DNA of 64,000 nt from contig CAKTRT010000002.1 in assembly GCA_934597535.1 (NCBI GenBank), forward strand, positions 1-64,000. Direction: 5' to 3'. A program made the translations under genes and the position numbers. The stretch is from an uncultured Oscillospiraceae bacterium (GTDB lineage Bacteria; Bacillota; Clostridia; Oscillospirales; Oscillospiraceae). Below the pieces are notes generated by a model. That model was not told the DNA's origin, searched no databases, and saw nothing but the letters and a program-made list of their open reading frames with translations. Positions 1 to 64,000 of this stretch are shown here, piece by piece (within the stretch, counting starts at the first letter, position 1; the number at the start of each line of letters is the position of its first letter).

Positions 1-708
1 CGTGCGGCGGCGGCCGAGGTCGTACTCGTCCGCGCCGACGATGTCGCGCTTCATCCGGACGCAGACCTCGATGACGTACTCGTACTGCTCGCGCACGGGC
101 GTTCTGCAAAGCTTTTCGAAGAACGCGGCGTTGCCGAGCATCGAATACTTGATGATCTCAGCGCAGCCGCAGCGGTACTGCTCCTCGGGCAGCGTTTCGA
201 GCGTGTCGGGGTCACAGATCACAATACAGGGCTGGTAGAAGCTGCCTGCCTGATTTTTGCCCGTGGGCAGATCGACGGCTGTCTTGCCGCCGACGGACGA
301 ATCCACCGCGGCCAGCAGCGTCGTCGGGATCTGGGCAAAGCCCATACCGCGCTGATACGTCGCCGCGGCAAAGCCTGCAAGGTCGCCCACCACGCCGCCG
401 CCGAGCGCAACGACCACGTCGCTGCGGCTGAAGCGGTGCTCGCCGAGAAAGTGCAGCACATCGGCATAGGTCGAGAGATTCTTGCTCCCCTCGCCCGCGG
501 GGAATGTGAAGGAGCAAACGCGCCAGCCCGCCTTTTCAAGCGCCTTGACCGTGCGCTCGCCGTAGAACGCGTAGACCGTGTCGTCCGACACGACGGCGGC
601 CATGCCAGGGGCGCTGACCTGACCCAGCAGCTCACCCGCGCGGGCAAGCAGTCCTCGCTCGACCAGCACATCGTATTCGCGCGAGGCTGTGATATGGATG
701 CTGCGCAT
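1..708 (-). CDS. aroB: 3-dehydroquinate synthase, 3'-truncated by window edge
   Basis: Second step of the shikimate pathway (DAHP to 3-dehydroquinate, NAD and metal dependent, cytosolic). Reading the minus strand from the ATG at 708 gives an uninterrupted frame starting MRSIHITASREYDVLVERG. The family's glycine-rich stretch GGGVVGDLAGFAAATYQRG follows near residue 100, then the TTLLAAVDSSVGGKT segment that binds substrate and NAD. About 236 of the usual ~350 residues are inside the window and the C-terminal metal-binding half is cut off. The start codon overlaps the tyrA stop codon (TGATG), so it is translationally coupled to tyrA and is the third gene of the attenuated aro operon. Confidence 0.93.
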   Translation of the reverse strand, partial: MRSIHITASREYDVLVERGLLARAGELLGQVSAPGMAAVVSDDTVYAFYGERTVKALEKAGWRVCSFTFPAGEGSKNLSTYADVLHFLGEHRFSRSDVVVALGGGVVGDLAGFAAATYQRGMGFAQIPTTLLAAVDSSVGGKTAVDLPTGKNQAGSFYQPCIVICDPDTLETLPEEQYRCGCAEIIKYSMLGNAAFFEKLCRTPVREQYEYVIEVCVRMKRDIVGADEYDLGRRRT

Positions 709-1538
709 CAGCCGTCCACCTCTTCCTTTCTTCTCTTGCCTTCATCCAGAAGACGGATAAGGGTCTCTTCGTCGCCGTTTTCCATGGCGGTCTTGTATTC
801 GCTCAGATGCTCGATGTAGCAGTCGATCTCCTTGAGCAGGAAGTCTCTATTTTCCAGAAACAGCTCCGCCCACATGTGCGGCGCGAGCCAGGCAACGCGC
901 GTCATGTCCTTATAGCTGCCGGCGGAAAAGCCCTTGTGCTTTTTTGCTGTGGGACTTTTGATGTAGGCGTTGGACGCCACATGCGCCAGCTGCGAGGTGA
1001 AGGCGATCATCTCATCGTGCTGCTCGGCGGTCGTGACGGAGTAGCTGCCAAAGCCTGTGGGAGAAAGCAGCGCCTTCACACGGCCAAGCAGTTCGATATC
1101 ATCGAAGCGCGGGGGTACGAGCACCATCGGCGCGCCCGCAAAGAGGTCTGCCTTGGCATACTTGAAGCCGGAAAACTGCGTGCCTGCCATCGGATGCCCG
1201 CCGAGGTAGGTGACGCCGTACTGCTCCGCGATGGGAAAGCAGGCCGCACACACGATGCGCTTTGTACCGCAGCAGTCGATCACAACGGTATGGGGATCGA
1301 TCTTTGCTGCATTCTTCCGGAACCAATCGACCGCCGCCGCGGGGCATACAGCCAGCAGGATCAGGTCGCACTGTCCCAGCGTTTCATCCGCGAGTTCTTC
1401 GTCTACCGCGCCGCTGATGACGGCGAAGGCCAGCACGCTGCGGTCGGAATCGAAAGCGAGGACCCTCTCCCCTGCTTCGTGGTAAGCTTTGGCGAACGAG
1501 CCGCCGATCAGGCCGAGTCCAACGATCCCAACGGTCAT
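708..1538 (-). CDS. tyrA: prephenate dehydrogenase
   Basis: NAD(P)-dependent oxidative decarboxylation of prephenate to 4-hydroxyphenylpyruvate, the committed step to tyrosine. The 276-aa protein begins with a Rossmann fold (VGIVGLGLIGGS at residues 3-14). It has the family's GGHPMAGTQFSG segment near the middle (about residues 153-164) and a helical C-terminal half. No ACT or chorismate-mutase domain is fused, so feedback control must lie elsewhere. It overlaps aroF upstream (ATGA) and aroB downstream (TGATG), indicating one transcript. Its presence fits the Tyr codons in the operon leader peptide. Confidence 0.93.
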   Translation of the reverse strand: MTVGIVGLGLIGGSFAKAYHEAGERVLAFDSDRSVLAFAVISGAVDEELADETLGQCDLILLAVCPAAAVDWFRKNAAKIDPHTVVIDCCGTKRIVCAACFPIAEQYGVTYLGGHPMAGTQFSGFKYAKADLFAGAPMVLVPPRFDDIELLGRVKALLSPTGFGSYSVTTAEQHDEMIAFTSQLAHVASNAYIKSPTAKKHKGFSAGSYKDMTRVAWLAPHMWAELFLENRDFLLKEIDCYIEHLSEYKTAMENGDEETLIRLLDEGKRRKEEVDG

Positions 1539-2539
1539 TGCGCTACCGCCTCTCTCACGCGGCCGACGGCCTTGGCAAGCTCATCGTACTGCTCGGGACG
1601 CAGGGATTGCGCGCCGTCGCACAGCGCATGAATGGGGTCGTTGTGCACCTCGATGATGAGGCCGTCAGAGCCGCAGGCGGCAGCAGCCAGCGCCATCGGG
1701 CGCACGAGGCGCGCAATGCCGGTGGCGTGGCTGGGATCGACAATAACAGGCAGGTGCGTCAGCTCCTTGAGCATCGGCACGGCGGCAAGGTCGAGCGTGT
1801 TCCTTGTGTAATCGTCGTAGGTGCGGATACCGCGTTCGCAGAGGATGACCTGCTCGTTGCCGCCGGCCATGATATACTCTGCGCTCATCAAAAGCTCTTT
1901 GAGGGTGCTGGCGAGGCCGCGCTTTAAGAGAATGGGCTTGCGGAGCTTGCCCAGCTCGCGCAGCAGGTCGAAGTTCTGCATATTGCGCGCGCCGACCTGA
2001 ATGACGTCCACATCCTCAAAAAGCGGCAGATAGCTCGTACCCATGATCTCGGTGACGATGGGAAGGCCGGTCTCCTGACGGGCGATCTTTAAAAGCTCGA
2101 TGCCTTCGGCCTTGAGCCCCTGAAAATCATAAGGCGAGGTGCGAGGCTTGAACGCGCCGCCGCGCAGCATATTCGCTCCCGAGGCCTTCACGGCCTTGGC
2201 TACCGCGACGATCTGCTCTTCGGATTCGACCGAGCACGGGCCGGCGATCATGCAGAAGTTGCCGCCGCCGACTTTTACGTCCCCGATCTCAACGACCATA
2301 TCGTCGGGATGGAACTTGCGGTTACAGCACTTGAATGGCTCGGTCACGCGCTTGACGGAGTCAACGATATCGAGCGAGCCGATGAGATCCATATCGATGC
2401 GCCCCGTGTCGCCGATCAGGCCGAGCACGGTCTGGTAATCACCCTCGGAAATATGGACGCCAAGACCCTGATTTTTCAACCACGAAATGAGCTGCTCGCG
2501 CTTGTCCGTCCCGACACCGCGCTTAAGTACGACGATCAT
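1535..2539 (-). CDS. aroF: 3-deoxy-7-phosphoheptulonate (DAHP) synthase
   Basis: First enzyme of the shikimate pathway, condensing phosphoenolpyruvate and erythrose 4-phosphate. The 334-aa protein has an N-terminal ferredoxin-like/ACT-type domain (about residues 1-70). A KDSA-type TIM barrel follows, with the motifs [28 protein letters not shown] and [10 protein letters not shown]. This is the short beta type made by many Firmicutes and Thermotoga. A strong ribosome binding site (AAGGAGG) precedes the ATG at 2539. It is the first structural gene after the attenuator at 2577-2723, so the pathway's entry enzyme is the main target of that control. The symbol aroF is used generically and could equally be aroA or aroG by other naming schemes. 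Confidence 0.95.
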
Positions 2540-2576
2540 GATAAAATCCTCCTTATCGACGATTCAATATGCGAAA

Positions 2577-2613
2577 GAAAAAATGCGGCACAGGCCGTAA
2601 GGCTGTGCCGCAT
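2577..2613 (-). terminator. attenuator terminator (3:4 hairpin) of the aro operon
   Basis: On the minus strand the 5' arm (2613-2601) and 3' arm (2596-2583) pair through ATGCGGCACAG and CTGTGCCGCAT, extended by GCC/GGC pairing with one bulged base. The stem is followed by T6 (2583-2578) and then CTTT. The hairpin lies between the leader peptide stop codon and aroF. Its 5' arm contains CAGCCTTAC (2605-2597), exactly complementary to GTAAGGCTG at the end of the leader reading frame (2670-2662). It therefore can be disrupted by an antiterminator pairing. Confidence 0.85.
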
Positions 2614-2669
2614 CGTACGATCTCCCTTCAGAGCGCTTTCCCGTGTTTCTGCATCACAAATCAGCCTTA

Positions 2670-2723
2670 CTATGAGTTCACAGTAAAGTAAAAATAGTAT
2701 GCAAAAACGAAAATGCTCTTCAT
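2670..2723 (-). CDS. Phe/Tyr-rich leader peptide controlling the aro operon
   Basis: A 17-residue reading frame, MKSIFVFAYYFYFTVNS, with a ribosome binding site (GGGAG) about 10 bases upstream and ending in TAG. Seven of nine consecutive residues in FVFAYYFYF are Phe or Tyr, the end products of the pathway encoded downstream. The frame sits about 40 bases after a consensus promoter. The stop codon touches the antiterminator strand GTAAGGCTG (2670-2662). A competing 1:2 pairing (minus strand 2688-2682 with 2671-2665, seven base pairs including one G-T) completes the usual 1:2, 2:3, 3:4 attenuator geometry. Stalling at Phe or Tyr codons should favour read-through; efficient translation should favour the terminator. 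Confidence 0.85.
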   Translation of the reverse strand: MKSIFVFAYYFYFTVNS

Positions 2724-2762
2724 ACCGGTCGCTTCTCCCGTTTGTGGAACTTTGTTGCACCA

Positions 2763-2791
2763 AGTATAAAAGCAGAGGGCTGAAATGTCAA
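2763..2791 (-). promoter_or_regulatory. sigma-A promoter of the aro operon
   Basis: On the minus strand TTGACA (2791-2786), a 17-base spacer and TATACT (2768-2763). Predicted transcription starts near 2756, about 33 bases before the leader-peptide ATG. Confidence 0.85.
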
Positions 2792-2945
2792 CCGCTATTT
2801 TATACAAAAGGTGCGCGCCTATGAAGAAAAAATACAGGAAAAGCAGAGAAGGCGTGAGACTGCCGGAACTGCCGGCGATCCCATATGTTGTTATAGTATC
2901 CAAATATGCAGTATGTATCTTGTGCCTATTTTTCGAAAGTTATTC

Positions 2946-2974
2946 TTGCATTCAGGAAAAGGATGTGCCATAAT
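2946..2974 (+). promoter_or_regulatory. possible nrdD promoter
   Basis: TTGCAT (2946-2951), 17-base spacer, CATAAT (2969-2974). The -10 is one base off consensus and the -35 is poor. It lies 70 bases before nrdD and directly upstream of the NrdR-like palindrome. The rest of 2792-2945 shows nothing else recognisable apart from a weak half-match to the same palindrome at 2911-2924. Confidence 0.4.
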
Positions 2975-2997
2975 TGGGTTGCTAGGCAGAATACCAC

Positions 2998-3011
2998 CAC
3001 AAGATATTGTG
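2998..3011. promoter_or_regulatory. NrdR-box-like palindrome upstream of nrdD
   Basis: CACAAGATATTGTG matches the NrdR-box core pattern CACWATATATWGTG at 13 of 14 positions. It lies 33 bases before the nrdD start codon. NrdR represses ribonucleotide reductase genes when dATP is high. The usual second box about 31 bases away is not evident, so NrdR control is plausible but not certain. Confidence 0.5.
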
Positions 3012-3043
3012 TATTTGCGATATAAAGGGAAGGGAGAGATACT

Positions 3044-5242
3044 ATGAGAGTTATCAAGAGGAACGGCGCGGAAGTCGAGTTCGATATCATCAAGATCATC
3101 TCTGCGGTCACCAAGGCGAACGACGCCACCGAGGAGGACGCGCGCATGACGCCTGTTCAGATCCAGCGCATTGCTGAGAGCGTGGAGCTTGCGTGCCAGA
3201 GCCTTGGCCGCGCGCCTACAGTCGAGGAGATCCAGGACTTTGTTGAGCACCAGATCATGGCGCACGGTGCGTTCGAGGTCGCCAAGCGCTATATTACCTA
3301 CCGCTATACCCGCTCGCTCGTGCGCCGCAGCAACACGACAGACGACAAGATCCTCACACTGATCGAGTGCAACAATGAAGAGGCCAAGCAGGAAAACTCC
3401 AACAAAAACCCCGTCGTCAACTCCACGCAGCGTGACTACATGGCCGGCGAGGTCAGCCGCGACCTGACGAACCGCATCCTCCTGCCCGAGGATATCGTCA
3501 AGGCGCATGAGGAGGGCATCATCCACTTCCATGACACGGATTACTACGCCCAGCACATGCATAACTGCGACCTTGTGAACTTAGAGGACATGCTGCAAAA
3601 CGGCACGGTCATCACAGGAACGCTTATCGAGCGCCCGCATTCGTTCGCGACCGCGTGCAACATCGCGACGCAGATCGTCGCGCAGGTCGCCTCGAACCAG
3701 TATGGCGGGCAGAGCATTTCTCTTACCCATCTTGCTCCCTTTGTGGATGTTTCCCGCAGGAAGCTGCGCAAGACGGTGGAGGAAGAGATGGAGCTTGCCG
3801 GTGTGGAAATTTCGCAGGAAAAGATCGGCGAGATCACGGAAAAGCGTCTGCGCGAGGAGATTCGCCGCGGTGTGCAGACGATCCAGTATCAGGTCGTGAC
3901 GCTGCTGACGACCAATGGCCAAGCTCCGTTCATCACGGTGTTCATGTACCTCAACGAGGCGAGGAGCGAGCAGGAGAAGAAAGATCTTGCCCTTATCGTC
4001 GAGGAGATGCTGCTCCAGCGCTACGAGGGTGTGAAGAACGAGCAGGGCGTGTGGGTCACGCCCGCTTTCCCGAAGCTCATCTACGTGCTCGAAGAGGACA
4101 ACATCCACGACGATTCCCCCTATTACTATCTGACGCGCCTTGCCGCCAAGTGCACGGCGCGCCGCATGGTGCCCGACTATATCAGCGAGAAGAAGATGCT
4201 CGAGCTCAAGGGCGACGTGTACCCATGCATGGGCTGCCGCAGCTTCCTGACGCCTGACCGCTTCACCGACGCGGGCGTCGGCAACATCGCAAACGCCGGC
4301 AATTACGAGCCGGGAAAGCATAAGTATTACGGCCGCTTCAATCAGGGCGTCGTCACCATCAACCTGCCCGATGTAGCGCTCTCCTCCGGCGGCAACATTG
4401 AAAGATTCTGGACGATCTTCGAAGAGCGCCTTGAGCTCTGCCACCGCGCGCTGCGCTGCCGCCACGACCGCTTGAAGGGCACGCTCTCCGACGCCGCGCC
4501 TATCCTCTGGCAGTACGGCGCGTGCGCAAGGCTCAAAAAGGGCGAGCCGATCGACCGCCTGCTCTACGATGGTTACTCCACGATCTCGCTCGGCTATGCA
4601 GGACTTTACGAGTGCGTGAAGTACATGACCGGCAAGAGCCATACCGACCCCAGCGCCACACCGTTCGCCCTGTCGATCATGCAGAAGATGAACGACAAGT
4701 GCAAGGAATGGAAGACTGCCGAGAACATTGATTATTCCCTCTATGGCACGCCGCTCGAGTCCACGACCTACAAGTTTGCCAAGTGCCTGCAAAAGCGTTT
4801 TGGCGTGATCGAAGGCGTGACGGACAAGGGCTATATCACCAACTCTTACCATGTACACGTTACCGAGCAGATCGATGCGTTCACCAAGCTCAAGTTTGAG
4901 GCACAGTTCCAGCACCTCTCCCCCGGCGGCGCGATCAGCTATGTTGAGGTGCCGAATATGCAGCAGAACCTCGAGGCGGTTTTGCAGGTGATGAAGTTCA
5001 TCTATGAGAACATCATCTATGCCGAGCTGAATACAAAGAGCGACTATTGTCAGGTCTGCGGCTGGGATGGCGAGATCGAGATCGTTGAGGACGGCGGCAA
5101 GCTCATCTGGCGCTGCCCCAAGTGCGGCAACACCGATCAGGACAAGATGAACGTCGCCCGCCGTACCTGCGGCTATATCGGCACGCAGTTCTGGAACCAG
5201 GGCCGCACGCAGGAGATCAAGGAGCGCGTGCTGCATCTGTAA
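3044..5242 (+). CDS. nrdD: anaerobic (class III) ribonucleoside-triphosphate reductase
   Basis: Reduces ribonucleotides to deoxyribonucleotides with a glycyl radical, without oxygen. The 732-aa protein has an N-terminal ATP-cone allosteric domain (about residues 1-90), the long catalytic barrel, and a C-terminal zinc site C669/C672/C691/C694 (CQVC...CPKC). The glycyl-radical loop is RRTCGYIG with G710 as the likely radical residue. The ATG at 3044 follows the purine-rich GGGAGAG. The activating enzyme gene nrdG, often next to nrdD, is absent here; the gene is followed by its own terminator. Strictly oxygen-sensitive chemistry supports an obligate anaerobe. Confidence 0.96.
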   Translation: MRVIKRNGAEVEFDIIKIISAVTKANDATEEDARMTPVQIQRIAESVELACQSLGRAPTVEEIQDFVEHQIMAHGAFEVAKRYITYRYTRSLVRRSNTTDDKILTLIECNNEEAKQENSNKNPVVNSTQRDYMAGEVSRDLTNRILLPEDIVKAHEEGIIHFHDTDYYAQHMHNCDLVNLEDMLQNGTVITGTLIERPHSFATACNIATQIVAQVASNQYGGQSISLTHLAPFVDVSRRKLRKTVEEEMELAGVEISQEKIGEITEKRLREEIRRGVQTIQYQVVTLLTTNGQAPFITVFMYLNEARSEQEKKDLALIVEEMLLQRYEGVKNEQGVWVTPAFPKLIYVLEEDNIHDDSPYYYLTRLAAKCTARRMVPDYISEKKMLELKGDVYPCMGCRSFLTPDRFTDAGVGNIANAGNYEPGKHKYYGRFNQGVVTINLPDVALSSGGNIERFWTIFEERLELCHRALRCRHDRLKGTLSDAAPILWQYGACARLKKGEPIDRLLYDGYSTISLGYAGLYECVKYMTGKSHTDPSATPFALSIMQKMNDKCKEWKTAENIDYSLYGTPLESTTYKFAKCLQKRFGVIEGVTDKGYITNSYHVHVTEQIDAFTKLKFEAQFQHLSPGGAISYVEVPNMQQNLEAVLQVMKFIYENIIYAELNTKSDYCQVCGWDGEIEIVEDGGKLIWRCPKCGNTDQDKMNVARRTCGYIGTQFWNQGRTQEIKERVLHL

Positions 5243-5275
5243 AGGATCGAAGGAAACCGCCTATCGGAGGCAAAA

Positions 5276-5310
5276 GAAGACTCGGGCTTTTGGCCCGGGT
5301 CTTCCCTTTT
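5276..5310 (+). terminator. nrdD terminator
   Basis: Arms GAAGACTCGGGC (5276-5287) and GCCCGGGTCTTC (5293-5304) with one G-T pair, followed by CCCTTTT. It lies between convergent nrdD and the MATE gene. Confidence 0.8.
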
Positions 5311-5375
5311 AGCTATGGAAATCGAGTGGATCGTTTTCTCGGCATCTGGGCGGGAACGGCGTGTCTGCCGCCCGA

Positions 5376-6857
5376 TCAGCGCGTGACCAACTTCTGTGTG
5401 CTGCCGCTGCAGAGATAACGGTAATCCTCTTTCATGATATTGTGCAGGAAGGGATAAAGCAGCACGGCATCTGCCGCCATCCACGCGCAGGGGTCGGCGG
5501 TGCAGAGACCATAGACCGCGGCCTGTGGGGCAGCGGCGCTGACAGCACCGCCTGCGAGAGCGGCCGGCAGCAGCAGACACACCGCCACGCGCGCGACCAG
5601 CTCGGCAGCGCCTGCGCCAAGCACAAACTGCGGCTTGCCGATGCCCTGCACGCAGTTGCGCGAAACAAAAATAAAGCCGAGGAAAGCATAGAGAGAAAGA
5701 TCGACGTAGAGATAGCTGTTGCCAAAGCGGATAGTCTCTGCCGTTACCTTGTCGGCTGAGAGGAAGATGCGCAGATACGCTCCGTCGATGGTGAGCAGCA
5801 GGCCTGCCACAATGGAAACCGCCGCCATAACGAGCATGATGACGAGCGACTGGAGCGTGCCTTTGCGGATGCGCGCGGTATCGCCTGCGCCAAGGTTCTG
5901 CGCCACGAAGCTGGTCATGGCCGAGCCGAGACCGTTGAGCGGCGTCATCAGAAAACTGTTGAGCTTGTTGGCCGCGCCGAAGCCGTTCTGCGCGGCGGAA
6001 GAAACCATCACGCCGTCCAGCATGTCAAACTGGACGACGACGCTCTGCACGACGATAATGCCTACGGCGAGCACGGAGAACTGCAGTCCCAGCGGCACAC
6101 CCTGAATGATGTGGCGGATGATATCGCGGCCGGTAATCTTCCAATCCTCGCGGCTGAGACGCAGCTCGGGATATTTCCGGAACGCATAGAAAAAGCAGCC
6201 GACGGTGCTGATGAGCTGCGCCGCGACCGTTGCGATCGCCGCGCCGGAAACGCCCCAGCGGAACACGAGAATGAAAAGCAGATCCAACCCGACGTTGAGG
6301 ACCGTGGAAAAAAGCAGGAATGCAAGAGGTGTGGCAGAATCACCGAGACTGCGGAGGAACGAGCAGATAAAATTATAGAAAAGCTGCGCGCCGATGCCGG
6401 CGAAGATGATGGCGCAGTAGGTGTAGGCGGCGCGGTAGACCTCCGGATCGCCCGGCGTAACGTTGATCCACGCGAGCATGGGATCGAGCAGCACAAGCGC
6501 GAGCGCTGTAAGCAGCACGGTGAGCACTGTGGAAAGCAGGAGCTGCGTTGTGAGCGAGCGGCGCACGCCGGCCGGGTTGTGCGCGCCAACATTACAGGAC
6601 GTGACGACGCAGAAGCCTGCGCTGACGCCGAAGGCGAACTGAAGAAAAATAAAGATGAGCGAGGTCGTGTCGTTCACGCCAGCGACCTCCTGTGCCGAGA
6701 GCGTTTGCCCGACGATTGCGGCATCGCTGATGGTATAGACCTGCTGGAGCAGATAGGAGACGATGATGGGAAAGGCAAAGGCGAGGATAGTGCGCCAGCA
6801 CTTCCCCTGCGTCAGCTCCACCGGCTGAAAAAGAGATTGAATACGTTTGGTATGCAT
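5376..6857 (-). CDS. MATE-family multidrug/cation antiporter
   Basis: A 493-aa inner-membrane transporter with about twelve hydrophobic helices in two homologous halves. The first half shows the family signature AFAFPIIVSYLLQQVYTISDAAIVGQ near residues 27-52 (read in part), and the second starts around residue 250 (LQFSVLAVGIIVVQSVVVQF). MATE proteins exchange Na+ or H+ for drugs or metabolites; the substrate cannot be predicted. It has its own consensus promoter and is not in an operon. No TetR or MarR regulator lies beside it. NorM-type subgroup assignment is uncertain. Confidence 0.9.
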   Translation of the reverse strand: MHTKRIQSLFQPVELTQGKCWRTILAFAFPIIVSYLLQQVYTISDAAIVGQTLSAQEVAGVNDTTSLIFIFLQFAFGVSAGFCVVTSCNVGAHNPAGVRRSLTTQLLLSTVLTVLLTALALVLLDPMLAWINVTPGDPEVYRAAYTYCAIIFAGIGAQLFYNFICSFLRSLGDSATPLAFLLFSTVLNVGLDLLFILVFRWGVSGAAIATVAAQLISTVGCFFYAFRKYPELRLSREDWKITGRDIIRHIIQGVPLGLQFSVLAVGIIVVQSVVVQFDMLDGVMVSSAAQNGFGAANKLNSFLMTPLNGLGSAMTSFVAQNLGAGDTARIRKGTLQSLVIMLVMAAVSIVAGLLLTIDGAYLRIFLSADKVTAETIRFGNSYLYVDLSLYAFLGFIFVSRNCVQGIGKPQFVLGAGAAELVARVAVCLLLPAALAGGAVSAAAPQAAVYGLCTADPCAWMAADAVLLYPFLHNIMKEDYRYLCSGSTQKLVTR

Positions 6858-6903
6858 ATGAGCCGCCTCGATGCGATCCGATAGATTTTATTTTGAGATT
6901 GAG

Positions 6904-6932
6904 ATTATAAGCTTGCGGTTATTGCTTGTCAA
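6904..6932 (-). promoter_or_regulatory. consensus sigma-A promoter of the MATE gene
   Basis: Minus strand TTGACA (6932-6927), 17-base spacer, TATAAT (6909-6904): a perfect match in both hexamers and spacing. It lies about 47 bases upstream of the MATE start codon. Confidence 0.88.
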
Positions 6933-6961
6933 TAGTGGAAAAATGCCAAAATTCAGAGAAA

Positions 6962-6992
6962 ACAGACGCCTTTTTGCGTAAAAGGCGCCTGT
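6962..6992 (-). terminator. terminator after the phosphopantetheinyl transferase gene
   Basis: Minus-strand arms ACAGGCGCCTTTTA and AAAAAGGCGTCTGT (one G-T pair), with T-rich sequence after. It lies 24 bases beyond the stop codon of the gene ending at 7017 and just ahead of the MATE promoter. Confidence 0.7.
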
Positions 6993-7016
6993 ATGACCGA
7001 ATCGGAGAAGACGGTG

Positions 7017-7607
7017 CTATTGCAGGCTGAACCGGCGGACAGGCTCAAGGGCATCGTCCGTGTGCGTGCAGACGCAGGCAACATAGCCGTCGAAGACCTG
7101 CGGGAACCAAAACTGCTCGCCGCGCATCGCAGGAGCATCCGCCTCTCGTATGGCTGCAAGGCCCGCACCGCTCCATTTGCTGCGGCTTTCGCGCCGCACC
7201 CAGCCTTCAAAAAATTCGCGCTCCGTCATCACGCCGGCGATGCGGCGCATCGTTCGTTCACTGACAGGGCGAACTTTTTCAATGTCTACACCAAGCGGAT
7301 GGTCGTGCACGCCCACGAGCACCGCGCCGCGCGTGTGGCTCAGATTGAAGCAGACCTCAGGGTATGCGGGAAACTCCGGCTTGCCGTAGCGGTTGTAGGA
7401 CATTTCGGGGAGGGTTCGCCAGCCATAAAGATCGTAAAGCGCAGCCTGAAGCGCCGCATAGGCGCACAACGGCTCATGCCCAAGCTCGGGCCGCGAAAGC
7501 TGCGAAAGCCGCTCCCTCCGCTCCGGCGGAAGGATACGCATCAGCGCGGCGACCTCATCCTCGTGCAAAGGGCGGTCCAGCCGGATCGCATACAGGTGGA
7601 TATTCAC
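7017..7607 (-). CDS. 4'-phosphopantetheinyl transferase (Sfp/AcpT superfamily)
   Basis: Transfers phosphopantetheine from CoA to a carrier-protein serine. The conserved HTRGAVLVGVHDHPLGVDIE segment carries the magnesium-binding GVDIE motif. The later signature is WVRRESRSKWSGAG, where the usual Lys before Glu-Ser is Arg. The start is set at a GTG (7607) because GGGAGGCGG sits five bases upstream; the in-frame ATG at 7655 lies over the promoter -10 and cannot be used. The resulting 196 aa is on the short side of the family. No polyketide or peptide synthase is nearby, so the target (acyl carrier protein or a secondary-metabolite carrier) is unknown. Confidence 0.82.
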   Translation of the reverse strand: MNIHLYAIRLDRPLHEDEVAALMRILPPERRERLSQLSRPELGHEPLCAYAALQAALYDLYGWRTLPEMSYNRYGKPEFPAYPEVCFNLSHTRGAVLVGVHDHPLGVDIEKVRPVSERTMRRIAGVMTEREFFEGWVRRESRSKWSGAGLAAIREADAPAMRGEQFWFPQVFDGYVACVCTHTDDALEPVRRFSLQ

Positions 7608-7626
7608 AATCGGCCGCCTCCCCTGC

Positions 7627-7640
7627 CACAATATCTTGTA
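7627..7640. promoter_or_regulatory. second copy of the nrdD-type palindrome at the transferase start site
   Basis: Minus strand TACAAGATATTGTG matches the nrdD box at 2998-3011 (CACAAGATATTGTG) at 13 of 14 positions. It overlaps the predicted transcription start of the phosphopantetheinyl transferase gene. This could be an operator of a shared regulator or a chance match. Confidence 0.4.
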
Positions 7641-7643
7641 TTG

Positions 7644-7672
7644 ATTATACAGCATTTACCACTATCTGTCAA
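7644..7672 (-). promoter_or_regulatory. consensus sigma-A promoter of the phosphopantetheinyl transferase gene
   Basis: Minus strand TTGACA (7672-7667), 17-base spacer, TATAAT (7649-7644), both hexamers perfect. It fixes the downstream GTG at 7607 as the likely start codon. Confidence 0.87.
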
Positions 7673-7801
7673 ATCTGCGCGTATCCCGAAAAGTTTTTTT
7701 GAAAAATTTTTCGCAAAAAAGAGGAAAAGGAACGCTTTTGGCGTATACCTATAAGCGACAGCACATCAGATCGCCGCCTGCGGCAGAAAGGAGAACGTGT
7801 C

Positions 7802-9583
7802 ATGGCCTTCGACCAGAGCTTTCTGGACGAGCTGATCGCCCGCAACGACATTGTTGACGTTGTGAGCAATTACGTCTCGCTTCAGAAAAAGGGAGCGAAC
7901 TATTTTGGTCTCTGTCCCTTCCACAACGAAAAGACCGGTTCGTTCTCCGTTTCACCGGAGAAGCAGATCTGCTACTGCTTTGGCTGCAAAAAGGGCGGCG
8001 GGGTCATCAACTTCATCATGGAAGAGGAGCATCTCTCCTTTCCCGATGCGGTGCGTTTCCTTGCAAAGCGCGTGAACATGCCCGTCCCGGAAGAGACGCA
8101 CAGCGAGGAGAGCCGGCTTCGTTCGCGCATTTTGTCGCTCAACCGCGACGCGGCGCACTTCTACTACGATCTGCTCCACTCGCCGCGCGGCGAGCCTGTG
8201 ATGCAGTATATGCGGGAGCGGAAGATCACGCAGCGCAACGCAACGAACTTCGGCCTTGGCGCGGCGGCAGACGAATGGACGATGCTGACCGATGCGATGA
8301 GACAGAAGGGATACGGAGACGGAGAGCTTTTGGCCTCCGGGCTGTCCATCCGCGGAAAGAACGGCGGACTGTATGATAAATTCCGCAAACGCCTGATCTT
8401 CCCTATCATCGATGTGCGCGGCGATGTGCTGGGCTTCGGCGGGCGCATCATCAGCAAGGACGATCCGGGCGCAAAGTATATGAACACGCCTGAGACCATT
8501 GTTTACAGCAAGCGCCGGGTCCTCTACGGGCTAAACCTTGCCAAAAAGAGCAAACGCAGCAATATCATTCTGGTTGAGGGCAACATCGACGTCGTGATGC
8601 TGCATCAGGCGGGCTTCGACAACGCCTGCGCCTCGATGGGCACAGCGCTGACAAGCGAGCAGATCCAGCTTTTGAGCCGCTATACAAAGGAAGTTATTCT
8701 CTGCTATGATAACGACGACGCGGGGAAGATCGCGACGCAGAAGGCGCTGACGCTTTTAAACAACACTGACTTTCAGGTCAAGGTGCTGGAGCTTCCCAAG
8801 CGGCTCGTGGACGGGCAGTATGTCAAACAGGACGCAGACGATTTCATCAAATTTCAGGGAAAAGACGCCTTTGAGCATCTGCTTTCGGGCAGCGAGAGCG
8901 GGATGGACTTCCGTATGGCGCAGCTGGGAGCAAAGTTCGACTTGAAGAGCGACGAGGGGCGCATCGGCTACGGCGAAGCCGCCGCTACGCTGCTCGCTTC
9001 GGTGCCGAATGCCGTTGAGCGGGAGATCTACGCCGTGCGCGCAGCCGAAGCTGCCGGCATTACGGCGGAGGCGATGAAGCTCGAGGTCGAGCGTGCGCGG
9101 AAACGAGCGCGTTACAGGGAAAAGCGCGAGCAGGAGCGCCATGACCTCAACCCCGTGGCGAACGCCCAGCCGCGTGAGCGTGCCATCCGCTATGCGGATC
9201 TGCGGTCGGCACTGGCGGAGGAGGGCGTGCTGCGGCTGCTGGCGCTGGACGATTCGCTTTTTTCGGATTCGCCGCTGCGGGAAGAGGACTTCTCCTCTCC
9301 CCTATTGGGTCGGCTTTTCACGGCGCTGCGCGCACAGCTGGCGCAAAGCGGAAGAGTCAGCATTGGGGCGCTCGCGGGCGAGTTCACGCAGGAGGAGATC
9401 AACCACCTGATCGGTATTCTGCAAAAGCCGGAGTCGCTCAAAAACGGCGCGCAGGCGCTCAAAGATTACAGCGCCATTATAATGGAACAGGCACACAAGC
9501 GCGCGGCTGCGGAGGAAGATCCCCTGACCGCTGCGATGGAAAAAAACAAATACAAGGGTAACGGAGGAAAGCAACATGGATAA
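7802..9583 (+). CDS. dnaG: DNA primase
   Basis: Synthesises RNA primers for replication. The 593-aa protein has an N-terminal CHC2 zinc ribbon (C38, H41, C59, C62), then the RNA-polymerase core. Its Toprim signature ([18 protein letters not shown], later YDNDDAGK) holds the catalytic acidic residues. A C-terminal helicase-binding region follows. The ATG follows AAAGGAG at eight bases. Its last eight bases overlap the start of sigA, the old macromolecular-synthesis arrangement dnaG-rpoD. rpsU, which precedes dnaG in some genomes, is not present. A 130-base AT-rich leader (7673-7801) probably holds the promoter but no clear hexamers were found. Confidence 0.96.
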
Positions 9584-10979
9584 GGAACTGACCAGCAAGG
9601 AACTGGAAGAGCAGGCGGATGCGCTGCTGGCCGATACAGACTTTGAAGAGATCAAGCTGCCGAAGAAAGCGAAGAAGGTTGCCGCTGCAAAGAAAGCGGA
9701 GGAATCCGGCAGCGAAGAGAAGCCAACGGAAAAATTCCCGCCGCTCGATGAAAAGCTGGTCGCTTCGCTCCCCGCAGCGGCGCTGCTGCAGAGCAACGAA
9801 AAGCTGATGGAGCTTTTTGCCAAGGGCAAGGCCAAAGGCAAGCTCGACTCCGGAGACGTGATGGAAACACTCGACGAGATGAACCTTGAGGGTGAGCAGC
9901 TCGATCAGATCTACGACTCACTGGAAACGCTGGGGGTAGATCTGGGCACCGCTGAGCCGATCGACAGCAGCATTGACGATATCGAGCCGCCGATAGAGGA
10001 GATCGCCGAGATCGAAGAGGAGGAGCTGGTAGACCCGAATGAGCTGGTGGACAGCTTTTCGACCGACGATCCCGTGCGCATGTACCTCAAGGAGATCGGC
10101 AAGGTATCGCTGCTGTCCGCCGATGAAGAGATCGCGCTGGCGACGGACATGTCCGCCGGCGTGGAGGCGCAGCAGAAGCTCGACGAGGCCGCAAAAAATG
10201 GCATCACACTGAGCGAAGAGGAGACGGCCGCCCTCAAGGCGGCGGTAAAGAAGGGCGAAAAATCCAAGCAGCGTCTGGCCGAGGCCAACCTGCGCCTGGT
10301 CGTGTCCATTGCCAAGCGCTATGTGGGACGCGGTATGCTGTTCCTTGATCTTATTCAGGAGGGCAATCTGGGACTGATCAAGGCGGTGGAGAAGTTTGAC
10401 CACACCAAGGGCTACAAGTTCTCGACCTACGCAACATGGTGGATCCGTCAGGCCATCACCCGCGCCATTGCCGATCAGGCACGCACCATCCGCATTCCCG
10501 TGCACATGGTCGAAACGATCAACAAGGTCATCCGTGTATCCCGCCAGCTCCTGCAGGAGCTGGGGCACGATCCCTCCCCTGAGGAGATCGCCGCCGAGAT
10601 GGATATGCCCGTGGACAAGGTGCGAGAGATCCTGAAGATCGCGCAGGAGCCGGTTTCCCTTGAAACGCCGATCGGCGAAGAAGAGGACAGCCATCTCGGC
10701 GACTTCATTCCCGACGAGGGCGCAAGCGAGCCAAGCGAGGCCGCGTCGTTCACGCTCCTGCAGGAGCAGCTTGTGGACGTGCTCTCTACCCTTACCCCGC
10801 GCGAGGAAAAGGTCTTAAAGCTCCGCTTCGGTATTGAAGACGGCCGTCCCCGCACGCTTGAAGAGGTTGGCAAGGAGTTCAATGTCACGCGCGAGCGCAT
10901 CCGCCAGATCGAGGCTAAAGCGCTGCGCAAGCTACGCCACCCGAGCCGCAGCAAGAAGCTGAAAGACTTTCTGAACTGA
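9576..10979 (+). CDS. sigA: RNA polymerase housekeeping sigma factor
   Basis: The 467-aa sigma-70 group 1 protein starts with an acidic, Ala/Lys-rich region 1. Region 1.2 is [21 protein letters not shown]. Regions 2.1-2.4 follow, with the -10 recognition helix [15 protein letters not shown]. Region 3 and region 4.2 come last, the latter with the -35 helix [20 protein letters not shown]. It overlaps dnaG by eight bases and has a strong terminator downstream. The many TTGACA-17-TATAAT promoters in this window match the specificity expected for it. Residues 1-60 are unusually Lys/Glu/Ala-rich, as in related Clostridia. Confidence 0.97.
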
Positions 10980-10988
10980 ACAACACAA

Positions 10989-11026
10989 AGCAGGACGGCA
11001 GACTATGGCTGCCATCCTGCTTTTTT
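10989..11026 (+). terminator. dnaG-sigA terminator
   Basis: Arms AGCAGGACGGCAG (10989-11001) and CTGCCATCCTGCT (11009-11021), one mismatch, followed by a T run (11021-11026). Confidence 0.88.
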
Positions 11027-11096
11027 GTATTAGCAGCGCAATTGTGAACTGTGTGTAAATTCGCATATAACTCGCAAAGATATTTATATAAAACTA

Positions 11097-11124
11097 TTGA
11101 CAAATTTCAAGAAGATGCTATGAT
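11097..11124 (+). promoter_or_regulatory. promoter of the ribbon-helix-helix gene
   Basis: TTGACA (11097-11102), 16-base spacer, TATGAT (11119-11124). The -10 lies inside a perfect inverted repeat (11114-11130). Confidence 0.75.
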
Positions 11125-11130
11125 AGCATC
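11114..11130. promoter_or_regulatory. operator-like inverted repeat over the -10
   Basis: GATGCTA-TGA-TAGCATC, seven-base perfect arms, covering the -10 of the promoter for a ribbon-helix-helix protein. The position suggests autorepression; this is inference. Confidence 0.5.
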
Positions 11131-11152
11131 CAGAAAGAAACCAAGGAGGCGC

Positions 11153-11806
11153 ATGATGAAAAAGAACCTGTACAGTCTGACGCTGTCAGACGATGTGGTG
11201 CGCGAGGTCGATGCGCTGGCCCACCGGATGGGTACGAACCGTTCGGCGCTCGTGAACCAAATTCTGGCAGAGTACGTCTCTGTGCCGACGCCCGAGCGCC
11301 GCTGGAATGATATTTTCGAGGCCATAGAAGAGCTGATGACGCCCACGCGCGAGCTGGTGCCGTTCTTTGCTCCCGGCTCGTCCACGATGTCGCTCAAGTC
11401 GAGCTTATCGTATAAGTACCGCCCGACGGTCAAGTACGAGGTCGATTTAAGCAGCGGCGACGGCCAGACGATGGGCACGCTGAACGTCGTGTTCCGCACG
11501 CAGTCGGCGGCGCTGATCTCCGCGATGACGAGCTTCTTCCGGCTCTGGGTGCAGATCGAGGACAAGTGCCTCGCTCCCCTGCTTGGAAGCTCCATCTCCT
11601 GCGCGCTGTACGATGGGCGATTCGTCCGTCCGCTCGCGATGCCGCGCGGCAAAGTGCTGACGGCCGACGACGTCGCCGGTGCAATCAGCGCATACGTCCA
11701 GCTCTTCGACCGGCTGCTCAAGGGTTATCTCGACGGTTCACTTTCCGCGAGCGACGTTGAAATGGCCTACCGCGGCGATCTGCGAAGCAGAGCGCTGCTC
11801 ATTTGA
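11153..11806 (+). CDS. ribbon-helix-helix protein of unknown function upstream of clpB
   Basis: A 217-aa protein. Residues 1-45 (KKNLYSLTLSDDVVREVDAL, then a second helix ending NQILAEY) look like a ribbon-helix-helix DNA-binding domain of the CopG/Arc type. The remaining ~170 residues form a mixed domain I do not recognise. The start is set at ATG 11153 after AAGGAGG; a second ATG follows at once. clpB begins 40 bases after the stop with no visible promoter or terminator between, so the two are probably co-transcribed. It could be an autorepressor that links clpB to a signal sensed by the C-terminal domain (inference). Confidence 0.7.
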   Translation: MMKKNLYSLTLSDDVVREVDALAHRMGTNRSALVNQILAEYVSVPTPERRWNDIFEAIEELMTPTRELVPFFAPGSSTMSLKSSLSYKYRPTVKYEVDLSSGDGQTMGTLNVVFRTQSAALISAMTSFFRLWVQIEDKCLAPLLGSSISCALYDGRFVRPLAMPRGKVLTADDVAGAISAYVQLFDRLLKGYLDGSLSASDVEMAYRGDLRSRALLI

Positions 11807-11846
11807 TCACTTAATTGTAAAAAACACGAATTTGAGGTGAACTTGA

Positions 11847-14438
<2,592 letters not shown>

Positions 14439-14446
14439 ATACGCGC

Positions 14447-14475
14447 GAAAAGCCGCCCATTCGGGCGGCTTTTTC
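14447..14475 (+). terminator. clpB terminator
   Basis: AGCCGCCC (14451-14458), ATTC loop, GGGCGGCT (14463-14470), followed by TTTTT. Confidence 0.85.
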
Positions 14476-14507
14476 CGTTTCGCTACCGATAGTAGCGGAA
14501 TACTTGG

Positions 14508-14536
14508 TGGACTTTTGCGCCAAAAACTGCTACGAT
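14508..14536 (+). promoter_or_regulatory. possible promoter of the XRE regulator/lipoprotein pair
   Basis: TGGACT (14508-14513), 17-base spacer, TACGAT (14531-14536). Both hexamers are imperfect. Confidence 0.4.
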
Positions 14537-14565
14537 AGCGCCATCAAGGCAAAGGAGGCACGATC

Positions 14566-15090
14566 ATGGACAACGAACTCGGCGCGCGTATCCGCACGCT
14601 TCGAAAGGAGCGCGGGCTGTCGCAGGAGGCGCTGGCGCAGGCACTCGAAGTCTCGCGGCAGGCCGTGACAAAGTGGGAAGACGGCTCGTCGCTACCGAGC
14701 ACGGCGAACCTCTTCGCGCTCTCGGGCTTTTTCGGTGTTCCGCTCGCAGAGCTGACCGGCACGCCAGATGGGAACGCTCCCGCAAGCATATCGGAGAAAA
14801 CACGCGATAAGCGCACAAAGACCCTGCGCATTGGCGCATGGGTGCTGTTGGCCGTCAGCGTACCGGTATTGCTTGTATGCGCCGTACAGTATTTTACTGC
14901 CGGACCGCCTATTCCAGAGGATGTTTCGATCGTCGGCGGCGTTGATATGGCGACAGACATCTACGTTATGGGTCGGTTTCCTTCGCATCTGTTTTTAGCC
15001 GCACTGTCGCTCTTTGTCGTGGGACTTGGTGTGCTGATAGGATTGAAAATCAAAAGGTGGAAAGGGAAAACACATGACGGGCAAGATTAA
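14566..15090 (+). CDS. XRE-family regulator with membrane-spanning C-terminus
   Basis: A 174-aa protein. Residues 1-60 are a Cro/C1 helix-turn-helix (RTLRKERGLSQEALAQALEV, then RQAVTKWEDGSSLPS). After a linker come two hydrophobic segments (about 88-108 and 140-162), so the DNA-binding domain is tethered to the membrane. A GGAGG site lies nine bases before the ATG. The reading frame overlaps the following lipoprotein gene by 17 bases, so the pair is coupled. This may be a membrane-anchored repressor sensing an envelope signal through the lipoprotein (inference). Confidence 0.8.
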   Translation: MDNELGARIRTLRKERGLSQEALAQALEVSRQAVTKWEDGSSLPSTANLFALSGFFGVPLAELTGTPDGNAPASISEKTRDKRTKTLRIGAWVLLAVSVPVLLVCAVQYFTAGPPIPEDVSIVGGVDMATDIYVMGRFPSHLFLAALSLFVVGLGVLIGLKIKRWKGKTHDGQD

Positions 15091-15481
15091 AGTTTTATTA
15101 CCGCTGCTGCTCATTTTTCTACTTGTCGGCTGCGGCAAAATGGATGACGGCCTGACCATCGAGGGCCACGACTGGACATACGCAAACGCCATTGACAGCG
15201 CGGGGCAGCCGCTCGACCTCCCCGCCCTCACCTGCTCCGCACTGGATGGTACACTGACCGTCACCGACACAGACGGCAGCACGCAGAGCGGCACCTTTAC
15301 TCTCACCCAGCGCGACGCGAACGACGTCCTCTATGATCTTACGCTGGACAGCGAGACTGGCAAGGCACTTGTCGGCGTCACGGAATACACCGACGCCGCG
15401 GGCGGGAAACGCAGCGAGTATACGCTCATTTTGTTGCTGCCGGAGCAGACGGTTTATTTTCGCGCCGATATGGCGGAATGA
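15074..15481 (+). CDS. small predicted lipoprotein
   Basis: A 135-aa protein with a lipoprotein signal: basic start MTGKIK, hydrophobic LLPLLLIFLLV, lipobox LVGC with the acylated Cys at about residue 20. The mature part is acidic, rich in Asp and Thr, and beta-type (TLTVTDTDGSTQSGTFTLTQ). I do not recognise the family. It starts inside the end of the membrane-bound XRE regulator gene, suggesting joint function at the cell surface. Confidence 0.75.
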   Translation: MTGKIKVLLPLLLIFLLVGCGKMDDGLTIEGHDWTYANAIDSAGQPLDLPALTCSALDGTLTVTDTDGSTQSGTFTLTQRDANDVLYDLTLDSETGKALVGVTEYTDAAGGKRSEYTLILLLPEQTVYFRADMAE

Positions 15482-15534
15482 ATTAAAACCGCTCGAAAGG
15501 GCGGGGTTTCCTCTGCACCGTGCAGGGGCGCGGA

Positions 15535-15574
15535 AAAGGGGGCCATTCTCTCACGTGAGAGAATGGCCCCCTTT
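15535..15574. repeat. 40-base perfect palindrome, copy 1, probable bidirectional terminator
   Basis: Two 20-base arms meet at CAC/GTG with no unpaired base. The outer ends are AAAGGGGGCC and GGCCCCCTTT. It lies between the convergent lipoprotein gene and split ATPase gene. The core CATTCTCTCAC/GTGAGAGAATG recurs at 34340-34379. A second small hairpin (GCTGCC-TTCA-GGCAGC, 15575-15590) follows at once. Confidence 0.85.
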
Positions 15575-15606
15575 GCTGCCTTCAGGCAGCAAGAATCTGT
15601 AAAGCA

Positions 15607-16404
15607 CTATTGCTTTAATAGCCTTTTAATTTCTTTCTCTGCAAGCGCAGTGACCCCCTCGAAATCCACGCAGGGGTGGTATGCGGATTCCAGTGCGTCA
15701 TGCGCCTTCTTGGCGTCCGACAGCGCGCCCACTGCCTCGTCTAAGAGCGATGCTTCCACGCGGCGCGTGAAGCGTAGCTTCGCCTTCTGCGCGCGCGTGA
15801 GCTTCTCCTCCGCCATCGCGTCGAGACGCAGACGGCGGTAGGGCTTTCCCTCGTATGGGATGCTGGCGTTCGTCGTGATGAATGCCAGCCCCTTTTCCGG
15901 GATCAGCACGTGATGGAGCTCCCGCGGCCGGTCGGGATTCGGGCAGGCGATGACATCGAAATGCTTCTCCTGCGCCGCCAGCACGATGGCCTCAAGCATT
16001 TCATTTCCCAATCCCGCGCTGTCGATGATCGCGTAAATGCGCGGGCAGAAAGCTTCGACCGTGTCGAATCGGCAGATCTCGCCCCGATGCGTCACACCGC
16101 CTAAAAATACGCGGTCGATGTGTCCGCTGCCGCTTCCCTCGCCGCGCAGTTCACGCGCGAGAATGCCGTTCGTGCGGCGGCGAAGCTTCGAAACGTCCAT
16201 CTGCGCGTGCATCGCCACGCGGCGCTCGCTCTCCACCTCGCCCATCGCGCGCAGGATGCGGTAGGCGCTGCGGTAGTGTGCGCGATATTCGTCGCTCAGC
16301 GCGATGATCTCCGCGCGGCGAGCTTTGGCCGCCTCCACGTCGTAAAAGCGCGTCAGGTCAACATAGCGCTCACTCGTGACCGCGTAGGTCGGCTCGAGCA
16401 CATG
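15607..16404 (-). pseudogene. P-loop ATPase, C-terminal part separated by the mobile element
   Basis: This frame encodes the last ~265 residues of a ~355-aa ATPase. It begins at the element junction with HVLEPTYAVTSERYVDLTRF, which is the natural continuation of DGTSPH at the end of the fragment at 25531-25804. Joined, they give one protein with a Walker A motif near residue 37 and two similar halves, resembling the PRK06851-type nucleotide-binding family (function unknown). The frame is otherwise intact to its stop. A GTG at 16401 could restart translation but would yield a product without the P-loop. The gene is read as disrupted, reversible if the element excises. Confidence 0.85.
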
Positions 16405-16425
16405 GGGGAAGATACATTAGGACAC
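16401..16425. other. left attachment site (attL) of the mobile element
   Basis: CATG (16401-16404) is shared with the right junction at 25531-25534. CATTAGGACAC (16415-16425) inside the element is the exact reverse complement of GTGTCCTAATG (25511-25521) at the other end. The serine recombinase gene ends 55 bases further in. Confidence 0.75.
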
Positions 16426-16479
16426 TTTTGGAAAGCAGGGCTTAGACGGCACCATACCGTGGTCATGGTACCTAAATCT

Positions 16480-18069
16480 TCAGAATTTCCATGTGATTTT
16501 GACTTCCTGTTCGCCGGTATCCGGATTAGTTTCTCCAATCTCGATTTTCTCAATCAGAGCCACGGCCAGTTCTCTGGGCAAGGTGTCCAGTTGCAGGAGC
16601 TCCCGTGCCTTTTCCATCAGGTCTTCCTGCTCCTTTGGCTGCTCCCGCTCGGTCAGCTCATCGCCGATCTGGACCAGCCGAAGTTCCAAGCGACCCTTCT
16701 CCGCCAGAAAATCTCGGTTCAGCTCCACAAACTGCCCCTCACTCAGAACGCCGGATATTTTATCCAGATACAGGTTTTTCAGCGCAAGGCTCCGTTTTTC
16801 CAGTTGAGCGATCAGGGTCTTTTGTTCCTGCAGCAAGGCATCCCTGCGAGTGTCCTGCGGTGGCGGAATGTCCAGTTCTTCCAGCGTGTAGTAGGTCTGG
16901 ACGTAGTGCCTCAGCCTCTCCAGCACCAAATCGATTAGCCAATCCAGCCGGATGGAATGGCGGGTGCACAGCTTCTCCACGCCGCTGTCGGCATAGAGCT
17001 TGCATCGGAGATAATAGACCCGCTTCGCTCCCTTTTTGCCGTTGGAAGTCTTGCTCATGGTGCTGCCGCAGTCCATGCACTTCACAAGTCCTGCCAACGG
17101 ATGGACCATCCCGGTCCCGTCCTCTCTGGACCGCAGCGCCATCAGCTTCTGCACCGTCTGGAACGTCTTTCGGTCAATGATGGCCTCGTGGGTGTCCTCC
17201 ACCCGGAACCACTGCTCCTGCGGCATCGTGATGAGGGTCTTGGATTTATAGCTGACCTTCTTCGTCCGGCCTTGCACCATGACGCCGGTATACATTTCAT
17301 TGTGAAGGATGCGCCAGACCGTGGTCTTGTTCCATAATCCGTAGTCGTTCTTGATGGGGTGGTTGCAGCTCCAGCCGCGTTCCGCCTTATACCGGGTAGG
17401 ATTGACGATCCCCCTGCTGTTGAGCATAAACGCGATGTTCTGCTTGCCATGGCCCTCCATCGCCCACCGAAAGATCTGCCGCACTACCTCCGCCGCTTCC
17501 GGCTCAATAATGAGGTGATTTTTGTTCTTCGGGTCCTTCTGATAGCCGTAAACGGGAAATCCGCCGATGTACTGCCCCTGCCGCCGTTTCATGTCGAAAA
17601 CCATGCGGATGTTCTCGGAAAGGTCCTCTAAGTACCACTCGTTGATGAGGCCGTTGATCTGACGGGCTTTCTTGTTGCCCTTAATCTCGGTGTCGGCGTT
17701 GTCAGCCACCGCGATAAACCGGATGCCCCAGATGGGAAACAGGCCGTGGATGTACTTCTCCACCAATTCCATATCGCGGGTAAAACGGGACTGGCTTTTG
17801 CAGAGAATGATCTGAAACTTCTTCTCCTTGGCCGCTTCGATCATCTTGTTGAAGTCAGGCCGCAGGCTGTCAGCGCCGGAATAGTCCTCGTCGCAGTAGA
17901 TATGGTAGATGTCCCAGCCGCGCTCCACGGCGTAGCTGATCAGCAGAGATTTCTGGTTCTGGATGCTTTCAGATTCAGGTTGCTGCTTATCTTCGTCCTC
18001 CTTACTCAGTCGTGTATAAATCGCGCAAAGGATAGTTACACCTCCTTCAAGGCGTAACTGCTCACTCAA
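16480..18069 (-). CDS. large serine recombinase (integrase of the element)
   Basis: A 529-aa site-specific recombinase. The N-terminal resolvase domain has the catalytic serine in YTRLSKED (about residue 22) and the conserved arginines in CKSQSRFTRD. The recombinase domain includes NGLINEWYLEDLSENIR and GYQKDPKNKNHLIIEPEAAE. A zinc ribbon (CMDCGSTM ... YYLRCKLYADSGVEKLC) and a coiled-coil C-terminal arm follow. It lies next to attL, as usual for such elements, and is the likely enzyme for this insertion. The first in-frame start is a TTG (18069) with a weak site; a strong AAGGAGG lies about 25 bases inside the frame, so the true start is uncertain. Confidence 0.93.
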   Translation of the reverse strand: MSEQLRLEGGVTILCAIYTRLSKEDEDKQQPESESIQNQKSLLISYAVERGWDIYHIYCDEDYSGADSLRPDFNKMIEAAKEKKFQIILCKSQSRFTRDMELVEKYIHGLFPIWGIRFIAVADNADTEIKGNKKARQINGLINEWYLEDLSENIRMVFDMKRRQGQYIGGFPVYGYQKDPKNKNHLIIEPEAAEVVRQIFRWAMEGHGKQNIAFMLNSRGIVNPTRYKAERGWSCNHPIKNDYGLWNKTTVWRILHNEMYTGVMVQGRTKKVSYKSKTLITMPQEQWFRVEDTHEAIIDRKTFQTVQKLMALRSREDGTGMVHPLAGLVKCMDCGSTMSKTSNGKKGAKRVYYLRCKLYADSGVEKLCTRHSIRLDWLIDLVLERLRHYVQTYYTLEELDIPPPQDTRRDALLQEQKTLIAQLEKRSLALKNLYLDKISGVLSEGQFVELNRDFLAEKGRLELRLVQIGDELTEREQPKEQEDLMEKARELLQLDTLPRELAVALIEKIEIGETNPDTGEQEVKITWKF

Positions 18070-18142
18070 ATCATAGCATAGGAGCAGCTACCCGGCAAGA
18101 AATTATTTGAAATCCCTACGCCGCTAAAATGCAGCGTAGGGA

Positions 18143-18259
18143 TCATTTGGACAGTTCTTTTGTGAGCCACGCGGTGATGGCTTGTTGGATGATGGTACTG
18201 ATTGGGGACTCGTCGTTGGATTGATGTTGTTCTTCTATGATGAATATTGGGTCTTTCAC
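18143..18259 (-). CDS. 38-residue protein upstream of the serine recombinase
   Basis: A GTG-started frame of 38 codons with a strong GGAGGTG five bases upstream: it begins VKDPIFIIEEQHQ and ends TAWLTKELSK. It is acidic at the start and helical at the end. It sits 73 bases before the recombinase start on the same strand, between the recombinase and a transcription terminator. Very small conserved proteins are often found beside clostridial serine recombinases; a role as accessory or directionality factor is possible but not shown. Confidence 0.6.
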   Translation of the reverse strand: MKDPIFIIEEQHQSNDESPISTIIQQAITAWLTKELSK

Positions 18260-18304
18260 AAAAACACCTCCGGGGAATTTTATGAATGGATGATTCGAGA
18301 TATG

Positions 18305-18339
18305 AAAAAGCAGATGTACATGGTGTACATCTGCTTTTT
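18305..18339. terminator. bidirectional terminator inside the element
   Basis: Perfect 16-base arms AAAAAGCAGATGTACA and TGTACATCTGCTTTTT around TGG. It separates the ATPase gene ending at 18427 from the recombinase module. The rest of 18070-18426 holds only the 38-aa gene. Confidence 0.85.
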
Positions 18340-18426
18340 AGTATTACAATAACTAATTGTTCCGAACGCTATTATAAAAGTATACCGAAAACTAACCTCC
18401 GCACCCCTATCACCTTTAGGTATCAT

Positions 18427-19758
18427 TTATTTCTCTAAATCATTTTCTAAGACGTCAAGTAATTCTTTCAACGATACTTTTGTGCTTTCAGGGACTCCTT
18501 TATAGTCTCCTTGAAGATATCTATTCTGGATATTATGATTAGGGTGTACGCGACCAACAGTATCAGTAATACAGTCAATATGCCTCTGTCCATTCTTGTC
18601 TTTATTAATAATATAAAATGTGCTGGCTGGCAATTCAGAATCCATGAGTAATGTATTGTGTGTAGTAACAACCAACTGTCCTGAAATTTCTGACTGTACA
18701 GATAGCAGAAGATCTCGAACACGCATATCGTGAATCCCTGTATCCAATTCGTCAATTACAACCGTAGATCCTGTTGCCGCTATCAAAAAGAATGGCAATA
18801 GCTCTAGGATTGACTGCGTGCCTGTAGATTCTAAATTAAACGGAACATCGCACAATTTTCCCGAAATCATTTGCTGGGTATAAAGCTCATAATGAACACT
18901 ATTCTCTTTGTTTTTCTTCTTGTAGTACGCAGTCTTAATATCCGTGTTGATTTTCGGCAAAAAGCAATTCAGCATTGCCTCTGCTCGATCTAATTCCTGA
19001 AGATGATCAGACTTAATATCTCCTCTATCCAATTCACTAAGCATCGGATGGACAAGGCCAACTATCCCTCGGTCCGGAGCGTTTGGGAATTTGACTTTGC
19101 ACGACAATCTTAAGAGATCTTCCAAGCAAATCTTAAACTGTTTAGAAATTGCACTATTTAAATAACTTTGAGTTTTATCTCCTATCTCATGCTGCAAAAT
19201 CGCTAAGAGGGAGTGCTTTCCCCAAAACTTTGTTAAATTGGTATAAACATCTGCCAAAAATGCTTTGTCAATAAACACCTTTTCATTAAGCTTCTTTGAC
19301 ATCGGTGTAATGTCAAAATATACCCCCTTATTCTTCTCAAGAGTATACTCCAATCTTTCATGAACGATTTCTTTTTCGCCCATCTCCATAAGATAGCGGC
19401 CTTTTTTTCCATCAATAATGAAAGAAAAGTCTAGAATAAGGTTGTCCGTCGTTCCTATTGCACGTACATCCTGCACTATCGCTTCCATGTCTCTGAATTG
19501 TGCTCGGAGCATTTTGAGAAAACTCTCATCCTCTGCAATCTCTTTATTATTTGACATAAACTCTTGCAGAAAATCCCTAAAGTCCATCGTTCGCATAGTT
19601 TCCGCAAGGGTAAAAAATGCTGCTGCAAAATTGGATTTTCCAGCACCGTTTTCTCCATAAAGAAGAACCAAGTTTTTAGGGACACCGCTCTTTTGGGTTA
19701 GATCGACCGTCAAGGTTGAAAAGGTTTTATAATTCTCAAGATGGATTGACGTAAACAT
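18427..19758 (-). CDS. AAA/ABC-type ATPase (AAA_15/AAA_21-like), possible defence protein
   Basis: A 443-aa SMC/OLD-like ATPase. The start MFTSIHLENYKTF is the beta hairpin typical of the class. Walker A is YGENGAGKSNFAAAF (about residues 34-48). The signature-like LESTGTQSILELLPF and Walker B STVVIDELDTGIH lie near residue 330, followed by the switch histidine in VVTTHNTLLMD. The insertion between is helical. No TOPRIM nuclease domain is visible. Such stand-alone ATPases are common in phage-defence loci of mobile elements. It has its own promoter and is divergent from the MBL operon; the two could form one system (inference). AT-rich. Confidence 0.82.
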   Translation of the reverse strand: MFTSIHLENYKTFSTLTVDLTQKSGVPKNLVLLYGENGAGKSNFAAAFFTLAETMRTMDFRDFLQEFMSNNKEIAEDESFLKMLRAQFRDMEAIVQDVRAIGTTDNLILDFSFIIDGKKGRYLMEMGEKEIVHERLEYTLEKNKGVYFDITPMSKKLNEKVFIDKAFLADVYTNLTKFWGKHSLLAILQHEIGDKTQSYLNSAISKQFKICLEDLLRLSCKVKFPNAPDRGIVGLVHPMLSELDRGDIKSDHLQELDRAEAMLNCFLPKINTDIKTAYYKKKNKENSVHYELYTQQMISGKLCDVPFNLESTGTQSILELLPFFLIAATGSTVVIDELDTGIHDMRVRDLLLSVQSEISGQLVVTTHNTLLMDSELPASTFYIINKDKNGQRHIDCITDTVGRVHPNHNIQNRYLQGDYKGVPESTKVSLKELLDVLENDLEK

Positions 19759-19777
19759 TTAATCCCCTCCAAGCCTC

Positions 19778-19806
19778 ATTATAACAATCTCACCGTACGT
19801 TGTCTA
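19778..19806 (-). promoter_or_regulatory. promoter of the element ATPase
   Basis: Minus strand TAGACA (19806-19801), 17-base spacer, TATAAT (19783-19778), about 20 bases before the start codon at 19758, leaving a very short leader with GGAGGGG. Confidence 0.75.
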
Positions 19807-19881
19807 GTTCAATCTTCACTGTCTATCTTTATATTTTTATTATTTTTGTAACTTTTTATTACTATTTTTGCAAAAACAATA

Positions 19882-19910
19882 TTTACAGCAGAGGAGTTTT
19901 CTGTTATAAT
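19882..19910 (+). promoter_or_regulatory. promoter of the MBL operon
   Basis: TTTACA (19882-19887), 17-base spacer, TATAAT (19905-19910). Transcription would begin near 19917, giving a leader of about 88 bases. Confidence 0.8.
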
Positions 19911-20004
19911 GGTAATGTCAGCAATGACGGTATCGCCTTCATCGCTGGTATGCACCTTGAAAACTGGACATGGCACCTTACACACCATTCAAAGGAGGAA
20001 TTCT

Positions 20005-20880
20005 ATGAAATTATTAATTCTAAGTTCCAAGTCTTACGATCCCCAAGGACCCAACTACGGAGACTGTTTCCTCATTGATACAGGAACCGCCCTCGTGGTC
20101 TATGACTGCGGCTGCGAAGAGCACGCTAAAAGGGTCGAGAATTATATGTTGACCAATGGCTATTCTGAGACCATCGTCATCTTGTCCCACAATGATGCCG
20201 ATCACTTCGATGGTATCCCTTACCTGGTCGAAAAGGGCCTGGTATCCAAAGTCTATACCCAACTGTTCCTCAAACACAAGGATGAAATTCTTAAATTGTT
20301 AGACGACGGCAGAGCGACTGATCATTCCGTGGGCGAACGAATCAAAAAGGTCTATAGCAACATCGCCAGCCTGAGCAAACAGGTAACCCTTGTTGATGTC
20401 CTTACCGCCAGCGAAATCGTCTCTGGCGTAAACATCGTCGGTCCCACGGAAGACTACGCTCTCGATACTATCACGAAAGCCCTGGACTCCAACGAGAGCA
20501 ACCGCATTGACGCTGAGACGGTAATCAACGCCGCCAGCGTACAGGTGTCCGTTGACTTCACTCAAACTCAGTGTCTCCTCTGTGGCGACGCTTCTTTCGA
20601 GGCTATTAAGGACAAGCTCACCGATTACTCTGTGATCCAACTTCCTCACCACGGGAAACCCGATACCGCTGAAAAGATCTTCGAGGCAAAGCGCGGCAAA
20701 AACAGTACCGTCTATTTCGTCAGCGATAACACAGGGAACAGCAACGGAGGCTCTCTCAAGCTAAAGACCCTCGGCAAGGATGTCCGTAAGACAACCAACA
20801 ACGATATCCATTATCCCCCCAGCATCGGTTCTTCCGGAATTGGTTCAGGTTCCCGTCGTACCTTAGGCTTCAACTATTGA
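20005..20880 (+). CDS. metallo-beta-lactamase-fold hydrolase, ComEC-C-terminus-like
   Basis: A 291-aa soluble protein with the MBL metal motif SHNDADHFDG (HxDxDH, about residue 70). Later metal-ligand regions are CLLCGDASFEAI (Asp) and IQLPHHGKPDTAE (His-His-Gly). This set resembles the nuclease/phosphodiesterase MBL domains of ComEC and of conflict-system hydrolases. The start is ATG 20005, seven bases after AAAGGAGGA. It opens a three-gene operon: the next gene starts 20 bases after its stop with AAGGAG at once. The substrate is unknown; a nucleic acid or a nucleotide signal is plausible from the fold. Confidence 0.82.
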   Translation: MKLLILSSKSYDPQGPNYGDCFLIDTGTALVVYDCGCEEHAKRVENYMLTNGYSETIVILSHNDADHFDGIPYLVEKGLVSKVYTQLFLKHKDEILKLLDDGRATDHSVGERIKKVYSNIASLSKQVTLVDVLTASEIVSGVNIVGPTEDYALDTITKALDSNESNRIDAETVINAASVQVSVDFTQTQCLLCGDASFEAIKDKLTDYSVIQLPHHGKPDTAEKIFEAKRGKNSTVYFVSDNTGNSNGGSLKLKTLGKDVRKTTNNDIHYPPSIGSSGIGSGSRRTLGFNY

Positions 20881-20899
20881 AAGGAGCGTGACGCCATCG

Positions 20900-21343
20900 A
20901 TGACTTACATCCTGCAACCCCTCTTCGAACCCGAGCTGGCTGCTCGAAAAGAATACCTTCTTTACGCCTACCACTTCTATTTTGTTGAAGTGAAACGAAC
21001 TTCCAGTTTCATCGAACTGAAAAGTTTCCCGTTCAGAGACGACAACATCGTAATGTTGTACGGTCATTACCCCTGGATTATGTTCTTTTTCGCTAAATAT
21101 GGAGCAGAGCTTAAGGATAAAACGAAAATCATCAACTCATGTTATCCCAGCCTTGCTGTCCCTCTGCTCAAACAGCATCATATCTACTACAGCAAGGTGA
21201 ATTCAAACGGAGAAGCCTGCTGCTATGATGGCAGCAACTTCGGTTTCTCCTTCGACATAACTGATTCGGAACTGGATGCACTAAACTCTGCACATCTCCC
21301 TCTGATTGAGCAAATCGAATTTGCTTACGAAAGGGTGGCGTAA
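20900..21343 (+). CDS. unknown 147-residue protein in the MBL operon
   Basis: No family recognised. The protein begins MTYILQPLFEPELAARKEY. It contains an aromatic-rich central part (FRDDNIVMLYGHYPWIMFFF, then AKYGAELKD) and a Cys/Gly/Phe-rich patch (EACCYDGSNFGFSF) near residue 115. It appears soluble. ATG 20900 is preferred over the in-frame GTG at 20888, because the ribosome site AAGGAG ends at 20886, too near the GTG. It sits between the MBL hydrolase and a membrane protein with gaps of 19 and 2 bases, so all three should act together. Confidence 0.7.
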   Translation: MTYILQPLFEPELAARKEYLLYAYHFYFVEVKRTSSFIELKSFPFRDDNIVMLYGHYPWIMFFFAKYGAELKDKTKIINSCYPSLAVPLLKQHHIYYSKVNSNGEACCYDGSNFGFSFDITDSELDALNSAHLPLIEQIEFAYERVA

Positions 21344-21345
21344 CG

Positions 21346-22062
21346 ATGAATATGAATCTCTTCGACACATATAACCTCCGCGCTCGTCTTTGTGTCAGTA
21401 TCTTCTACGCGACCCCATTCATCTTTGATATCATCTGCCTCACACACAAGACTTTCTCCGTCACCGAAGGTGTTGTCTTGTCCGCAGTATGTGTTACTGT
21501 GTGTCAGGCATTGCTTGGTATACATCGTGTTCCTACAAACGGGCAGCCTGTCAAAAATACAGCTGCTGAGCTTCTCTTACCCTCATCGACTCTGTCGGCA
21601 GGGACTCGTGCTCGTTACTACCGTAAGCTCGCATCATTCGAACCCGAGTTCCAGCCGTTGCTCGACTATATAAGCTTTAGCTCTCATAATGCTGAAAGCC
21701 ACTCCTCCGACATCAGTAAGCTATGCAACGATGTTATCTCTTGGCTGCGAGCAAAAACACGTAATCCAGAAACATTCCGGCTGGTGCATGAAGAGAACAT
21801 CAATTATGGATATATACGGAATATGCTACGGCTAAAACCTATCGGTATCGGAGTTAATCTCTTTGCCGTTATTTTCTTCGGCATTTATATCATTTCTATC
21901 ACCAGCACATTTACATGGAATGAACAAGGAATATACTGTCTATGCCTAGTTGTACACCTGATCTCATTTCTGTATCTCCATCGGTGCATTAACAATTCCT
22001 CTGTCGATGCTGCAGCCACACGTTATGCGTATGCGTTGTTAGAGGCGATTGACATTCTTTAA
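21346..22062 (+). CDS. membrane protein with two pairs of helices, last gene of MBL operon
   Basis: A 238-aa protein with hydrophobic segments at about 16-35, 42-60, 168-188 and 196-214. They form two hairpins around a charged cytosolic loop of ~100 residues (RARYYRKLASFEPEFQPLLD ... SWLRAKTRNPETFRLVHEEN). The layout recalls the small multi-pass membrane effectors of bacterial immune systems, but no family is recognised. It begins two bases after the preceding stop with AAGGGTGG as ribosome site. A long hairpin (22111-22164) follows. Role as pore-forming effector or anchor is inference. Confidence 0.7.
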   Translation: MNMNLFDTYNLRARLCVSIFYATPFIFDIICLTHKTFSVTEGVVLSAVCVTVCQALLGIHRVPTNGQPVKNTAAELLLPSSTLSAGTRARYYRKLASFEPEFQPLLDYISFSSHNAESHSSDISKLCNDVISWLRAKTRNPETFRLVHEENINYGYIRNMLRLKPIGIGVNLFAVIFFGIYIISITSTFTWNEQGIYCLCLVVHLISFLYLHRCINNSSVDAAATRYAYALLEAIDIL

Positions 22063-22110
22063 TCTCACCTAACTTCCATTATCTACAAGTGCCATATCCA
22101 GCCTTCAGGT

Positions 22111-22164
22111 AATGCCAGACGAGTTTGCAACATGTTCAACGAACTTGCAAACTCGTCTGGCATT
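22111..22164. repeat. 20-base inverted repeat after the MBL operon
   Basis: AATGCCAGACGAGTTTGCAA (22111-22130) and its exact reverse complement (22145-22164) with a 14-base loop. No T run follows, so it is not a classical terminator; it may still stop transcription or protect the 3' end. The remaining 22165-22284 shows no gene. Confidence 0.75.
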
Positions 22165-22284
22165 GCAGCTTAGAGGAGGGAATAAGTTTCCCATTAAGTA
22201 TAAAGCCTGAGAATCCCTTCGTTTTTGGATTTACTCGGCTTTTGTAGTCTTGTCCTAATCTTGCCTTCTATTTTTCGACCGCTT

Positions 22285-23577
22285 TTAGACACAAAACGCC
22301 GCATACAACGGAACAGACTTCAATCCATCTTTCTCCCCGAAATTCTTGAGCGACATCCGGATCGAGTAATCTGGTTTATAGCTATCCACGAAAACACTGA
22401 GACTGCGAGATCGGACGTGCTCCCCTTTTTTGACTTCAATACCGATGATCTGATTGCCTTTTTGCAACACAAAATCAAGTTCGGCTGTACCGCTGCTCTC
22501 CCAATAGTAAAGGTCATAGCCCTTGGCAGCAAGCTGCTGGGCCACATAGTTTTCTGTGACAGCCCCCATGAAAGTATTCCCCTCGCCGGAGAGCACCGTC
22601 TGCTGAGAGAGGCCAGATTTCATAGTAAGCAGACCTACATCGCCCATATAGAGCTTGAACGCTGACAGGTCAGCATAGACAGCGATTGGCTCAAAGGCCT
22701 GATTGATACGCTGGCATTTCAGCACAACGCCAGCCAGGTTCAGCCATTCAATGGAAGCACCGAACAGTGTCGCGCTGCCGCCTTTTTGGACGACCTTATA
22801 CTGAAACTTCTTGTTGTCTTTGGCCAGTTGCGCCGGAATGGAATTGTAGCAGGCACGGATCTTCACGCTGTCCGTATTGCTGGCATACTTCGCCATGTCC
22901 GCAATATAGTTGTCCAGGATCTCACTCTGCACCAACGGAACATCCAGAAAGCTGCCGCTTTTCAAAAAGGCATTGATACAGGCAGGCATTCCGCCAATAA
23001 TCAGATATTCTCGATACAGCTCGATGGCCTCCTGATGCAGGGCATCGGGCAGCGGTTCCATCGTTTCATAGGCTGTACAGATTTCTCCGCAGAGAAGTTC
23101 CTTGCCTCTGGCCCAGAGATACTCCTCGAAATCCAGCGGATAAAGGGTGATTGTTTCCACCTTGCCCACCGGGAAGGAATAATGCTGACGGTTTATTGCC
23201 ACACCCAGCAGGCTTCCCGCGGCCGCAATATGGAACTCCGGTGTTTCCTCGCAGAAGTATTTTAGTGCGGTCAGTGCACGCTCGCAGGATTGGATCTCAT
23301 CGAAAATGATCAGTGTTTCACCGGGAATGATGCGCTCACCGGTGGACGCCTCCAGATACCGCAGGAGGCGTTCCGGTGCGATATTGTCGTTGAAATAGGA
23401 TGCAATCGTCAGATTCGTCTCCAGATTGATATAAACCACATTTTTGAACTGCTCCTCGCCAAATTTGCGGAGGATATAGGTCTTACCCACTTGGCGGGCA
23501 CCATTGACGATCAGCGGCAGGCGGTCAGCGGTTTTATTCTTCCAATCTAAAAGCTGTTCTTCAATTTTACGCTTCAT
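22285..23577 (-). CDS. AAA (AAA_14) ATPase with C-terminal DUF4143 nuclease-like domain
   Basis: A 431-aa protein. The N-terminal AAA domain has Walker A NGARQVGKTYILRKF (about residues 24-38), Walker B TLIIFDEIQ and AAAGSLLG sensor region. The DUF4143 part ends in a PD-(D/E)XK-like sequence: SSGTAELDFVLQKGNQIIGIEVKKGE, with E, D and E-x-K spaced as in such nucleases. These proteins are frequent and mobile in gut bacteria and suspected in defence or toxin roles; function is not established. Three ATG codons lie close together; the one at 23577 is chosen because GAGGTG is six bases upstream. Confidence 0.85.
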   Translation of the reverse strand: MKRKIEEQLLDWKNKTADRLPLIVNGARQVGKTYILRKFGEEQFKNVVYINLETNLTIASYFNDNIAPERLLRYLEASTGERIIPGETLIIFDEIQSCERALTALKYFCEETPEFHIAAAGSLLGVAINRQHYSFPVGKVETITLYPLDFEEYLWARGKELLCGEICTAYETMEPLPDALHQEAIELYREYLIIGGMPACINAFLKSGSFLDVPLVQSEILDNYIADMAKYASNTDSVKIRACYNSIPAQLAKDNKKFQYKVVQKGGSATLFGASIEWLNLAGVVLKCQRINQAFEPIAVYADLSAFKLYMGDVGLLTMKSGLSQQTVLSGEGNTFMGAVTENYVAQQLAAKGYDLYYWESSGTAELDFVLQKGNQIIGIEVKKGEHVRSRSLSVFVDSYKPDYSIRMSLKNFGEKDGLKSVPLYAAFCV

Positions 23578-23589
23578 CACCATCACCTC

Positions 23590-23626
23590 ATGGATATAGT
23601 TTATCCATGATAGAAAGTTAAGTCAA
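23590..23626 (-). promoter_or_regulatory. promoter with overlapping palindrome for the AAA/DUF4143 gene
   Basis: Minus strand TTGACT (23626-23621), 17-base spacer, TAAACT (23603-23598). An inverted repeat ATGGATA/TATCCAT (23590-23596 and 23602-23608) covers the -10 and may be an operator. Confidence 0.6.
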
Positions 23627-23665
23627 GAAAAATATGTTGAAATATGATTTTTCTTGACTTAACTT
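23614..23665. terminator. long inverted repeat, probable terminator of the recombinase-SWIM transcript
   Basis: Perfect 20-base arms (AAAGTTAAGTCAAGAAAAAT at 23614-23633, complement at 23646-23665) with a 12-base loop. It starts 13 bases past the SWIM stop codon. The distal arm also contains the -35 of the next promoter, so stopping one transcript and starting the next share DNA. Confidence 0.65.
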
Positions 23666-23678
23666 TTGTTTGGTTGGT

Positions 23679-23975
23679 TCATTTGTTCTCCAGTTCCGAC
23701 AGCCGGATTGTATCCCTCTCGACCATATCATACATCATGGCAGCCAGATGGACGCACAAGCTACCAGCACCGCAGGTGCAGAACATATCATCAATGGTAT
23801 GATCCTCGTTGAGATTAATCTCTGTGAAAATGGTTTCACCACCACCATTGAACTGGCCGTCAAATTCCAGTGTAGAGCTGGGAAGGACCCGGAAAGGCTG
23901 GATCTCGTGATGATACCGTTTGACATACGCCAGGTCTTCGGGTGAAATCTGCTGCAAGTACTTGTTGATCGTCAT
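23679..23975 (-). CDS. stand-alone SWIM zinc-finger mini-protein
   Basis: A 98-aa protein with the SWIM pattern C-x-C-x(n)-C-x-H in MFCTCGAGSLCVHLAAMMYD (about residues 64-83). The preceding part (SSTLEFDGQFNGGGETIFTE) matches the beta region found before SWIM domains in SNF2 helicases, here without any helicase. GGAGGA precedes the ATG. It begins 15 bases after the tyrosine recombinase stop, so both share a transcript. It may be a truncated helicase N-terminus or a small DNA-binding accessory factor; the sequence does not decide. Confidence 0.65.
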   Translation of the reverse strand: MTINKYLQQISPEDLAYVKRYHHEIQPFRVLPSSTLEFDGQFNGGGETIFTEINLNEDHTIDDMFCTCGAGSLCVHLAAMMYDMVERDTIRLSELENK

Positions 23976-23990
23976 ATGTCATTCCTCCAA

Positions 23991-25115
23991 TTAAATTTTT
24001 TTCAGCGTCTCTGCGCTGGCCCATTTGGTTTCATATTCCAGATGGGCATACAGGTCCGCTGTGGTTTCCAAGGTGCTGTGTCCCAGCCATTGCTGTACTT
24101 CAATCAACGGAACGCGATTTTGAATCAGAACAGAGGCGCAGGTATGTCTCAAATCGTGCAGACGGATCTCCCGCAGGTCATTGTCCCGTAAAAACTGTTT
24201 GAAGCACTGGGTGAAATAGTTGGGTGCAACAGGCTCCCCTTCCCGATTCAGGCAGACATATGCATCGGCAGGGGCTGGAGCTTCTCCGTAGCGAACCGTC
24301 TTCAAATTGTAAAGCAAGGTCCACACTGTCTCCGGTATTGGAAGCGTCCGATAGCTGGATTTTCGTTTCAGGATATCCCGTTCTATGACAGCATCTGTTC
24401 CATCAGAATCGCCATAGATGCGGGTGTGCTGGATCGTAATGGTCTTGTTTTCAAAATCCACACTTCCCCACTGCAACCCCAGGACTTCGCTTCGGCGCAG
24501 CCCATAGAACACAGACAAGACAACCGGCACGTACATCCAATGCCCACGCAGCTTGTCCAGCAGCTGGTTCACTTCACTGGCAGCGTAATGGGCCGGCAAA
24601 TACTTTTGTTTCTGCGGCCGCTCTGCGATTTCGGCCACATTGCGGTCTACCAGGTCCAGCCGGACAGCATCTTTCAGCGCCTTATGGATATTGGCATGGT
24701 GATGAATGGCGGTGTTGGGCGATACTCCTTGTTCTTGCAAGTAGGCATAGTACTCTTCTAGGTCTATGGCACGCAGACCACGCAAAGGAATACCCCGCTC
24801 CCGAAAATACGGGCAAATACTGTTTTCGATCACATATTTATAATTGCGGTAAGTGGTAGGGGAAACCTTGCCTTTCATCCTGGCAAGCCATTGCAGCATA
24901 TAGTCTGCGAAAAGAGGGCCGGAAGGGCCTGGCTTACCATAAATGTCCGTATACTGCTGTCTGGCCTGCAGGAGCATATCCTCGGCGCGCCGTTTATTGC
25001 CCTGGACGGTTAGATGCGTCGCGATCCACTTAGGGGCCCGTTTTCCTGTCTCGTCATGCAGATTCAAAACGATGTACCAGTTCCCTTTCTTCTGCTGTAA
25101 ATGCCCAGACACCAT
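23991..25115 (-). CDS. tyrosine recombinase (phage/Tn916-type integrase)
   Basis: A 374-aa integrase. The N-terminal arm-binding domain is HLQQKKGNWYIVLNLHDETG, followed by the helical core-binding domain (about 75-160). The catalytic domain has Arg in YGLRRSEVLGLQW, the HDLRHTCASVL box (HxxR) and the C-terminal WLGHSTLETTADLYAHL with the nucleophilic Tyr. Start ATG 25115 has AAAGGAG nine bases upstream; the earlier ATG (25139) overlaps that site. A tRNA-Leu fragment lies 126 bases upstream, the usual place for this enzyme's attachment site. Given the serine recombinase at the other end, this may be the integrase of an older, nested element. Confidence 0.92.
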   Translation of the reverse strand: MVSGHLQQKKGNWYIVLNLHDETGKRAPKWIATHLTVQGNKRRAEDMLLQARQQYTDIYGKPGPSGPLFADYMLQWLARMKGKVSPTTYRNYKYVIENSICPYFRERGIPLRGLRAIDLEEYYAYLQEQGVSPNTAIHHHANIHKALKDAVRLDLVDRNVAEIAERPQKQKYLPAHYAASEVNQLLDKLRGHWMYVPVVLSVFYGLRRSEVLGLQWGSVDFENKTITIQHTRIYGDSDGTDAVIERDILKRKSSYRTLPIPETVWTLLYNLKTVRYGEAPAPADAYVCLNREGEPVAPNYFTQCFKQFLRDNDLREIRLHDLRHTCASVLIQNRVPLIEVQQWLGHSTLETTADLYAHLEYETKWASAETLKKI

Positions 25116-25244
25116 GATGGCACTCTCCTTTCTTTGCATCCGTTTTATTTCTCTGCGCCAGAATTATTTCTGTTTGACTGACTGCCTACCGTGCTGTAAA
25201 ATACCGCCACAACCACACCCTGCGCGGTCGCTTTTTTCGGAACG

Positions 25245-25310
25245 TTAAACGCACCGGACTCAAAATCCGACGCGAGCGTTACCATATGGGTTCGAATCCC
25301 ACCACCGATA
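25245..25310 (+). pseudogene. 3' fragment of tRNA-Leu(CAA), probable attachment-site remnant
   Basis: From about 25249 the sequence reads as the 3' two-thirds of a leucine tRNA: anticodon arm CGGA-CTCAAAA-TCCG (anticodon CAA, 25261-25263), a long variable region, T-loop GGGTTCGAATCCC, acceptor strand CACCGAT and discriminator A (25310). No complementary 5' acceptor strand (it would be ATCGGTG) or proper D-arm exists upstream. It is a fragment of the kind carried as attP/attR by tRNA-targeting tyrosine integrases. The flanks 25116-25244 and 25311-25421 hold no gene. Confidence 0.65.
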
Positions 25311-25421
25311 CTGTGGTGACTATGGACAGACTCCCATTTTGATTTGTCAACTCGTTACAATCTGTATCGGGTTGTTTTTTTTATTGAGCAGTTACGCCTT
25401 ACTTCAAATAGCTTGTCCTGT

Positions 25422-25534
25422 AAAAGTGTCCTATTGGTGCCATGACAGGTGCTGGAACCATCGTATTTTCGTCCCCGCAAAGCCTTGCAAATACTGACTT
25501 TTTTCGCAGGGTGTCCTAATGGTGCTGTGCCATG
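25422..25534. other. right end of the element (attR) with a duplicated half-site
   Basis: GTGTCCTAATG (25511-25521), ten bases, then CATG (25531-25534) at the ATPase gene junction. Ninety bases inside lies a near copy: AAAAGTGTCCTA (25422-25433), exact complement of TAGGACACTTTT at the left end (16418-16429), followed by TTGGTGC and CATG (25441-25444). The inner copy resembles the left end even more closely than the junction copy. Confidence 0.65.
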
Positions 25535-25804
25535 CGGGCTGGTGCCGTCCACGATGGCGGCGTTCCGGTCCAAAAAGATCGCGCCGTCGAGCGAATCGGG
25601 GTCGCCCGAGCAGTTGATGTACACGACGCGCTCGCCCGCGCGCTCCATCGCCGCGCCCACGCGGCGCATGAAGGTCGACTTCCCGCAGCCCGGACCGCCC
25701 TTTAAGATCATCAGATCGTCGAGCCGGCCGCCTAAAAGCTGATCGTAGAGCGAGAAAAAGCCCTCTTCGCTGTTCGCGCCGAGGAAAAAGTACAGCGGTT
25801 TCAT
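25531..25804 (-). pseudogene. P-loop ATPase, N-terminal part separated by the mobile element
   Basis: Ninety-one residues from ATG 25804 (MKPLYFFLGANSEEGFFSLY) to DGTSPH, including Walker A MILKGGPGCGKSTFMRR (about 33-49). Beyond H91 the frame enters element DNA and gains about 58 foreign residues before a stop at 25355. The rest of the protein is at 15607-16404. GGGAGGG lies eight bases before the ATG. The gene is divergent from selA. In the uninterrupted chromosome the product would have ~355 residues. Confidence 0.85.
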
Positions 25805-25905
25805 TTCAAATCCCTCCCAAAATAAAGCGTCTCTGTCTCAGCGTATGCGACCTGTTCTGTCCATGCGCACGGGCCTGCACAGAGAAAAGATTTTTCTTCG
25901 ACGGG

Positions 25906-25934
25906 TTTACTTTTCCGCGCAAACCGATTATGAT
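25906..25934 (+). promoter_or_regulatory. probable promoter of selA-selB-tRNA-Sec
   Basis: TTTACT (25906-25911), 17-base spacer, TATGAT (25929-25934), 45 bases before selA. Confidence 0.65.
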
Positions 25935-25978
25935 GATAAAGCATGATGTTAACCTGACCGGCAAAGGAGTATAAAGCG

Positions 25979-27358
25979 ATGGACAATGACCTCCTGCGCG
26001 CCATCCCCGGGGTGGATGAGCTGATGCGCCATCCCCTGTTGTGCAGCACATGTGCAGGGATCCCTGCGCCCGTGCTGACCGATGCCGTGCGCGCGGAGCT
26101 GGATGCGCTGCGCGCGCAGATCCGCAGCGGAGCGGCCACGGTGCTTCCGGATGATGAGACGCTCTGCAGGCGCGCGGCAGCGCGCGCAGAGCGCGCAAGA
26201 CTTCTGTCACTGCGCGGTGTGATCAATGCGACCGGCGTTGTGCTGCATACCAATCTTGGCCGCGCCTGCCTGAGCGAACGCGCGGCCGCCGCTGCAGCCG
26301 AGACTGCACGGGAATATTCCACACTTGAATACGATCTTTCCACCGGAGGGCGCGGAGCGCGCGGCCGCCATATCGAGCCGCTGCTCTGCCGGCTCACGGG
26401 TGCAGAGAGCGCCATGGTCGTGAATAACAATGCCGCTGCGGTGCTGTTGATCCTTACCGCGCTTGCTTCCGGCGGTGAAGTGATCACCTCACGTGGGGAG
26501 CTTGTGGAGATCGGAGGATCATTCCGCATACCGGAGATCATGGAGGCCTGCGGTGCGGCGCTGCACGAGGTGGGCGCTACGAACAAAACGCACCTTTCTG
26601 ATTATGAGCGCGCCATCAACGATTCGACCCGCGCTCTGATGAAGGTCCACACCAGCAATTTCCGTATCCTCGGATTTACGGAATCGGTGAGCCGCGCGGA
26701 GCTTGTCTCGCTGGCTCATACGCACGGGCTTCCGGTGATCGAGGATCTTGGCAGCGGTTCCCTTCTTCCGTTGGAGATGTTCGGCATCCGCGATGAACCG
26801 ACCGTGCAGGCGTCTGTCCGCGCAGGGGTAGATGTGATCTCCTTTTCCGGCGATAAGCTGCTTGGCGGTCCGCAGGCAGGGATCATTCTGGGAAAGGCGC
26901 GATATATCGACCTGCTCCGTCGTCATCCGCTTGCACGCGCTATGCGCGTGGACAAGATGACGCTCGCGGCGCTGGAGGCGACGCTGCGAGCTTATGCCGA
27001 CGGCACTGCCGCAGCGGAGCTCCCGACACTGCAGATGCTTGCGCTGACGCAGGAAGAGCTGTGTGCGCGGGCAACGGAGCTTTGTGCGATGCTCACGTCG
27101 CAGGACATTGATGCCGCCGTTGTTACCGCGGAGGATCCGGTTGGCGGCGGCAGCGTTCCCGTTCAGATGCTGCCCTCTTATGCGGTTGCCGTTCTGCCTC
27201 ACCGCTGCAGTGTGGACACGCTGGAAACGCGCCTGCGCGGGTGGAAAACGCCCATTGTCGTCCGCATTGCGCACGACCGTGTGCAGCTTGGCGTGCGTAC
27301 ATTGCAGCGCGGACAGTTTGCCGCGCTGTGCGAGGCGCTTGCAGAAACCGCGCGATGA
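25979..27358 (+). CDS. selA: L-seryl-tRNA(Sec) selenium transferase
   Basis: PLP enzyme that converts seryl-tRNA(Sec) to selenocysteyl-tRNA(Sec) with selenophosphate. The 459-aa length is normal. Visible are the N-terminal helical domain (RAIPGVDELM), the NATGVVLHTNLGRACLSE segment, and the PLP lysine in FSGDKLLGGPQAG near residue 291. AAAGGAG precedes the ATG. The stop codon overlaps the selB start (ATGA). The selenophosphate donor enzyme SelD is not encoded in this window. Confidence 0.96.
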   Translation: MDNDLLRAIPGVDELMRHPLLCSTCAGIPAPVLTDAVRAELDALRAQIRSGAATVLPDDETLCRRAAARAERARLLSLRGVINATGVVLHTNLGRACLSERAAAAAAETAREYSTLEYDLSTGGRGARGRHIEPLLCRLTGAESAMVVNNNAAAVLLILTALASGGEVITSRGELVEIGGSFRIPEIMEACGAALHEVGATNKTHLSDYERAINDSTRALMKVHTSNFRILGFTESVSRAELVSLAHTHGLPVIEDLGSGSLLPLEMFGIRDEPTVQASVRAGVDVISFSGDKLLGGPQAGIILGKARYIDLLRRHPLARAMRVDKMTLAALEATLRAYADGTAAAELPTLQMLALTQEELCARATELCAMLTSQDIDAAVVTAEDPVGGGSVPVQMLPSYAVAVLPHRCSVDTLETRLRGWKTPIVVRIAHDRVQLGVRTLQRGQFAALCEALAETAR

Positions 27359-29274
27359 AGCATATCATCATCGGAACGGCAGGGCACGTGGATCACGGCA
27401 AGACCCTGCTCGTCAAGGCACTGACAGGCATTGATACCGACCGCCTGGCAGAGGAAAAAAAGCGTGGGCTTACCATCGAGCTTGGCTTTGCACATCTTGA
27501 TTGGCCGGACGGCACGCAGGCCGGCATTATCGATGTGCCCGGACACGAAAAATTTATCAGAAATATGCTTGCCGGCGCGGGCGGCATCGACCTTGCGATG
27601 CTCGTTGTCGCTGCGGATGAGGGCTTTATGCCGCAGACGGCCGAGCATCTTGACATTCTCACGCTGCTTGGGATCCGCGACGGGCTGGTCGTTATCACAA
27701 AGACCGATATGGTCGATGCCGACTGGCTTGAAATGATGTTGGAAGAGACCCACAGGCGGGTAAAGGGCAGTTTTCTGGAAGGAAAGCCTGTTTTTTGCGT
27801 CTCCGCGCGCACCGGCGATGGCATCCCGGCGCTGCGCAACGCGCTGCATGCGCTTGCGGCGCGAGCGGAGGAAAAAAGCGTCCGCGCCGCATTCCGTCTG
27901 CCGGTGAACCGCGTGTTTTCCGTGGACGGTTTCGGCACGGTCGTCACCGGCACTCTTATCGAGGGCGTGATCCGCAGAGACGATCCGGCAGAGCTTGCGC
28001 CCTCGGGGATTGCAGTGCGCGTTCGCGGTCTTCAGGTGCACGGAGCTGATGTTCCGGCCGCCTACGCCGGACAGCGCGTTGCCGTCAATCTTGCCGGCGT
28101 TAAAAAAACAGATATCCAGCGCGGAGAGAATGTGATCTGTCCCGGCAGCATCCGCTCTTCGCAGTTGCTGGATGTGCGTCTGCGCTGCCTTGCCGATGCT
28201 CACCGTACCATCCGCAGCGGCTCACAGGTCCATCTTTATCATGGCGCGTCCGTGCATCTGGCGCGGGTCGTATTGTTGGAGCAGGACGAGCTTTATCCGG
28301 GCGAAAGCGGCTATGCCCAGCTCCGGCTCACAGAGCCGGTCGCGGCCAAAAACGGCGACCGGTTTGTGATCCGCTTTTATTCCCCGCTCGAAACGATCGG
28401 CGGCGGGATCGTCTTAAACGACGCGCCAGCGCGCCACAAGCGCCGCGACGAAGCGGTGCTCGCAGCACTCCGGATCCGCGAGAGCGGTTCGGATGCAGAA
28501 CGGATCTTACAGGCTCTGTCGGAATTTGGCAGCCGGCTTCCCGACGCCGCGCAGCTTGCGGCAAGGCTCGGGATCGACGCCGACACGCTCGTTCCGCAGC
28601 TGGAGACGCTGCTTGCTGCAGGACATGTGCTCGAGCCGCTTTGCGGGAAATATCTTTCCTCCGCTGCACTTGACATGCTCTGGGATCGCTGCCATGCGCT
28701 GCTTGCGGCTTACCATGCCCGATATCCGCTCCGCGCCGGCATGCAGGCCGTCGAGCTGAAGCAAAGGCTGTTCCCTTCTTCCGATCCTGCAGCCGCTGAT
28801 GCGCTGCTTGCCGCGCTTTGCCGCGAGGGACGCATCAAAGCGCAGGCTGGCTGCTATGCGCTTGCGGACTTTTCTGTGCGCTACACCAAGCGTCAGGCCG
28901 ATATCCGGACAGAAGTGCTGGAGCTTTACCGCAAGGCGGGATATGAAGCGCCCGCCGTGCGAGAGGTGCTCGCGTGCTTTGCGCCAAAAGATCTTCCGGA
29001 TGTGCGGCAGGTGCTTGAAAGCGCGGCTGCCGACGGGGATCTGATCCTGATCGGGCCGGAGCTTTACTGGCACCGCGATATCTACCGTATGGCCTGCGGC
29101 GTGCTGAAGGCACATTTTGTCTCGCACGAGACACTTGCTCTTGGCGAAATGCGCGATCTGCTGGGAACCTCACGCAGGAATGCGCTTGCTATATTGGAAT
29201 ACTGTGACCGCAACCGCATTACCCGCCGGGATGATGATGTGCGCCGTCCCGGCCCAAATATCGTGCGCCTGTAG
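27355..29274 (+). CDS. selB: selenocysteine-specific translation elongation factor
   Basis: GTPase that delivers selenocysteyl-tRNA to in-frame UGA codons next to a SECIS hairpin. The 639-aa protein has G1 [11 protein letters not shown], the switch region ([12 protein letters not shown]), G3 DVPGHEKFI and G4 TKTDMVD, followed by EF-Tu-like domains 2 and 3. About 200 C-terminal residues form winged helices that bind SECIS RNA (ending [16 protein letters not shown]). ATG 27355 is preferred over upstream in-frame starts because it overlaps the selA stop and begins the G domain at once. Confidence 0.96.
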
Positions 29275-29298
29275 GTTCTGTGATGATCTTCTCTGCAT

Positions 29299-29396
29299 GG
29301 GGGTGGATGAGCGCTGGTGTGCTCCCCGGTCTTCAAAACCGGCTGTGGGAGGTCAGAAGCCTCCCGGATGGGTTCGATTCCCATGCACTCCCGCCA
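29299..29396 (+). tRNA. selC: tRNA-Sec (anticodon UCA)
   Basis: 98 bases including encoded CCA. Acceptor 5' strand GGGGGTGG pairs with GCACTCCC (one G-T, last pair mismatched). There is an enlarged six-pair D stem GAGCGC/GTGCTC, anticodon stem CCGGT/ACCGG with loop CTTCAAA (anticodon TCA at 29333-29335), a long variable stem GGGAGG/CCTCCC, T arm ATGGG-TTCGATT-CCCAT, and discriminator G. It lies 24 bases after selB, so selA, selB and selC form one locus. Confidence 0.95.
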
Positions 29397-29443
29397 AAGG
29401 CGGTGGAAAACAGTTCAGGCTGTTTTTCACCGCCTTTTCTTTG
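29397..29443 (+). terminator. terminator of the sel locus
   Basis: Arms AAAGGCGGTGGAAAACAG and CTGTTTTTCACCGCCTTTT around TTCAGG, ending in TTTTCTTT. Confidence 0.85.
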
Positions 29444-29478
29444 ATTTCCTGAGTTGATAGAGAAAGGCGGATACGCTG

Positions 29479-29514
29479 AAAAGGAACCGGTTTCAAAAAC
29501 CGGTTCCTTTTTTA
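29479..29514. terminator. bidirectional terminator between sel locus and spoIVA
   Basis: Perfect 15-base arms AAAAGGAACCGGTTT (29479-29493) and AAACCGGTTCCTTTT (29497-29511), with T runs on the plus strand and a shorter one on the minus strand. It is 32 bases past the spoIVA stop. Confidence 0.85.
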
Positions 29515-29542
29515 TCATATTTGGGCAGAAGTTCTTTATCCT

Positions 29543-31024
29543 TTACAGGATGATACAGATCAGGCCGCCGGTGCCCTCGTTGATGATGCGCTCAAGCGTC
29601 TGGCGCAGCTTGACGCGCGCGTCATCCGGCATATGCTTGAGCTTTGCCTGCAGATCCTCGTTCACGATCTCATGGAAACTGCGGCCAAAGATGTTGGACT
29701 GCCAGATCTTTGTCGTATCGCCCTCGAACTCCTGCAGAATATAGTTGACCATATCCTCGCTCTGCTTTTCGTTTCCTACGATGGGCGAGACCGTCGTTTC
29801 GATATCTGCGCGGATGATGTGCAGGCTTGGCGCGCTGGCTTTGAGCTGCACGCCGTAACGTCCGCCCTGCTTCATGATCTCCGGTTCCTCCAGATTCAGC
29901 TCATCCACCGTCGGTACAACAATACCGTAGCCGCTCTCTCGCGCGTCGTGAATGGCCTGTGCGACCTTGTCATACTCAGCCTTGACGGTGGAAAGCTCGG
30001 TCAGCAGACTCATCAGATCGCCGTCGTCCTTGACGGCAAAGCCCGACTGCTCGCTCAGCGTCTGATAAAACAGCGTGCGCGGCAGCTTCAGCTCCGCCGC
30101 AGCAATGCCGGTGCCGAGCTGGATGGAAACGATCTTTGCTCCGCTGATGCCATCGCAGACACCGAGCGATGCAATGCAGGGCTGCACCTCGCGGATGCAG
30201 CGCAGATGCTCCGTGCGCTCACGGATAGCCTGATACAGGCCGCTTTTGATCGGATGGTCGGCGCTCAGCGCCTCGACCCACGGCGGGATATTGAGATCCA
30301 GTTCGCAGAGCGGGAACTCGTAGAGGATGGCCTTGAGGATCTTCCCTACTGCCGCGTCGTCGAGCAGCAGGCAGTTAACGGGCAGACAGGTCACGCCATA
30401 CCGTGAAGCAATATCCCTTGCCATGGACTGCACACGTTCGCTTTCCGGATCCACAGCATTGAGAAGGACAAGAAACGGCTTGCCGATCTCCTGCAGCTCA
30501 CGGATCACGCGGCCCTCAGCTTCAATATAATCCTCGCGGGGGATATCGGTGATGCTGCCGTCGGTCGTGACGACCACACCGATGGTCGAATGCTCGCGGA
30601 TCACCCGCGTGGTGCCAAGCTCCGCCGCTTCGCTCATCGGGATCTCGTGGTCGAGCCACGGCGTCGTCACCATGCGCACGCTTTCGCCTTCCATCTGTCC
30701 GGTCGCGCCGGGGATCATATAGCCCACACAGTCGATGAGCCGCACCGAGCAGCTGCTGCCCTCATCGAGCGCGATATCCACCGCTTCCTCCGGCACGAAC
30801 TTCGGCTCCGCCGTCATGACCATGCGCCCGCTGCCGCTCTGCGGCAGCTCATCCTTGGCGCGCTCGCGGCGGTAGACATTGTCAATGTTCGGCAGGACCT
30901 GCGTTTCCATAAAGCGCTTGATAAAGGTCGATTTGCCTGCGCGCACGGGGCCGACCACGCCGATGTAGATGTCCCCTGCCGTGCGGGTGGAGATGTCCTG
31001 ATAGATCTCGGTATTTATACTCAT
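29543..31024 (-). CDS. spoIVA: stage IV sporulation protein A (spore coat basement ATPase)
   Basis: Cytoskeleton-like ATPase that polymerises on the forespore surface and carries the coat. The 493-aa protein has Walker A GVVGPVRAGKSTFIKRFM near residues 22-39, the SpoIVA-specific NVYRRERAKDELPQSGSGR and a DCVGYMIPGA switch region. The C-terminal helical domain is needed for SpoVM/SipL binding. It is the last gene of a minus-strand cluster with sipL and spoVM, its partners in Clostridioides. Its presence shows the organism makes endospores. Confidence 0.97.
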   Translation of the reverse strand: MSINTEIYQDISTRTAGDIYIGVVGPVRAGKSTFIKRFMETQVLPNIDNVYRRERAKDELPQSGSGRMVMTAEPKFVPEEAVDIALDEGSSCSVRLIDCVGYMIPGATGQMEGESVRMVTTPWLDHEIPMSEAAELGTTRVIREHSTIGVVVTTDGSITDIPREDYIEAEGRVIRELQEIGKPFLVLLNAVDPESERVQSMARDIASRYGVTCLPVNCLLLDDAAVGKILKAILYEFPLCELDLNIPPWVEALSADHPIKSGLYQAIRERTEHLRCIREVQPCIASLGVCDGISGAKIVSIQLGTGIAAAELKLPRTLFYQTLSEQSGFAVKDDGDLMSLLTELSTVKAEYDKVAQAIHDARESGYGIVVPTVDELNLEEPEIMKQGGRYGVQLKASAPSLHIIRADIETTVSPIVGNEKQSEDMVNYILQEFEGDTTKIWQSNIFGRSFHEIVNEDLQAKLKHMPDDARVKLRQTLERIINEGTGGLICIIL

Positions 31025-31042
31025 AGTCTGTTTCCTCCGTTC

Positions 31043-32584
31043 TCAGCGCCTGCGTGGGATCAGCAGCAGCTTTCCGACTGCCGCTGCAGCTTCCTCGTTG
31101 AGCTCGTTGGCTGTCAGGATCGCATCGACTGTCGTGCGGTACTGTTTGGCGATGTCCCAGAGCCGCTCGCCCTGCTTCATGGCGCGCAGCACGAGCGAAG
31201 GAGCGTTTGGATCGGTCTCGCCGTCCGGGTCCGCCTGCAATGCCACCAGACACGGATAGCAAGGCGCTTGGGCGGCGCTGAGCGTAAATCGAACAGGAAA
31301 ACGCAGTTCCACGCCATCTGTGCCGACGGCGGTGGAGACATCGAGCGCGCACACGCGCTGCACGCTGATGCGCCCAGCGGCTGGAAGGTCTGTCTTCATC
31401 AGCACCTCTACACGGCGCTCGGAGAGCAGCGGCGCGTCATTTTCGTCCAGATAGAGCACGCGCAGAGCGGCTGCGGCGTGCAGTTCAGCATTTTCGCCGC
31501 TGCCGCTGATGCCTGCGCTGCTAAAGCAGATATCAGTGGAGAGAATGCTTTTGACCTCTGCGCCGGTCTCCAACTTTTCCCGCACGATCTGCTCGCGCGT
31601 GAAAAACGCCGGCTCTCCGGAAACCTCGATATTTTCGAGCTTTGCGCTCAGAGCACAGCTCGTGCTGTAAAGATCGGCAACGCAGCAGATGCTGCGCTGC
31701 TCACTGAGCACGGCGAATGCATTGAGTGTCAGCTTCAGCGAGATCATGCGGCCATTATCCGGCTCGCTTTCACTGCCGATACGAACCTCAGCTCCTGTCA
31801 GGCGCAGCGACGCACGAGCCGAGATGTCGCCGGCATCTTCAGCAAGACCGTCGAGGATCTGGGAAAACGGCAGTTCGCTGCCGGCTTGTGTGATATTGCC
31901 CTCGGCATCGAGATAGAGCGACTCGAACAGCACCAGTCCTTTGAGGATCAGCTTGCTGCCAACTGCTTTGCAGTCGCTTAGCCGCAGCGCATACTTGGTG
32001 CGCAGCAGTTCCCGGATCGGCTCCTTGGTCCCGGAGACCATGATCTCATCGGAGAAGGTAAAATCCTTTTCCCGGATGGCGCGGATCATCGGGATCTCCC
32101 GTTTTTCGCACAACGTTTCGATACCGTAGTCCTCCTGCCCGGCAACACCGCTGCATACTGTCAGGGTGCAGGGGGCATAGGGCGTCAGTGTCAGTTCTAC
32201 ACCGACACGGGTAAATACTTTGCGCGGATTGAGCATATGTACGTCAGGCGCACAGATATGTCCCTCCAGACAGCTGTCCGCCGCGCCTTCGCCGGCCCGT
32301 CCGTCCATCGTATAGTCCAGTGGGAGCGTATACTCAAACGAACGCAGCCCCTGCACCTCCTCAGCTGTATAGAGCAGCGTCACGCGGATCTGCCCTGTCA
32401 CATTTACGCGCCCGTCCGTGATCTCGCGGCCGCGCAGGAACAGGCAGCCGTGCGCTTCCACGATACGGACGATATCCGGCAGATAGTCCGGTATGATCGT
32501 TTCCGCTGTTTCCTCATGCGTGTCGTTCAGCTGCGGCAGTGCGCGGCAGCAGGCAAAGCGCTCCTTTTTCAATTCCAGCTCCAT
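31043..32584 (-). CDS. sipL: SpoIVA-interacting protein L-like: DUF3794 repeats plus LysM
   Basis: A 513-aa protein with repeated DUF3794/SPOCS domains (for example EETIIPDYLPDIVRI-like start near residue 29, and later QMREKDFTF- and EIMVSGTKEPIRELLRTKY-type sequences). The C-terminal LysM domain is KQGERLWDIAKQYRTTVDAI ... GKLLLIPRR. In Clostridioides difficile SipL binds SpoIVA through LysM and is needed for coat attachment and cortex. Here the gene lies 18 bases before spoIVA and 56 bases after a spoVM-like gene, which strongly supports the call. Confidence 0.9.
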   Translation of the reverse strand: MELELKKERFACCRALPQLNDTHEETAETIIPDYLPDIVRIVEAHGCLFLRGREITDGRVNVTGQIRVTLLYTAEEVQGLRSFEYTLPLDYTMDGRAGEGAADSCLEGHICAPDVHMLNPRKVFTRVGVELTLTPYAPCTLTVCSGVAGQEDYGIETLCEKREIPMIRAIREKDFTFSDEIMVSGTKEPIRELLRTKYALRLSDCKAVGSKLILKGLVLFESLYLDAEGNITQAGSELPFSQILDGLAEDAGDISARASLRLTGAEVRIGSESEPDNGRMISLKLTLNAFAVLSEQRSICCVADLYSTSCALSAKLENIEVSGEPAFFTREQIVREKLETGAEVKSILSTDICFSSAGISGSGENAELHAAAALRVLYLDENDAPLLSERRVEVLMKTDLPAAGRISVQRVCALDVSTAVGTDGVELRFPVRFTLSAAQAPCYPCLVALQADPDGETDPNAPSLVLRAMKQGERLWDIAKQYRTTVDAILTANELNEEAAAAVGKLLLIPRRR

Positions 32585-32640
32585 GGCAGTTCTCCCCTTC
32601 GGTTCAGTAGTTACTGCACTGTATGCCGGAAGGACGCGCG

Positions 32641-32721
32641 TTATGCGTTCTCTTTTACGCCAAACACATGCCGCAGCAGCGAGCTGAGCATTTTGGGAGA
32701 CTTCCAGACGACGATCTTCAT
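32641..32721 (-). CDS. spoVM: SpoVM-like 26-residue amphipathic spore protein
   Basis: A 26-codon gene starting MKIVVWKSPKMLSSLLRHVF and ending KENA, with AGGAGGG eight bases upstream. It has the same length and layout as SpoVM of Bacillus subtilis: short hydrophobic start, Lys-x-Pro-Lys (here KSPK), then an amphipathic helix with one basic face. SpoVM recognises the curved forespore membrane and anchors SpoIVA. Its place just ahead of sipL and spoIVA supports the identification. Below the size limit of routine gene callers. Confidence 0.85.
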   Translation of the reverse strand: MKIVVWKSPKMLSSLLRHVFGVKENA

Positions 32722-32734
32722 ATCATAATCCCTC

Positions 32735-32923
32735 CTAAAATCTGCGCAAGCAGCCGATCCCGCAGAAGATGAGCAGAAAGGCGACCAGAAACATCAGCGC
32801 GCCCACCGGAAAGATCGCAACGATAAAGATGCCAAGTCCAAGCATCAGCGCGCACAGCCCAATCCCGCGCCACGGGCCGCACGGCGGCGGTCCCGGCGGC
32901 CGCGCTCCCTGATTTGGATACAT
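32735..32923 (-). CDS. 62-residue Pro-rich two-helix membrane protein, sporulation cluster
   Basis: N-terminal soluble Pro/Gly-rich stretch (NQGARPPGPPPCGPWRG) followed by two hydrophobic helices filling residues 20-58. AGGGAGGG precedes the ATG. It ends 13 bases before spoVM and probably shares its transcript, suggesting a forespore or spore membrane role. No family is recognised. Upstream 32924-33028 contains a TATAGAAT sequence of the kind seen in sigma-E/K -10 elements but no matching -35. Confidence 0.6.
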   Translation of the reverse strand: MYPNQGARPPGPPPCGPWRGIGLCALMLGLGIFIVAIFPVGALMFLVAFLLIFCGIGCLRRF

Positions 32924-33028
32924 ATCGATCCCTCCCTCTCTCTCAACCTTTGCTGCTCCATTCTATACAAAGGGCATGGATCGTGTTACCGCTTTATCAA
33001 GGCAAAGCGACAAACTTTCCTGCAACGC

Positions 33029-33057
33029 TTGACTTTTTTACCGCTATGTGCAATAAC
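33029..33057 (+). promoter_or_regulatory. possible promoter of the aminotransferase gene
   Basis: TTGACT (33029-33034), 17-base spacer, AATAAC (33052-33057). The -10 is weak. Confidence 0.4.
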
Positions 33058-33121
33058 TGAAGCATTATTTGGCGGTCCTGCGCGTTCACGCAAGTCCGCA
33101 TCGGAAAGGACGGCATATCCC

Positions 33122-34285
33122 ATGCAGGAAATGAGCAGCAGAAACCGCTTTTTCACCGATTCTGTCATCCGCAGGATGACACGCATCTCTCATGAATGCG
33201 GTGCGATCAATCTGGCGCAGGGCTACCCTGACTTTGACCCACCCAAAGAGATGACGGATCGTCTCGCGGTCGTGAGCCACGAGGGTCCTCACCAATACGC
33301 CATTACGATGGGTGCGCCGAATTACCGCGCGGCTCTCGCGCGCAAGTGCGGGCATTTCATGGGCCGTACCATTGATCCGGAAACGGAGATCGTGGCGACG
33401 ATCGGCTCAACGGAGGCGATGGTGGACAGTATCTTCGCCCTGACTGACCCGGGCGACCGGATCGTAATGTTCTCGCCCTTTTTCGAGAACTACCGCGCAC
33501 AGGCCATTATGGCAGGCTGTGAACCGGTCTTTGTCCCGCTGGACCCGCCGACGTTTTCCTTCGACCCCAACGTGCTGGAGGATGCGTTCCGCGGCGGTGC
33601 AAAGGCCATCATTATCTGCAATCCATCGAACCCCAGCGGCAAAGTCTTCACCGAAGAAGAGCTCAGGACGATCGCGGATCTCTGTATCCGCTACGATGTC
33701 TATGCCATCATGGACGAGGTCTACGAGCATATCATCTATGACGGCCGCAAGCATGTTTATATGAACAGCCTGCCCGGCATGTGGGAGCGCACCATCTCCT
33801 GCTCATCGCTTTCCAAAACTTATTCGATCACAGGCTGGCGGCTCGGCTACGCCATCGCACCGGAGAATATCATGACGCGCATTCGCCAGTATCATGACTT
33901 CAACGCTGTGGGCTGTGCTTCTCCGCTGATGGAGGCCGCCATTGCAGGTCTTGAACTGCCGCAGAGCTACTACGATGAGTTCGGCGCGCATTACGCGCAT
34001 ATGAAGAAGATCTTTACCGACGGCCTGCGCGAGATCGGCATCCCGTTTACTGATCCCGAGGGCGCTTACTTTGTGCTGGCGGATATCTCTCCCTATCTCA
34101 AAAAAGGACAGAGCGACCTTGATTTCTGTGAGCAGCTTGCCCGGAAAGCGGGGGTGGCTGCCGTGCCCGGAAGCTCGTTTTTCAGCGAACCGATCAATCA
34201 TATTGTCCGCCTGCACTTTGCCAAGAAGGATGAAACGCTGTATGCTGCGCTGGATCGGCTGAATCGTATCAAGAATATGGTGTAA
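33122..34285 (+). CDS. PLP-dependent class I/II aminotransferase
   Basis: A 387-aa fold-type I aminotransferase. Landmarks are INLAQGYPDFDPP at the start, NPSNPSGKVF in the middle, the PLP lysine in SSLSKTYSITGWRLGY (near residue 231) and a C-terminal substrate Arg in NHIVRLHF. The pattern fits the aspartate/aromatic or kynurenine/methionine aminotransferase subgroup; the amino donor cannot be assigned. The ATG at 33122 is chosen (purine-rich GGAAAGG upstream); in-frame sequence further upstream contains the promoter. It has no co-transcribed neighbours. Confidence 0.88.
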   Translation: MQEMSSRNRFFTDSVIRRMTRISHECGAINLAQGYPDFDPPKEMTDRLAVVSHEGPHQYAITMGAPNYRAALARKCGHFMGRTIDPETEIVATIGSTEAMVDSIFALTDPGDRIVMFSPFFENYRAQAIMAGCEPVFVPLDPPTFSFDPNVLEDAFRGGAKAIIICNPSNPSGKVFTEEELRTIADLCIRYDVYAIMDEVYEHIIYDGRKHVYMNSLPGMWERTISCSSLSKTYSITGWRLGYAIAPENIMTRIRQYHDFNAVGCASPLMEAAIAGLELPQSYYDEFGAHYAHMKKIFTDGLREIGIPFTDPEGAYFVLADISPYLKKGQSDLDFCEQLARKAGVAAVPGSSFFSEPINHIVRLHFAKKDETLYAALDRLNRIKNMV

Positions 34286-34339
34286 TTTTTCCGCATAGCG
34301 AAAACGGGATAGCGGCGCCGCAGGTGCTGCGCCAATCAA

Positions 34340-34379
34340 AAAGTGGGGCATTCTCTCACATGAGAGAATGCCCCACTTT
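34340..34379. repeat. 40-base palindrome, copy 2, probable bidirectional terminator
   Basis: Nineteen-base arms around CA: AAAGTGGGGCATTCTCTCA and its complement. It shares the core CATTCTCTCACATGAGAGAATG-type sequence with 15535-15574, but has different outer bases (GTGGGG instead of GGGGGC), each compensated on the other arm. It lies 54 bases past the aminotransferase stop, before the IS66 remnant and the convergent rsgA gene. Confidence 0.85.
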
Positions 34380-34453
34380 ATTCGCTCCCCTGCGCGGCAC
34401 AGGGATAACTCCGGTAACCGTCAAAACTGAGGGCGGCTGGATAGACATGGGAC

Positions 34454-34491
34454 AATAGTGTCGGGAAGTTTCGCAACTTCCCGACACTATT
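34454..34491. repeat. 17-base perfect hairpin ahead of the IS66 remnant
   Basis: AATAGTGTCGGGAAGTT (34454-34470), loop TCGC, and the exact complement (34475-34491), followed by A-T-rich sequence. It could be a terminator or part of the remnant's left end. 34380-34453 holds nothing recognisable. Confidence 0.7.
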
Positions 34492-34515
34492 ATAACGCTC
34501 AGGGGTGTACAGCAA

Positions 34516-34863
34516 ATGACGAGCGATGTACTGAAACACAAAGCCAAGAAGCGGGAATGAGGTATGGCTATACAGGACTGCCGCAGCAGCAGACTTTCCG
34601 TAAGTGAATGCTGCCGGCAGCAAGAAGTTGCGACATCGACCTATTCCCGCTGGGCGCGGGGACTTCTGACGGGAGTGCGGAGAAGCGAAATACCACCATC
34701 AACCGCTGTGACCTTTGCGGAACTTCCGGCACAGAAACAGATGTCTCGCAACGCTGCGGAACGTTCCGCCACACTGCGTATCGGGGATGTCAGTCTGGAC
34801 ATTTACTCCGGGCGCGATGCGGAACAGCTGAAAATGCTGGTGAAATTGATGCGCCCATGCTGA
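34516..34863 (+). pseudogene. IS66-family tnpA (orfA) remnant with internal stop
   Basis: The frame starts MTSDVLKHKAKKRE and meets TGA at 34558-34560, where IS66 TnpA proteins normally have Trp. It continues in the same frame as MAIQDCRSSRLSVSECCRQQ, then the C-terminal TLRIGDVSLDIYSGRDAEQL-type ending. This is the helix-turn-helix accessory protein of IS66 elements. No tnpB or DDE transposase tnpC follows; rsgA begins ten bases downstream. It is a decayed insertion relic. Confidence 0.75.
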
Positions 34864-34872
34864 ACGTAAGCG

Positions 34873-35787
34873 TCAAATGTAGCCGCGAATAAAAGGCCGC
34901 CGCTGGACGCCCGCGTTCCATTCGCGCAGATCCTTGAATTCGTCATATAACCGGCAATAGCTTTCGTGCCGCCCCCTGACGATCTTTCCGTCTGCCACGG
35001 CCTGCCGCACAGCGCAGCCCTTTTCCTTCGTGTGGCTGCATCCGACAAACCGGCAGTCGCCAAGATACGGTGCAAAATCCGGAAAGCACTCCGGCAGATG
35101 CTCCTTAAGCGCAAGCTCCACGCTCTCAGCTTCAAACGAGGAAAAGCCCGGCGTGTCGATGATCTCTGCGCCGCAGGACAGCTCGTAAAGCTCAACATGG
35201 CGCGTGGTGTGCCGTCCGCGACCGAGCGCCTGGCTCACCTCGCCCGTCTTGAGCGACATGCCGGGGTCAAGCGCGTTCAGGATGCTTGACTTGCCGACGC
35301 CGGAATTCCCAGTGACCGCCGAAAGCCTTCCAGCCAGCTCCGCGCGCAGAAGCTCCAGATTTTCGCCCGTCTCAGCGCTGACGCAGACAGTGCGAAAGCC
35401 CGCGCTTTCATAATATTCACGCAGCGCATCCGCCGGATCCAAGTCGCATTTGTTGATGCAGATCAGCACATCACAGCCCTTGAGCGCGGCGATCGCCGTC
35501 ATGCGGTCAACTAAATATGGGTCAGTTTTTGGGATCGCCTGCGAGCAGACGATGACCATCTGGTCAATGTTCGCAACGCTTGGGCGGTCGAAGCTGTTTC
35601 GGCGCGGCAAAATTTCATCGATGCGTCCCTCACCGCCGCCGAGCGCGCAGCAGACCACACCGTCTCCCACAAGCGGAGAAATGCCTTCGCGGCGGAATTT
35701 TCCGCGCGCCTTGCAGGTAAGGAGTTCCCCGTCATCGCATTTCACATAGTAAAAGCCGCTCAACGCGCGCTGGATCCTTCCTCTCAC
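34873..35787 (-). CDS. rsgA: ribosome small-subunit maturation GTPase RsgA
   Basis: Circularly permuted GTPase that tests the 30S decoding centre during assembly. The 304-aa protein has an N-terminal OB fold. The G motifs are in permuted order (G4 CINKCDLD, then G1 GNSGVGKSSILN, then G3 DTPGFSSFE). The C-terminal zinc site is CRFVGCSHTKEKGCAVRQAV. The start overlaps the kinase gene stop (ATGA), ending the long operon that begins at cdaA. The neighbouring PASTA kinase and PP2C match the common prpC-prkC-rsgA order of Firmicutes. Confidence 0.95.
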   Translation of the reverse strand: MRGRIQRALSGFYYVKCDDGELLTCKARGKFRREGISPLVGDGVVCCALGGGEGRIDEILPRRNSFDRPSVANIDQMVIVCSQAIPKTDPYLVDRMTAIAALKGCDVLICINKCDLDPADALREYYESAGFRTVCVSAETGENLELLRAELAGRLSAVTGNSGVGKSSILNALDPGMSLKTGEVSQALGRGRHTTRHVELYELSCGAEIIDTPGFSSFEAESVELALKEHLPECFPDFAPYLGDCRFVGCSHTKEKGCAVRQAVADGKIVRGRHESYCRLYDEFKDLREWNAGVQRRPFIRGYI

Positions 35788-37535
35788 GGCGCTGCCTCTC
35801 CATCGTCGGACGCATCGCCCGCACTGCTGCCCACAGGGCCGGCACTGATAACAAAGCTGATCTTTGTCCCCTCTGTTACCAGTGTCTCCGGATCGATGCT
35901 CTGCTCAAGCACGACACCGGAAGCAACCAATCCGTCCGGACGAGAGGTGACCTCGCTGACGATCAGTCCGGACTGCGTAGCGAGCTGCCGCGCAGTTTCG
36001 ATATCAATACCAGTGAAGGTCAACACCTTTACAGGTTGCTTCTCCGGTCCCTTGCTGACGACCAGCGTTACGGTATCGCCTTCGTGCAAAGTCTCGCCAA
36101 GCTCTGGGATGGTGCGGATGATATAGCCGGAGTTGATGGAATCGCTGTATTCCTCCACCGGCTCGCTGACAATCAGATCCAGATCGAGATTTTTGAGCTG
36201 AATGGTCGCATTGCGGTATTCCGTATTCACAAGGTTCGGCATCTTGTCGCTCTTGACGCCGCTGCTGATGAACACCGAGATCACACGGTTGCCCTTTACG
36301 GTCTTCCCCTCTTCCGGAGACTGCTCGATGATCGTGCCGGCCTCGTACTCGCTTGCGCGCTGGCCGATCTGTTCGATCTCAAAGACTCCTTTGACCTGCG
36401 GATCCTCCTTTGCCTCGTCAAGCGTCATGCCGATCAGCTTTGGTACGACGAACTCTGTCTGCGCCGGCTCACTGCCAAAAATGCTGCTGAAAACCGTATG
36501 CCACAGAAGCGCCGCCAGCACGACTGCGGCGATAACTGCGCCCGCGATCGTCAGTGCGCGGCGAAGCCCTCCCTTTTCTTCCGGCTCGTCTTCCGGTTCC
36601 TCCGCTGCGCGCTGTGTGCGCGGCGGCACTGCATGCACGGCGGGGATGTACTGCGTCGGCTCGTCCACAGTCTCACGGTGCAGATCCTCGATGGTGAAGT
36701 CGAGATCCACTTCCGGATTCTTGCGGAATTCCTCAAGGTCTGCAAGCATGGCATCGGCAGAGGGATAACGCTTATCCAGATCGGATGCCATCGCCTTCAT
36801 GCAGATCAGCTCCAGCGCCTCCGGCACCTCTGCGTTGACCTCGCGCGGCGAGAGCGGCACGGAGGATAAGTGCTGGATCGCAACGGAGACAGCGCTGTCC
36901 CCCTCAAACGGCAGGCGGCCCGTGAGCATTTCGTAGAGCACGACACCCGCGGAGTAGATGTCCGAGCGCGCGTCCGTGCGGTCGCCCCTCGCCTGCTCGG
37001 GCGACATGTAGTGCACCGAGCCGAGCGCCTCCTGCGTGAGCGTGTTGGCGGAGTTGGCGAGGCAGGCGATGCCGAAGTCAGCGACCTTGACGCTGCCGTC
37101 GCGAAGCACCATGATGTTCTGCGGCTTGATGTCGCGGTGGATGATGCCGCGCGAATGCGCGTGCGAGAGCGCCTTCATGATCTGCGTGATGAAGTGCAGC
37201 GCCTCACGCCAGTTGAGCTGGCCGCGCCGCTCCATATACTGCTTGAGCGTGATGCCGTCGATCAGCTCCATCACGATATATTCCGTTTCGCCGCGGCTCA
37301 CGTCGTAAACCGAAACAATATTCGGATGCGAGAGCATCGCAACAGCCTGCGACTCATCGCGGAAGCGGCGGCGGAAATCGGCGTCCTCGGCAAGGTCGCT
37401 CTTGAGCACCTTGACCGCGACAAGACGGTTGAGCCGGTGGCACTTGGCCTTATAGACCACCGCCATGCCGCCGCTGCCGATGACCTCGAGCAGCTCGTAG
37501 CGGTTATCGAGCATCTTCCCTATCATTTTATCCAT
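35784..37535 (-). CDS. prkC: PASTA-domain Ser/Thr protein kinase
   Basis: Membrane receptor kinase that senses muropeptides or lipid II and controls growth, wall synthesis and spore germination. The 583-aa protein has a Hanks-type kinase domain ([11 protein letters not shown] loop, catalytic [13 protein letters not shown]). A Pro/Glu-rich linker, one transmembrane helix (about 335-357) and three extracellular PASTA repeats follow (starting [27 protein letters not shown]). The start is placed at ATG 37535; upstream codons in frame overlap the likely ribosome site GGGGGTGGG. The phosphatase gene lies 16 bases upstream. Confidence 0.95.
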
Positions 37536-37551
37536 ACCGTTCCCACCCCCT

Positions 37552-38283
37552 TTACTCGTGGTCAATGAGCACTGCCGTCACATTGTCCGGCGCCCCCTGC
37601 GCCTTGGCCAGTGCAATCAGGTTCTGCAGGCTCTCGTCTGCGTTCCTGCCCATGCAGACAGCACGGCAGATCTCTGTATCCGTTGCCGTGACGACAAGGC
37701 CGTCCGTGCACAGCAGCAGCCTGTCCCCATGCGTAAAGCTGACCTCAAACGCATCGCAGCGCGCATTTTCCTCCGGGCCGAGCGCACGGGTGATAAGATT
37801 GCGGTTTGGGTGCGTGCGCGCCTCCTCGGCGGTGATGTTGCCATTCTCCACAAGCGTCTGCACGACACTGTGGTCGTGCGTGATGCGCGCAATGCCGCCT
37901 CCCCGGATCAGATAGGCGCGGCTGTCGCCGATGTTGCAGATCACGGCCGTCTGCTCTGTCGCCACAGCCGAAACGAGCGTTGTTCCCATGCCGTGACAGG
38001 ACGGATCCTCCAGCGAACGGCGGTGAACGGCACTGTTCGCCTGCGCTATGCAGAACGAGGAAAGCTCCCGCAGCTGTTCAGCCGTCATATTCTCGCGCAG
38101 CAGCGTGCGCAGTTCATCCATGAACGTCTTCCCAGCAAGCGTACTTGCGATCTGCCCGCCTTCAACGCCGCCCATCCCGTCGCATACGACAGCGGCAAGA
38201 TACCCATTCATTTGCTCGATGGAGAAAATGTCCTGATTCTCATGCCGCCGCAGACCAACGTCGGTTTTTCCGCAGGCTCTCAT
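37552..38283 (-). CDS. prpC: PP2C-family protein serine/threonine phosphatase
   Basis: Metal-dependent phosphatase that reverses the PASTA kinase. The 243-aa protein has the family motifs VGLRRHENQDIFSIE (metal Asp region), VVCDGMGGVEGG, NIGDSRAYLIRGG, LITRALGPEE, and the final DNVTAVLID. It is overlapped by the rlmN stop (ATGA) upstream and followed by prkC, the usual kinase-phosphatase pair. Confidence 0.95.
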   Translation of the reverse strand: MRACGKTDVGLRRHENQDIFSIEQMNGYLAAVVCDGMGGVEGGQIASTLAGKTFMDELRTLLRENMTAEQLRELSSFCIAQANSAVHRRSLEDPSCHGMGTTLVSAVATEQTAVICNIGDSRAYLIRGGGIARITHDHSVVQTLVENGNITAEEARTHPNRNLITRALGPEENARCDAFEVSFTHGDRLLLCTDGLVVTATDTEICRAVCMGRNADESLQNLIALAKAQGAPDNVTAVLIDHE

Positions 38284-39317
38284 TGTGCAGCCCCCTCTCT
38301 TGCTTTCATTTCCTTGCGCCGGAGCTGCCCGCAGCTGGCATCGATATCGCCGCCCAAGCTGCGGCGGACCGTCGCCGTCAGGCCGTGGGATTCAAGACGC
38401 TTCTGGAACGCCGCCACGCGCCTGCTCGGCTTGAACTCGCTCTCGACTACGTCGTTGAGCGGGATGAGGTTCACGTGACCTGGCATGCCGTGGATCTTCT
38501 GCGCCAAAAGGTCTGCCTGCCAGTCGTGGTCGTTCACGCCGTCGATCATCGCGTATTCAAACGAGATACGGCGGCCTGTCTTCTTAAAATAGCGGTGGCA
38601 GGCGGCGAACAGCTCCTCGACATCGTAAGCGTTGTTCACAGGCATGATGCGGCTGCGCGTTGCGCTGTCTGGCGCGTGGAGCGAAACGGACAGCGTGAGC
38701 TGCAGATTGTCCTCCGCGAGCGCATCGATCCCCGGCACCACGCCGCAGGTGGAAAGCGAAATGTGCCGCATGCCGATATTCATCCCGTCGGGATGGTTGA
38801 CGAGCTCCAAAAAACGCAGCACATTTTCCCGGTTGTCCATTGGCTCGCCGATCCCCATGAGCACGATATTGGAGATCTCGCGTCCGGAGTCGAGCTGCGT
38901 GAAAAGCACCTGATCGAGCATTTCAGATGGTGTCAAGTCCCTTACCTTGCCAGCAAGCGTGGATGCGCAGAATTTGCAGCCCATGCGGCAGCCGACCTGC
39001 GAGGAAATACAGACCGTGTTGCCGTGGTGATAGAACATCAGCACCGTTTCGATGCAGTTACCGTCAGATAACTCCCAGAGGTACTTGATCGTCCCGTCGA
39101 GCCGCGACACCTGCTTGCGCGCAACCGTCGGAACGGTGATGTAATACGCCGTCCTGAGCTTTTCGCGTAGGGATCTTGGAATATTCATCATCTCATCAAA
39201 ATCGGCGATGCCGCGGTGAAGCCATGTGAAGACCTGCTTGCCGCGAAACGACGGCTCGCCCATTGCGCGCAGCGCCTCAGTGATCTCCGCAAGCGTCATT
39301 GACTTGATATCAGTCAT
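38280..39317 (-). CDS. rlmN: 23S rRNA (A2503-C2)/tRNA (A37) methyltransferase
   Basis: Radical-SAM enzyme methylating C2 of A2503 in 23S rRNA. The 345-aa protein has an N-terminal accessory domain and the cluster motif CRMGCKFCAS (CxxxCxxC, about residue 105). It also has the GIGEPMDNRENV segment and a C-terminal Cys near residue 332 (IDASCGQLR), the methyl-carrying residue. The start overlaps the rsmB stop by eight bases. Part of the translation section of the long operon. Confidence 0.95.
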   Translation of the reverse strand: MTDIKSMTLAEITEALRAMGEPSFRGKQVFTWLHRGIADFDEMMNIPRSLREKLRTAYYITVPTVARKQVSRLDGTIKYLWELSDGNCIETVLMFYHHGNTVCISSQVGCRMGCKFCASTLAGKVRDLTPSEMLDQVLFTQLDSGREISNIVLMGIGEPMDNRENVLRFLELVNHPDGMNIGMRHISLSTCGVVPGIDALAEDNLQLTLSVSLHAPDSATRSRIMPVNNAYDVEELFAACHRYFKKTGRRISFEYAMIDGVNDHDWQADLLAQKIHGMPGHVNLIPLNDVVESEFKPSRRVAAFQKRLESHGLTATVRRSLGGDIDASCGQLRRKEMKAREGAAQ

Positions 39318-40650
39318 TTGTTCTCCTTCTCATGCGGCTGAGATAAAAGCCGTCTGTCCCGTCGCGCTGCGGCCACAGCGTAATATGTCCTTCTGTCGTG
39401 CGGCCATCTGGCAGCATAAAAGCTTCGTAAGCAAAATCGGGGTGCGCCGTCAGGAATGCATCCGTCACGTTCTCATTCTCTTCGGGCAAAACCGTGCAAG
39501 TCGAATAGACCAGCACGCCGCCCGGCTTCACATAGCGCGCGCTGTTCGCAAGGATCGCTCGCTGGATCTCCGGCAGAGCCGCAAGCTCGCCGGGATCCTT
39601 ATAACGGATATCCGGCTTTTTGCGGATGATGCCAAGGCCCGAGCACGGCACATCGCAGATGACGACGTCAAACTTCCCTTTCCATTCTTCGCGGAATACG
39701 CGGCCGTCGGCTGCGGCAGTTTCAATGCACGTGATGCCGAGACGCTGCGCGCCCTCGCGGATGCGCTTCAATTTGTTCTCGTGCAAGTCGCAGGCGAGGA
39801 TATGTCCCCTGTTTTCCATCGCGAACGCCGCGGCGAACGATTTGCCGCCCGGCGCGGCGCAGACGTCCAGCACACTCTGTCCTTTTGCAGTGCCTGCGGC
39901 ACAGGTCACGAGCTTTGCCGCCGCGTCCTGCACCGTAAACCGTCCCTGATAAAAAGCCGCAAGCGTTGTCAAATCTCCGGTACCGCTTAATTCAAAACAG
40001 TCCGGCACCCACGCATGCGGCGCCGCATGGATTCCTTCGCCAGAAAGCTCTCGCACAAGTGCATCAGCATCCGATCTGATCGGGTTGACCTGCACGGTCA
40101 TGGGAGCCGTCTTGTTGTCGATGCGGAGAAACGCTTCCGCTTCCTCAACACCGAGGAGCGACGCGAGCTTTTTGACCAGCCACTGCGGGTGGCTGTACGC
40201 GACGCTCAATCGTGCAATGTCCCCCACCGGCAGCGGCGGGAGATTTGACTTATTCTGCGCGACCTTGCGCAGCACGGCGTTGACGAGCCCGCTCGCAGCG
40301 CTCCGACCGTTCGTGCGGCAGAGCTCCACGGACTCGCTGACAGCGGCATGGTCGGGCACCTTGTCCAAAAATAAGATCTGGTACGCGCCGATGCGCAGAA
40401 TGTCGGCCAACGGTGGCTGCAAATGGTCAAGCTTCTGCGTACAGTAGGCACTCAAGTACCAGTTCAGCAGCAGCTCGTTCTGCATCACACCGTAGACGAT
40501 GCGGCTGCAGAGCGCCGCGTCCTGCGCGCTCAGCGCGCATTTACCGAGCTGTGCTTTCAGCGCAGCGTCCGCCCAAGCGCCGTTGCGGCGGCAGGCGACC
40601 AGAACGGAGAGCGCGCATTCGCGCGCGTTCGCGGTATTTCCCTTACGCAT
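39310..40650 (-). CDS. rsmB: 16S rRNA (cytosine-967-C5) methyltransferase
   Basis: A 446-aa SAM-dependent methyltransferase with an N-terminal NusB-like helical domain (residues 1-140). The RsmB catalytic domain has SAM motif VLDVCAAPGGKSFAAA, motif IV DVPCSGLGIIRKKPDIR with the Cys of the TC/PC pair, and the later VYSTCTVLPEENE carrying the nucleophilic Cys. It overlaps fmt upstream and rlmN downstream by eight bases each, a tightly coupled fmt-rsmB-rlmN order common in Firmicutes. Confidence 0.95.
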   Translation of the reverse strand: MRKGNTANARECALSVLVACRRNGAWADAALKAQLGKCALSAQDAALCSRIVYGVMQNELLLNWYLSAYCTQKLDHLQPPLADILRIGAYQILFLDKVPDHAAVSESVELCRTNGRSAASGLVNAVLRKVAQNKSNLPPLPVGDIARLSVAYSHPQWLVKKLASLLGVEEAEAFLRIDNKTAPMTVQVNPIRSDADALVRELSGEGIHAAPHAWVPDCFELSGTGDLTTLAAFYQGRFTVQDAAAKLVTCAAGTAKGQSVLDVCAAPGGKSFAAAFAMENRGHILACDLHENKLKRIREGAQRLGITCIETAAADGRVFREEWKGKFDVVICDVPCSGLGIIRKKPDIRYKDPGELAALPEIQRAILANSARYVKPGGVLVYSTCTVLPEENENVTDAFLTAHPDFAYEAFMLPDGRTTEGHITLWPQRDGTDGFYLSRMRRRTND

Positions 40651-41569
40651 CGAGAACCGTCCCCGCGGCGATGCGCTTGCCGTTTAAGAAAGCGCTCGCT
40701 GCCATGCGTTTGCCGCCGTCCGGCTGCAGCTCCGTGATGAGAATGCTCTTCCCGTCGCCGCAGGCAGCCTCGATACCCTTTTTGCGCGCACACAGTGTGC
40801 CGGGGGCGTCCTTTGTTTCGCCGAGCGGCACGGCGCGGAAGATCTTCGTATTGGCGCCGAGAATACTCGCTGCGGCGCAGGGCCATGGGATCAGGCCACG
40901 GATCTGGTCGATGATCTGCGTGCTGCTTTTCGTCCAGTCGATGGGCGAAAGCTCGCGCGAGAGCATGGGCGCATATGTCGCCTGCGTCTCGTCCTGCGGC
41001 ACGCGCTGTGCTGTGCCGTTTTCAATCTGCTCAATAGCTTCGGCGATCGCGTCTGCGCCGAGCACGGCGAGCTCTTTGAACAGGTCCTCCGCCGTCTCAT
41101 CGGGGCGGATGGCCTGCTTTTTGACTAAGATCATATCGCCCGCGTCGCACTCTTTCACCATGTGCATCACGGTCACGCCGGTCTCCTTTTCGCCGTCTAA
41201 GATGGCGCGGTTGATCGGCGCGGCGCCGCGATACTTCGGCAGGATGGACGCATGCGCGTTGATGCAGCCGTGCACCGGCACAGCCAGCATTTCCTCCGGC
41301 AGGATACGGCCATAGGCCGCGACGACCGCAAGCTCGGGCGCGAGGGCCTTAAAGTCCTCAAGCGCCGTGCTGCCGCGCATCGTCGCAGGCTGAAAAACGG
41401 GGATGTTCTGTGACAAAGCATATACCTTTACAGGGCTTGGCGTAACTTTGTTTCGGTTGCGTGGCTTGTCCGGCTGCGTGAAAACGCCGCATACGTCGTG
41501 CCCGTCTGCGACCAGGCGCTCCAAGATCGTGCGCGCAAAATCGGGCGTGCCCATGAAGACGATCCTCAT
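40643..41569 (-). CDS. fmt: methionyl-tRNA formyltransferase
   Basis: Formylates initiator Met-tRNA. The 308-aa protein has the N-terminal formyltransferase fold (MGTPDFARTILERL), the catalytic Asn-His region INAHASILPKYRGAAPI with Asp downstream (KECDAGDMI), and a C-terminal OB domain. The start overlaps the def stop (ATGA), so the formylating and deformylating enzymes are translationally coupled. Confidence 0.96.
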   Translation of the reverse strand: MRIVFMGTPDFARTILERLVADGHDVCGVFTQPDKPRNRNKVTPSPVKVYALSQNIPVFQPATMRGSTALEDFKALAPELAVVAAYGRILPEEMLAVPVHGCINAHASILPKYRGAAPINRAILDGEKETGVTVMHMVKECDAGDMILVKKQAIRPDETAEDLFKELAVLGADAIAEAIEQIENGTAQRVPQDETQATYAPMLSRELSPIDWTKSSTQIIDQIRGLIPWPCAAASILGANTKIFRAVPLGETKDAPGTLCARKKGIEAACGDGKSILITELQPDGGKRMAASAFLNGKRIAAGTVLDA

Positions 41570-42069
41570 TCCTCGTCCAGCTCCTTTTCGTGCTCGCGGA
41601 TATACCGCTCAAGCTCTTCATCGGTCAGGACCTTGCAGTGCTCGGTGTAGAGATGACCGTCAAGATGCTCGATCTCATGGCAGAAGCAGCGTGCGGTCAG
41701 CTCTTCGTCCTCAACCTCAAAAGTCTCTCCGAAACGATCCTGCGCGCGCACGCGCACCACCATCGGGCGCGTGACGATGCCGTATTTTCCCGGCACGCTC
41801 AAGCAGCCTTCAAGCCCTGTCTGCTCCCCCTCGGTCTTGATGATCTCAGGGTTGATGAGTTCGATGATCTCGCCTTGGTCATCCTCCACGATGCAGACCC
41901 TGCGCAGAATGCCGACCTGCGGCGCTGCAAGGCCGACGCCGCCCGCTTCCGCCAGCGTATCAGCCATATCGTCGAGCAGCTGATGCAGCCGCGCGTTAAA
42001 CTCCGTCACTGGACGGCAAACCTTCTGAAGGCAGGGATCTCCTACCTCTCGGATCGTACGAATCGCCAT
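41566..42069 (-). CDS. def: peptide deformylase
   Basis: Metal-dependent removal of the N-terminal formyl group. The 167-aa protein contains all three motifs: GLAAPQVG (about 48), EGCLSVPG with the metal Cys, and HEIEHLDGHL with the HExxH ligands. The start ATG 42069 follows AAAAGGAGAAG; an upstream in-frame ATG (42147) would add an unrelated extension reaching into priA territory and is rejected. It precedes fmt with a four-base overlap. Confidence 0.96.
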   Translation of the reverse strand: MAIRTIREVGDPCLQKVCRPVTEFNARLHQLLDDMADTLAEAGGVGLAAPQVGILRRVCIVEDDQGEIIELINPEIIKTEGEQTGLEGCLSVPGKYGIVTRPMVVRVRAQDRFGETFEVEDEELTARCFCHEIEHLDGHLYTEHCKVLTDEELERYIREHEKELDEE

Positions 42070-42088
42070 GATCTTCTCCTTTTTTCTC

Positions 42089-44560
42089 TCATTGTAAGGC
42101 ATTGCAGTCGGCAAAAATGTCGAGACCGCGGTTTTCTTTTCTTGCATAAAAGGCGCGCAGATAATCGCTCACTATGCGCCGAAGGCTCGCGTCGCTGCGC
42201 GCACAAAGGTAAACGCAGTACCGGTAGCGGTTATTGACCTTGACGACCGGCGCACCGGCCGGCCCCAGCACCTCTGTCTCCAGCGTGCGCAGCGGCTCTT
42301 TTTCACTCTCATGCCGCAGCGCGTCACGCAGCGCACAGGCAGCAGCAATGACGCGGTGCTCCTCGCTGCCGGTGATCGTCAGGGTATAGAGGTCGGCGAA
42401 CGGCGGATAACGCCGCAGACGGCGCAGGCGCAGCTCGCTGCGATAGAATGCGCCGTAGTCCTGATCGGCCGCCGCGCGGATGACCTCGTTTTCGGGGTGG
42501 TAGGTCTGGATAACGGCGCGGCCGGCGCGCTCACCGCGGCCGGCGCGGCCGACGACCTGCGCCAGCAGGCTGTATGTCCGCTCGGCAGCGTGATAATTCT
42601 GCGCATAGAGCGAAAGATCGGCGTCCAGCACGCCGACGAGCGTGACGTTTTCAAAATCCAGTCCCTTGGCCACCATCTGCGTGCCAAGGAGAATGGGGAT
42701 CTTCTTTTCTTCAAATTCACGCAGCAGCGCCTCATGGGATCCCGCAGCGCCGACTGTATCGGCGTCCATGCGCAGCACCTGCGCTTCGGGAAAAAGATCG
42801 TGCAGCTCCTGCTCCACCTTCTGTGTGCCGGCGCCCACACGCTTCATCAGTCCCCCACACTCGCTGCACCGCTCAAGCACCGGCTCTGAATGGCCGCAGT
42901 AGTGGCACATCAGCCGCTCGTTGGCGGAATGATAGGTCATCGGCACGCTGCACCGCGGACATTGCGGCACATAACCGCACTCTCCGCATAGCAGCAGCCG
43001 CGCGCTGCCGCGCCGGTTGAGAAACAGTATGCTCTGCTCTCCGCGCTCGATGTTCTTTTCGAGTTCTGCGCGCAGCGCTTGACCGATCGAAGTCTCATTC
43101 CCCTGCCACAGCTCGTCCTTCATGTCGGCGATCAGCACCTTTGGCAAGGGCAGCTCATTGTATCTCCTGTAAAGTGGAAACACTTCATATCGTCCCTGTT
43201 TAGCGTAATAAGAGGTCTCCACCGTCGGTGTAGCCGAGCCAAGCAGCATCAGCGCACTGTGCTGCGCGCAGCGGAACTGTGCGATATCGCGGGCATGATA
43301 GCGCGGCGGGTTTTCCGACTGATAGCTCCCCTCCTGCTCTTCATCCAAAATGATAAGGCCAAGCTCCGGCAGCGGTGCGAACACCGCACTGCGCGTACCG
43401 AGTACCACGCGCACCTCGCCGCGGCGGATGCGTTTCCACTGGTCGTAGCGCTCCGTCAGCGGCAGGCCGCTGTGCAGCATCACAACAGAGGAGCCAAACT
43501 GCGCGGAAAACTTGCGCATCATCTGCGGCGTCAGCGCGATCTCCGGAACGAGCAGCATGGCTGTTCTGCCGCGTGCAAGCGTCTCCTCGATGAGCTTCCG
43601 GTAGACCTGCGTCTTGCCGCTCGCGGTCACACCGTATAAGAGCGCAGCGGCACCGCCCTCGCGCCCGAGCAGCGCGGAAAGACCTTCAAATGCCGATCGC
43701 TGCTCTTCGTTGAGCGTCACAAAAGCGCTTTCGCCCGTATCTGCCCCCACAGTGCTGACCCGCAGCACCTCCTGCTCCGAAAACTCGACGAGCCCCGATT
43801 TTTTCAGCCCGCGCAGCGTCTGCATCGTTGCTCCGGTGTAGTATCCGATCTCCTGCGTGGACAGCGTCCCTTCGCGGATAAGAAGCGCTATCACCGCATA
43901 TCGCACCGGTGCGCTCCTCCGCTTTGGCTCAACCGCCGCAAGCGCATCCTCCGCACTGACGCAAAGCGACACCATGCGCATCGTCTTGTCGCCAAGACGC
44001 TGTTTGATCGTCGTTTCGCAGGTGAGAAGACCGCTCTGCTCCAGCAGGCGCAGCGTCCGGCCCGTTTTGTCGCCGCCCAGTGCATCAAGCGCCGCACGAT
44101 CAAGGCCGTTCGCGCTGAGGATGGCACGCAGCAGATTTTCCTCCAGAGAATCCGGCGCAGCAGATGCCAGTGCAGTCTCCGCGCTGACCGTATCAGCCAG
44201 ACGCCAGACCTCGCGGCTTTGCAGCCATACGCCACCTGGCAGCAGCGTCTTGAGCGCATCGTAGTAGGTGCAGAAGTAACGAGCCTTCATCCACCTGACA
44301 AGGCGAATATCTTTACTGTCCAGCAGCGGCGCGGCATCCAGCACTGTGTCGAGAGGCTTGAGCGGGACGGTACACTCCTCGCGGGACAGCTCTATCAAAA
44401 AGCCCTCACTTCTGCGATTGCCGCGCCCAAACGGGATCAGCACACGCTTTCCCTCCGCCGCTGAAGCCATCAGCTCCTCCGGCACAAGGTAGGTATACAG
44501 CTTATCTGCCGCAAACGGGACGGAAGAGACTGCAACGCGAGCGATCATTCTCTCTGCCAT
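42089..44560 (-). CDS. priA: primosomal protein N' (replication restart helicase)
   Basis: Reloads the replisome at stalled forks. The 823-aa protein has the N-terminal 3'-DNA-end binding domain, Walker A GVTASGKTQVYRKL and the DEEQ box (IILDEEQEGSYQ). Two zinc pairs occur in CGECGYVPQCPRCSVPMTYH and CHYCGHSEPVLERCSECGG; the C-terminal helicase motifs include GTQMVAKGLDFENV and QVVGRAGRGERAG. It is slightly longer than many homologues (~730-800 aa). The gene is 19 bases upstream of def. Confidence 0.96.
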   Translation of the reverse strand: MAERMIARVAVSSVPFAADKLYTYLVPEELMASAAEGKRVLIPFGRGNRRSEGFLIELSREECTVPLKPLDTVLDAAPLLDSKDIRLVRWMKARYFCTYYDALKTLLPGGVWLQSREVWRLADTVSAETALASAAPDSLEENLLRAILSANGLDRAALDALGGDKTGRTLRLLEQSGLLTCETTIKQRLGDKTMRMVSLCVSAEDALAAVEPKRRSAPVRYAVIALLIREGTLSTQEIGYYTGATMQTLRGLKKSGLVEFSEQEVLRVSTVGADTGESAFVTLNEEQRSAFEGLSALLGREGGAAALLYGVTASGKTQVYRKLIEETLARGRTAMLLVPEIALTPQMMRKFSAQFGSSVVMLHSGLPLTERYDQWKRIRRGEVRVVLGTRSAVFAPLPELGLIILDEEQEGSYQSENPPRYHARDIAQFRCAQHSALMLLGSATPTVETSYYAKQGRYEVFPLYRRYNELPLPKVLIADMKDELWQGNETSIGQALRAELEKNIERGEQSILFLNRRGSARLLLCGECGYVPQCPRCSVPMTYHSANERLMCHYCGHSEPVLERCSECGGLMKRVGAGTQKVEQELHDLFPEAQVLRMDADTVGAAGSHEALLREFEEKKIPILLGTQMVAKGLDFENVTLVGVLDADLSLYAQNYHAAERTYSLLAQVVGRAGRGERAGRAVIQTYHPENEVIRAAADQDYGAFYRSELRLRRLRRYPPFADLYTLTITGSEEHRVIAAACALRDALRHESEKEPLRTLETEVLGPAGAPVVKVNNRYRYCVYLCARSDASLRRIVSDYLRAFYARKENRGLDIFADCNALQ

Positions 44561-44590
44561 ACAGTCTCCCCCTTCCGTGCTGCTTTTCTT

Positions 44591-44803
44591 TTATCTTGCG
44601 ATGGAGGTATCGATCCCCGCGGCGCTGATCTTACCGGCAGCCACCTCATTGATGGCTGTTGTGACCGGCTTCTCGTTCAGCGGATAGCCCTCGATATCCG
44701 CGTCCTCGGCGATCTGACGGGCGCGGCGCGCCACGACGTTCACAAGAAGATAGCGGTTCTCAATGTACTTGTTGAGCGTGCTCATTGCGGGATAAAGCAT
44801 CAT
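44591..44803 (-). CDS. rpoZ: RNA polymerase omega subunit
   Basis: A 70-aa protein with the omega core: NKYIENRYLLVNVVARRARQ, then PLNEKPVTTAINEVAAGKI. It stabilises beta' and promotes polymerase assembly. It lies between gmk and priA in the classic Firmicutes order yicC-remA-gmk-rpoZ-priA-def-fmt. Two adjacent ATGs (44803, 44800) could be used; AAGGAAG is nine to twelve bases upstream. Confidence 0.93.
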   Translation of the reverse strand: MMLYPAMSTLNKYIENRYLLVNVVARRARQIAEDADIEGYPLNEKPVTTAINEVAAGKISAAGIDTSIAR

Positions 44804-44842
44804 AATAGTTTACTTCCTTCTGCCTTCCGGCTGTTTTTGAAC

Positions 44843-45436
44843 TTATTCGGATAGTATCGCCATTCGCTCGGCGGGTTTGCAGTGCTCGGCGAGCATAATG
44901 GCATTGATCTCGCGCACAGCCTGTTCGACCGTGTCGTTGATGACAAAATAATCATAGGTGTTGGCCGTCTGAAGCTCGACCTTGGCGCGCACAAGGCGCT
45001 TTTGCACCTTTTCGGCGCTGTCGGTCCCGCGGCCCGTCAAACGCGCTTCGAGCGCCTGCCACGAAGGCGGCGCGATAAAGATCCGCACCACATCAGGGCG
45101 CTTGCTCGTCACCTGAAGCGCACCCTGCACCTCAATATCAAGGATCACATCCTTGCCCTGCTCCATGGCCTCATCAACATATTTTTTAGGCGTACCATAG
45201 AAATTGCCGACATATTCCGCATACTCCAGAAAAGCGTCCTCTGTGATGAGCCTGCGGAAATGATCTACATCAATAAAGTGGTAGTGCACACCGTCGATCT
45301 CGCCGGGGCGCGGCTCACGTGTCGTGGCAGACACGGAAAAGTAAAGATCGCCGCGATCCCTGAACAGCTCTTTGAGCACTGTGCTTTTTCCGACACCGGA
45401 CGGCCCTGAAATGATAAAAGTCTTGCCTTTGTACAT
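44843..45436 (-). CDS. gmk: guanylate kinase
   Basis: Phosphorylates GMP to GDP. The 197-aa protein has the P-loop IISGPSGVGKSTVLKEL, GMP-binding SVSATTREPRPGEIDGVHYHF and the lid region ARLTGRGTDSAEKVQKRL. The start follows a short gap of five bases after remA. Confidence 0.96.
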   Translation of the reverse strand: MYKGKTFIISGPSGVGKSTVLKELFRDRGDLYFSVSATTREPRPGEIDGVHYHFIDVDHFRRLITEDAFLEYAEYVGNFYGTPKKYVDEAMEQGKDVILDIEVQGALQVTSKRPDVVRIFIAPPSWQALEARLTGRGTDSAEKVQKRLVRAKVELQTANTYDYFVINDTVEQAVREINAIMLAEHCKPAERMAILSE

Positions 45437-45441
45437 TGTTC

Positions 45442-45702
45442 TTATGCTTCCTCCTCCATACCAAGCGTCTCCACACCGAGGCGCGCGATCAGCCTGTCTG
45501 CCGCGATGGCAGAGAGCACCACGTGGTCGCTGTCCATGATGAACACCGATGCCGTCTTGCGTCCATAGGTCGCGTCGATCAGCATGCCGCGCTCACGCGA
45601 CTCCTGGATAAGACGCTTGATTGGCGCGCTTTCCGGGCTGACAACAGCGATCAGCCGTTCAGCCGATACCATATTGCCAAACCCGATATTCAGCAGCTTC
45701 AT
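45442..45702 (-). CDS. remA: RemA/DUF370 family DNA-binding regulator
   Basis: An 86-aa protein matching Rem[21 protein letters not shown], then the basic [20 protein letters not shown]. In Bacillus RemA forms rings that wrap DNA and activates matrix and osmoprotection genes. Here its place between yicC and gmk is the conserved one in Firmicutes. Confidence 0.92.
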
Positions 45703-45715
45703 CTCTCCGTTCCCC

Positions 45716-46603
45716 TTATTCGATGTTTTGCACCTGCTCGCGGATCTTCTCTACCTCCGCCTTGAGCGCGATCACATCGCGCGCAATGGCGACATCATTG
45801 CACTTTGAGCCGATCGTATTGCTCTCACGGTTGACCTCCTGAATGAGAAAATCCATCTTGCGCCCCATCGGCTCATCGGACTGCAGCATGCCGCGCAGCT
45901 GCGACACATGGGATCTCAGGCGTACGGTTTCCTCGTCCACTGCGATCTTGTCTGCATAAATGGCTGCTTCGGTCAGAATGCGGCTCTCGTCGATCGTCGT
46001 GCTCTGCAGCACCTCCCGCATGCGTGCGGTCAGCTTTTCGCGGTATTCACGCACCGTCTCAGGGGAGCGCTGTTCAACTTTGCCTGTAAGCGTCTCGATG
46101 GTGTCGAGCCGGCCGGAAATATCCTCAGCAAGCTTGCGCCCCTCTGTCGCACGCATCTGGTTGTAAGACACGAGCGCCTCGTCGAGCACCTCACAGATAT
46201 CCGCGCCGACGGACTCAAGGTCCTCCTCCGCCTTTGTGACCGTCAGCACGTCCGGCAGGCGGGCAAGCTCCGTCGCATAAGACTGCTTCCTGAGATAGTT
46301 TCCGCCGTCAAGTTCGCAGAGCCTTCTGAGCGCATCAAGATAGCTGCGCGCAAGCCCTTCGTTGACTACGACGACCTCTTCATCCGCGCCCGTGGAATCA
46401 ATGGAAATAAACACATCGACCTTTCCCCGGGAAATTGCCTTCTGGACGCGCCCCTTGATGGCGTCCTCGGCAAAAATGTAGGCGCGCGGCAGCTTTATCG
46501 TGCAGTCGAGGTAGCGATTGTTGACCGAACGCACCTCAACAGTGATATCACGATTGGCGAGCGTTTTCCGCGCTCTGCCATAACCAGTCATGCTTTTGAC
46601 CAC
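45716..46603 (-). CDS. yicC: YicC/YloC-family endoribonuclease
   Basis: A 295-aa protein with the N-terminal [12 protein letters not shown] motif, [13 protein letters not shown] and the C-terminal DUF1732 signature ([22 protein letters not shown]). The family contains endoribonucleases acting on structured RNA and small RNAs. A GTG at 46603 is preferred because GGAGGAG lies seven bases upstream; the ATG at 46609 is only one base from that site. The C-terminus carries the conserved Glu/Asn-rich helix expected for catalysis. Confidence 0.92.
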
Positions 46604-46640
46604 GATCATTCTCCTCCGTTATCAATATTCTGAAGTCCGC

Positions 46641-47270
46641 TTAAAAAGCACAGGGCAGGAAGTAGCATCCGCCGCCGCTGAACAGCGTGCAGCACGACCA
46701 TGCCGCACAGCAGCGCAGGCAATTATCATCGAATCCGCCCGTGCGGAACGTGTGGAATCCGGCAGGACGGTAGCCGTCCCCCGTCAGCGCGGAAAGCGCA
46801 CTGCGGTACTCGCCGTTACCCGGATCCATCTGCACCGACGTTTCAAGGTATCGCTTTGCCTCATCCATCCAGCCGCGCCGCGAACACACGACGCCCATGA
46901 GGAAGTTCCACTCCGCGTCGTGCTCACTCACTGCGCCGAGCAGCCGTTCCGCAAGGGAGATATCCCCGCGGTTGATCGCCACGCGCACCTGCTGGAGCCG
47001 ACCGCCGCTATAGCTGCTGCTATAGCCGTTTGTGTAAGCGTTGCCATAGCCGCCATAGCTCTGCGAGGCTGCTGACGATGCCTTGCGCTGCTTCTGGATC
47101 TGATCGTAGGCCTCGTTGATCTCTTTCATCTTTTCCTGCGCAAGATCGGCCAATGGGTTATCGTGGTAGTTGTCCGGATGGTACTTGCGGGCAAGATCGC
47201 GGTAAGCGCGCTTGACCTCCTCGTCAGTCGCCGTCGGCGGGATATTCAGGATCTGATAGGGGTCGCTCAT
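46641..47270 (-). CDS. J-domain protein with Cys-rich hydrophobic tail
   Basis: A 209-aa protein. Residues 1-65 are a J domain with the HPD motif in LARKYHPDNYHDN, so it should stimulate a DnaK-type chaperone. A Gly/Tyr/Ser-rich linker (SQSYGGYGNAYTNGYSSSYS) is followed by a TPR-like helical part. The unusual C-terminus (DDNCLRCCAAWSCCTLFSGG, then CYFLPC) has eight cysteines in 24 residues and is hydrophobic, suggesting metal binding, lipidation or membrane contact. It overlaps the DUF5685 stop by four bases. Not DnaJ proper: no G/F plus zinc-finger architecture. Confidence 0.85.
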   Translation of the reverse strand: MSDPYQILNIPPTATDEEVKRAYRDLARKYHPDNYHDNPLADLAQEKMKEINEAYDQIQKQRKASSAASQSYGGYGNAYTNGYSSSYSGGRLQQVRVAINRGDISLAERLLGAVSEHDAEWNFLMGVVCSRRGWMDEAKRYLETSVQMDPGNGEYRSALSALTGDGYRPAGFHTFRTGGFDDNCLRCCAAWSCCTLFSGGGCYFLPCAF

Positions 47271-48175
47271 ACGGTATCCTCTTCTTCCTCTGGTTTGGTG
47301 CGAAAATGCACCCTGCGCGGGGGTTTATGGTAAACTCCGTCCAAAACGGCAGAGCCAATGGCATAAAAGCTGTCGTAAAAAATGCTGTCAAGGATCGGCG
47401 ACCATGCGCCGCGATCGAGCAGCGCATAGGCACTTGCCATGCGGTGCACGGAAAGGTCGAGCGAAAGCGCGACCTGCCGCTTCGTTTCCTCCGGAAGCTC
47501 ACCGCTTTCCAATCCGTAGCGATAACGCAGCGGGTTGTAGCAACCTGATCGAAAATCCTTTTTCAGATCATCCACCGCATCGACCAGATAGATCCAGCGG
47601 CCGAGATGGTAGAAGATCTCCGCCATCACGCGGCGCCGGGGGCCATCCGGCACACATGCGGCAATATCCGCCATCATTGCGGCAAAAGGCTCCGCCGCCG
47701 CATCAAGCGATGCGCAGTGCTCGCGCTCACGCGCGGCAAGCGCCTCCAGCCGGCACTGCACCGCTTCGTCAAATGCCGGCACGCAGCGCCGCGCTTTCCG
47801 GTACGCACGGCGCAAAAACAGCGCCGCGAGCCGGTACGGCAGGCCTTTGAAAAAGCCGTGGTCGGCAATATGGTCGCGCAGCTGCCACCACGCAAGCACG
47901 ATACTGTGATCCGCTGCGGCCTCCAGCGCGGCACTCTGCGCTGCTACGCACTGCCGCTTGAACGGATGCGCCGCGCAGCGGCGCCGTGTACAGGCTGCCG
48001 CCTGCGTGCCGGAGAGCAGCATGGCAAGAAAGGTAAAATCGAAATTCAACACGAAGCGTGCGGCAAAGCCGTACTTCCTGCCCAGCGTGTGGCACAGCCC
48101 GCAGTAGAGCTGTTGGAAGCTCGCCTCCTCCGCTTCGCTCAGGTGCGCTTTCGATGGCCTGACATATCCGAACAT
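47267..48175 (-). CDS. DUF5685-family protein
   Basis: A 302-aa, mainly helical protein beginning MFGYVRPSKAHLSEAEEASF with a Cys pair CGLCHTLGRKYG (about 29-40). Near residues 65-75 there is a Cys-Arg-Arg-Cys region, and toward the end DAVDDLKKDFRSGCYNPLRY. These are hallmarks of DUF5685, found beside J-domain proteins in Clostridia. The function is unknown; the repeated Asp-rich helices and Cys suggest a metal or prenyl-type site, which is only inference. It is coupled to the J-domain gene by overlap. Confidence 0.8.
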   Translation of the reverse strand: MFGYVRPSKAHLSEAEEASFQQLYCGLCHTLGRKYGFAARFVLNFDFTFLAMLLSGTQAAACTRRRCAAHPFKRQCVAAQSAALEAAADHSIVLAWWQLRDHIADHGFFKGLPYRLAALFLRRAYRKARRCVPAFDEAVQCRLEALAAREREHCASLDAAAEPFAAMMADIAACVPDGPRRRVMAEIFYHLGRWIYLVDAVDDLKKDFRSGCYNPLRYRYGLESGELPEETKRQVALSLDLSVHRMASAYALLDRGAWSPILDSIFYDSFYAIGSAVLDGVYHKPPRRVHFRTKPEEEEDTV

Positions 48176-48179
48176 CGGT

Positions 48180-48587
48180 TCAGAAAAGGCGCACGATGGT
48201 AAATGTCAGCGCGCCGGTGCGCCGCATGCGTCGATCGTAAATAAGGGCGGGGATAATACCGACGGCAAAGGCTGCAATGGCAATGCCATAGCGCAGCGCC
48301 TCGTCCGCGAGTGCGCCGGTACAGAAGTAGCCGAGCAGGAACAGCGCAAACGGCAGGATATAGACCACCAGCATCACGCCGAGCAGCTTTTTTGTGCTGC
48401 TTTCCACCACGACCTTCTGTCCGACCTCCGCTCCGATCGGGTTGCGTGCCGCGGCACGGACGCTCGCGCCCGAAACGCCGCAGCCGGCGCACTCCTCGCA
48501 GTCATGCCCGCAGGCAGACTTGCGCGGAACGGAGATCTCCGCCATACCGCCGGGAAGTATTCTTTCAACTGTTGCGATCTGCGTCAT
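48180..48587 (-). CDS. RseC/MucC-family membrane protein
   Basis: A 135-aa protein with the family's Cys cluster CGHDCEECAGCG (residues 26-37), a beta domain and two transmembrane helices (about 70-90 and 97-115). RseC homologues serve redox or SoxR-reducing complexes in Proteobacteria; in Clostridia they occur near Rnf or wall genes with unknown role. It lies between ybbR and the DUF5685 gene. Confidence 0.85.
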   Translation of the reverse strand: MTQIATVERILPGGMAEISVPRKSACGHDCEECAGCGVSGASVRAAARNPIGAEVGQKVVVESSTKKLLGVMLVVYILPFALFLLGYFCTGALADEALRYGIAIAAFAVGIIPALIYDRRMRRTGALTFTIVRLF

Positions 48588-48602
48588 TTGTTCTCCTCTG
48601 GT

Positions 48603-49823
48603 TCACCCAATGCGGACGGTGACCTCGTACGTACCGACCGCACCAATATCATAGCCGTCCACCTCGATGCGGGCGGGGACGGTATAGCTGCCGCTGTTGG
48701 CTGCAATATCCGTAAGGTCGGCGATCACATGCACTTGCCCGGCCGTCACCGCATCGATGTCCTCCGTCGTACCGCGCAGCGTAACGAAGAGAGACGAAGT
48801 CATCACGGTCACCATCCCGTCGCCGTTAAAATTCTCAAAGCTGAAGCTTGTTGCTTCCACTTCTTTCGTTGCAATGTTGCCGCTGCTGATCGTCAACGTT
48901 ACGTTTGTAATGCCGCTGAGATTGTTCACGCCGTCCGGGATGGGGATCTCATAGGTGAAGGTCTCCTCCGCGCGCAGATCCTCCAGCGCCAGCGTGCCGA
49001 GTTCGATCTCGTCGATCGAGGCAAGCGCGGAGGCATCTCCCGAAAGGGTGATGCTGTCGCGGCTGAGCGCCCATGTGAAGTTCTCCATGCGCGAACCGGC
49101 CGTTTCAATGAAGTTCACCTTGAGCGGCACGTCCTTGACGATCATCACAGGCATCGTGACCTGGATCTTTTCACTCGTGGGATGGATATTCTTGCTGCTG
49201 ACGAGCTGGTCATTATAGTCATACAGCTCGTAATCCAGCAGCTCAACGACTGTCGAGGTCGCATTTTCGATATTCAGCGTGACCAGCGCGTAACTGACCT
49301 GCATGATATCCTCCTGCTGGCCGCGCACGCGCAGCTCACCGGGATTGAGCTGCACCGCGCCGGCGATATAGCCCTCAGCCACGTTGCCGACGACCTTGTA
49401 GCGGATCTCGATATCCCTGTAGGACAGCTCACCGATCTCGACCTGCACTGAGCGAACCGCCGGTGACTCAACGGTCACATCACGCGAGGAAATGCCGGTG
49501 GGAAGCAGAATATTATAGCTCACGGACTGTTTGCCCGCATAGGTGACGGAGGACAGATCGCTCACCAGCCGGATCTGGCTCGTGTCAAAGCTGTACATCA
49601 GCCTGCGGGGCACCTTCAGCCGAAGATCGACCGTTACGTCTTCCTCCCCATCCACACGCATCAGGCCTTTGTCTGCCAGAGTCGTATCCTCGCTGAGAAA
49701 CTCCACGGAAATGCCGTGGACATTGACCGTGACCTCGTCGTTGTTGCTGACATAGAACCAGACCGTTGAAGCGATCAGCACAGAAAGGAAAATATAAAAG
49801 GCTTTACGCCGCTTAGACTTCAT
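48603..49823 (-). CDS. cdaR: YbbR-domain protein (CdaA regulator, CdaR)
   Basis: A 406-aa protein with one N-terminal transmembrane helix (FYIFLSVLIASTVWFYVSNN) and extracellular YbbR repeats, at least three (segments with VPLKVNF..., YRDIEIRYKVVGNVAEGY, FTYEIPIPDGVNN). CdaR binds and modulates CdaA at the membrane. The start overlaps the cdaA stop by 11 bases. glmM, normally third in this operon, does not follow; rseC does. Confidence 0.92.
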   Translation of the reverse strand: MKSKRRKAFYIFLSVLIASTVWFYVSNNDEVTVNVHGISVEFLSEDTTLADKGLMRVDGEEDVTVDLRLKVPRRLMYSFDTSQIRLVSDLSSVTYAGKQSVSYNILLPTGISSRDVTVESPAVRSVQVEIGELSYRDIEIRYKVVGNVAEGYIAGAVQLNPGELRVRGQQEDIMQVSYALVTLNIENATSTVVELLDYELYDYNDQLVSSKNIHPTSEKIQVTMPVMIVKDVPLKVNFIETAGSRMENFTWALSRDSITLSGDASALASIDEIELGTLALEDLRAEETFTYEIPIPDGVNNLSGITNVTLTISSGNIATKEVEATSFSFENFNGDGMVTVMTSSLFVTLRGTTEDIDAVTAGQVHVIADLTDIAANSGSYTVPARIEVDGYDIGAVGTYEVTVRIG

Positions 49824-50700
49824 CGTGCTTGTCCCCCTTTCCGGCGCGGATCAGCTTCAGCAGCCGCACGTGGAGCTTTTCCTCCTGCTCATCCGGCGTC
49901 TGCGGGATCAGCTCGTTGATCAGGAGCTTTTCGAGCGTCTCCGGCATCAGGTGCCGCTTGAGCAGGCCGCCAATGGCGACCGAGATCGTGCCTGTCTCCT
50001 CTGAGACGATAACGACCACCGCGTCGGAATTCTCGCTCATGCCGATGCCGGCGCGGTGACGCATGCCGAGATCACGGCTGAGGTTGACATTTTTGGAAAG
50101 CGGCAGCATGCAGCCGCCTGCAAGCAGCCGCCCATCGCGCATGATGACCGCGCCGTCATGCATCGCAGCCTTGACAAAGAAGATATTTTTCAAAAGCTCG
50201 CTGCTCACGCGCGCGTCAACGATCGTACCCGTACGGGCGATGTCATCCAGCGCCATCTCGCGCTCAAAAACGATCAGCACGCCCGTGCGGGTTTTCGACA
50301 TTTCCGTACAGGCCAGCACCGTCTGCGCGATGGCGTTTTCGATGGCAGAGACCTGCTGCGTGCGGGCAAACGGGTTGAACGCCCTGAAGCGGCTCGACCC
50401 GAGCTGATCGATCAACCGGCGGATCTCCGGCTGGAACAGCACGATCAGCGCCAACGCGCCGAGCGAAAGAACATGGCTCAGGATGAAATAGATGCCTCTC
50501 AGCTGCATCACATCAGAAAGCATCAGCGCCAGCAGAAACAGCAGGATCACCTTGCCGAAGCTCTCGACCTTGGACGTGCCCACCAGCTTCAAAAGCCAGT
50601 AGATCCCATAGGCCATCAGCGCAATGTCAAGATAGTCCGACACTCTGAGCGTCAGCAGATAGCGCAGCGCTCCTTCCAGTGCGGTCATGACAAATTCCAT
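49813..50700 (-). CDS. cdaA: diadenylate cyclase CdaA (c-di-AMP synthase)
   Basis: Makes c-di-AMP from two ATP. The 295-aa protein has three N-terminal transmembrane helices (within residues 5-85) and a DAC domain with the active motifs MHDGAVIMRDGRLL and GMRHRAGIGMSE. ATG 50700 follows GGGGGAAG and a good promoter; in-frame codons upstream to 50859 overlie that promoter and are excluded. First gene of the long minus-strand array. Confidence 0.95.
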   Translation of the reverse strand: MEFVMTALEGALRYLLTLRVSDYLDIALMAYGIYWLLKLVGTSKVESFGKVILLFLLALMLSDVMQLRGIYFILSHVLSLGALALIVLFQPEIRRLIDQLGSSRFRAFNPFARTQQVSAIENAIAQTVLACTEMSKTRTGVLIVFEREMALDDIARTGTIVDARVSSELLKNIFFVKAAMHDGAVIMRDGRLLAGGCMLPLSKNVNLSRDLGMRHRAGIGMSENSDAVVVIVSEETGTISVAIGGLLKRHLMPETLEKLLINELIPQTPDEQEEKLHVRLLKLIRAGKGDKHDEV

Positions 50701-50734
50701 AGGCGCACTTCCCCCTAAGCAATAGTTAGTACTT

Positions 50735-50763
50735 ATTCTAATATAAAAAGCTGCGAATTGCAA
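50735..50763 (-). promoter_or_regulatory. promoter of the cdaA operon
   Basis: Minus strand TTGCAA (50763-50758), 17-base spacer, TAGAAT (50740-50735), 34 bases before cdaA. Confidence 0.72.
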
Positions 50764-50800
50764 CGCCCAAGCCATGAATTTTCTGTGAAATGCAAGTTTT

Positions 50801-51925
50801 TTATCGTCCGCCCAGCACGCGGCGCAGCGCGGCGGCCATCGCGTCGATCTCGCTTTCATGGTTGAAGGCGGAAACGCTCAGGCGCACCGTGCCGTCCGGC
50901 AGCGTACCCGCCGTGCGGTGGGCAAAGGGGGCGCAATGCAGCCCTGCGCGCAGCGCGACGCCATGCTGTGCCATCGCGGCAGCAACATCCTCACACGCCA
51001 TACCGTCCACCGTAAAGGAAAGCACGCCGGCCTGCATCGACTCCTCCGGCGCAAGAAAGACTTGCACGCGCGGCGTCCCCTTCAGAACAAGTACCGCGCG
51101 GCGCAGAAGCCGCCGCTCGTGCAGCAGGATGTGTTCCGGCCTTTGTGCGCGCACAAAGGCGATCCCCGCCTCCAGTCCCGCAATGCCGGGAACATTGTGC
51201 GTACCTGCCTCCAGGCGGTCAGGCAGAAAATCCGGCATCTCCTGACGCAGCGATTCGCTCCCCGTACCTCCCGCGAGAAGCGGCAGCGCTTCATGCGCGC
51301 AGAGCAGCAGCCCCGTACCCTGCGGGCCGTAAAGTCCCTTATGGCCGGGCATGGCGGCAAAAGCTGCGCCAAGCGCGGAAAAATCGAGCGGCAGGATACC
51401 GGCAGACTGGGAGGCATCCACGATCAAGGGCACACCGGCCTCGCGGCAGAGCTGCGCGATGCCGGTAAGCGGCAGGATATCGCCGAAAACGTTCGACACC
51501 TGCGTACAAATCACCGTTTCCGCTCCCGCTTCGATCGCACGGGCAAATGCCGCAAGCGTTTCCTGCGGATGAAAAAGCGGAGCAGCCGCAACGATCACCT
51601 CCGCCCGCAAGGCATGCAGGGGGCGTGTGACTGCGTTATGCTCATATCCCGAAACGGCGACGCGCCCACCCTCTCTGACAAGGCTGCGAATGGCGATATT
51701 CAACCCATGCGTTGCGTTCATCGTGAATACCACCTGCTCGCTCGAAGGCACAGAAAACAGCTGCGCCGCCGCGCTGCGGCAGCGGAACAGCGTTTCCTCG
51801 GCAGCGCGCGCAGCGGAGTGACCGCCCCGCCCGGGCGAGCTCATCGTGCGCATCGCCTGCAAGACCGCCCGCTGCACGGCAGCCGGCTTCTGAAAGGTCG
51901 TGGCGGCGCTGTCGAGGTAGATCAT
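50801..51925 (-). CDS. cysteine desulfurase-like class V aminotransferase
   Basis: A 374-aa PLP enzyme starting [14 protein letters not shown]. It has the [12 protein letters not shown] region, the PLP lysine in [16 protein letters not shown] (near residue 195) and the SGTHNVPG-like [12 protein letters not shown] segment. It matches the CsdB/SufS-like family that frees sulfur or selenium from cysteine or selenocysteine. It overlaps the DUF3343 gene by four bases. Since selA-selB-selC are in the same region of the chromosome, a selenium-delivery role is possible but not shown. Confidence 0.87.
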
Positions 51926-52173
51926 AGCGACACCTCTCGCCTTTCTCCGCCGGATACGCTCAGCACGCGCGTGGGCAGAATGCCGCTCATGCGGCAGATC
52001 TCCTTCGCGCGCGCAAAGCTGCGCTGTGGGATCTCCAGCGTATAGCCGCAGCCGCGCTCGCTGATCCCGGCGCCCGCTCGTCGGATCTTTGCGGAAACGC
52101 CCGCATCACCGAGCACCCCGGCCATGCGCTGGGCGTGTGTGATGGAGCGTGCAACAAACAGGTAATAGTCCAT
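51922..52173 (-). CDS. DUF3343 putative Se/S carrier protein
   Basis: An 83-aa protein, [20 protein letters not shown] at the start and the Cys-containing [11 protein letters not shown] in the middle (about residue 42), typical of DUF3343. Members are annotated as putative Se/S carriers and often accompany cysteine desulfurases and SelD/YedF genes. It is the first gene of a two-gene unit with the desulfurase, linked by ATGA overlap. No clear promoter was found in the 70 bases upstream. Confidence 0.8.
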
Positions 52174-52243
52174 ACCGATTCCCCCTCAGGGCATCTTATG
52201 CGTATAAGCGGGCAGCGTGCCACCGTGCCGCACAGAAGGACGC

Positions 52244-52272
52244 AAAAAGCGGGCGTCCGCCGGACGCCCGCT
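52244..52272 (-). terminator. terminator of the carD-ispD-ispF operon
   Basis: Minus-strand arms AGCGGGCGTCCG and CGGACGCCCGCT around one base, followed by TTTTT. It is 17 bases past the ispF stop. Confidence 0.87.
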
Positions 52273-52288
52273 CTCTTTGCTTTTTGAT

Positions 52289-52777
52289 TCAGCCGAAGTG
52301 CTTTTCCAGCAGCGCTGCCGCATGCGCGGCGATCCCCTCGCCGCTGCCGGTAAACCCAAGGCCTTCCTCCGTCGTAGCCTTTACGCTCACGCACGAGCTG
52401 TCGATCCCGAGCGCGCACGCAAGCTCCTCCCGCATCTGCGCGCGGTAAGGCGCGAGCTTTGGCGCCTGCGCCAGCACTGTCGCGTCGATATTGACCACGG
52501 CAAAGCCATTCTCGGCAAGATACGCACGCACCCGGCGCAGCAGCTCGATGCTTGAAATGCCTGCATACCTGGCAGCGGAATCCGGAAACAGCTGCCCGAT
52601 ATCCCCCAGCGCTGCCGCGCCAAGCAGCGCGTCCATGACCGCATGGGTCAGCACGTCTGCATCAGAATGCCCGAGCAGGCCCTTTTCAAAAGGGATCTCC
52701 ACACCGCCGAGGATCAGCGCGCGCCCCTCCGTCAGGCGGTGCACGTCATAGCCGTGCCCGATGCGCAAATTCGTCAT
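52289..52777 (-). CDS. ispF: 2-C-methyl-D-erythritol 2,4-cyclodiphosphate synthase
   Basis: Fifth enzyme of the MEP isoprenoid pathway. The 162-aa protein has the metal site GHGYDVHRL, the [20 protein letters not shown] segment and the C-terminal [25 protein letters not shown] precedes the ATG. It lies 37 bases downstream of ispD; ispH of the same pathway is at 55779. Confidence 0.96.
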
Positions 52778-52814
52778 AGCTCTGTCCTTTCTGCAAAAAG
52801 CAGAGGGAAACGCC

Positions 52815-53546
52815 TTATTCCCCTCTGCGCTGCAAGATCGCCTCCGCCACGATCAGGTCAAGCGGCGTTGTGATCTTGATATTCTCCGGATCCCCCTCTG
52901 TCAGGCGAACCTCCTTGCCGAAGCGCTCCACCGCGGCGCAATCATCCGTCACGGCGGCATCCGCCGTCAGCGCGGACTGAAGCGCCGCCTTCAGAAGACC
53001 CGCGTCGAAGACCTGCGGCGTCTGCACCGCAAAAAGCGTACTGCGCTCAGGCGTGCTCTGCACAACGCCATCCTGAGCGATCTTGATCGTGTCTGTCACC
53101 GGCACGGCAGGCGCGGCGGCAAAGCTCGTGCACGCAGTTTCGACCACGCGGTCGATCAGTTCGCTCGTCACGAGTGGGCGCGCGCCGTCCTGCACGGCAA
53201 AAAGCGCCGCCTCCGGCGAAGCCTCGAGCGCGGCGCGCAGCACGGACTCCGTTCTTGTCGCCCCGCCGGGGATCACCTTGACCGGCTTTGCAATGCCATA
53301 GGTCCTGCAAAGTTCCGCATAGCGCAGCAGCTCTCCATCCCGCGCGGCGATGACGATCTCGTCGATGCTCTCTGCGCGGTCGATCGCCAGAAGCGTGTGC
53401 GCCAGCACAGGCATATCGCCCAGCGGCGCAAGAAGCTTATTATCCTCGCCAAAGCGCCGCGAACTGCCCGCGGCGGCGATCAGCGCCGTACAGTATGGGC
53501 GCATACGCTGCTGCCGTTTACGGAAGATCTTCTGAAGCAGGCTCAT
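52815..53546 (-). CDS. ispD: 2-C-methyl-D-erythritol 4-phosphate cytidylyltransferase
   Basis: Third step of the MEP pathway (CTP plus MEP to CDP-ME). The 243-aa protein has the nucleotide-binding [20 protein letters not shown] (residues 20-39), [15 protein letters not shown] and the C-terminal [14 protein letters not shown]. The start at 53546 follows AAGGAG; a second ATG 14 codons later precedes the conserved domain and is an alternative. One base separates it from the carD stop. Confidence 0.95.
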
Positions 53547-53548
53547 TT

Positions 53549-54037
53549 TCAGCTCTCCTTTGCAAGCATCGCGGCATTGACACGGCTCTCCGCCGCCGGA
53601 TATTCGATATCCTCCGCCAGCACGATCTCCGACACAAGGATCTGCTTGGCAATATGGAGCATCTTGCGCTCGCCGTTTGAAAGCCCGCGCTCGCTATCGC
53701 GATGCATCAGCGCCTTGATCACAGCGCTGACCTCGCATAGATCGCCGCTTTTGAGACGATCCATATTTTCACGATAGCGGTGGTTCCAGTTGGCCGTCAT
53801 ATCCACGCCCAATTGCGGAATACGAGCAATGACCGCTTCGATCTCGTCGCTCGATCGAATGGCGCGCACGCCGATGGCTCCGGCATTTTCCGTTGGGATC
53901 TTGAGCGTCAGGCCGGAAATGGGCATCTTGAAAACATAGAACTCCATCAGCCTTCCGCTGATCTTTTCGCGCACGATGCTTTCGATCACACCGGCGCCGT
54001 GCATGGGATGCACGACCTTATCTCCGATTTGAAACAT
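53549..54037 (-). CDS. carD: CarD/CdnL-family transcription factor
   Basis: A 162-aa RNA-polymerase-binding protein: an N-terminal Tudor-like domain (FQIGDKVVHPMHGAGVIESI ... FYVFKMPISGLTLKIPTENA) and a helical C-terminal DNA-contacting domain (NWNHRYRENMDRLKSGDLCE). It stabilises open promoter complexes, notably at rRNA promoters. ATG 54037 follows AAGGGGGG; longer in-frame starts overlap the promoter. The carD-ispD-ispF order is widely conserved. Confidence 0.94.
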   Translation of the reverse strand: MFQIGDKVVHPMHGAGVIESIVREKISGRLMEFYVFKMPISGLTLKIPTENAGAIGVRAIRSSDEIEAVIARIPQLGVDMTANWNHRYRENMDRLKSGDLCEVSAVIKALMHRDSERGLSNGERKMLHIAKQILVSEIVLAEDIEYPAAESRVNAAMLAKES

Positions 54038-54127
54038 TCTATGCCCACCCCCCTTCTGACAGAATGCAGATCGCTGTCTGTCCTTATTTTTTTCACCGAA
54101 AAAGCGGGAAAATATTCCCCCATAGAT

Positions 54128-54156
54128 AGTATAACATACTGGCGCATAATTTTCAA
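54128..54156 (-). promoter_or_regulatory. promoter of carD-ispD-ispF
   Basis: Minus strand TTGAAA (54156-54151), 17-base spacer, TATACT (54133-54128), about 90 bases before carD. Confidence 0.82.
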
Positions 54157-54216
54157 GCATTTTCCAATGAAAGTTTTTTCAGTCGCCGAAAATTCGCAGC
54201 CATTCACGGCATATGC

Positions 54217-54246
54217 AAAAAGGGGGCTCTCCTTGCGGAGACCCCC
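54217..54246 (-). terminator. terminator of the CoA-transferase gene
   Basis: Minus-strand GGGGGTCTCC, loop GCAA, GGAGAGCCCCC, then TTTTT. It is 18 bases past the stop codon. Confidence 0.87.
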
Positions 54247-54264
54247 CTGGACCTTGCTCAGGCT

Positions 54265-55605
54265 TTACTTGTTGCTGCGGCGCCAGATGTGCATCTTCTC
54301 CGCGTCGGCGATCAGCTGCTCACGGAAGTCAGGGTGCGCCACGGAGATGAGCGCCTCGGCGCGCTGCCACGTGGAAAGGCCCTTGAGGTTGACCATGCCG
54401 TACTCGGTGACGATGTAGTGCGTGCAGGAGCGCGGGTCGGTGCAGATGGAGCCGGGCGTCAGCGTGGGAACGATGCGGCTCTTGACCGTGCCGTCCTTGC
54501 CCGTGACGGTCGAGGACATGCAGATGAAGCTCTTGCCGCCCTTGGAGAGGTACGCGCCCATCGCAAAGTCGAGTTGGCCGCCCGTGCCGGAGATGTGCTT
54601 GATGCCGGCGGACTCCGCGTTCACCTGACCGAACAGATCGCAGTCGATGGCGTTGTTGATGGAGATGAAGTTGTCGATCTGGGAGATGACAAACACGTCG
54701 TTCGTATAGTCGACCGGCGCACCCATGACCTCGGGATTGCGATCCATGTAGTCATAGAGCTTCTGCGTGCCGGCGGCGAAGGCAAAAACCTGACGGCCCT
54801 TGTCGAGCTGCTTGTGCTTGCCGGTGATCTTGCCGGCGAGGGCCATGTCGACAAAGCCGTCGACATACATTTCGGTGTGAACGGACAGGTCCTTGAGGTC
54901 AGACTGCGCGATCATCGAGCCGATGGTGTTGGGCATGCCGCCGATGCCGAGCTGGAGGCACGCGCCATTCGGGATCTCAGGCACGACAAGGTTGGCGACC
55001 GCGGTGTCGACCTCGGTGGGGGCGCCGCCCGCGCCGAGCTGCGCAACGGGAGGATTCTCCCCTTCCACAACCATGTCGACGTCCTTGATGTTGATCTCGC
55101 AGCCGGTGAGACCGTAGACCCAGGGAAGGTTCTCGTTGACCTCGACGATGACCGTTTTGGCGGTGTCGAGCATATCGGCAAGATGAGAGGACGCGAGCGC
55201 GTAGCTGAAGTTGCCATGCTTATCCATCGGCGTGACCTGGATCATCGCAACATCGACTGTGGCGTTGCCGTCGCGGTAGAAGCGCGGCAGCTCGCTGTAG
55301 CGCATGGGAATGAAATAGCCCATGCCCTTGGAGATAATCTTGCGGTCGATGCCGCTGCAATGCCAGGAGTTCCAGGTGAAGTGCTCACCGGCGTCCTCGG
55401 CCTTGCAGATCTCGGGCATCCACATCGTCACGCCGCCGCGGACCTTGACGTCCTTGAGCTCATTCTGGCGTGCGGCCAGAGCCTTGTCGAGCGTGTAGGG
55501 ATGGTTGGTACACCAGCCGTAGTCGACCCAGTCGCCGCTCTTGACGACCTTGACGGCTTCCGCGGCAGAGGTCAGCTTCTTCTGATAAAGCGCTGCGTAA
55601 TCCAT
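54265..55605 (-). CDS. but: butyryl-CoA:acetate CoA-transferase-like enzyme
   Basis: A 446-aa family I CoA-transferase of the acetyl-CoA hydrolase/4-hydroxybutyrate CoA-transferase type. Visible are [14 protein letters not shown] at the start, [16 protein letters not shown], and the CoA-binding [11 protein letters not shown]. The catalytic Glu lies in [14 protein letters not shown], and [15 protein letters not shown] follows. The N-terminal sequence is close to what I know of butyrate-producer enzymes from Faecalibacterium. It would form butyrate and acetyl-CoA from butyryl-CoA and acetate. Related 4-hydroxybutyrate or propionate transferases are alternatives. It is a single-gene transcript with its own promoter and terminator. 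Confidence 0.82.
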
Positions 55606-55671
55606 GGATAATTCCTCCTGTAATGTATGTGAATTTGATTATCATTTCGGAACTATGTCGAAACTTTAACA

Positions 55672-55700
55672 ATTATAGCATACCGATCGCCGTTTGCAAA
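55672..55700 (-). promoter_or_regulatory. promoter of the CoA-transferase gene
   Basis: Minus strand TTTGCA (55700-55695), 17-base spacer, perfect TATAAT (55677-55672), about 67 bases before the start codon, which has GGAGGA upstream. Confidence 0.72.
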
Positions 55701-55733
55701 GTCTTTCTTACGTGTCAGCGTAAAAAAGAACGT

Positions 55734-55765
55734 AAAAAAGAGACAGGCCGGAGCCTGTCTCTTTT
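55734..55765 (-). terminator. terminator of the ispH-rpsA operon
   Basis: Minus-strand AAAAGAGACAGGC (55765-55753), short loop, GCCTGTCTCTTTT (55748-55736), then T run to 55734. Confidence 0.88.
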
Positions 55766-55778
55766 CAGTTCGGGAAAA

Positions 55779-57725
55779 TTACTCCTCGACAGGAGCCTCT
55801 TCCTCGCCGCTGAGCAGCGCGCGGATGCTGAGGGAGATCTTCTTCTTCTCCTCGTCGATGGCGGTGATCTTCGCGTCGACCATCTGGCCTTCGGACAGAA
55901 CGTCGGAGGGCTTGTCGATGCGGCGGTCAGCGATCTGGGAGATGTGGATCAGACCGTCCACACCGGGAACGACCTCAGCGAAGGCGCCGAAGGTCATCAG
56001 CTTGACGATGCGCACGTTGGCAACGTCGCCGACCTTGTAGGTGTTCATGAACACGTCCCAGGGGTTCTGGGTGCGATCCTTGACGCCGAGGGAAATCTTG
56101 CGCTTCTCGGGATCGAAGGAGATGACGTACACGTCGAGGTGATCGCCGATGGAAACGACCTCGGCGGGGTTCTTGATGCGGCTCCAGCTCAGCTCGGAGA
56201 TGTGAACCATGCCGTCCACGCCGCCGATGTCGACGAACACGCCGTAAGAGGTCATGGACTTGACAACGCCGTCATAGTGCTTGCCGACCTCGATGCCTTC
56301 CCAGATGGCGGCCTGAGCAGCCTGACGCTCCTCGTTCAGCACGGACTTGATGGAGCCGACGACGCGGCGGCGGGCACGGTTGACCTCGGTCACGCGGAGC
56401 TTGACCTTCTGCTTGACCATCTGGCCAAGGTCGGAGTCCTTGGGCATACCGCTCTGAGAAGCGGGCACGAACACGCGCACGCCCTTGACAGAAACGACGA
56501 TGCCGCCCTTGTTCACTTCGGTCACGGTGCCTTCGAGAACGGTCTTGTCCTCAACGGCGGTCTCAATGTCTTCCCAGAGCTTGACAGCGTCGAGACGCTT
56601 CTTGGAGAGGGTGGCGTAGCCTTCCACGTCGTTGACGCGGACAACGTAAGCCTCGATCTCGTCGCCGACCTTGACGACGTCCTCGGGCTTGACGTCGGGG
56701 TCGCTGCTCAGCTCAGAAACAGGGATATAGCCTGCCTGCTTGCAGCCGACGTCGACCTGGATCTCGGTCGTGCCGATGGCGGTCACGATACCGGTCACCT
56801 TATCTCCTGTATTTAGAGTCTTGAAAGATTTTTCAAGCAGTTCTTCAAAGGATTCGCTGGTTTCAGGGGTGTTGTTGATGATTTCTTCCGTCATTGTTGT
56901 TAATACCTCCATAATGATACTCGCAGGAGTGGACGCACCGGCCGTCAATCCCGCCACACGGCATCCGGAGAAGAACTCCGGTGAGAGCTCGTCTGCGGAC
57001 TCGATCTGTATGACCTTGCCGCAGTTCTCTCTGCAAATCTCGGTCAAATGCCTTGTGTTGGCGCTTCTCCGGTCGCCTACGACCACCATCGCGTCCGCTT
57101 TGGCGGAGAGTTCCGCCGCCTCGGCCTGACGTTTCTGCGTAGCATTGCATATTGTATCATTGATTTTCAGATTTGTACACTCTTTTTTTAGAATTTTCAC
57201 ACAACTTTCCCAAAGCGCACGAATGCAGGTCGTCTGCGCCAGCGCGATACTGGGTAAACCGGCAAATTCCGGATGTTTTTTGAAGTGTTCGGCAACTTCC
57301 TGCGCATTTTCAAAGACCACCGCATCACGGCACCATCCCGCGATGCCCTGCACCTCAGGATGTGTGCGCTCGCCGATCAGGATCACACGCCGGCCCTCCT
57401 GCTCAGCCTGCTGCGCGAGCGTCCGGATGCGCTCAACATGCGGACAGACGGCGCTGATGACCTCTGCTCCCTGCGCGCGGAGCGTCTCCACAGTCTCGCG
57501 CGGCTCACCGTGGGCGCGGATGAGCACCGCCTCCCCTGCGCGCGCCTGAGTGGGGGAAGCGATCAGGCGCATGCCATGCGCCTCCAGCTCCTGCACGACC
57601 GCAGCATTGTGCACAATGCTGCCAAGCATCGCGCCGCCGCGCTCGTCCGCCGTCTTTCGTGCAAGCCTGACCGCGCGCTCTACGCCATAACAAAAGCCCG
57701 CAGTCTCAGCCAGTATCACCTTCAC
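55779..57725 (-). CDS. ispH: fused HMB-PP reductase (IspH) and ribosomal protein S1
   Basis: One 648-aa polypeptide. Residues 1-285 are IspH, the last MEP-pathway enzyme, with the three iron-sulfur Cys near 12 (AGFCYGVERA), 95 (VCPHV) and 190 (NDTICNATQKRQ). After a linker come four S1 RNA-binding domains, e.g. GDKVTGIVTAIGTTEIQVDV and GKHYDGVVKSMTSYGVFVDI, then the acidic tail EEEAPVEE. The fusion is known in many Clostridia and couples isoprenoid synthesis to a translation protein. The start overlaps the plsC stop (ATGA). Confidence 0.96.
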   Translation of the reverse strand: MKVILAETAGFCYGVERAVRLARKTADERGGAMLGSIVHNAAVVQELEAHGMRLIASPTQARAGEAVLIRAHGEPRETVETLRAQGAEVISAVCPHVERIRTLAQQAEQEGRRVILIGERTHPEVQGIAGWCRDAVVFENAQEVAEHFKKHPEFAGLPSIALAQTTCIRALWESCVKILKKECTNLKINDTICNATQKRQAEAAELSAKADAMVVVGDRRSANTRHLTEICRENCGKVIQIESADELSPEFFSGCRVAGLTAGASTPASIIMEVLTTMTEEIINNTPETSESFEELLEKSFKTLNTGDKVTGIVTAIGTTEIQVDVGCKQAGYIPVSELSSDPDVKPEDVVKVGDEIEAYVVRVNDVEGYATLSKKRLDAVKLWEDIETAVEDKTVLEGTVTEVNKGGIVVSVKGVRVFVPASQSGMPKDSDLGQMVKQKVKLRVTEVNRARRRVVGSIKSVLNEERQAAQAAIWEGIEVGKHYDGVVKSMTSYGVFVDIGGVDGMVHISELSWSRIKNPAEVVSIGDHLDVYVISFDPEKRKISLGVKDRTQNPWDVFMNTYKVGDVANVRIVKLMTFGAFAEVVPGVDGLIHISQIADRRIDKPSDVLSEGQMVDAKITAIDEEKKKISLSIRALLSGEEEAPVEE

Positions 57726-58345
57726 AGCGGCGCGCCTCCCACCTGCTGACCGCCGAGCGCATAAGCCCGGCGCAGCACTTCATCGGCGATCTCCTGCAGT
57801 TCTTCCGACGTGCCGCGCCGCCCGGTCACGCTGGGAACATACGGCTCGCCAAAGTAAATGCGTGTTTTGCGAAAGAGTTTTTTCTGCCCATCGCAAAAAA
57901 CCGGCACGAGCGCCGCCCCCGTCCGCACGCCGATCATCGCGATGCCGGCATGCGCGTGCGCAGGCAGCCCGTCGTGATAGCCGACGCCGCCGCGGATGGT
58001 CGTCCCCTCGGGGAAGATCAACAGATTTTCACCCCTGTGGAGCACCTGCATCGCGGTCTTGACGGACTGAACGTCTTTCCCGTCGCGCTGAACAGGGAAT
58101 GCGCCGAGCGAACGGAGCAGCCACCCCAGCACCGGGTTTTCAAAAAGTTCAGCCTTGGCCATAAAGTGCATGTGGTAATCGAGCGGCAGACACAGTGCGA
58201 TGAGCACAGGATCAAGGTCGGTAGCATGGTTGGGGCAAAGCAGCACGCCGTTTTTCGGCAGTGCCTTTACCCCCCTGATCTCCACACGGTAGAGCCAGAG
58301 CAGCACCCGCCCGAGCACCCATGCGATGACATACAGTATCCTCAT
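57722..58345 (-). CDS. plsC: 1-acylglycerol-3-phosphate O-acyltransferase
   Basis: A 207-aa membrane-associated acyltransferase of phospholipid synthesis. It starts with a hydrophobic helix (ILYVIAWVLGRVLLWLYRVE). The catalytic HX4D is in LCPNHATDLDPVLIALC (about 35-51), and the substrate motif LLIFPEGTTIRGGVG is near residue 113. It is coupled on both sides by four-base overlaps (cmk upstream, ispH downstream), the conserved clostridial order cmk-plsC-ispH/rpsA. Confidence 0.94.
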   Translation of the reverse strand: MRILYVIAWVLGRVLLWLYRVEIRGVKALPKNGVLLCPNHATDLDPVLIALCLPLDYHMHFMAKAELFENPVLGWLLRSLGAFPVQRDGKDVQSVKTAMQVLHRGENLLIFPEGTTIRGGVGYHDGLPAHAHAGIAMIGVRTGAALVPVFCDGQKKLFRKTRIYFGEPYVPSVTGRRGTSEELQEIADEVLRRAYALGGQQVGGAPL

Positions 58346-59019
58346 TGCAGCTTCTCCCGAATGATGGCAAGCAGCGCTTTCCTGCTCGCGTCAAAATCAA
58401 GCGATGAAGTATCCAGACGCACCGCGTCGTCCGCGCAGCGCAAAGGCGCGGAGGCGCGGTTCATATCCTGCGCATCGCGCTCGTTGATCTCGCGCAGCAC
58501 AGCGTCATAGGGCTTCGGCGTACCGCGCCCCTCCAGCTCCAGACAGCGGCGGCGGGCACGCTCCGAAGCGGAGGCGGTCAGGTAAATCTTCACGTCCGCG
58601 TCCGGCAGCACCACGGTGCCGATGTCACGCCCATCCATAATGACGCTGTGTGTCCGCGCGGTGTCGCGCTGCATTTCGAGAAGGTACGCTCTCACGGCCG
58701 GCATCGCCGATACATCAGAAGCATACATGGAGATCTGCGGCAGGCGGATCTTCTCCGTCACATCCGCCTCCCCGAGCCACATATGCTGCAGGCCGTCCGT
58801 CCCATAGCTCATGCGGATCGTGAGCTGCGGCAGCAGCAGCGTGACCTGCCGTTCGTCCTTTGGGTCGAGCCCGCGGGCAAAGACCGCGTAGCCGATCGTG
58901 CGGTAAATCGCACCGGTATCAACATAGAGGATGCCAAGCTCTCCGGCAACGGCGCGGGCAAGCGTGCTTTTACCGGCGCCGCTGGGACCGTCGATCGCAA
59001 TGGAATAGTGTTCTTTCAT
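58342..59019 (-). CDS. cmk: cytidylate kinase
   Basis: Phosphorylates CMP and dCMP. The 225-aa protein has the P-loop IAIDGPSGAGKSTLARAVA (residues 7-25), YVDTGAIYRTIGYAV, and the Asp-Gly-Arg-Asp segment MDGRDIGTVVLPDADVKIYL. ATG 59019 begins the conserved domain; longer in-frame starts would read through the intergenic gap. The ribosome site is weak (AAAGAG). Confidence 0.95.
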   Translation of the reverse strand: MKEHYSIAIDGPSGAGKSTLARAVAGELGILYVDTGAIYRTIGYAVFARGLDPKDERQVTLLLPQLTIRMSYGTDGLQHMWLGEADVTEKIRLPQISMYASDVSAMPAVRAYLLEMQRDTARTHSVIMDGRDIGTVVLPDADVKIYLTASASERARRRCLELEGRGTPKPYDAVLREINERDAQDMNRASAPLRCADDAVRLDTSSLDFDASRKALLAIIREKLQ

Positions 59020-59056
59020 GCTCTTTTCGTCATCTTTTCTGTAAAGTATTTTTGCC

Positions 59057-60292
59057 TTATAGCTCTTGCAGATAAGTCGCCGCGGCCTCGCCCGCGGCCT
59101 TGCCGGTCGCCCATGCGATCTGCAGATTGTATCCGCCCGTATAAGCGTCCACATCGATCATCTCGCCGGCGAAATACACCCCATCCGCCTTTTTGGAAGC
59201 CATGGTCTTCGGGTCGATCTCTCCGACCTTCACTCCGCCGGAGGTGATGATCGCGTTCTCGACCGGCATGGGGCCGGCGATATCGACCGTCCAGCGCTTC
59301 AAGAGCGTCCGGATCGTTTCGCGCTGGACGCGCGTGACGTCATGGATCTTTTCATGCGGAGGAATGCCGGAACGATCGACAAAGGCGTCGATCATCTTCT
59401 GCGGCAGAAGCGATCCGAGCGCATTACAGAAGTCGCTGTTTGGATGCTTTTCGAAATCCGACAGCAGCCGCTTATCGAGCGTCTGTTCATCAAGCGCAGG
59501 CTTCAGGTCGATCTCCAGCCGGTACTGCTTTTTGTCAAAATGCCGCATATGGGCGCTTGCCGATAAAACGAGCGGCCCGCTCACGCCGAAATGCGTAAAC
59601 AGCAGCTCGCCAAAATCCGTATGGATCTTTTTGCCGTTTTCATACACCGTCAGCGCAACGTTGCGCAGGCTCAGTCCCTGCAGCCGTGCGCAGCCGTCCG
59701 CCCGCAGCGGCACAAGCGATCCTCGCAGCGGCGTGACCGTGTGCCCGAGCGCTTCCGCCATGCGGAAGCCGTCGCCCGTAGAGCCGGTCGCGGGGTAGGA
59801 AACGCCGCCGGTCGCCAGCACGACGGCGGAGGCGGGATACTCCCCCCGCTCTCCCCTGACAGCGCAGACGCGGCCGTCTTCGGTCAGGATTTCCAACGCA
59901 CGGTCGCGCACAAGCGCAGCGCGCAGCCGCTTCAGCTCACGCTCCAGCGCAGCGGTGATATCAAATGACCGGTCGGACACCGGAAAAACCCGCCTGCCGC
60001 GCTCGACCTTGAGCGGCACGCCGAGCGCTTCGAAAAAGCGCATGGCATCGCGCCCATCAAAGCGGGAAAAAGCAGAATAGAGAAAGCGCGGGTTCTGCGG
60101 CACATGGGCCAGCAATTCCTCGCAGTTACTTTCGTTTGTCACATTGCAGCGGCCCTTGCCGGTGATGTTCACCTTCTTGCCGAGCCGCTCGTTGGGGTCG
60201 AGCAGCGTGACGGCTGCCCCGCTGCGCGCAGCGCAGATCGCCGCCATCATGCCGCCGGCGCCCCCGCCAACGACGACGAGCCGCTTACTCAT
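59057..60292 (-). CDS. HI0933/BaiN-family FAD-dependent oxidoreductase
   Basis: A 411-aa flavoprotein with N-terminal dinucleotide fold VVVGGGAGGMMAAICAARSG, the family motif KVNITGKGRCNVTN, VLATGGVSYPATGSTGDG, and the C-terminal GEMIDVDAYTGGYNLQIAWA that closes on FAD. Some members reduce bile-acid intermediates (BaiN) or other enones, but this family is widespread and the substrate cannot be inferred. The ATG lies inside the end of the rpiR gene (eight-base overlap) after GGGAAGG. Confidence 0.9.
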   Translation of the reverse strand: MSKRLVVVGGGAGGMMAAICAARSGAAVTLLDPNERLGKKVNITGKGRCNVTNESNCEELLAHVPQNPRFLYSAFSRFDGRDAMRFFEALGVPLKVERGRRVFPVSDRSFDITAALERELKRLRAALVRDRALEILTEDGRVCAVRGERGEYPASAVVLATGGVSYPATGSTGDGFRMAEALGHTVTPLRGSLVPLRADGCARLQGLSLRNVALTVYENGKKIHTDFGELLFTHFGVSGPLVLSASAHMRHFDKKQYRLEIDLKPALDEQTLDKRLLSDFEKHPNSDFCNALGSLLPQKMIDAFVDRSGIPPHEKIHDVTRVQRETIRTLLKRWTVDIAGPMPVENAIITSGGVKVGEIDPKTMASKKADGVYFAGEMIDVDAYTGGYNLQIAWATGKAAGEAAATYLQEL

Positions 60293-61148
60293 CCTCGACC
60301 TTCCCAAAAATACCGAAGCGCTCCCACACGTGCTCCAGCTCGGAGAACGTCGAGGCAATGTCGGCGCCCTTTTTGTTGGCAACGGCAAGGATGAGCGCGT
60401 TGAGCATGCTCATGGGCGCGGCCAGCGAATCGACAAAGGAGATCATCTCATTGCGCACGAGCAGCGAACAGGCCGCCATTTGATTGATGGGCGACATCTC
60501 GCTGTCTGTCACACCGACGATCGTCGCGCCGCGGTCTCTGGCGAAATGAATGGTCTTGAGCGCCAGCTCGCTGTAGCGCGGGAAGCAGATACCGATGACC
60601 ACATCTCCCTGAGAAACGCGGAAAAGCTGGTCGAACGTACCGGCCGCTCCTCCCTGCACCTGCACGACATTATCAAAGATCAGGCGGAAGTAGAAGTTGA
60701 GATATCCCGCAAGGAACGAGGAGGATCGAAAACCCACAATGTAGATCTTCTTGGCATTGATGATCGTATCGACCACGCGCTCAAACTCCGCGCCCTCTGT
60801 CTGATCGATGGCCATGCGGATCTTCTCCATGTCGCGCTGAAGCACGTTCGTCATCAGGCCGGAGCCGGCCAGCTCCCCGTCGGACGCCTGAATGCGCTGG
60901 ATGCTCGTCAGCTTGCCGCGGATCATCTCCTGCAGCGCGCGTTGCATGCTGGGATACCCCTCATAGCCGAGCTGCGTAGCAAAGCGTACCACGGTGGACT
61001 CGCTGACCTGCACGGTCTTGCCGAGCTTGCTGGCCGTCATAAACGCCGCCTTGTCGTAGTTTTCCAAAATGAAGCGGGCGATGAGCTTCTGCCCCTTGGA
61101 GAAGCTGCCCATATTTTTCTCGATGTTATGTAGAATGTTCTTCGTCAT
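60285..61148 (-). CDS. MurR/RpiR-family transcriptional regulator
   Basis: A 287-aa regulator with an N-terminal helix-turn-helix (TASKLGKTVQVSESTVVRFA) and a C-terminal SIS sugar-phosphate-binding domain (KIYIVGFRSSSFLAGYLNFY ... GDVVIGICFPRYSELALKTI). Such proteins sense phosphosugars. Here no sugar genes adjoin it; it sits between rluB and a flavoprotein gene. ATG 61148 with AGAAGGCGG is chosen over long in-frame extensions that overlap rluB. Confidence 0.9.
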   Translation of the reverse strand: MTKNILHNIEKNMGSFSKGQKLIARFILENYDKAAFMTASKLGKTVQVSESTVVRFATQLGYEGYPSMQRALQEMIRGKLTSIQRIQASDGELAGSGLMTNVLQRDMEKIRMAIDQTEGAEFERVVDTIINAKKIYIVGFRSSSFLAGYLNFYFRLIFDNVVQVQGGAAGTFDQLFRVSQGDVVIGICFPRYSELALKTIHFARDRGATIVGVTDSEMSPINQMAACSLLVRNEMISFVDSLAAPMSMLNALILAVANKKGADIASTFSELEHVWERFGIFGKVEDE

Positions 61149-61159
61149 AATACCGCCTT

Positions 61160-61873
61160 CTATCCTTTGTTTTTCGTTGCCGCAAGCTCCTGCGGCGTGA
61201 GATCGCGCCACGCCCCCTCCGGCAGGCCGCCGAGCGTGAGCGCGTGCTCCGCCACGCGCCGCAGGCGCTTGACATAAAGCCCGCAGGCTGCGCACATACG
61301 CCGGATCTGCCGGTTTTTCCCCTCATGGATGGTAACGGCGAGCAGCGCCGTGTCTTTGCCCTGCCGCAGCACACGCACCTGTGCGCGGCGGATCGGTTCG
61401 CCATCCAGCGCCGTGATCGCCATGAGCCTTTCCGCAGCGTCCTTCGTGTCGCCCGCCACAGTGACATGATAGACCTTATCGACCTCGTAACGTGGGTGCA
61501 GCAGGCGCTGCATCCACGCTCCGTCATTGGTCAGCAGCAGCAGGCCCTCAGAGTCCAGATCCAGACGTCCGACGGGATAGACCCGCACGCCGCAATCTCC
61601 GACCAGCTCTGTGACCGTCGGCCTGCCCCTTTCATCGGAAAGCGTGCAAACATAGCCACGCGGCTTGTTGAGCATCAGATAACGCTTCTGCTCCACGCGC
61701 GCAACGGGCGCGCCGTCTACAGTGATCTGATCCGACTTCGCATCGGCCCGCTGCCCGAGCATGGCCGTCTCCCCATTCACGCGCACGCGGCCTTCGGCGA
61801 TCCACTGCTCGGCCGTGCGGCGGGAGCACAGCCCCGCCTCGGCGATCAGCTTTTGTATTCTTTCTTCCGGCAG
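61160..61873 (-). CDS. rluB: 23S rRNA pseudouridine synthase of the RluB/RsuA group
   Basis: A 238-aa enzyme with an N-terminal S4 domain (RIQKLIAEAGLCSRRTAEQW) and the catalytic PVGRLDLDSEGLLLLTNDG with the essential Asp. NRQIRRMCAACGLYVKRLRR lies near the end. No ATG, GTG or TTG occurs close to the domain start. A CTG at 61873 has a perfect AAGGAGG seven bases upstream and gives LPEERIQKLI, so a CTG start is proposed. dacF ends 14 bases upstream. Confidence 0.92.
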   Translation of the reverse strand: MPEERIQKLIAEAGLCSRRTAEQWIAEGRVRVNGETAMLGQRADAKSDQITVDGAPVARVEQKRYLMLNKPRGYVCTLSDERGRPTVTELVGDCGVRVYPVGRLDLDSEGLLLLTNDGAWMQRLLHPRYEVDKVYHVTVAGDTKDAAERLMAITALDGEPIRRAQVRVLRQGKDTALLAVTIHEGKNRQIRRMCAACGLYVKRLRRVAEHALTLGGLPEGAWRDLTPQELAATKNKG

Positions 61874-61886
61874 GGTGCTCCCCTCC

Positions 61887-63005
61887 TTACGCGGAAAATA
61901 GCTTCCACAGCTTTTCCGCAAGCGAATCTCTTTTATCGGCGCTCTCCGCCGCCTGCGGCAGCGCCGCCGCGCGGGCGCACAGAAGATCGACCCGTCCGAT
62001 CTCTTCCCCATTGCAGAGGATCACCAGCTCGCCGGCCTTTTGTCCCTTTTGCAGCGGGGCGTCCAGCCCCTCCGACAGCTCTGTGCGCGTGGACAGCGAC
62101 TCCCCCTCGGCAAGCGGATAGATAAAGTCCTCTGCCGCGATAACAGGGACCGATCCGCCGCCCGCTGCGGCCGTACCGTACTGCGCGCCTCTCCTTGCGC
62201 CAGCAGCGCGGTGATAGGCAGCAAATCCGTGATCGTAGAGCGCAGCATGATCCGCCCAGTCGCTGCCGTCGCAAAGCGTGACGGCGATCAGTCGCAAGCC
62301 GCCGCGCTCGGCGCATGTGACGAGTGTACGGCCGGCATCACCGGTATAACCGGTCTTTCCCCCGATGCAGCCTGAGTAGGAGGCGAGCAGCTTATTGTGG
62401 TTGGTCATCGTGCGTGCGCCGACATTTGCCGTACGCGTAGACACGATGCGCGCAAACGTAGGGTTTCGCATGGCGCACGCCGCAAGGCGCGCCATGTCGA
62501 GCGCACAGGAATAGTGCCCCTGTGCGTCCAGTCCGCTGGGATTTACAAATGAGGTATGTTCCATGCCAAGCGCCGCCGCTTTTTCGTTCATCCACGCAAC
62601 GAAACGCGCACTTCCACCCTCGCCGCCGCAATAAGCAGCAATGCATTCCGCCGCATCGTTTCCGGAGGGGAGCATCAGCCCATAGAGCAGCTCCTCCATC
62701 GTGAGCGTCTCGCCCTCGCTGAGGTACATCGACGATCCCTCGCGCAGGTGTTCGCGCCGGACAGTCACCCGATCGTCCAGCCCGCTATGCTCCAGCGCAA
62801 CAAGGCAGGTCATGATCTTGGTGGTGCTGGCAATGCTGCGCTCCTGCGTTTCCGCGTGCGACAACAGCACCCGCCCGCTGTCCGCATCCATGAGGATATA
62901 GGCGGCAGCCGACGGCTCCGGTGCGGAAGCGCGGCAAGCGGAATCGCCTGTCACACAAAGCACGGCAAGTAAAAAAGCAGCGGTACGGAACAGAATGCGC
63001 GGCAT
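61887..63005 (-). CDS. dacF: D-alanyl-D-alanine carboxypeptidase (DacF-type penicillin-binding protein)
   Basis: A 372-aa exported wall enzyme. The signal peptide is MPRILFRTAAFLLAVLCVTG with cleavage near CRASA. The three serine active-site motifs are present: SIASTTKIMT (SxxK), LPSGNDAAE (SxN) and GGKTGYTGDAG (KTG). A short C-terminal domain follows. The neighbourhood (ytfJ, DUF2953 upstream; rluB downstream) is the one typical of the sporulation-associated dacF cluster, suggesting a role in spore cortex or peptidoglycan trimming. Confidence 0.93.
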   Translation of the reverse strand: MPRILFRTAAFLLAVLCVTGDSACRASAPEPSAAAYILMDADSGRVLLSHAETQERSIASTTKIMTCLVALEHSGLDDRVTVRREHLREGSSMYLSEGETLTMEELLYGLMLPSGNDAAECIAAYCGGEGGSARFVAWMNEKAAALGMEHTSFVNPSGLDAQGHYSCALDMARLAACAMRNPTFARIVSTRTANVGARTMTNHNKLLASYSGCIGGKTGYTGDAGRTLVTCAERGGLRLIAVTLCDGSDWADHAALYDHGFAAYHRAAGARRGAQYGTAAAGGGSVPVIAAEDFIYPLAEGESLSTRTELSEGLDAPLQKGQKAGELVILCNGEEIGRVDLLCARAAALPQAAESADKRDSLAEKLWKLFSA

Positions 63006-63046
63006 AGGATCACTCCTTAAAAAGAATGCTCCTATTATGCCCGCGA

Positions 63047-63442
63047 TCAGTAGATTTCTTTCTCTTCCTTTTTCTTGCTGATAAAATTCTCCACGCGGTC
63101 CATGACCTCGGGAACAAGATCGAGCACGCGATCGACCGTGGCGACCGCGGGGACCGCAACGGGCATGACGCGCGTCACGCCATCTTTGACGATAAGGAAC
63201 GCGACGGGATCGATTTTGACAGCCGCACCCGCGCCGCCGCCGAAATTGGCCTTCGTCGTGCCGTAATCGCCGCCGCCGGCGCCAAAGCCGAAGCTGACGC
63301 GGGAGATGGGAATGACCGTTACGCCGTCAGGCGTGGTGACCGGCTCGCCGATGATGGAGTTGGAATCAACCATCTCGCGGATCTTGCCCATTGCCGTGTT
63401 CATGAGGTCGTTCAAGGGGGCTTGCTTTTCCAGATTTTCCAT
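63047..63442 (-). CDS. ytfJ: GerW/YtfJ-family sporulation protein
   Basis: A 131-aa protein with the GerW signature: Gly-rich VSFGFGAGGGDYGTTKANFG and GGGAGAAVKIDPVAFLIV, ending in a basic FISKKKEEKEIY. In Bacillus GerW is a forespore protein needed for germination with some nutrients. It lies between the DUF2953 gene and dacF as in many Clostridia. Confidence 0.92.
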   Translation of the reverse strand: MENLEKQAPLNDLMNTAMGKIREMVDSNSIIGEPVTTPDGVTVIPISRVSFGFGAGGGDYGTTKANFGGGAGAAVKIDPVAFLIVKDGVTRVMPVAVPAVATVDRVLDLVPEVMDRVENFISKKKEEKEIY

Positions 63443-63461
63443 GGTGTGCTTCCTTTCTCTT

Positions 63462-64000
63462 CTATGCTGTCAGTTTTTCTGTTTGCTCTTCCGATCGGCC
63501 TGCCGCTTTTACAGAATCGTCCGCCGCGTCCCGATGCGCAGACGGCGCATCGTTCGCGTGCGCCTTTTTAAAGCGCAGATACCACTTCAGCAGCGGAACA
63601 GCCAGCGCGAAGGCAATGGCGAACATGTCGCCGATGCGGACGCTTAATCCAGCCGCTCCCTCCGCGCTCGTCTTCGGCGCGGCATAATCCATGCGCAGGT
63701 GCAGCGAGGGATGCGGAATATTGAAAAGCTCCTCCGCGTGCGGCATTAGCGCCCACATCGCGGCACAGGCATAGCCGTAGCTCTGGGCAATATCTGCCGG
63801 ATCTGCACCGCCAAAGGTGACCCGGAGCGCCAATGGGTCGATGCGCAACCGGCGGCAGACCGCGCGCGCCGCCGACCTCAGTGCAGAAAGAGCCGTGGAA
63901 ATGAGATCTGTGATCTCGGAAACTGTTGGTTTTGGCAGCGGGCGTCCGCCCTTTTTCGGCTTCTTTTCCGCCCTCCGCTCCTGCTTTTTTGTCTTCTGTT
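63462..64000 (-). CDS. DUF2953-family protein, 5'-truncated by window edge
   Basis: The open frame enters at the right edge with a basic Lys-rich stretch (KKPKKGGRPLPKPTVSEITD) and continues ALRSAARAVCRRLRIDPLAL, then the characteristic TFGGADPADIAQSYGYACA of DUF2953. A hydrophobic segment (IGDMFAIAFALAVPLLKWYL) ends with a charged tail. About 179 residues are present; the N-terminal membrane part is outside. A downstream TTG (63848) would give only 128 residues and is not the true start. Usually next to ytfJ in sporulators. Confidence 0.85.
   Translation of the reverse strand, partial: QKTKKQERRAEKKPKKGGRPLPKPTVSEITDLISTALSALRSAARAVCRRLRIDPLALRVTFGGADPADIAQSYGYACAAMWALMPHAEELFNIPHPSLHLRMDYAAPKTSAEGAAGLSVRIGDMFAIAFALAVPLLKWYLRFKKAHANDAPSAHRDAADDSVKAAGRSEEQTEKLTA

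Follow-up and report, generated by a model that had tools for sequence, protein, structure and literature searches.

The DNA upstream of an aroF-tyrA-aroB operon in an uncultured Oscillospiraceae bacterium is best interpreted as a leader-peptide transcription attenuator that is one member of a homologous clostridial family whose control codons have been exchanged, a reading to which we assign a probability of about 0.9. The element lies on the minus strand of the window, by which we mean the whole stretch of 64,000 nt that was analysed (GCA_934597535.1, CAKTRT010000002.1, positions 1–64,000). Leader-peptide attenuation is generally taught as a proteobacterial device, and the Firmicutes are presented as users of T-boxes. 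The parts of the element, their pairings, the conservation and covariation of these pairings and the match between leader codons and downstream genes can all be read from the sequences, and the features of the window copy are as follows.

2786..2791, minus strand: -35 box TTGACA, read from the sequence.
2763..2768, minus strand: -10 box TATACT, read from the sequence, with a 17-nt spacer to the -35 box.
2735..2739, minus strand: likely leader ribosome-binding site GGGAG, inferred from the sequence, 11 nt 5' of the ATG, a rather long distance.
2670..2723, minus strand: leader open reading frame MKSIFVFAYYFYFTVNS, 17 codons, with ATG at 2723-2721 and the stop codon TAG at 2672-2670.
2679..2702, minus strand: strand 1, codons 8-15 (Ala-Tyr-Tyr-Phe-Tyr-Phe-Thr-Val), pairing with strand 2 (fold, synonymous-codon test and pair counts).
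About 2651..2674, minus strand: strand 2, containing GTAAGGCTG (2670-2662) and TTTGTGATGC (2660-2651) and overlapping the stop codon (folds and alignments).
2597..2605, minus strand: strand 3, CAGCCTTAC, which pairs with strand 2 as antiterminator and lies within the 5' arm and loop of the terminator (sequence, duplex test and fold).
2578..2613, minus strand: intrinsic terminator, a hairpin at about 2613-2583 with six U (T at 2583-2578; fold, and covariation in relatives).
2547..2553, minus strand: aroF ribosome-binding site AAGGAGG, read from the sequence.
1535..2539, minus strand: gene 1, DAHP synthase (aroF), NF006421/PRK08673 and TIGR01361, above the cut-offs.
708..1538, minus strand: gene 2, a tyrA-like prephenate dehydrogenase that scores under the curated cut-offs.
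1..708, minus strand: gene 3, 3-dehydroquinate synthase (aroB), TIGR01357, 235.5 of 305 bits, truncated by the window edge.

A first-pass annotation had described a Phe/Tyr leader-peptide attenuator at this site, and the observation proved correct to the base. The promoter (TTGACA, 17 nt, TATACT), the 17-codon Phe/Tyr peptide and the T-run terminator lie where it had placed them, and the perfect nine-base complementarity of GTAAGGCTG with CAGCCTTAC was confirmed, as was an upstream alternative pairing of CTTTACT (2688-2682) with AGTAAGG (2671-2665), which includes one G-U. Profile matches also identify the downstream genes as the DAHP synthase operon that had been proposed. Strand 2 is present, but it is longer than had been claimed, extending over about 2674-2651 to include TTTGTGATGC, which in our alignments is the conserved core of the attenuator family. 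The leader peptide contains four Phe and three Tyr residues, with codons 5, 7 and 9-13 as the control codons, seven of them within 10 codons, and 38 nt separate the end of the terminator from the operon. The divergent neighbour of the attenuator is nrdD (anaerobic ribonucleotide reductase; 3044-5242, plus strand).

The region 2570-2765 has a predicted folding energy of -71.2 kcal/mol, compared with -49.2 kcal/mol (sd 4.15) for 200 dinucleotide shuffles, none of which folded as well (z -5.3). The 1:2, 2:3 and 3:4 pairings, of which the last is the terminator, are mutually exclusive in the window copy. In separate folds, the 1:2 hairpin has an energy of -17.8 kcal/mol, the terminator region (2577-2640) of -29.1 kcal/mol and the 2:3 antiterminator, folded as if strand 1 were occupied and the terminator's 3' arm still to be transcribed, of -22.0 kcal/mol. 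When strand 2 is free and the whole terminator has been made (2577-2672), the best predicted fold is the terminator and not the antiterminator (-33.8 kcal/mol), and therefore antitermination in the window copy must win by timing. The antiterminator duplex was equalled in 1 of 100 shuffles (z -2.5), and 4 of 200 synonymous-codon versions of the leader folded as well in the 1:2 hairpin (z -2.5). The layout is that of an attenuator, with a short open reading frame carrying codons for the amino acids of the regulated pathway, its codons 8-15 in strand 1 and its stop codon in strand 2. No T-box (RF00230) was detected in the window at the gathering score or at 2500-2900 at E <= 10, in agreement with the first-pass annotation. 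Similarly, Rfam 15 contains no family matching the leader site at the gathering score, and its sole match in the window is a selenocysteine tRNA gene elsewhere (29299-29392, plus strand; RF01852, 71.9 bits). At E <= 10, six matches were obtained around the site, all far below the cut-offs, the best of these being a cyanobacterial tmRNA on the opposite strand (E 0.0083, 17.4 of 70 bits).

By the proposed mechanism, a ribosome would follow the RNA polymerase while translating the 17-codon leader. With ample charged tRNA-Phe and tRNA-Tyr it would reach the stop codon, and because this codon lies within strand 2, a ribosome positioned there would cover that strand; the 3:4 terminator would then form and transcription would end near 2578. 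If either tRNA were scarce, the ribosome would stall on the Phe/Tyr codons (5-13) and cover strand 1, upon which strands 2 and 3 would pair, the terminator would not be made in time and aroF-tyrA-aroB would be transcribed. When no translation takes place, the 1:2 hairpin would form and the terminator would be the default. We infer that stalling and termination both depend upon charged tRNA. Across the family, the control codons would differ from copy to copy against an almost invariant strand 2 and terminator, giving each operon an amino-acid address of its own.

Relatives of the window copy were taken from named GTDB genomes as the best 80 of 593 DAHP synthase loci (64–82% identity). The labels of these best 80 of 593 are mostly Clostridia, Oscillospiraceae, Lachnospiraceae or Ruminococcaceae, and the genomes compared include metagenome bins. 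The 350 nt upstream were usable for 79 of the 80 loci, L038 being dropped as its contig begins 57 nt upstream. Conservation of the peptide, which the first-pass reading had led one to expect, was observed: an open reading frame with at least five Phe or Tyr per 10 codons precedes 73 of the 79 genes, compared with 8/79 for the reverse complement, 112/1580 for dinucleotide shuffles and 13/1305 for other tiles. At seven or more per 10 codons, the corresponding numbers are 54/79 for the loci versus 0, 2 and 0. The loci below five are L007, L011, L021, L026, L033 and L045. By a second criterion, viz. at least four Phe, Tyr or Trp in 10 codons followed by a terminator-like hairpin and a U tract, a leader with hairpin was found in 76 of the 80 upstream regions (75 of the 79 relatives and the window), those of L005 and L035 having poor hairpins only (-5.7 and -2.4 kcal/mol); no leader was found by this criterion in 4 of the 79 loci (L011, L026, L033 and L045). 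Both Phe and Tyr are present in the best stretch of 75 of the 76 leaders, and L065 has Tyr only. Trp codons also occur in three of the 76 (L003, L007 and L070, the last from the cultured Sporobacter termitidis DSM 10068), as well as in L111, and judging from these codons, certain copies may sense Phe, Tyr and Trp alike; the DAHP synthase leader at L007:1657-1811 reads KIWYWYYF. A clostridial-type DAHP synthase with a Phe/Tyr leader was also observed in a bin labelled Treponema (L017) and in two labelled Lentisphaerae (L054 and L057), which reflects either transfer or misbinning. The T-boxes that the first-pass annotation had regarded as the more usual device of Firmicutes are indeed found elsewhere, with 5–14 matches in each of 17 related genomes tested and one over the cut-off in 16 of the 17; therefore, T-boxes and leader attenuators coexist in these relatives.

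The pairings were examined in the same leaders and, as the attenuator interpretation requires, are conserved as well, which supports that interpretation. A duplex between the region preceding the terminator and the 5' arm of the terminator was equalled in at most 5 of 100 shuffles in 37 of the 76 loci, the window included, and fell below this level in the other 39, with no convincing antiterminator in L005, L014, L023, L055 and L077 (at least 50 of 100 shuffles as good). In some loci, L009 and L074 among them, the initial duplex predictions settled on implausible partners, and therefore partner swaps and pair counts were relied upon as well. Native partners paired better in the mean than swapped ones (mean residual -3.21 over 76 loci, with 0 of 10000 permutations as low when kinship is ignored), although the own partner was within the best 5% against foreign ones in only 17 or 18 of the 76 loci. 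In an alignment (A1) of 24 of the 76 leaders, picked for a recognisable strand 2, 87.3% of the cells were paired for 2:3, 91.3% for 3:4 and 78.5% for 1:2, and for all three pairings neither the percentage paired nor the covariation score was as high in any of 500 shuffles. For 3:4, 9 of 12 pairs have changed on both sides (4/500 shuffles gave as many). The numbers of such pairs for 2:3 (3 of 11) and 1:2 (6 of 19) are within the range of the shuffles (143/500 and 161/500, respectively), but the cells with changes on both sides do exceed them for these two pairings (4/500 each). When the partners were slid out of register, at most 54.0% of the cells were paired for 2:3 and 3:4 and at most 58.4% for 1:2; slid by +2 columns, 1:2 has 9 pairs and 21 cells changed on both sides versus 6 and 20 in the real register. 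The synonymous-codon test was applied to the 53 of the 76 leaders in which a script located strand 2, with 200 versions of each, and codon choice favours the 1:2 hairpin (z<0 in 51/53, and within the best 5% of the 200 in 28/53). The perfect 9-bp pairing of GTAAGGCTG with CAGCCTTAC is a register particular to the window copy; in many relatives, letters resembling TAATTTGTG pair with letters resembling CACAGRTTA, and the window register is shifted from this one by a few bases.

The involvement of strand 1 in pairing allows a narrower interpretation, possible though in our view doubtful, in which the leader senses Phe only and the Tyr codons are needed for strand 1 to pair with strand 2 (UAC/UAU with GUAA), so that the same attenuator would have a single input. 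In most of the 24 aligned leaders, UAC of strand 1 indeed lies opposite GUA of strand 2 (U-A in 22, A-U in 21 and C-G in 20), and the AroR leader of Corynebacterium glutamicum aroF, which contains Phe-Tyr-Phe, is reported to respond to limitation for Phe and not for Tyr (PMC11802643). However, the control stretches contain Tyr as often as Phe (0.366 vs 0.338), the leader of L065 has Tyr only, and DAHP synthase supplies both of these amino acids. Additionally, the Leu, Ile and Trp copies described below retain the 1:2 hairpin with different codons. We favour a leader that reads both amino acids, with Tyr as a probable effective signal.

The training set of a covariance model (R1) consisted solely of 24 DAHP synthase leaders; the E-values of this model are rough and given per genome. 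The window copy scores 93.2 bits, but it is a member of the training set, and at E 0.01 the model regains only 30 of the 56 non-training DAHP synthase loci. Matches were obtained in 18/98 genomes from the order of G002 (E 0.01), 1/146 from the order of G001 (E 0.001; the other 145 were empty under strict filters), 16/41 from the family of G002, 14/24 from the genus of G001 and, in a class-wide scan, 14/245 genomes (E 1e-4). These groups overlap, as G001, G002 and others recur in them, and strict filters were used for those with more than 40 genomes.

The 72 distinct R1 matches from the first four groups were classed by their downstream gene and leader. The DAHP synthase class has Phe/Tyr leaders in 35 of 35 cases, three of which are training sequences (L081, L102 and L106). 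A gene for a fusion of a TIM-barrel with an acyl-CoA ligase (PF01261 and PF00501) is preceded by a Leu leader in 9/9 cases (e.g. MKRLNLANLLLLLLFTSKSE), whereas the leaders of an acyl-CoA ligase gene accompanied by a cupin and a weak HTH match are Ile leaders in 9/9 cases (e.g. MNQSSFAIIIGIIISFIIPQE). In front of TrpB2 (NF009057; three of the five genes scanned), Trp codons were found by reading in 5/5 leaders (e.g. MNASNHVAFIWWRFTVSNGKVDL), four of which are also rich in Phe/Tyr. The prephenate dehydratase class comprises three Phe/Tyr-rich and two Leu leaders. Single R1 copies precede a TrpX-like ABC transporter (PF04392, below the TrpX cut-off; L149 and L150 are further Phe/Tyr copies), aroB (leader YWRRFGF) and a PaaK-like gene truncated at the contig end (L113, minus strand, Phe/Tyr-rich leader); a second PaaK-like gene, 75% identical, also has a Phe/Tyr-rich leader, MFLSVLFVFICLYFYFFAFLFCKSKSVLCCG (L214:115-272). 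The codons of these two leaders suggest that Phe is synthesized from phenylacetate by phenylacetate-CoA ligase-like enzymes in these clostridia. A sodium:solute symporter (SSF, PF00474) follows the leader CYYYSY (L120:1501-1657) and is a candidate tyrosine transporter. The automatic residue test missed Trp in L088 and L121, which were assigned by eye, and scored L120 as alanine-rich despite its CYYYSY. No assignable gene was found for 5 of the 72 matches; one of them (L187) has a Leu leader at a contig end, and the others (L097, L098, L100 and L101; E 0.002–0.008), with neither leader nor fitting gene, look like chance matches. Among 13 newly examined loci of the class-wide scan, 12 are DAHP synthase genes with Phe/Tyr leaders, and L210 (E 7e-6), again with neither leader nor fitting gene, looks like another chance match.

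Phe/Tyr, Leu and Ile copies are present side by side in 8 of the 24 genomes from the genus of G001 (G001, G540, G542, G543, G545, G547, G548 and G556). In G542 and G545, a Leu copy is located in front of prephenate dehydratase and the TIM-barrel/acyl-CoA ligase. Prephenate dehydratase is the first gene of the Leu-led ligase operon in L196:757-4526 and L197:4738-8459 (both minus strand; PF00800 was seen in the L196 copy), an apparent instance of an aromatic gene under a Leu address.

These results bear upon the possibility that the leader is a riboswitch or is bound by a protein, the short open reading frame being incidental or encoding a small protein. A trpB motif with terminator and antiterminator has been proposed as a riboswitch candidate, the available part of the report allowing for a classic attenuator too (PMC11109978). 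However, the residue repeated in the peptide tracks the class of the target gene and changes along with it, and apart from strand 2 and the terminator the alignments show nothing that resembles a conserved aptamer core. Further, at the gathering score no Rfam family matched the window leader or the leaders of 12 scanned loci that represent several specificities; the only match in those 12 was an FMN riboswitch elsewhere in L002. We see hardly any chance that this explanation is correct, and attenuation by a translated leader peptide remains the preferred reading.

The copies of different specificity share one skeleton. In an alignment (A3) of 29 of 35 segments with Phe/Tyr, Leu, Ile and Trp leaders (L112 and five near-duplicates were omitted), the sequence of strand 2 is GTAAGGTYRRTTTGTGATGC, with little deviation, in all four specificities, and the core of the terminator, GCGG..CAG...C...CCGC, is constant. 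Paired cells amount to 93.1% for 2:3 and 91.7% for 3:4 (0/500 shuffles as high), and 14 and 23 cells, respectively, have changed on both sides (0/500 shuffles each); the numbers of pairs changed on both sides are within the shuffles (180/500 for 2:3 and 275/500 for 3:4). In the predicted folds of L180 and L184 (Leu), L104 (Ile), L088 (Trp) and L170 (Phe/Tyr), the control codons form part of a 1:2 hairpin, and a long 2:3 pairing appears once strand 1 is covered. By reading, most Ile copies have ATAAGG for GTAAGG at the start of strand 2 and CTTTAT for CTTTAC in strand 1, which is a matching change. The synonymous-codon test for 1:2 gave a weak bias in the Leu copies (best 5% in 2/10, z>0 in two).

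A second model (R2) describes strand 2 plus the terminator; L103, L104, L086, L088, L091, L095 and L121 were among its training sequences (A2). R2 matched in 23/26 chosen genomes, 3/40 from the family of G001 and 14/295 from the order of G002, and no match was found in G302–G304, which hold L021, L013 and L014. Fifteen R2 loci comprise eight DAHP synthases, two TrpX-like transporters, one chorismate mutase-prephenate dehydratase (L155, leader MFNATYWFYFYFYSLKK.., E 0.008) and four chance matches (L151-L154). Nine further loci comprise seven DAHP synthases, a chance match (L160) and L165 (L165:1501-1587, G401:C16), in which a short leader, MTRNNVFGTGNYYCKE, precedes no recognisable amino-acid gene.

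The chance matches obtained with R1 (L097, L098, L100, L101 and L210) and the additional ones with R2 (L151-L154 and L160) are what one would expect if the likeness of the Phe/Tyr, Leu, Ile and Trp leaders were due to convergence on a common terminator sequence and not to membership of one family, and they indicate that terminators alone therefore carry part of the score. However, beyond the terminator, GTAAGGTYRRTTTGTGATGC is almost letter-identical in the copies of all four specificities. Moreover, when a match to R1 is used as the mark of family membership, Leu, Ile and Trp copies outside the training set are recovered, those with Leu reaching E 3e-14 and 1e-12. Convergence is thus very unlikely, and we infer the common descent of these copies.

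The exchange of specificity may in part have its basis in the reading frame. The repeat (UAU)n can be read as UAU (Tyr), AUU (Ile) or UUA (Leu), and the frames of (UUUUAC)n give Phe-Tyr, Phe-Thr or Leu-Leu. By eye, the ten letters TATTATTACT form a Tyr run in L167-L170, and the same letters, read one base out of frame, specify Leu in L184, L186 and L188. This suggests that specificity can change by a frame shift on a strand 1 that is kept constant by pairing. In Leu copies of the L180 type only the 3' part is in another frame, and therefore the reading-frame idea stays a suggestion. As the same skeleton occurs with other codons before other genes, the window element looks like a member of a codon-addressed family. 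We consider it probable that this family is a leader-peptide counterpart of the T-box, in which changes of the peptide alone have directed one RNA chassis to Phe/Tyr, Trp, Leu or Ile, and a change of frame may account for part of this.

Several related systems are known. The best experimental parallel is AroR, which is reported to ignore Tyr; by its description it likewise combines a Phe/Tyr leader peptide and ribosome-mediated attenuation with an operon containing DAHP synthase, but its host is an actinobacterium (PMC11802643). The candidate motif uORFC-13-1, found before aroF in Acholeplasma and environmental DNA, also has aroF as target and carries a uORF with one or more Phe codons, putative promoter boxes and a terminator; its 24 representatives are exclusively associated with aroF, and it is set apart from the clostridial family, by description only, in that the part of the paper at hand describes no other specificity (PMC8632094). 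Two uORF candidates with Phe and Tyr codons at shikimate genes are similar as well, again by description only, in what is available of that source (PMC6429828). The trpB motif SRC-39-1 occurs in Firmicutes and Fusobacteria, upstream of trpB and of an amino-acid ABC transporter, and has a terminator and antiterminator; unlike the window element, it was proposed as a riboswitch candidate, and, compared by the description in the accessible text, it may overlap the TrpB2 and TrpX-type copies and offer a glimpse of the shared skeleton (PMC11109978). Leader-peptide attenuators are also described in Firmicutes for His; they concern histidine only, and no skeleton common to other amino acids is described in the available portions of these reports (PMC9413887; PMC2965389). 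Published work already describes Phe/Tyr leaders before aroF as well as leader peptides in Firmicutes, and the mechanism of the single window element is therefore of a known type. The enterobacterial trp and pheA attenuators resemble the window element in their alternative pairings and in having the control codons at strand 1. To our knowledge, the enterobacterial attenuators that serve different amino acids cannot be recognised as copies of a single RNA. Those of trp, pheA and pheST are also mentioned in the paper that describes AroR (PMC11802643). In the open-access literature searched, we found no description of a single attenuator skeleton that serves several specificities in Clostridia.

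Among the relatives of the window, clostridia that keep several T-boxes thus appear also to run peptide attenuators resembling copies of one RNA. If this is true, the leader codons would provide a direct read-out of the product or cargo of uncharacterised clostridial enzymes and transporters, e.g. acyl-CoA ligases (Leu or Ile), PaaK (Phe), a sodium symporter (Tyr) and TrpX-like transporters (Phe/Tyr). In rumen bacteria, reductive carboxylation yields amino acids from isovalerate, 2-methylbutyrate and phenylacetate, and the Leu- or Ile-led acyl-CoA ligases and the Phe-led PaaK would, by analogy, fit this route. Such a read-out would be useful for studies of rumen and gut metabolism and is open to test. 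The family would also represent a natural experiment, in which the specificity of a regulator changes and its mechanism is left untouched.
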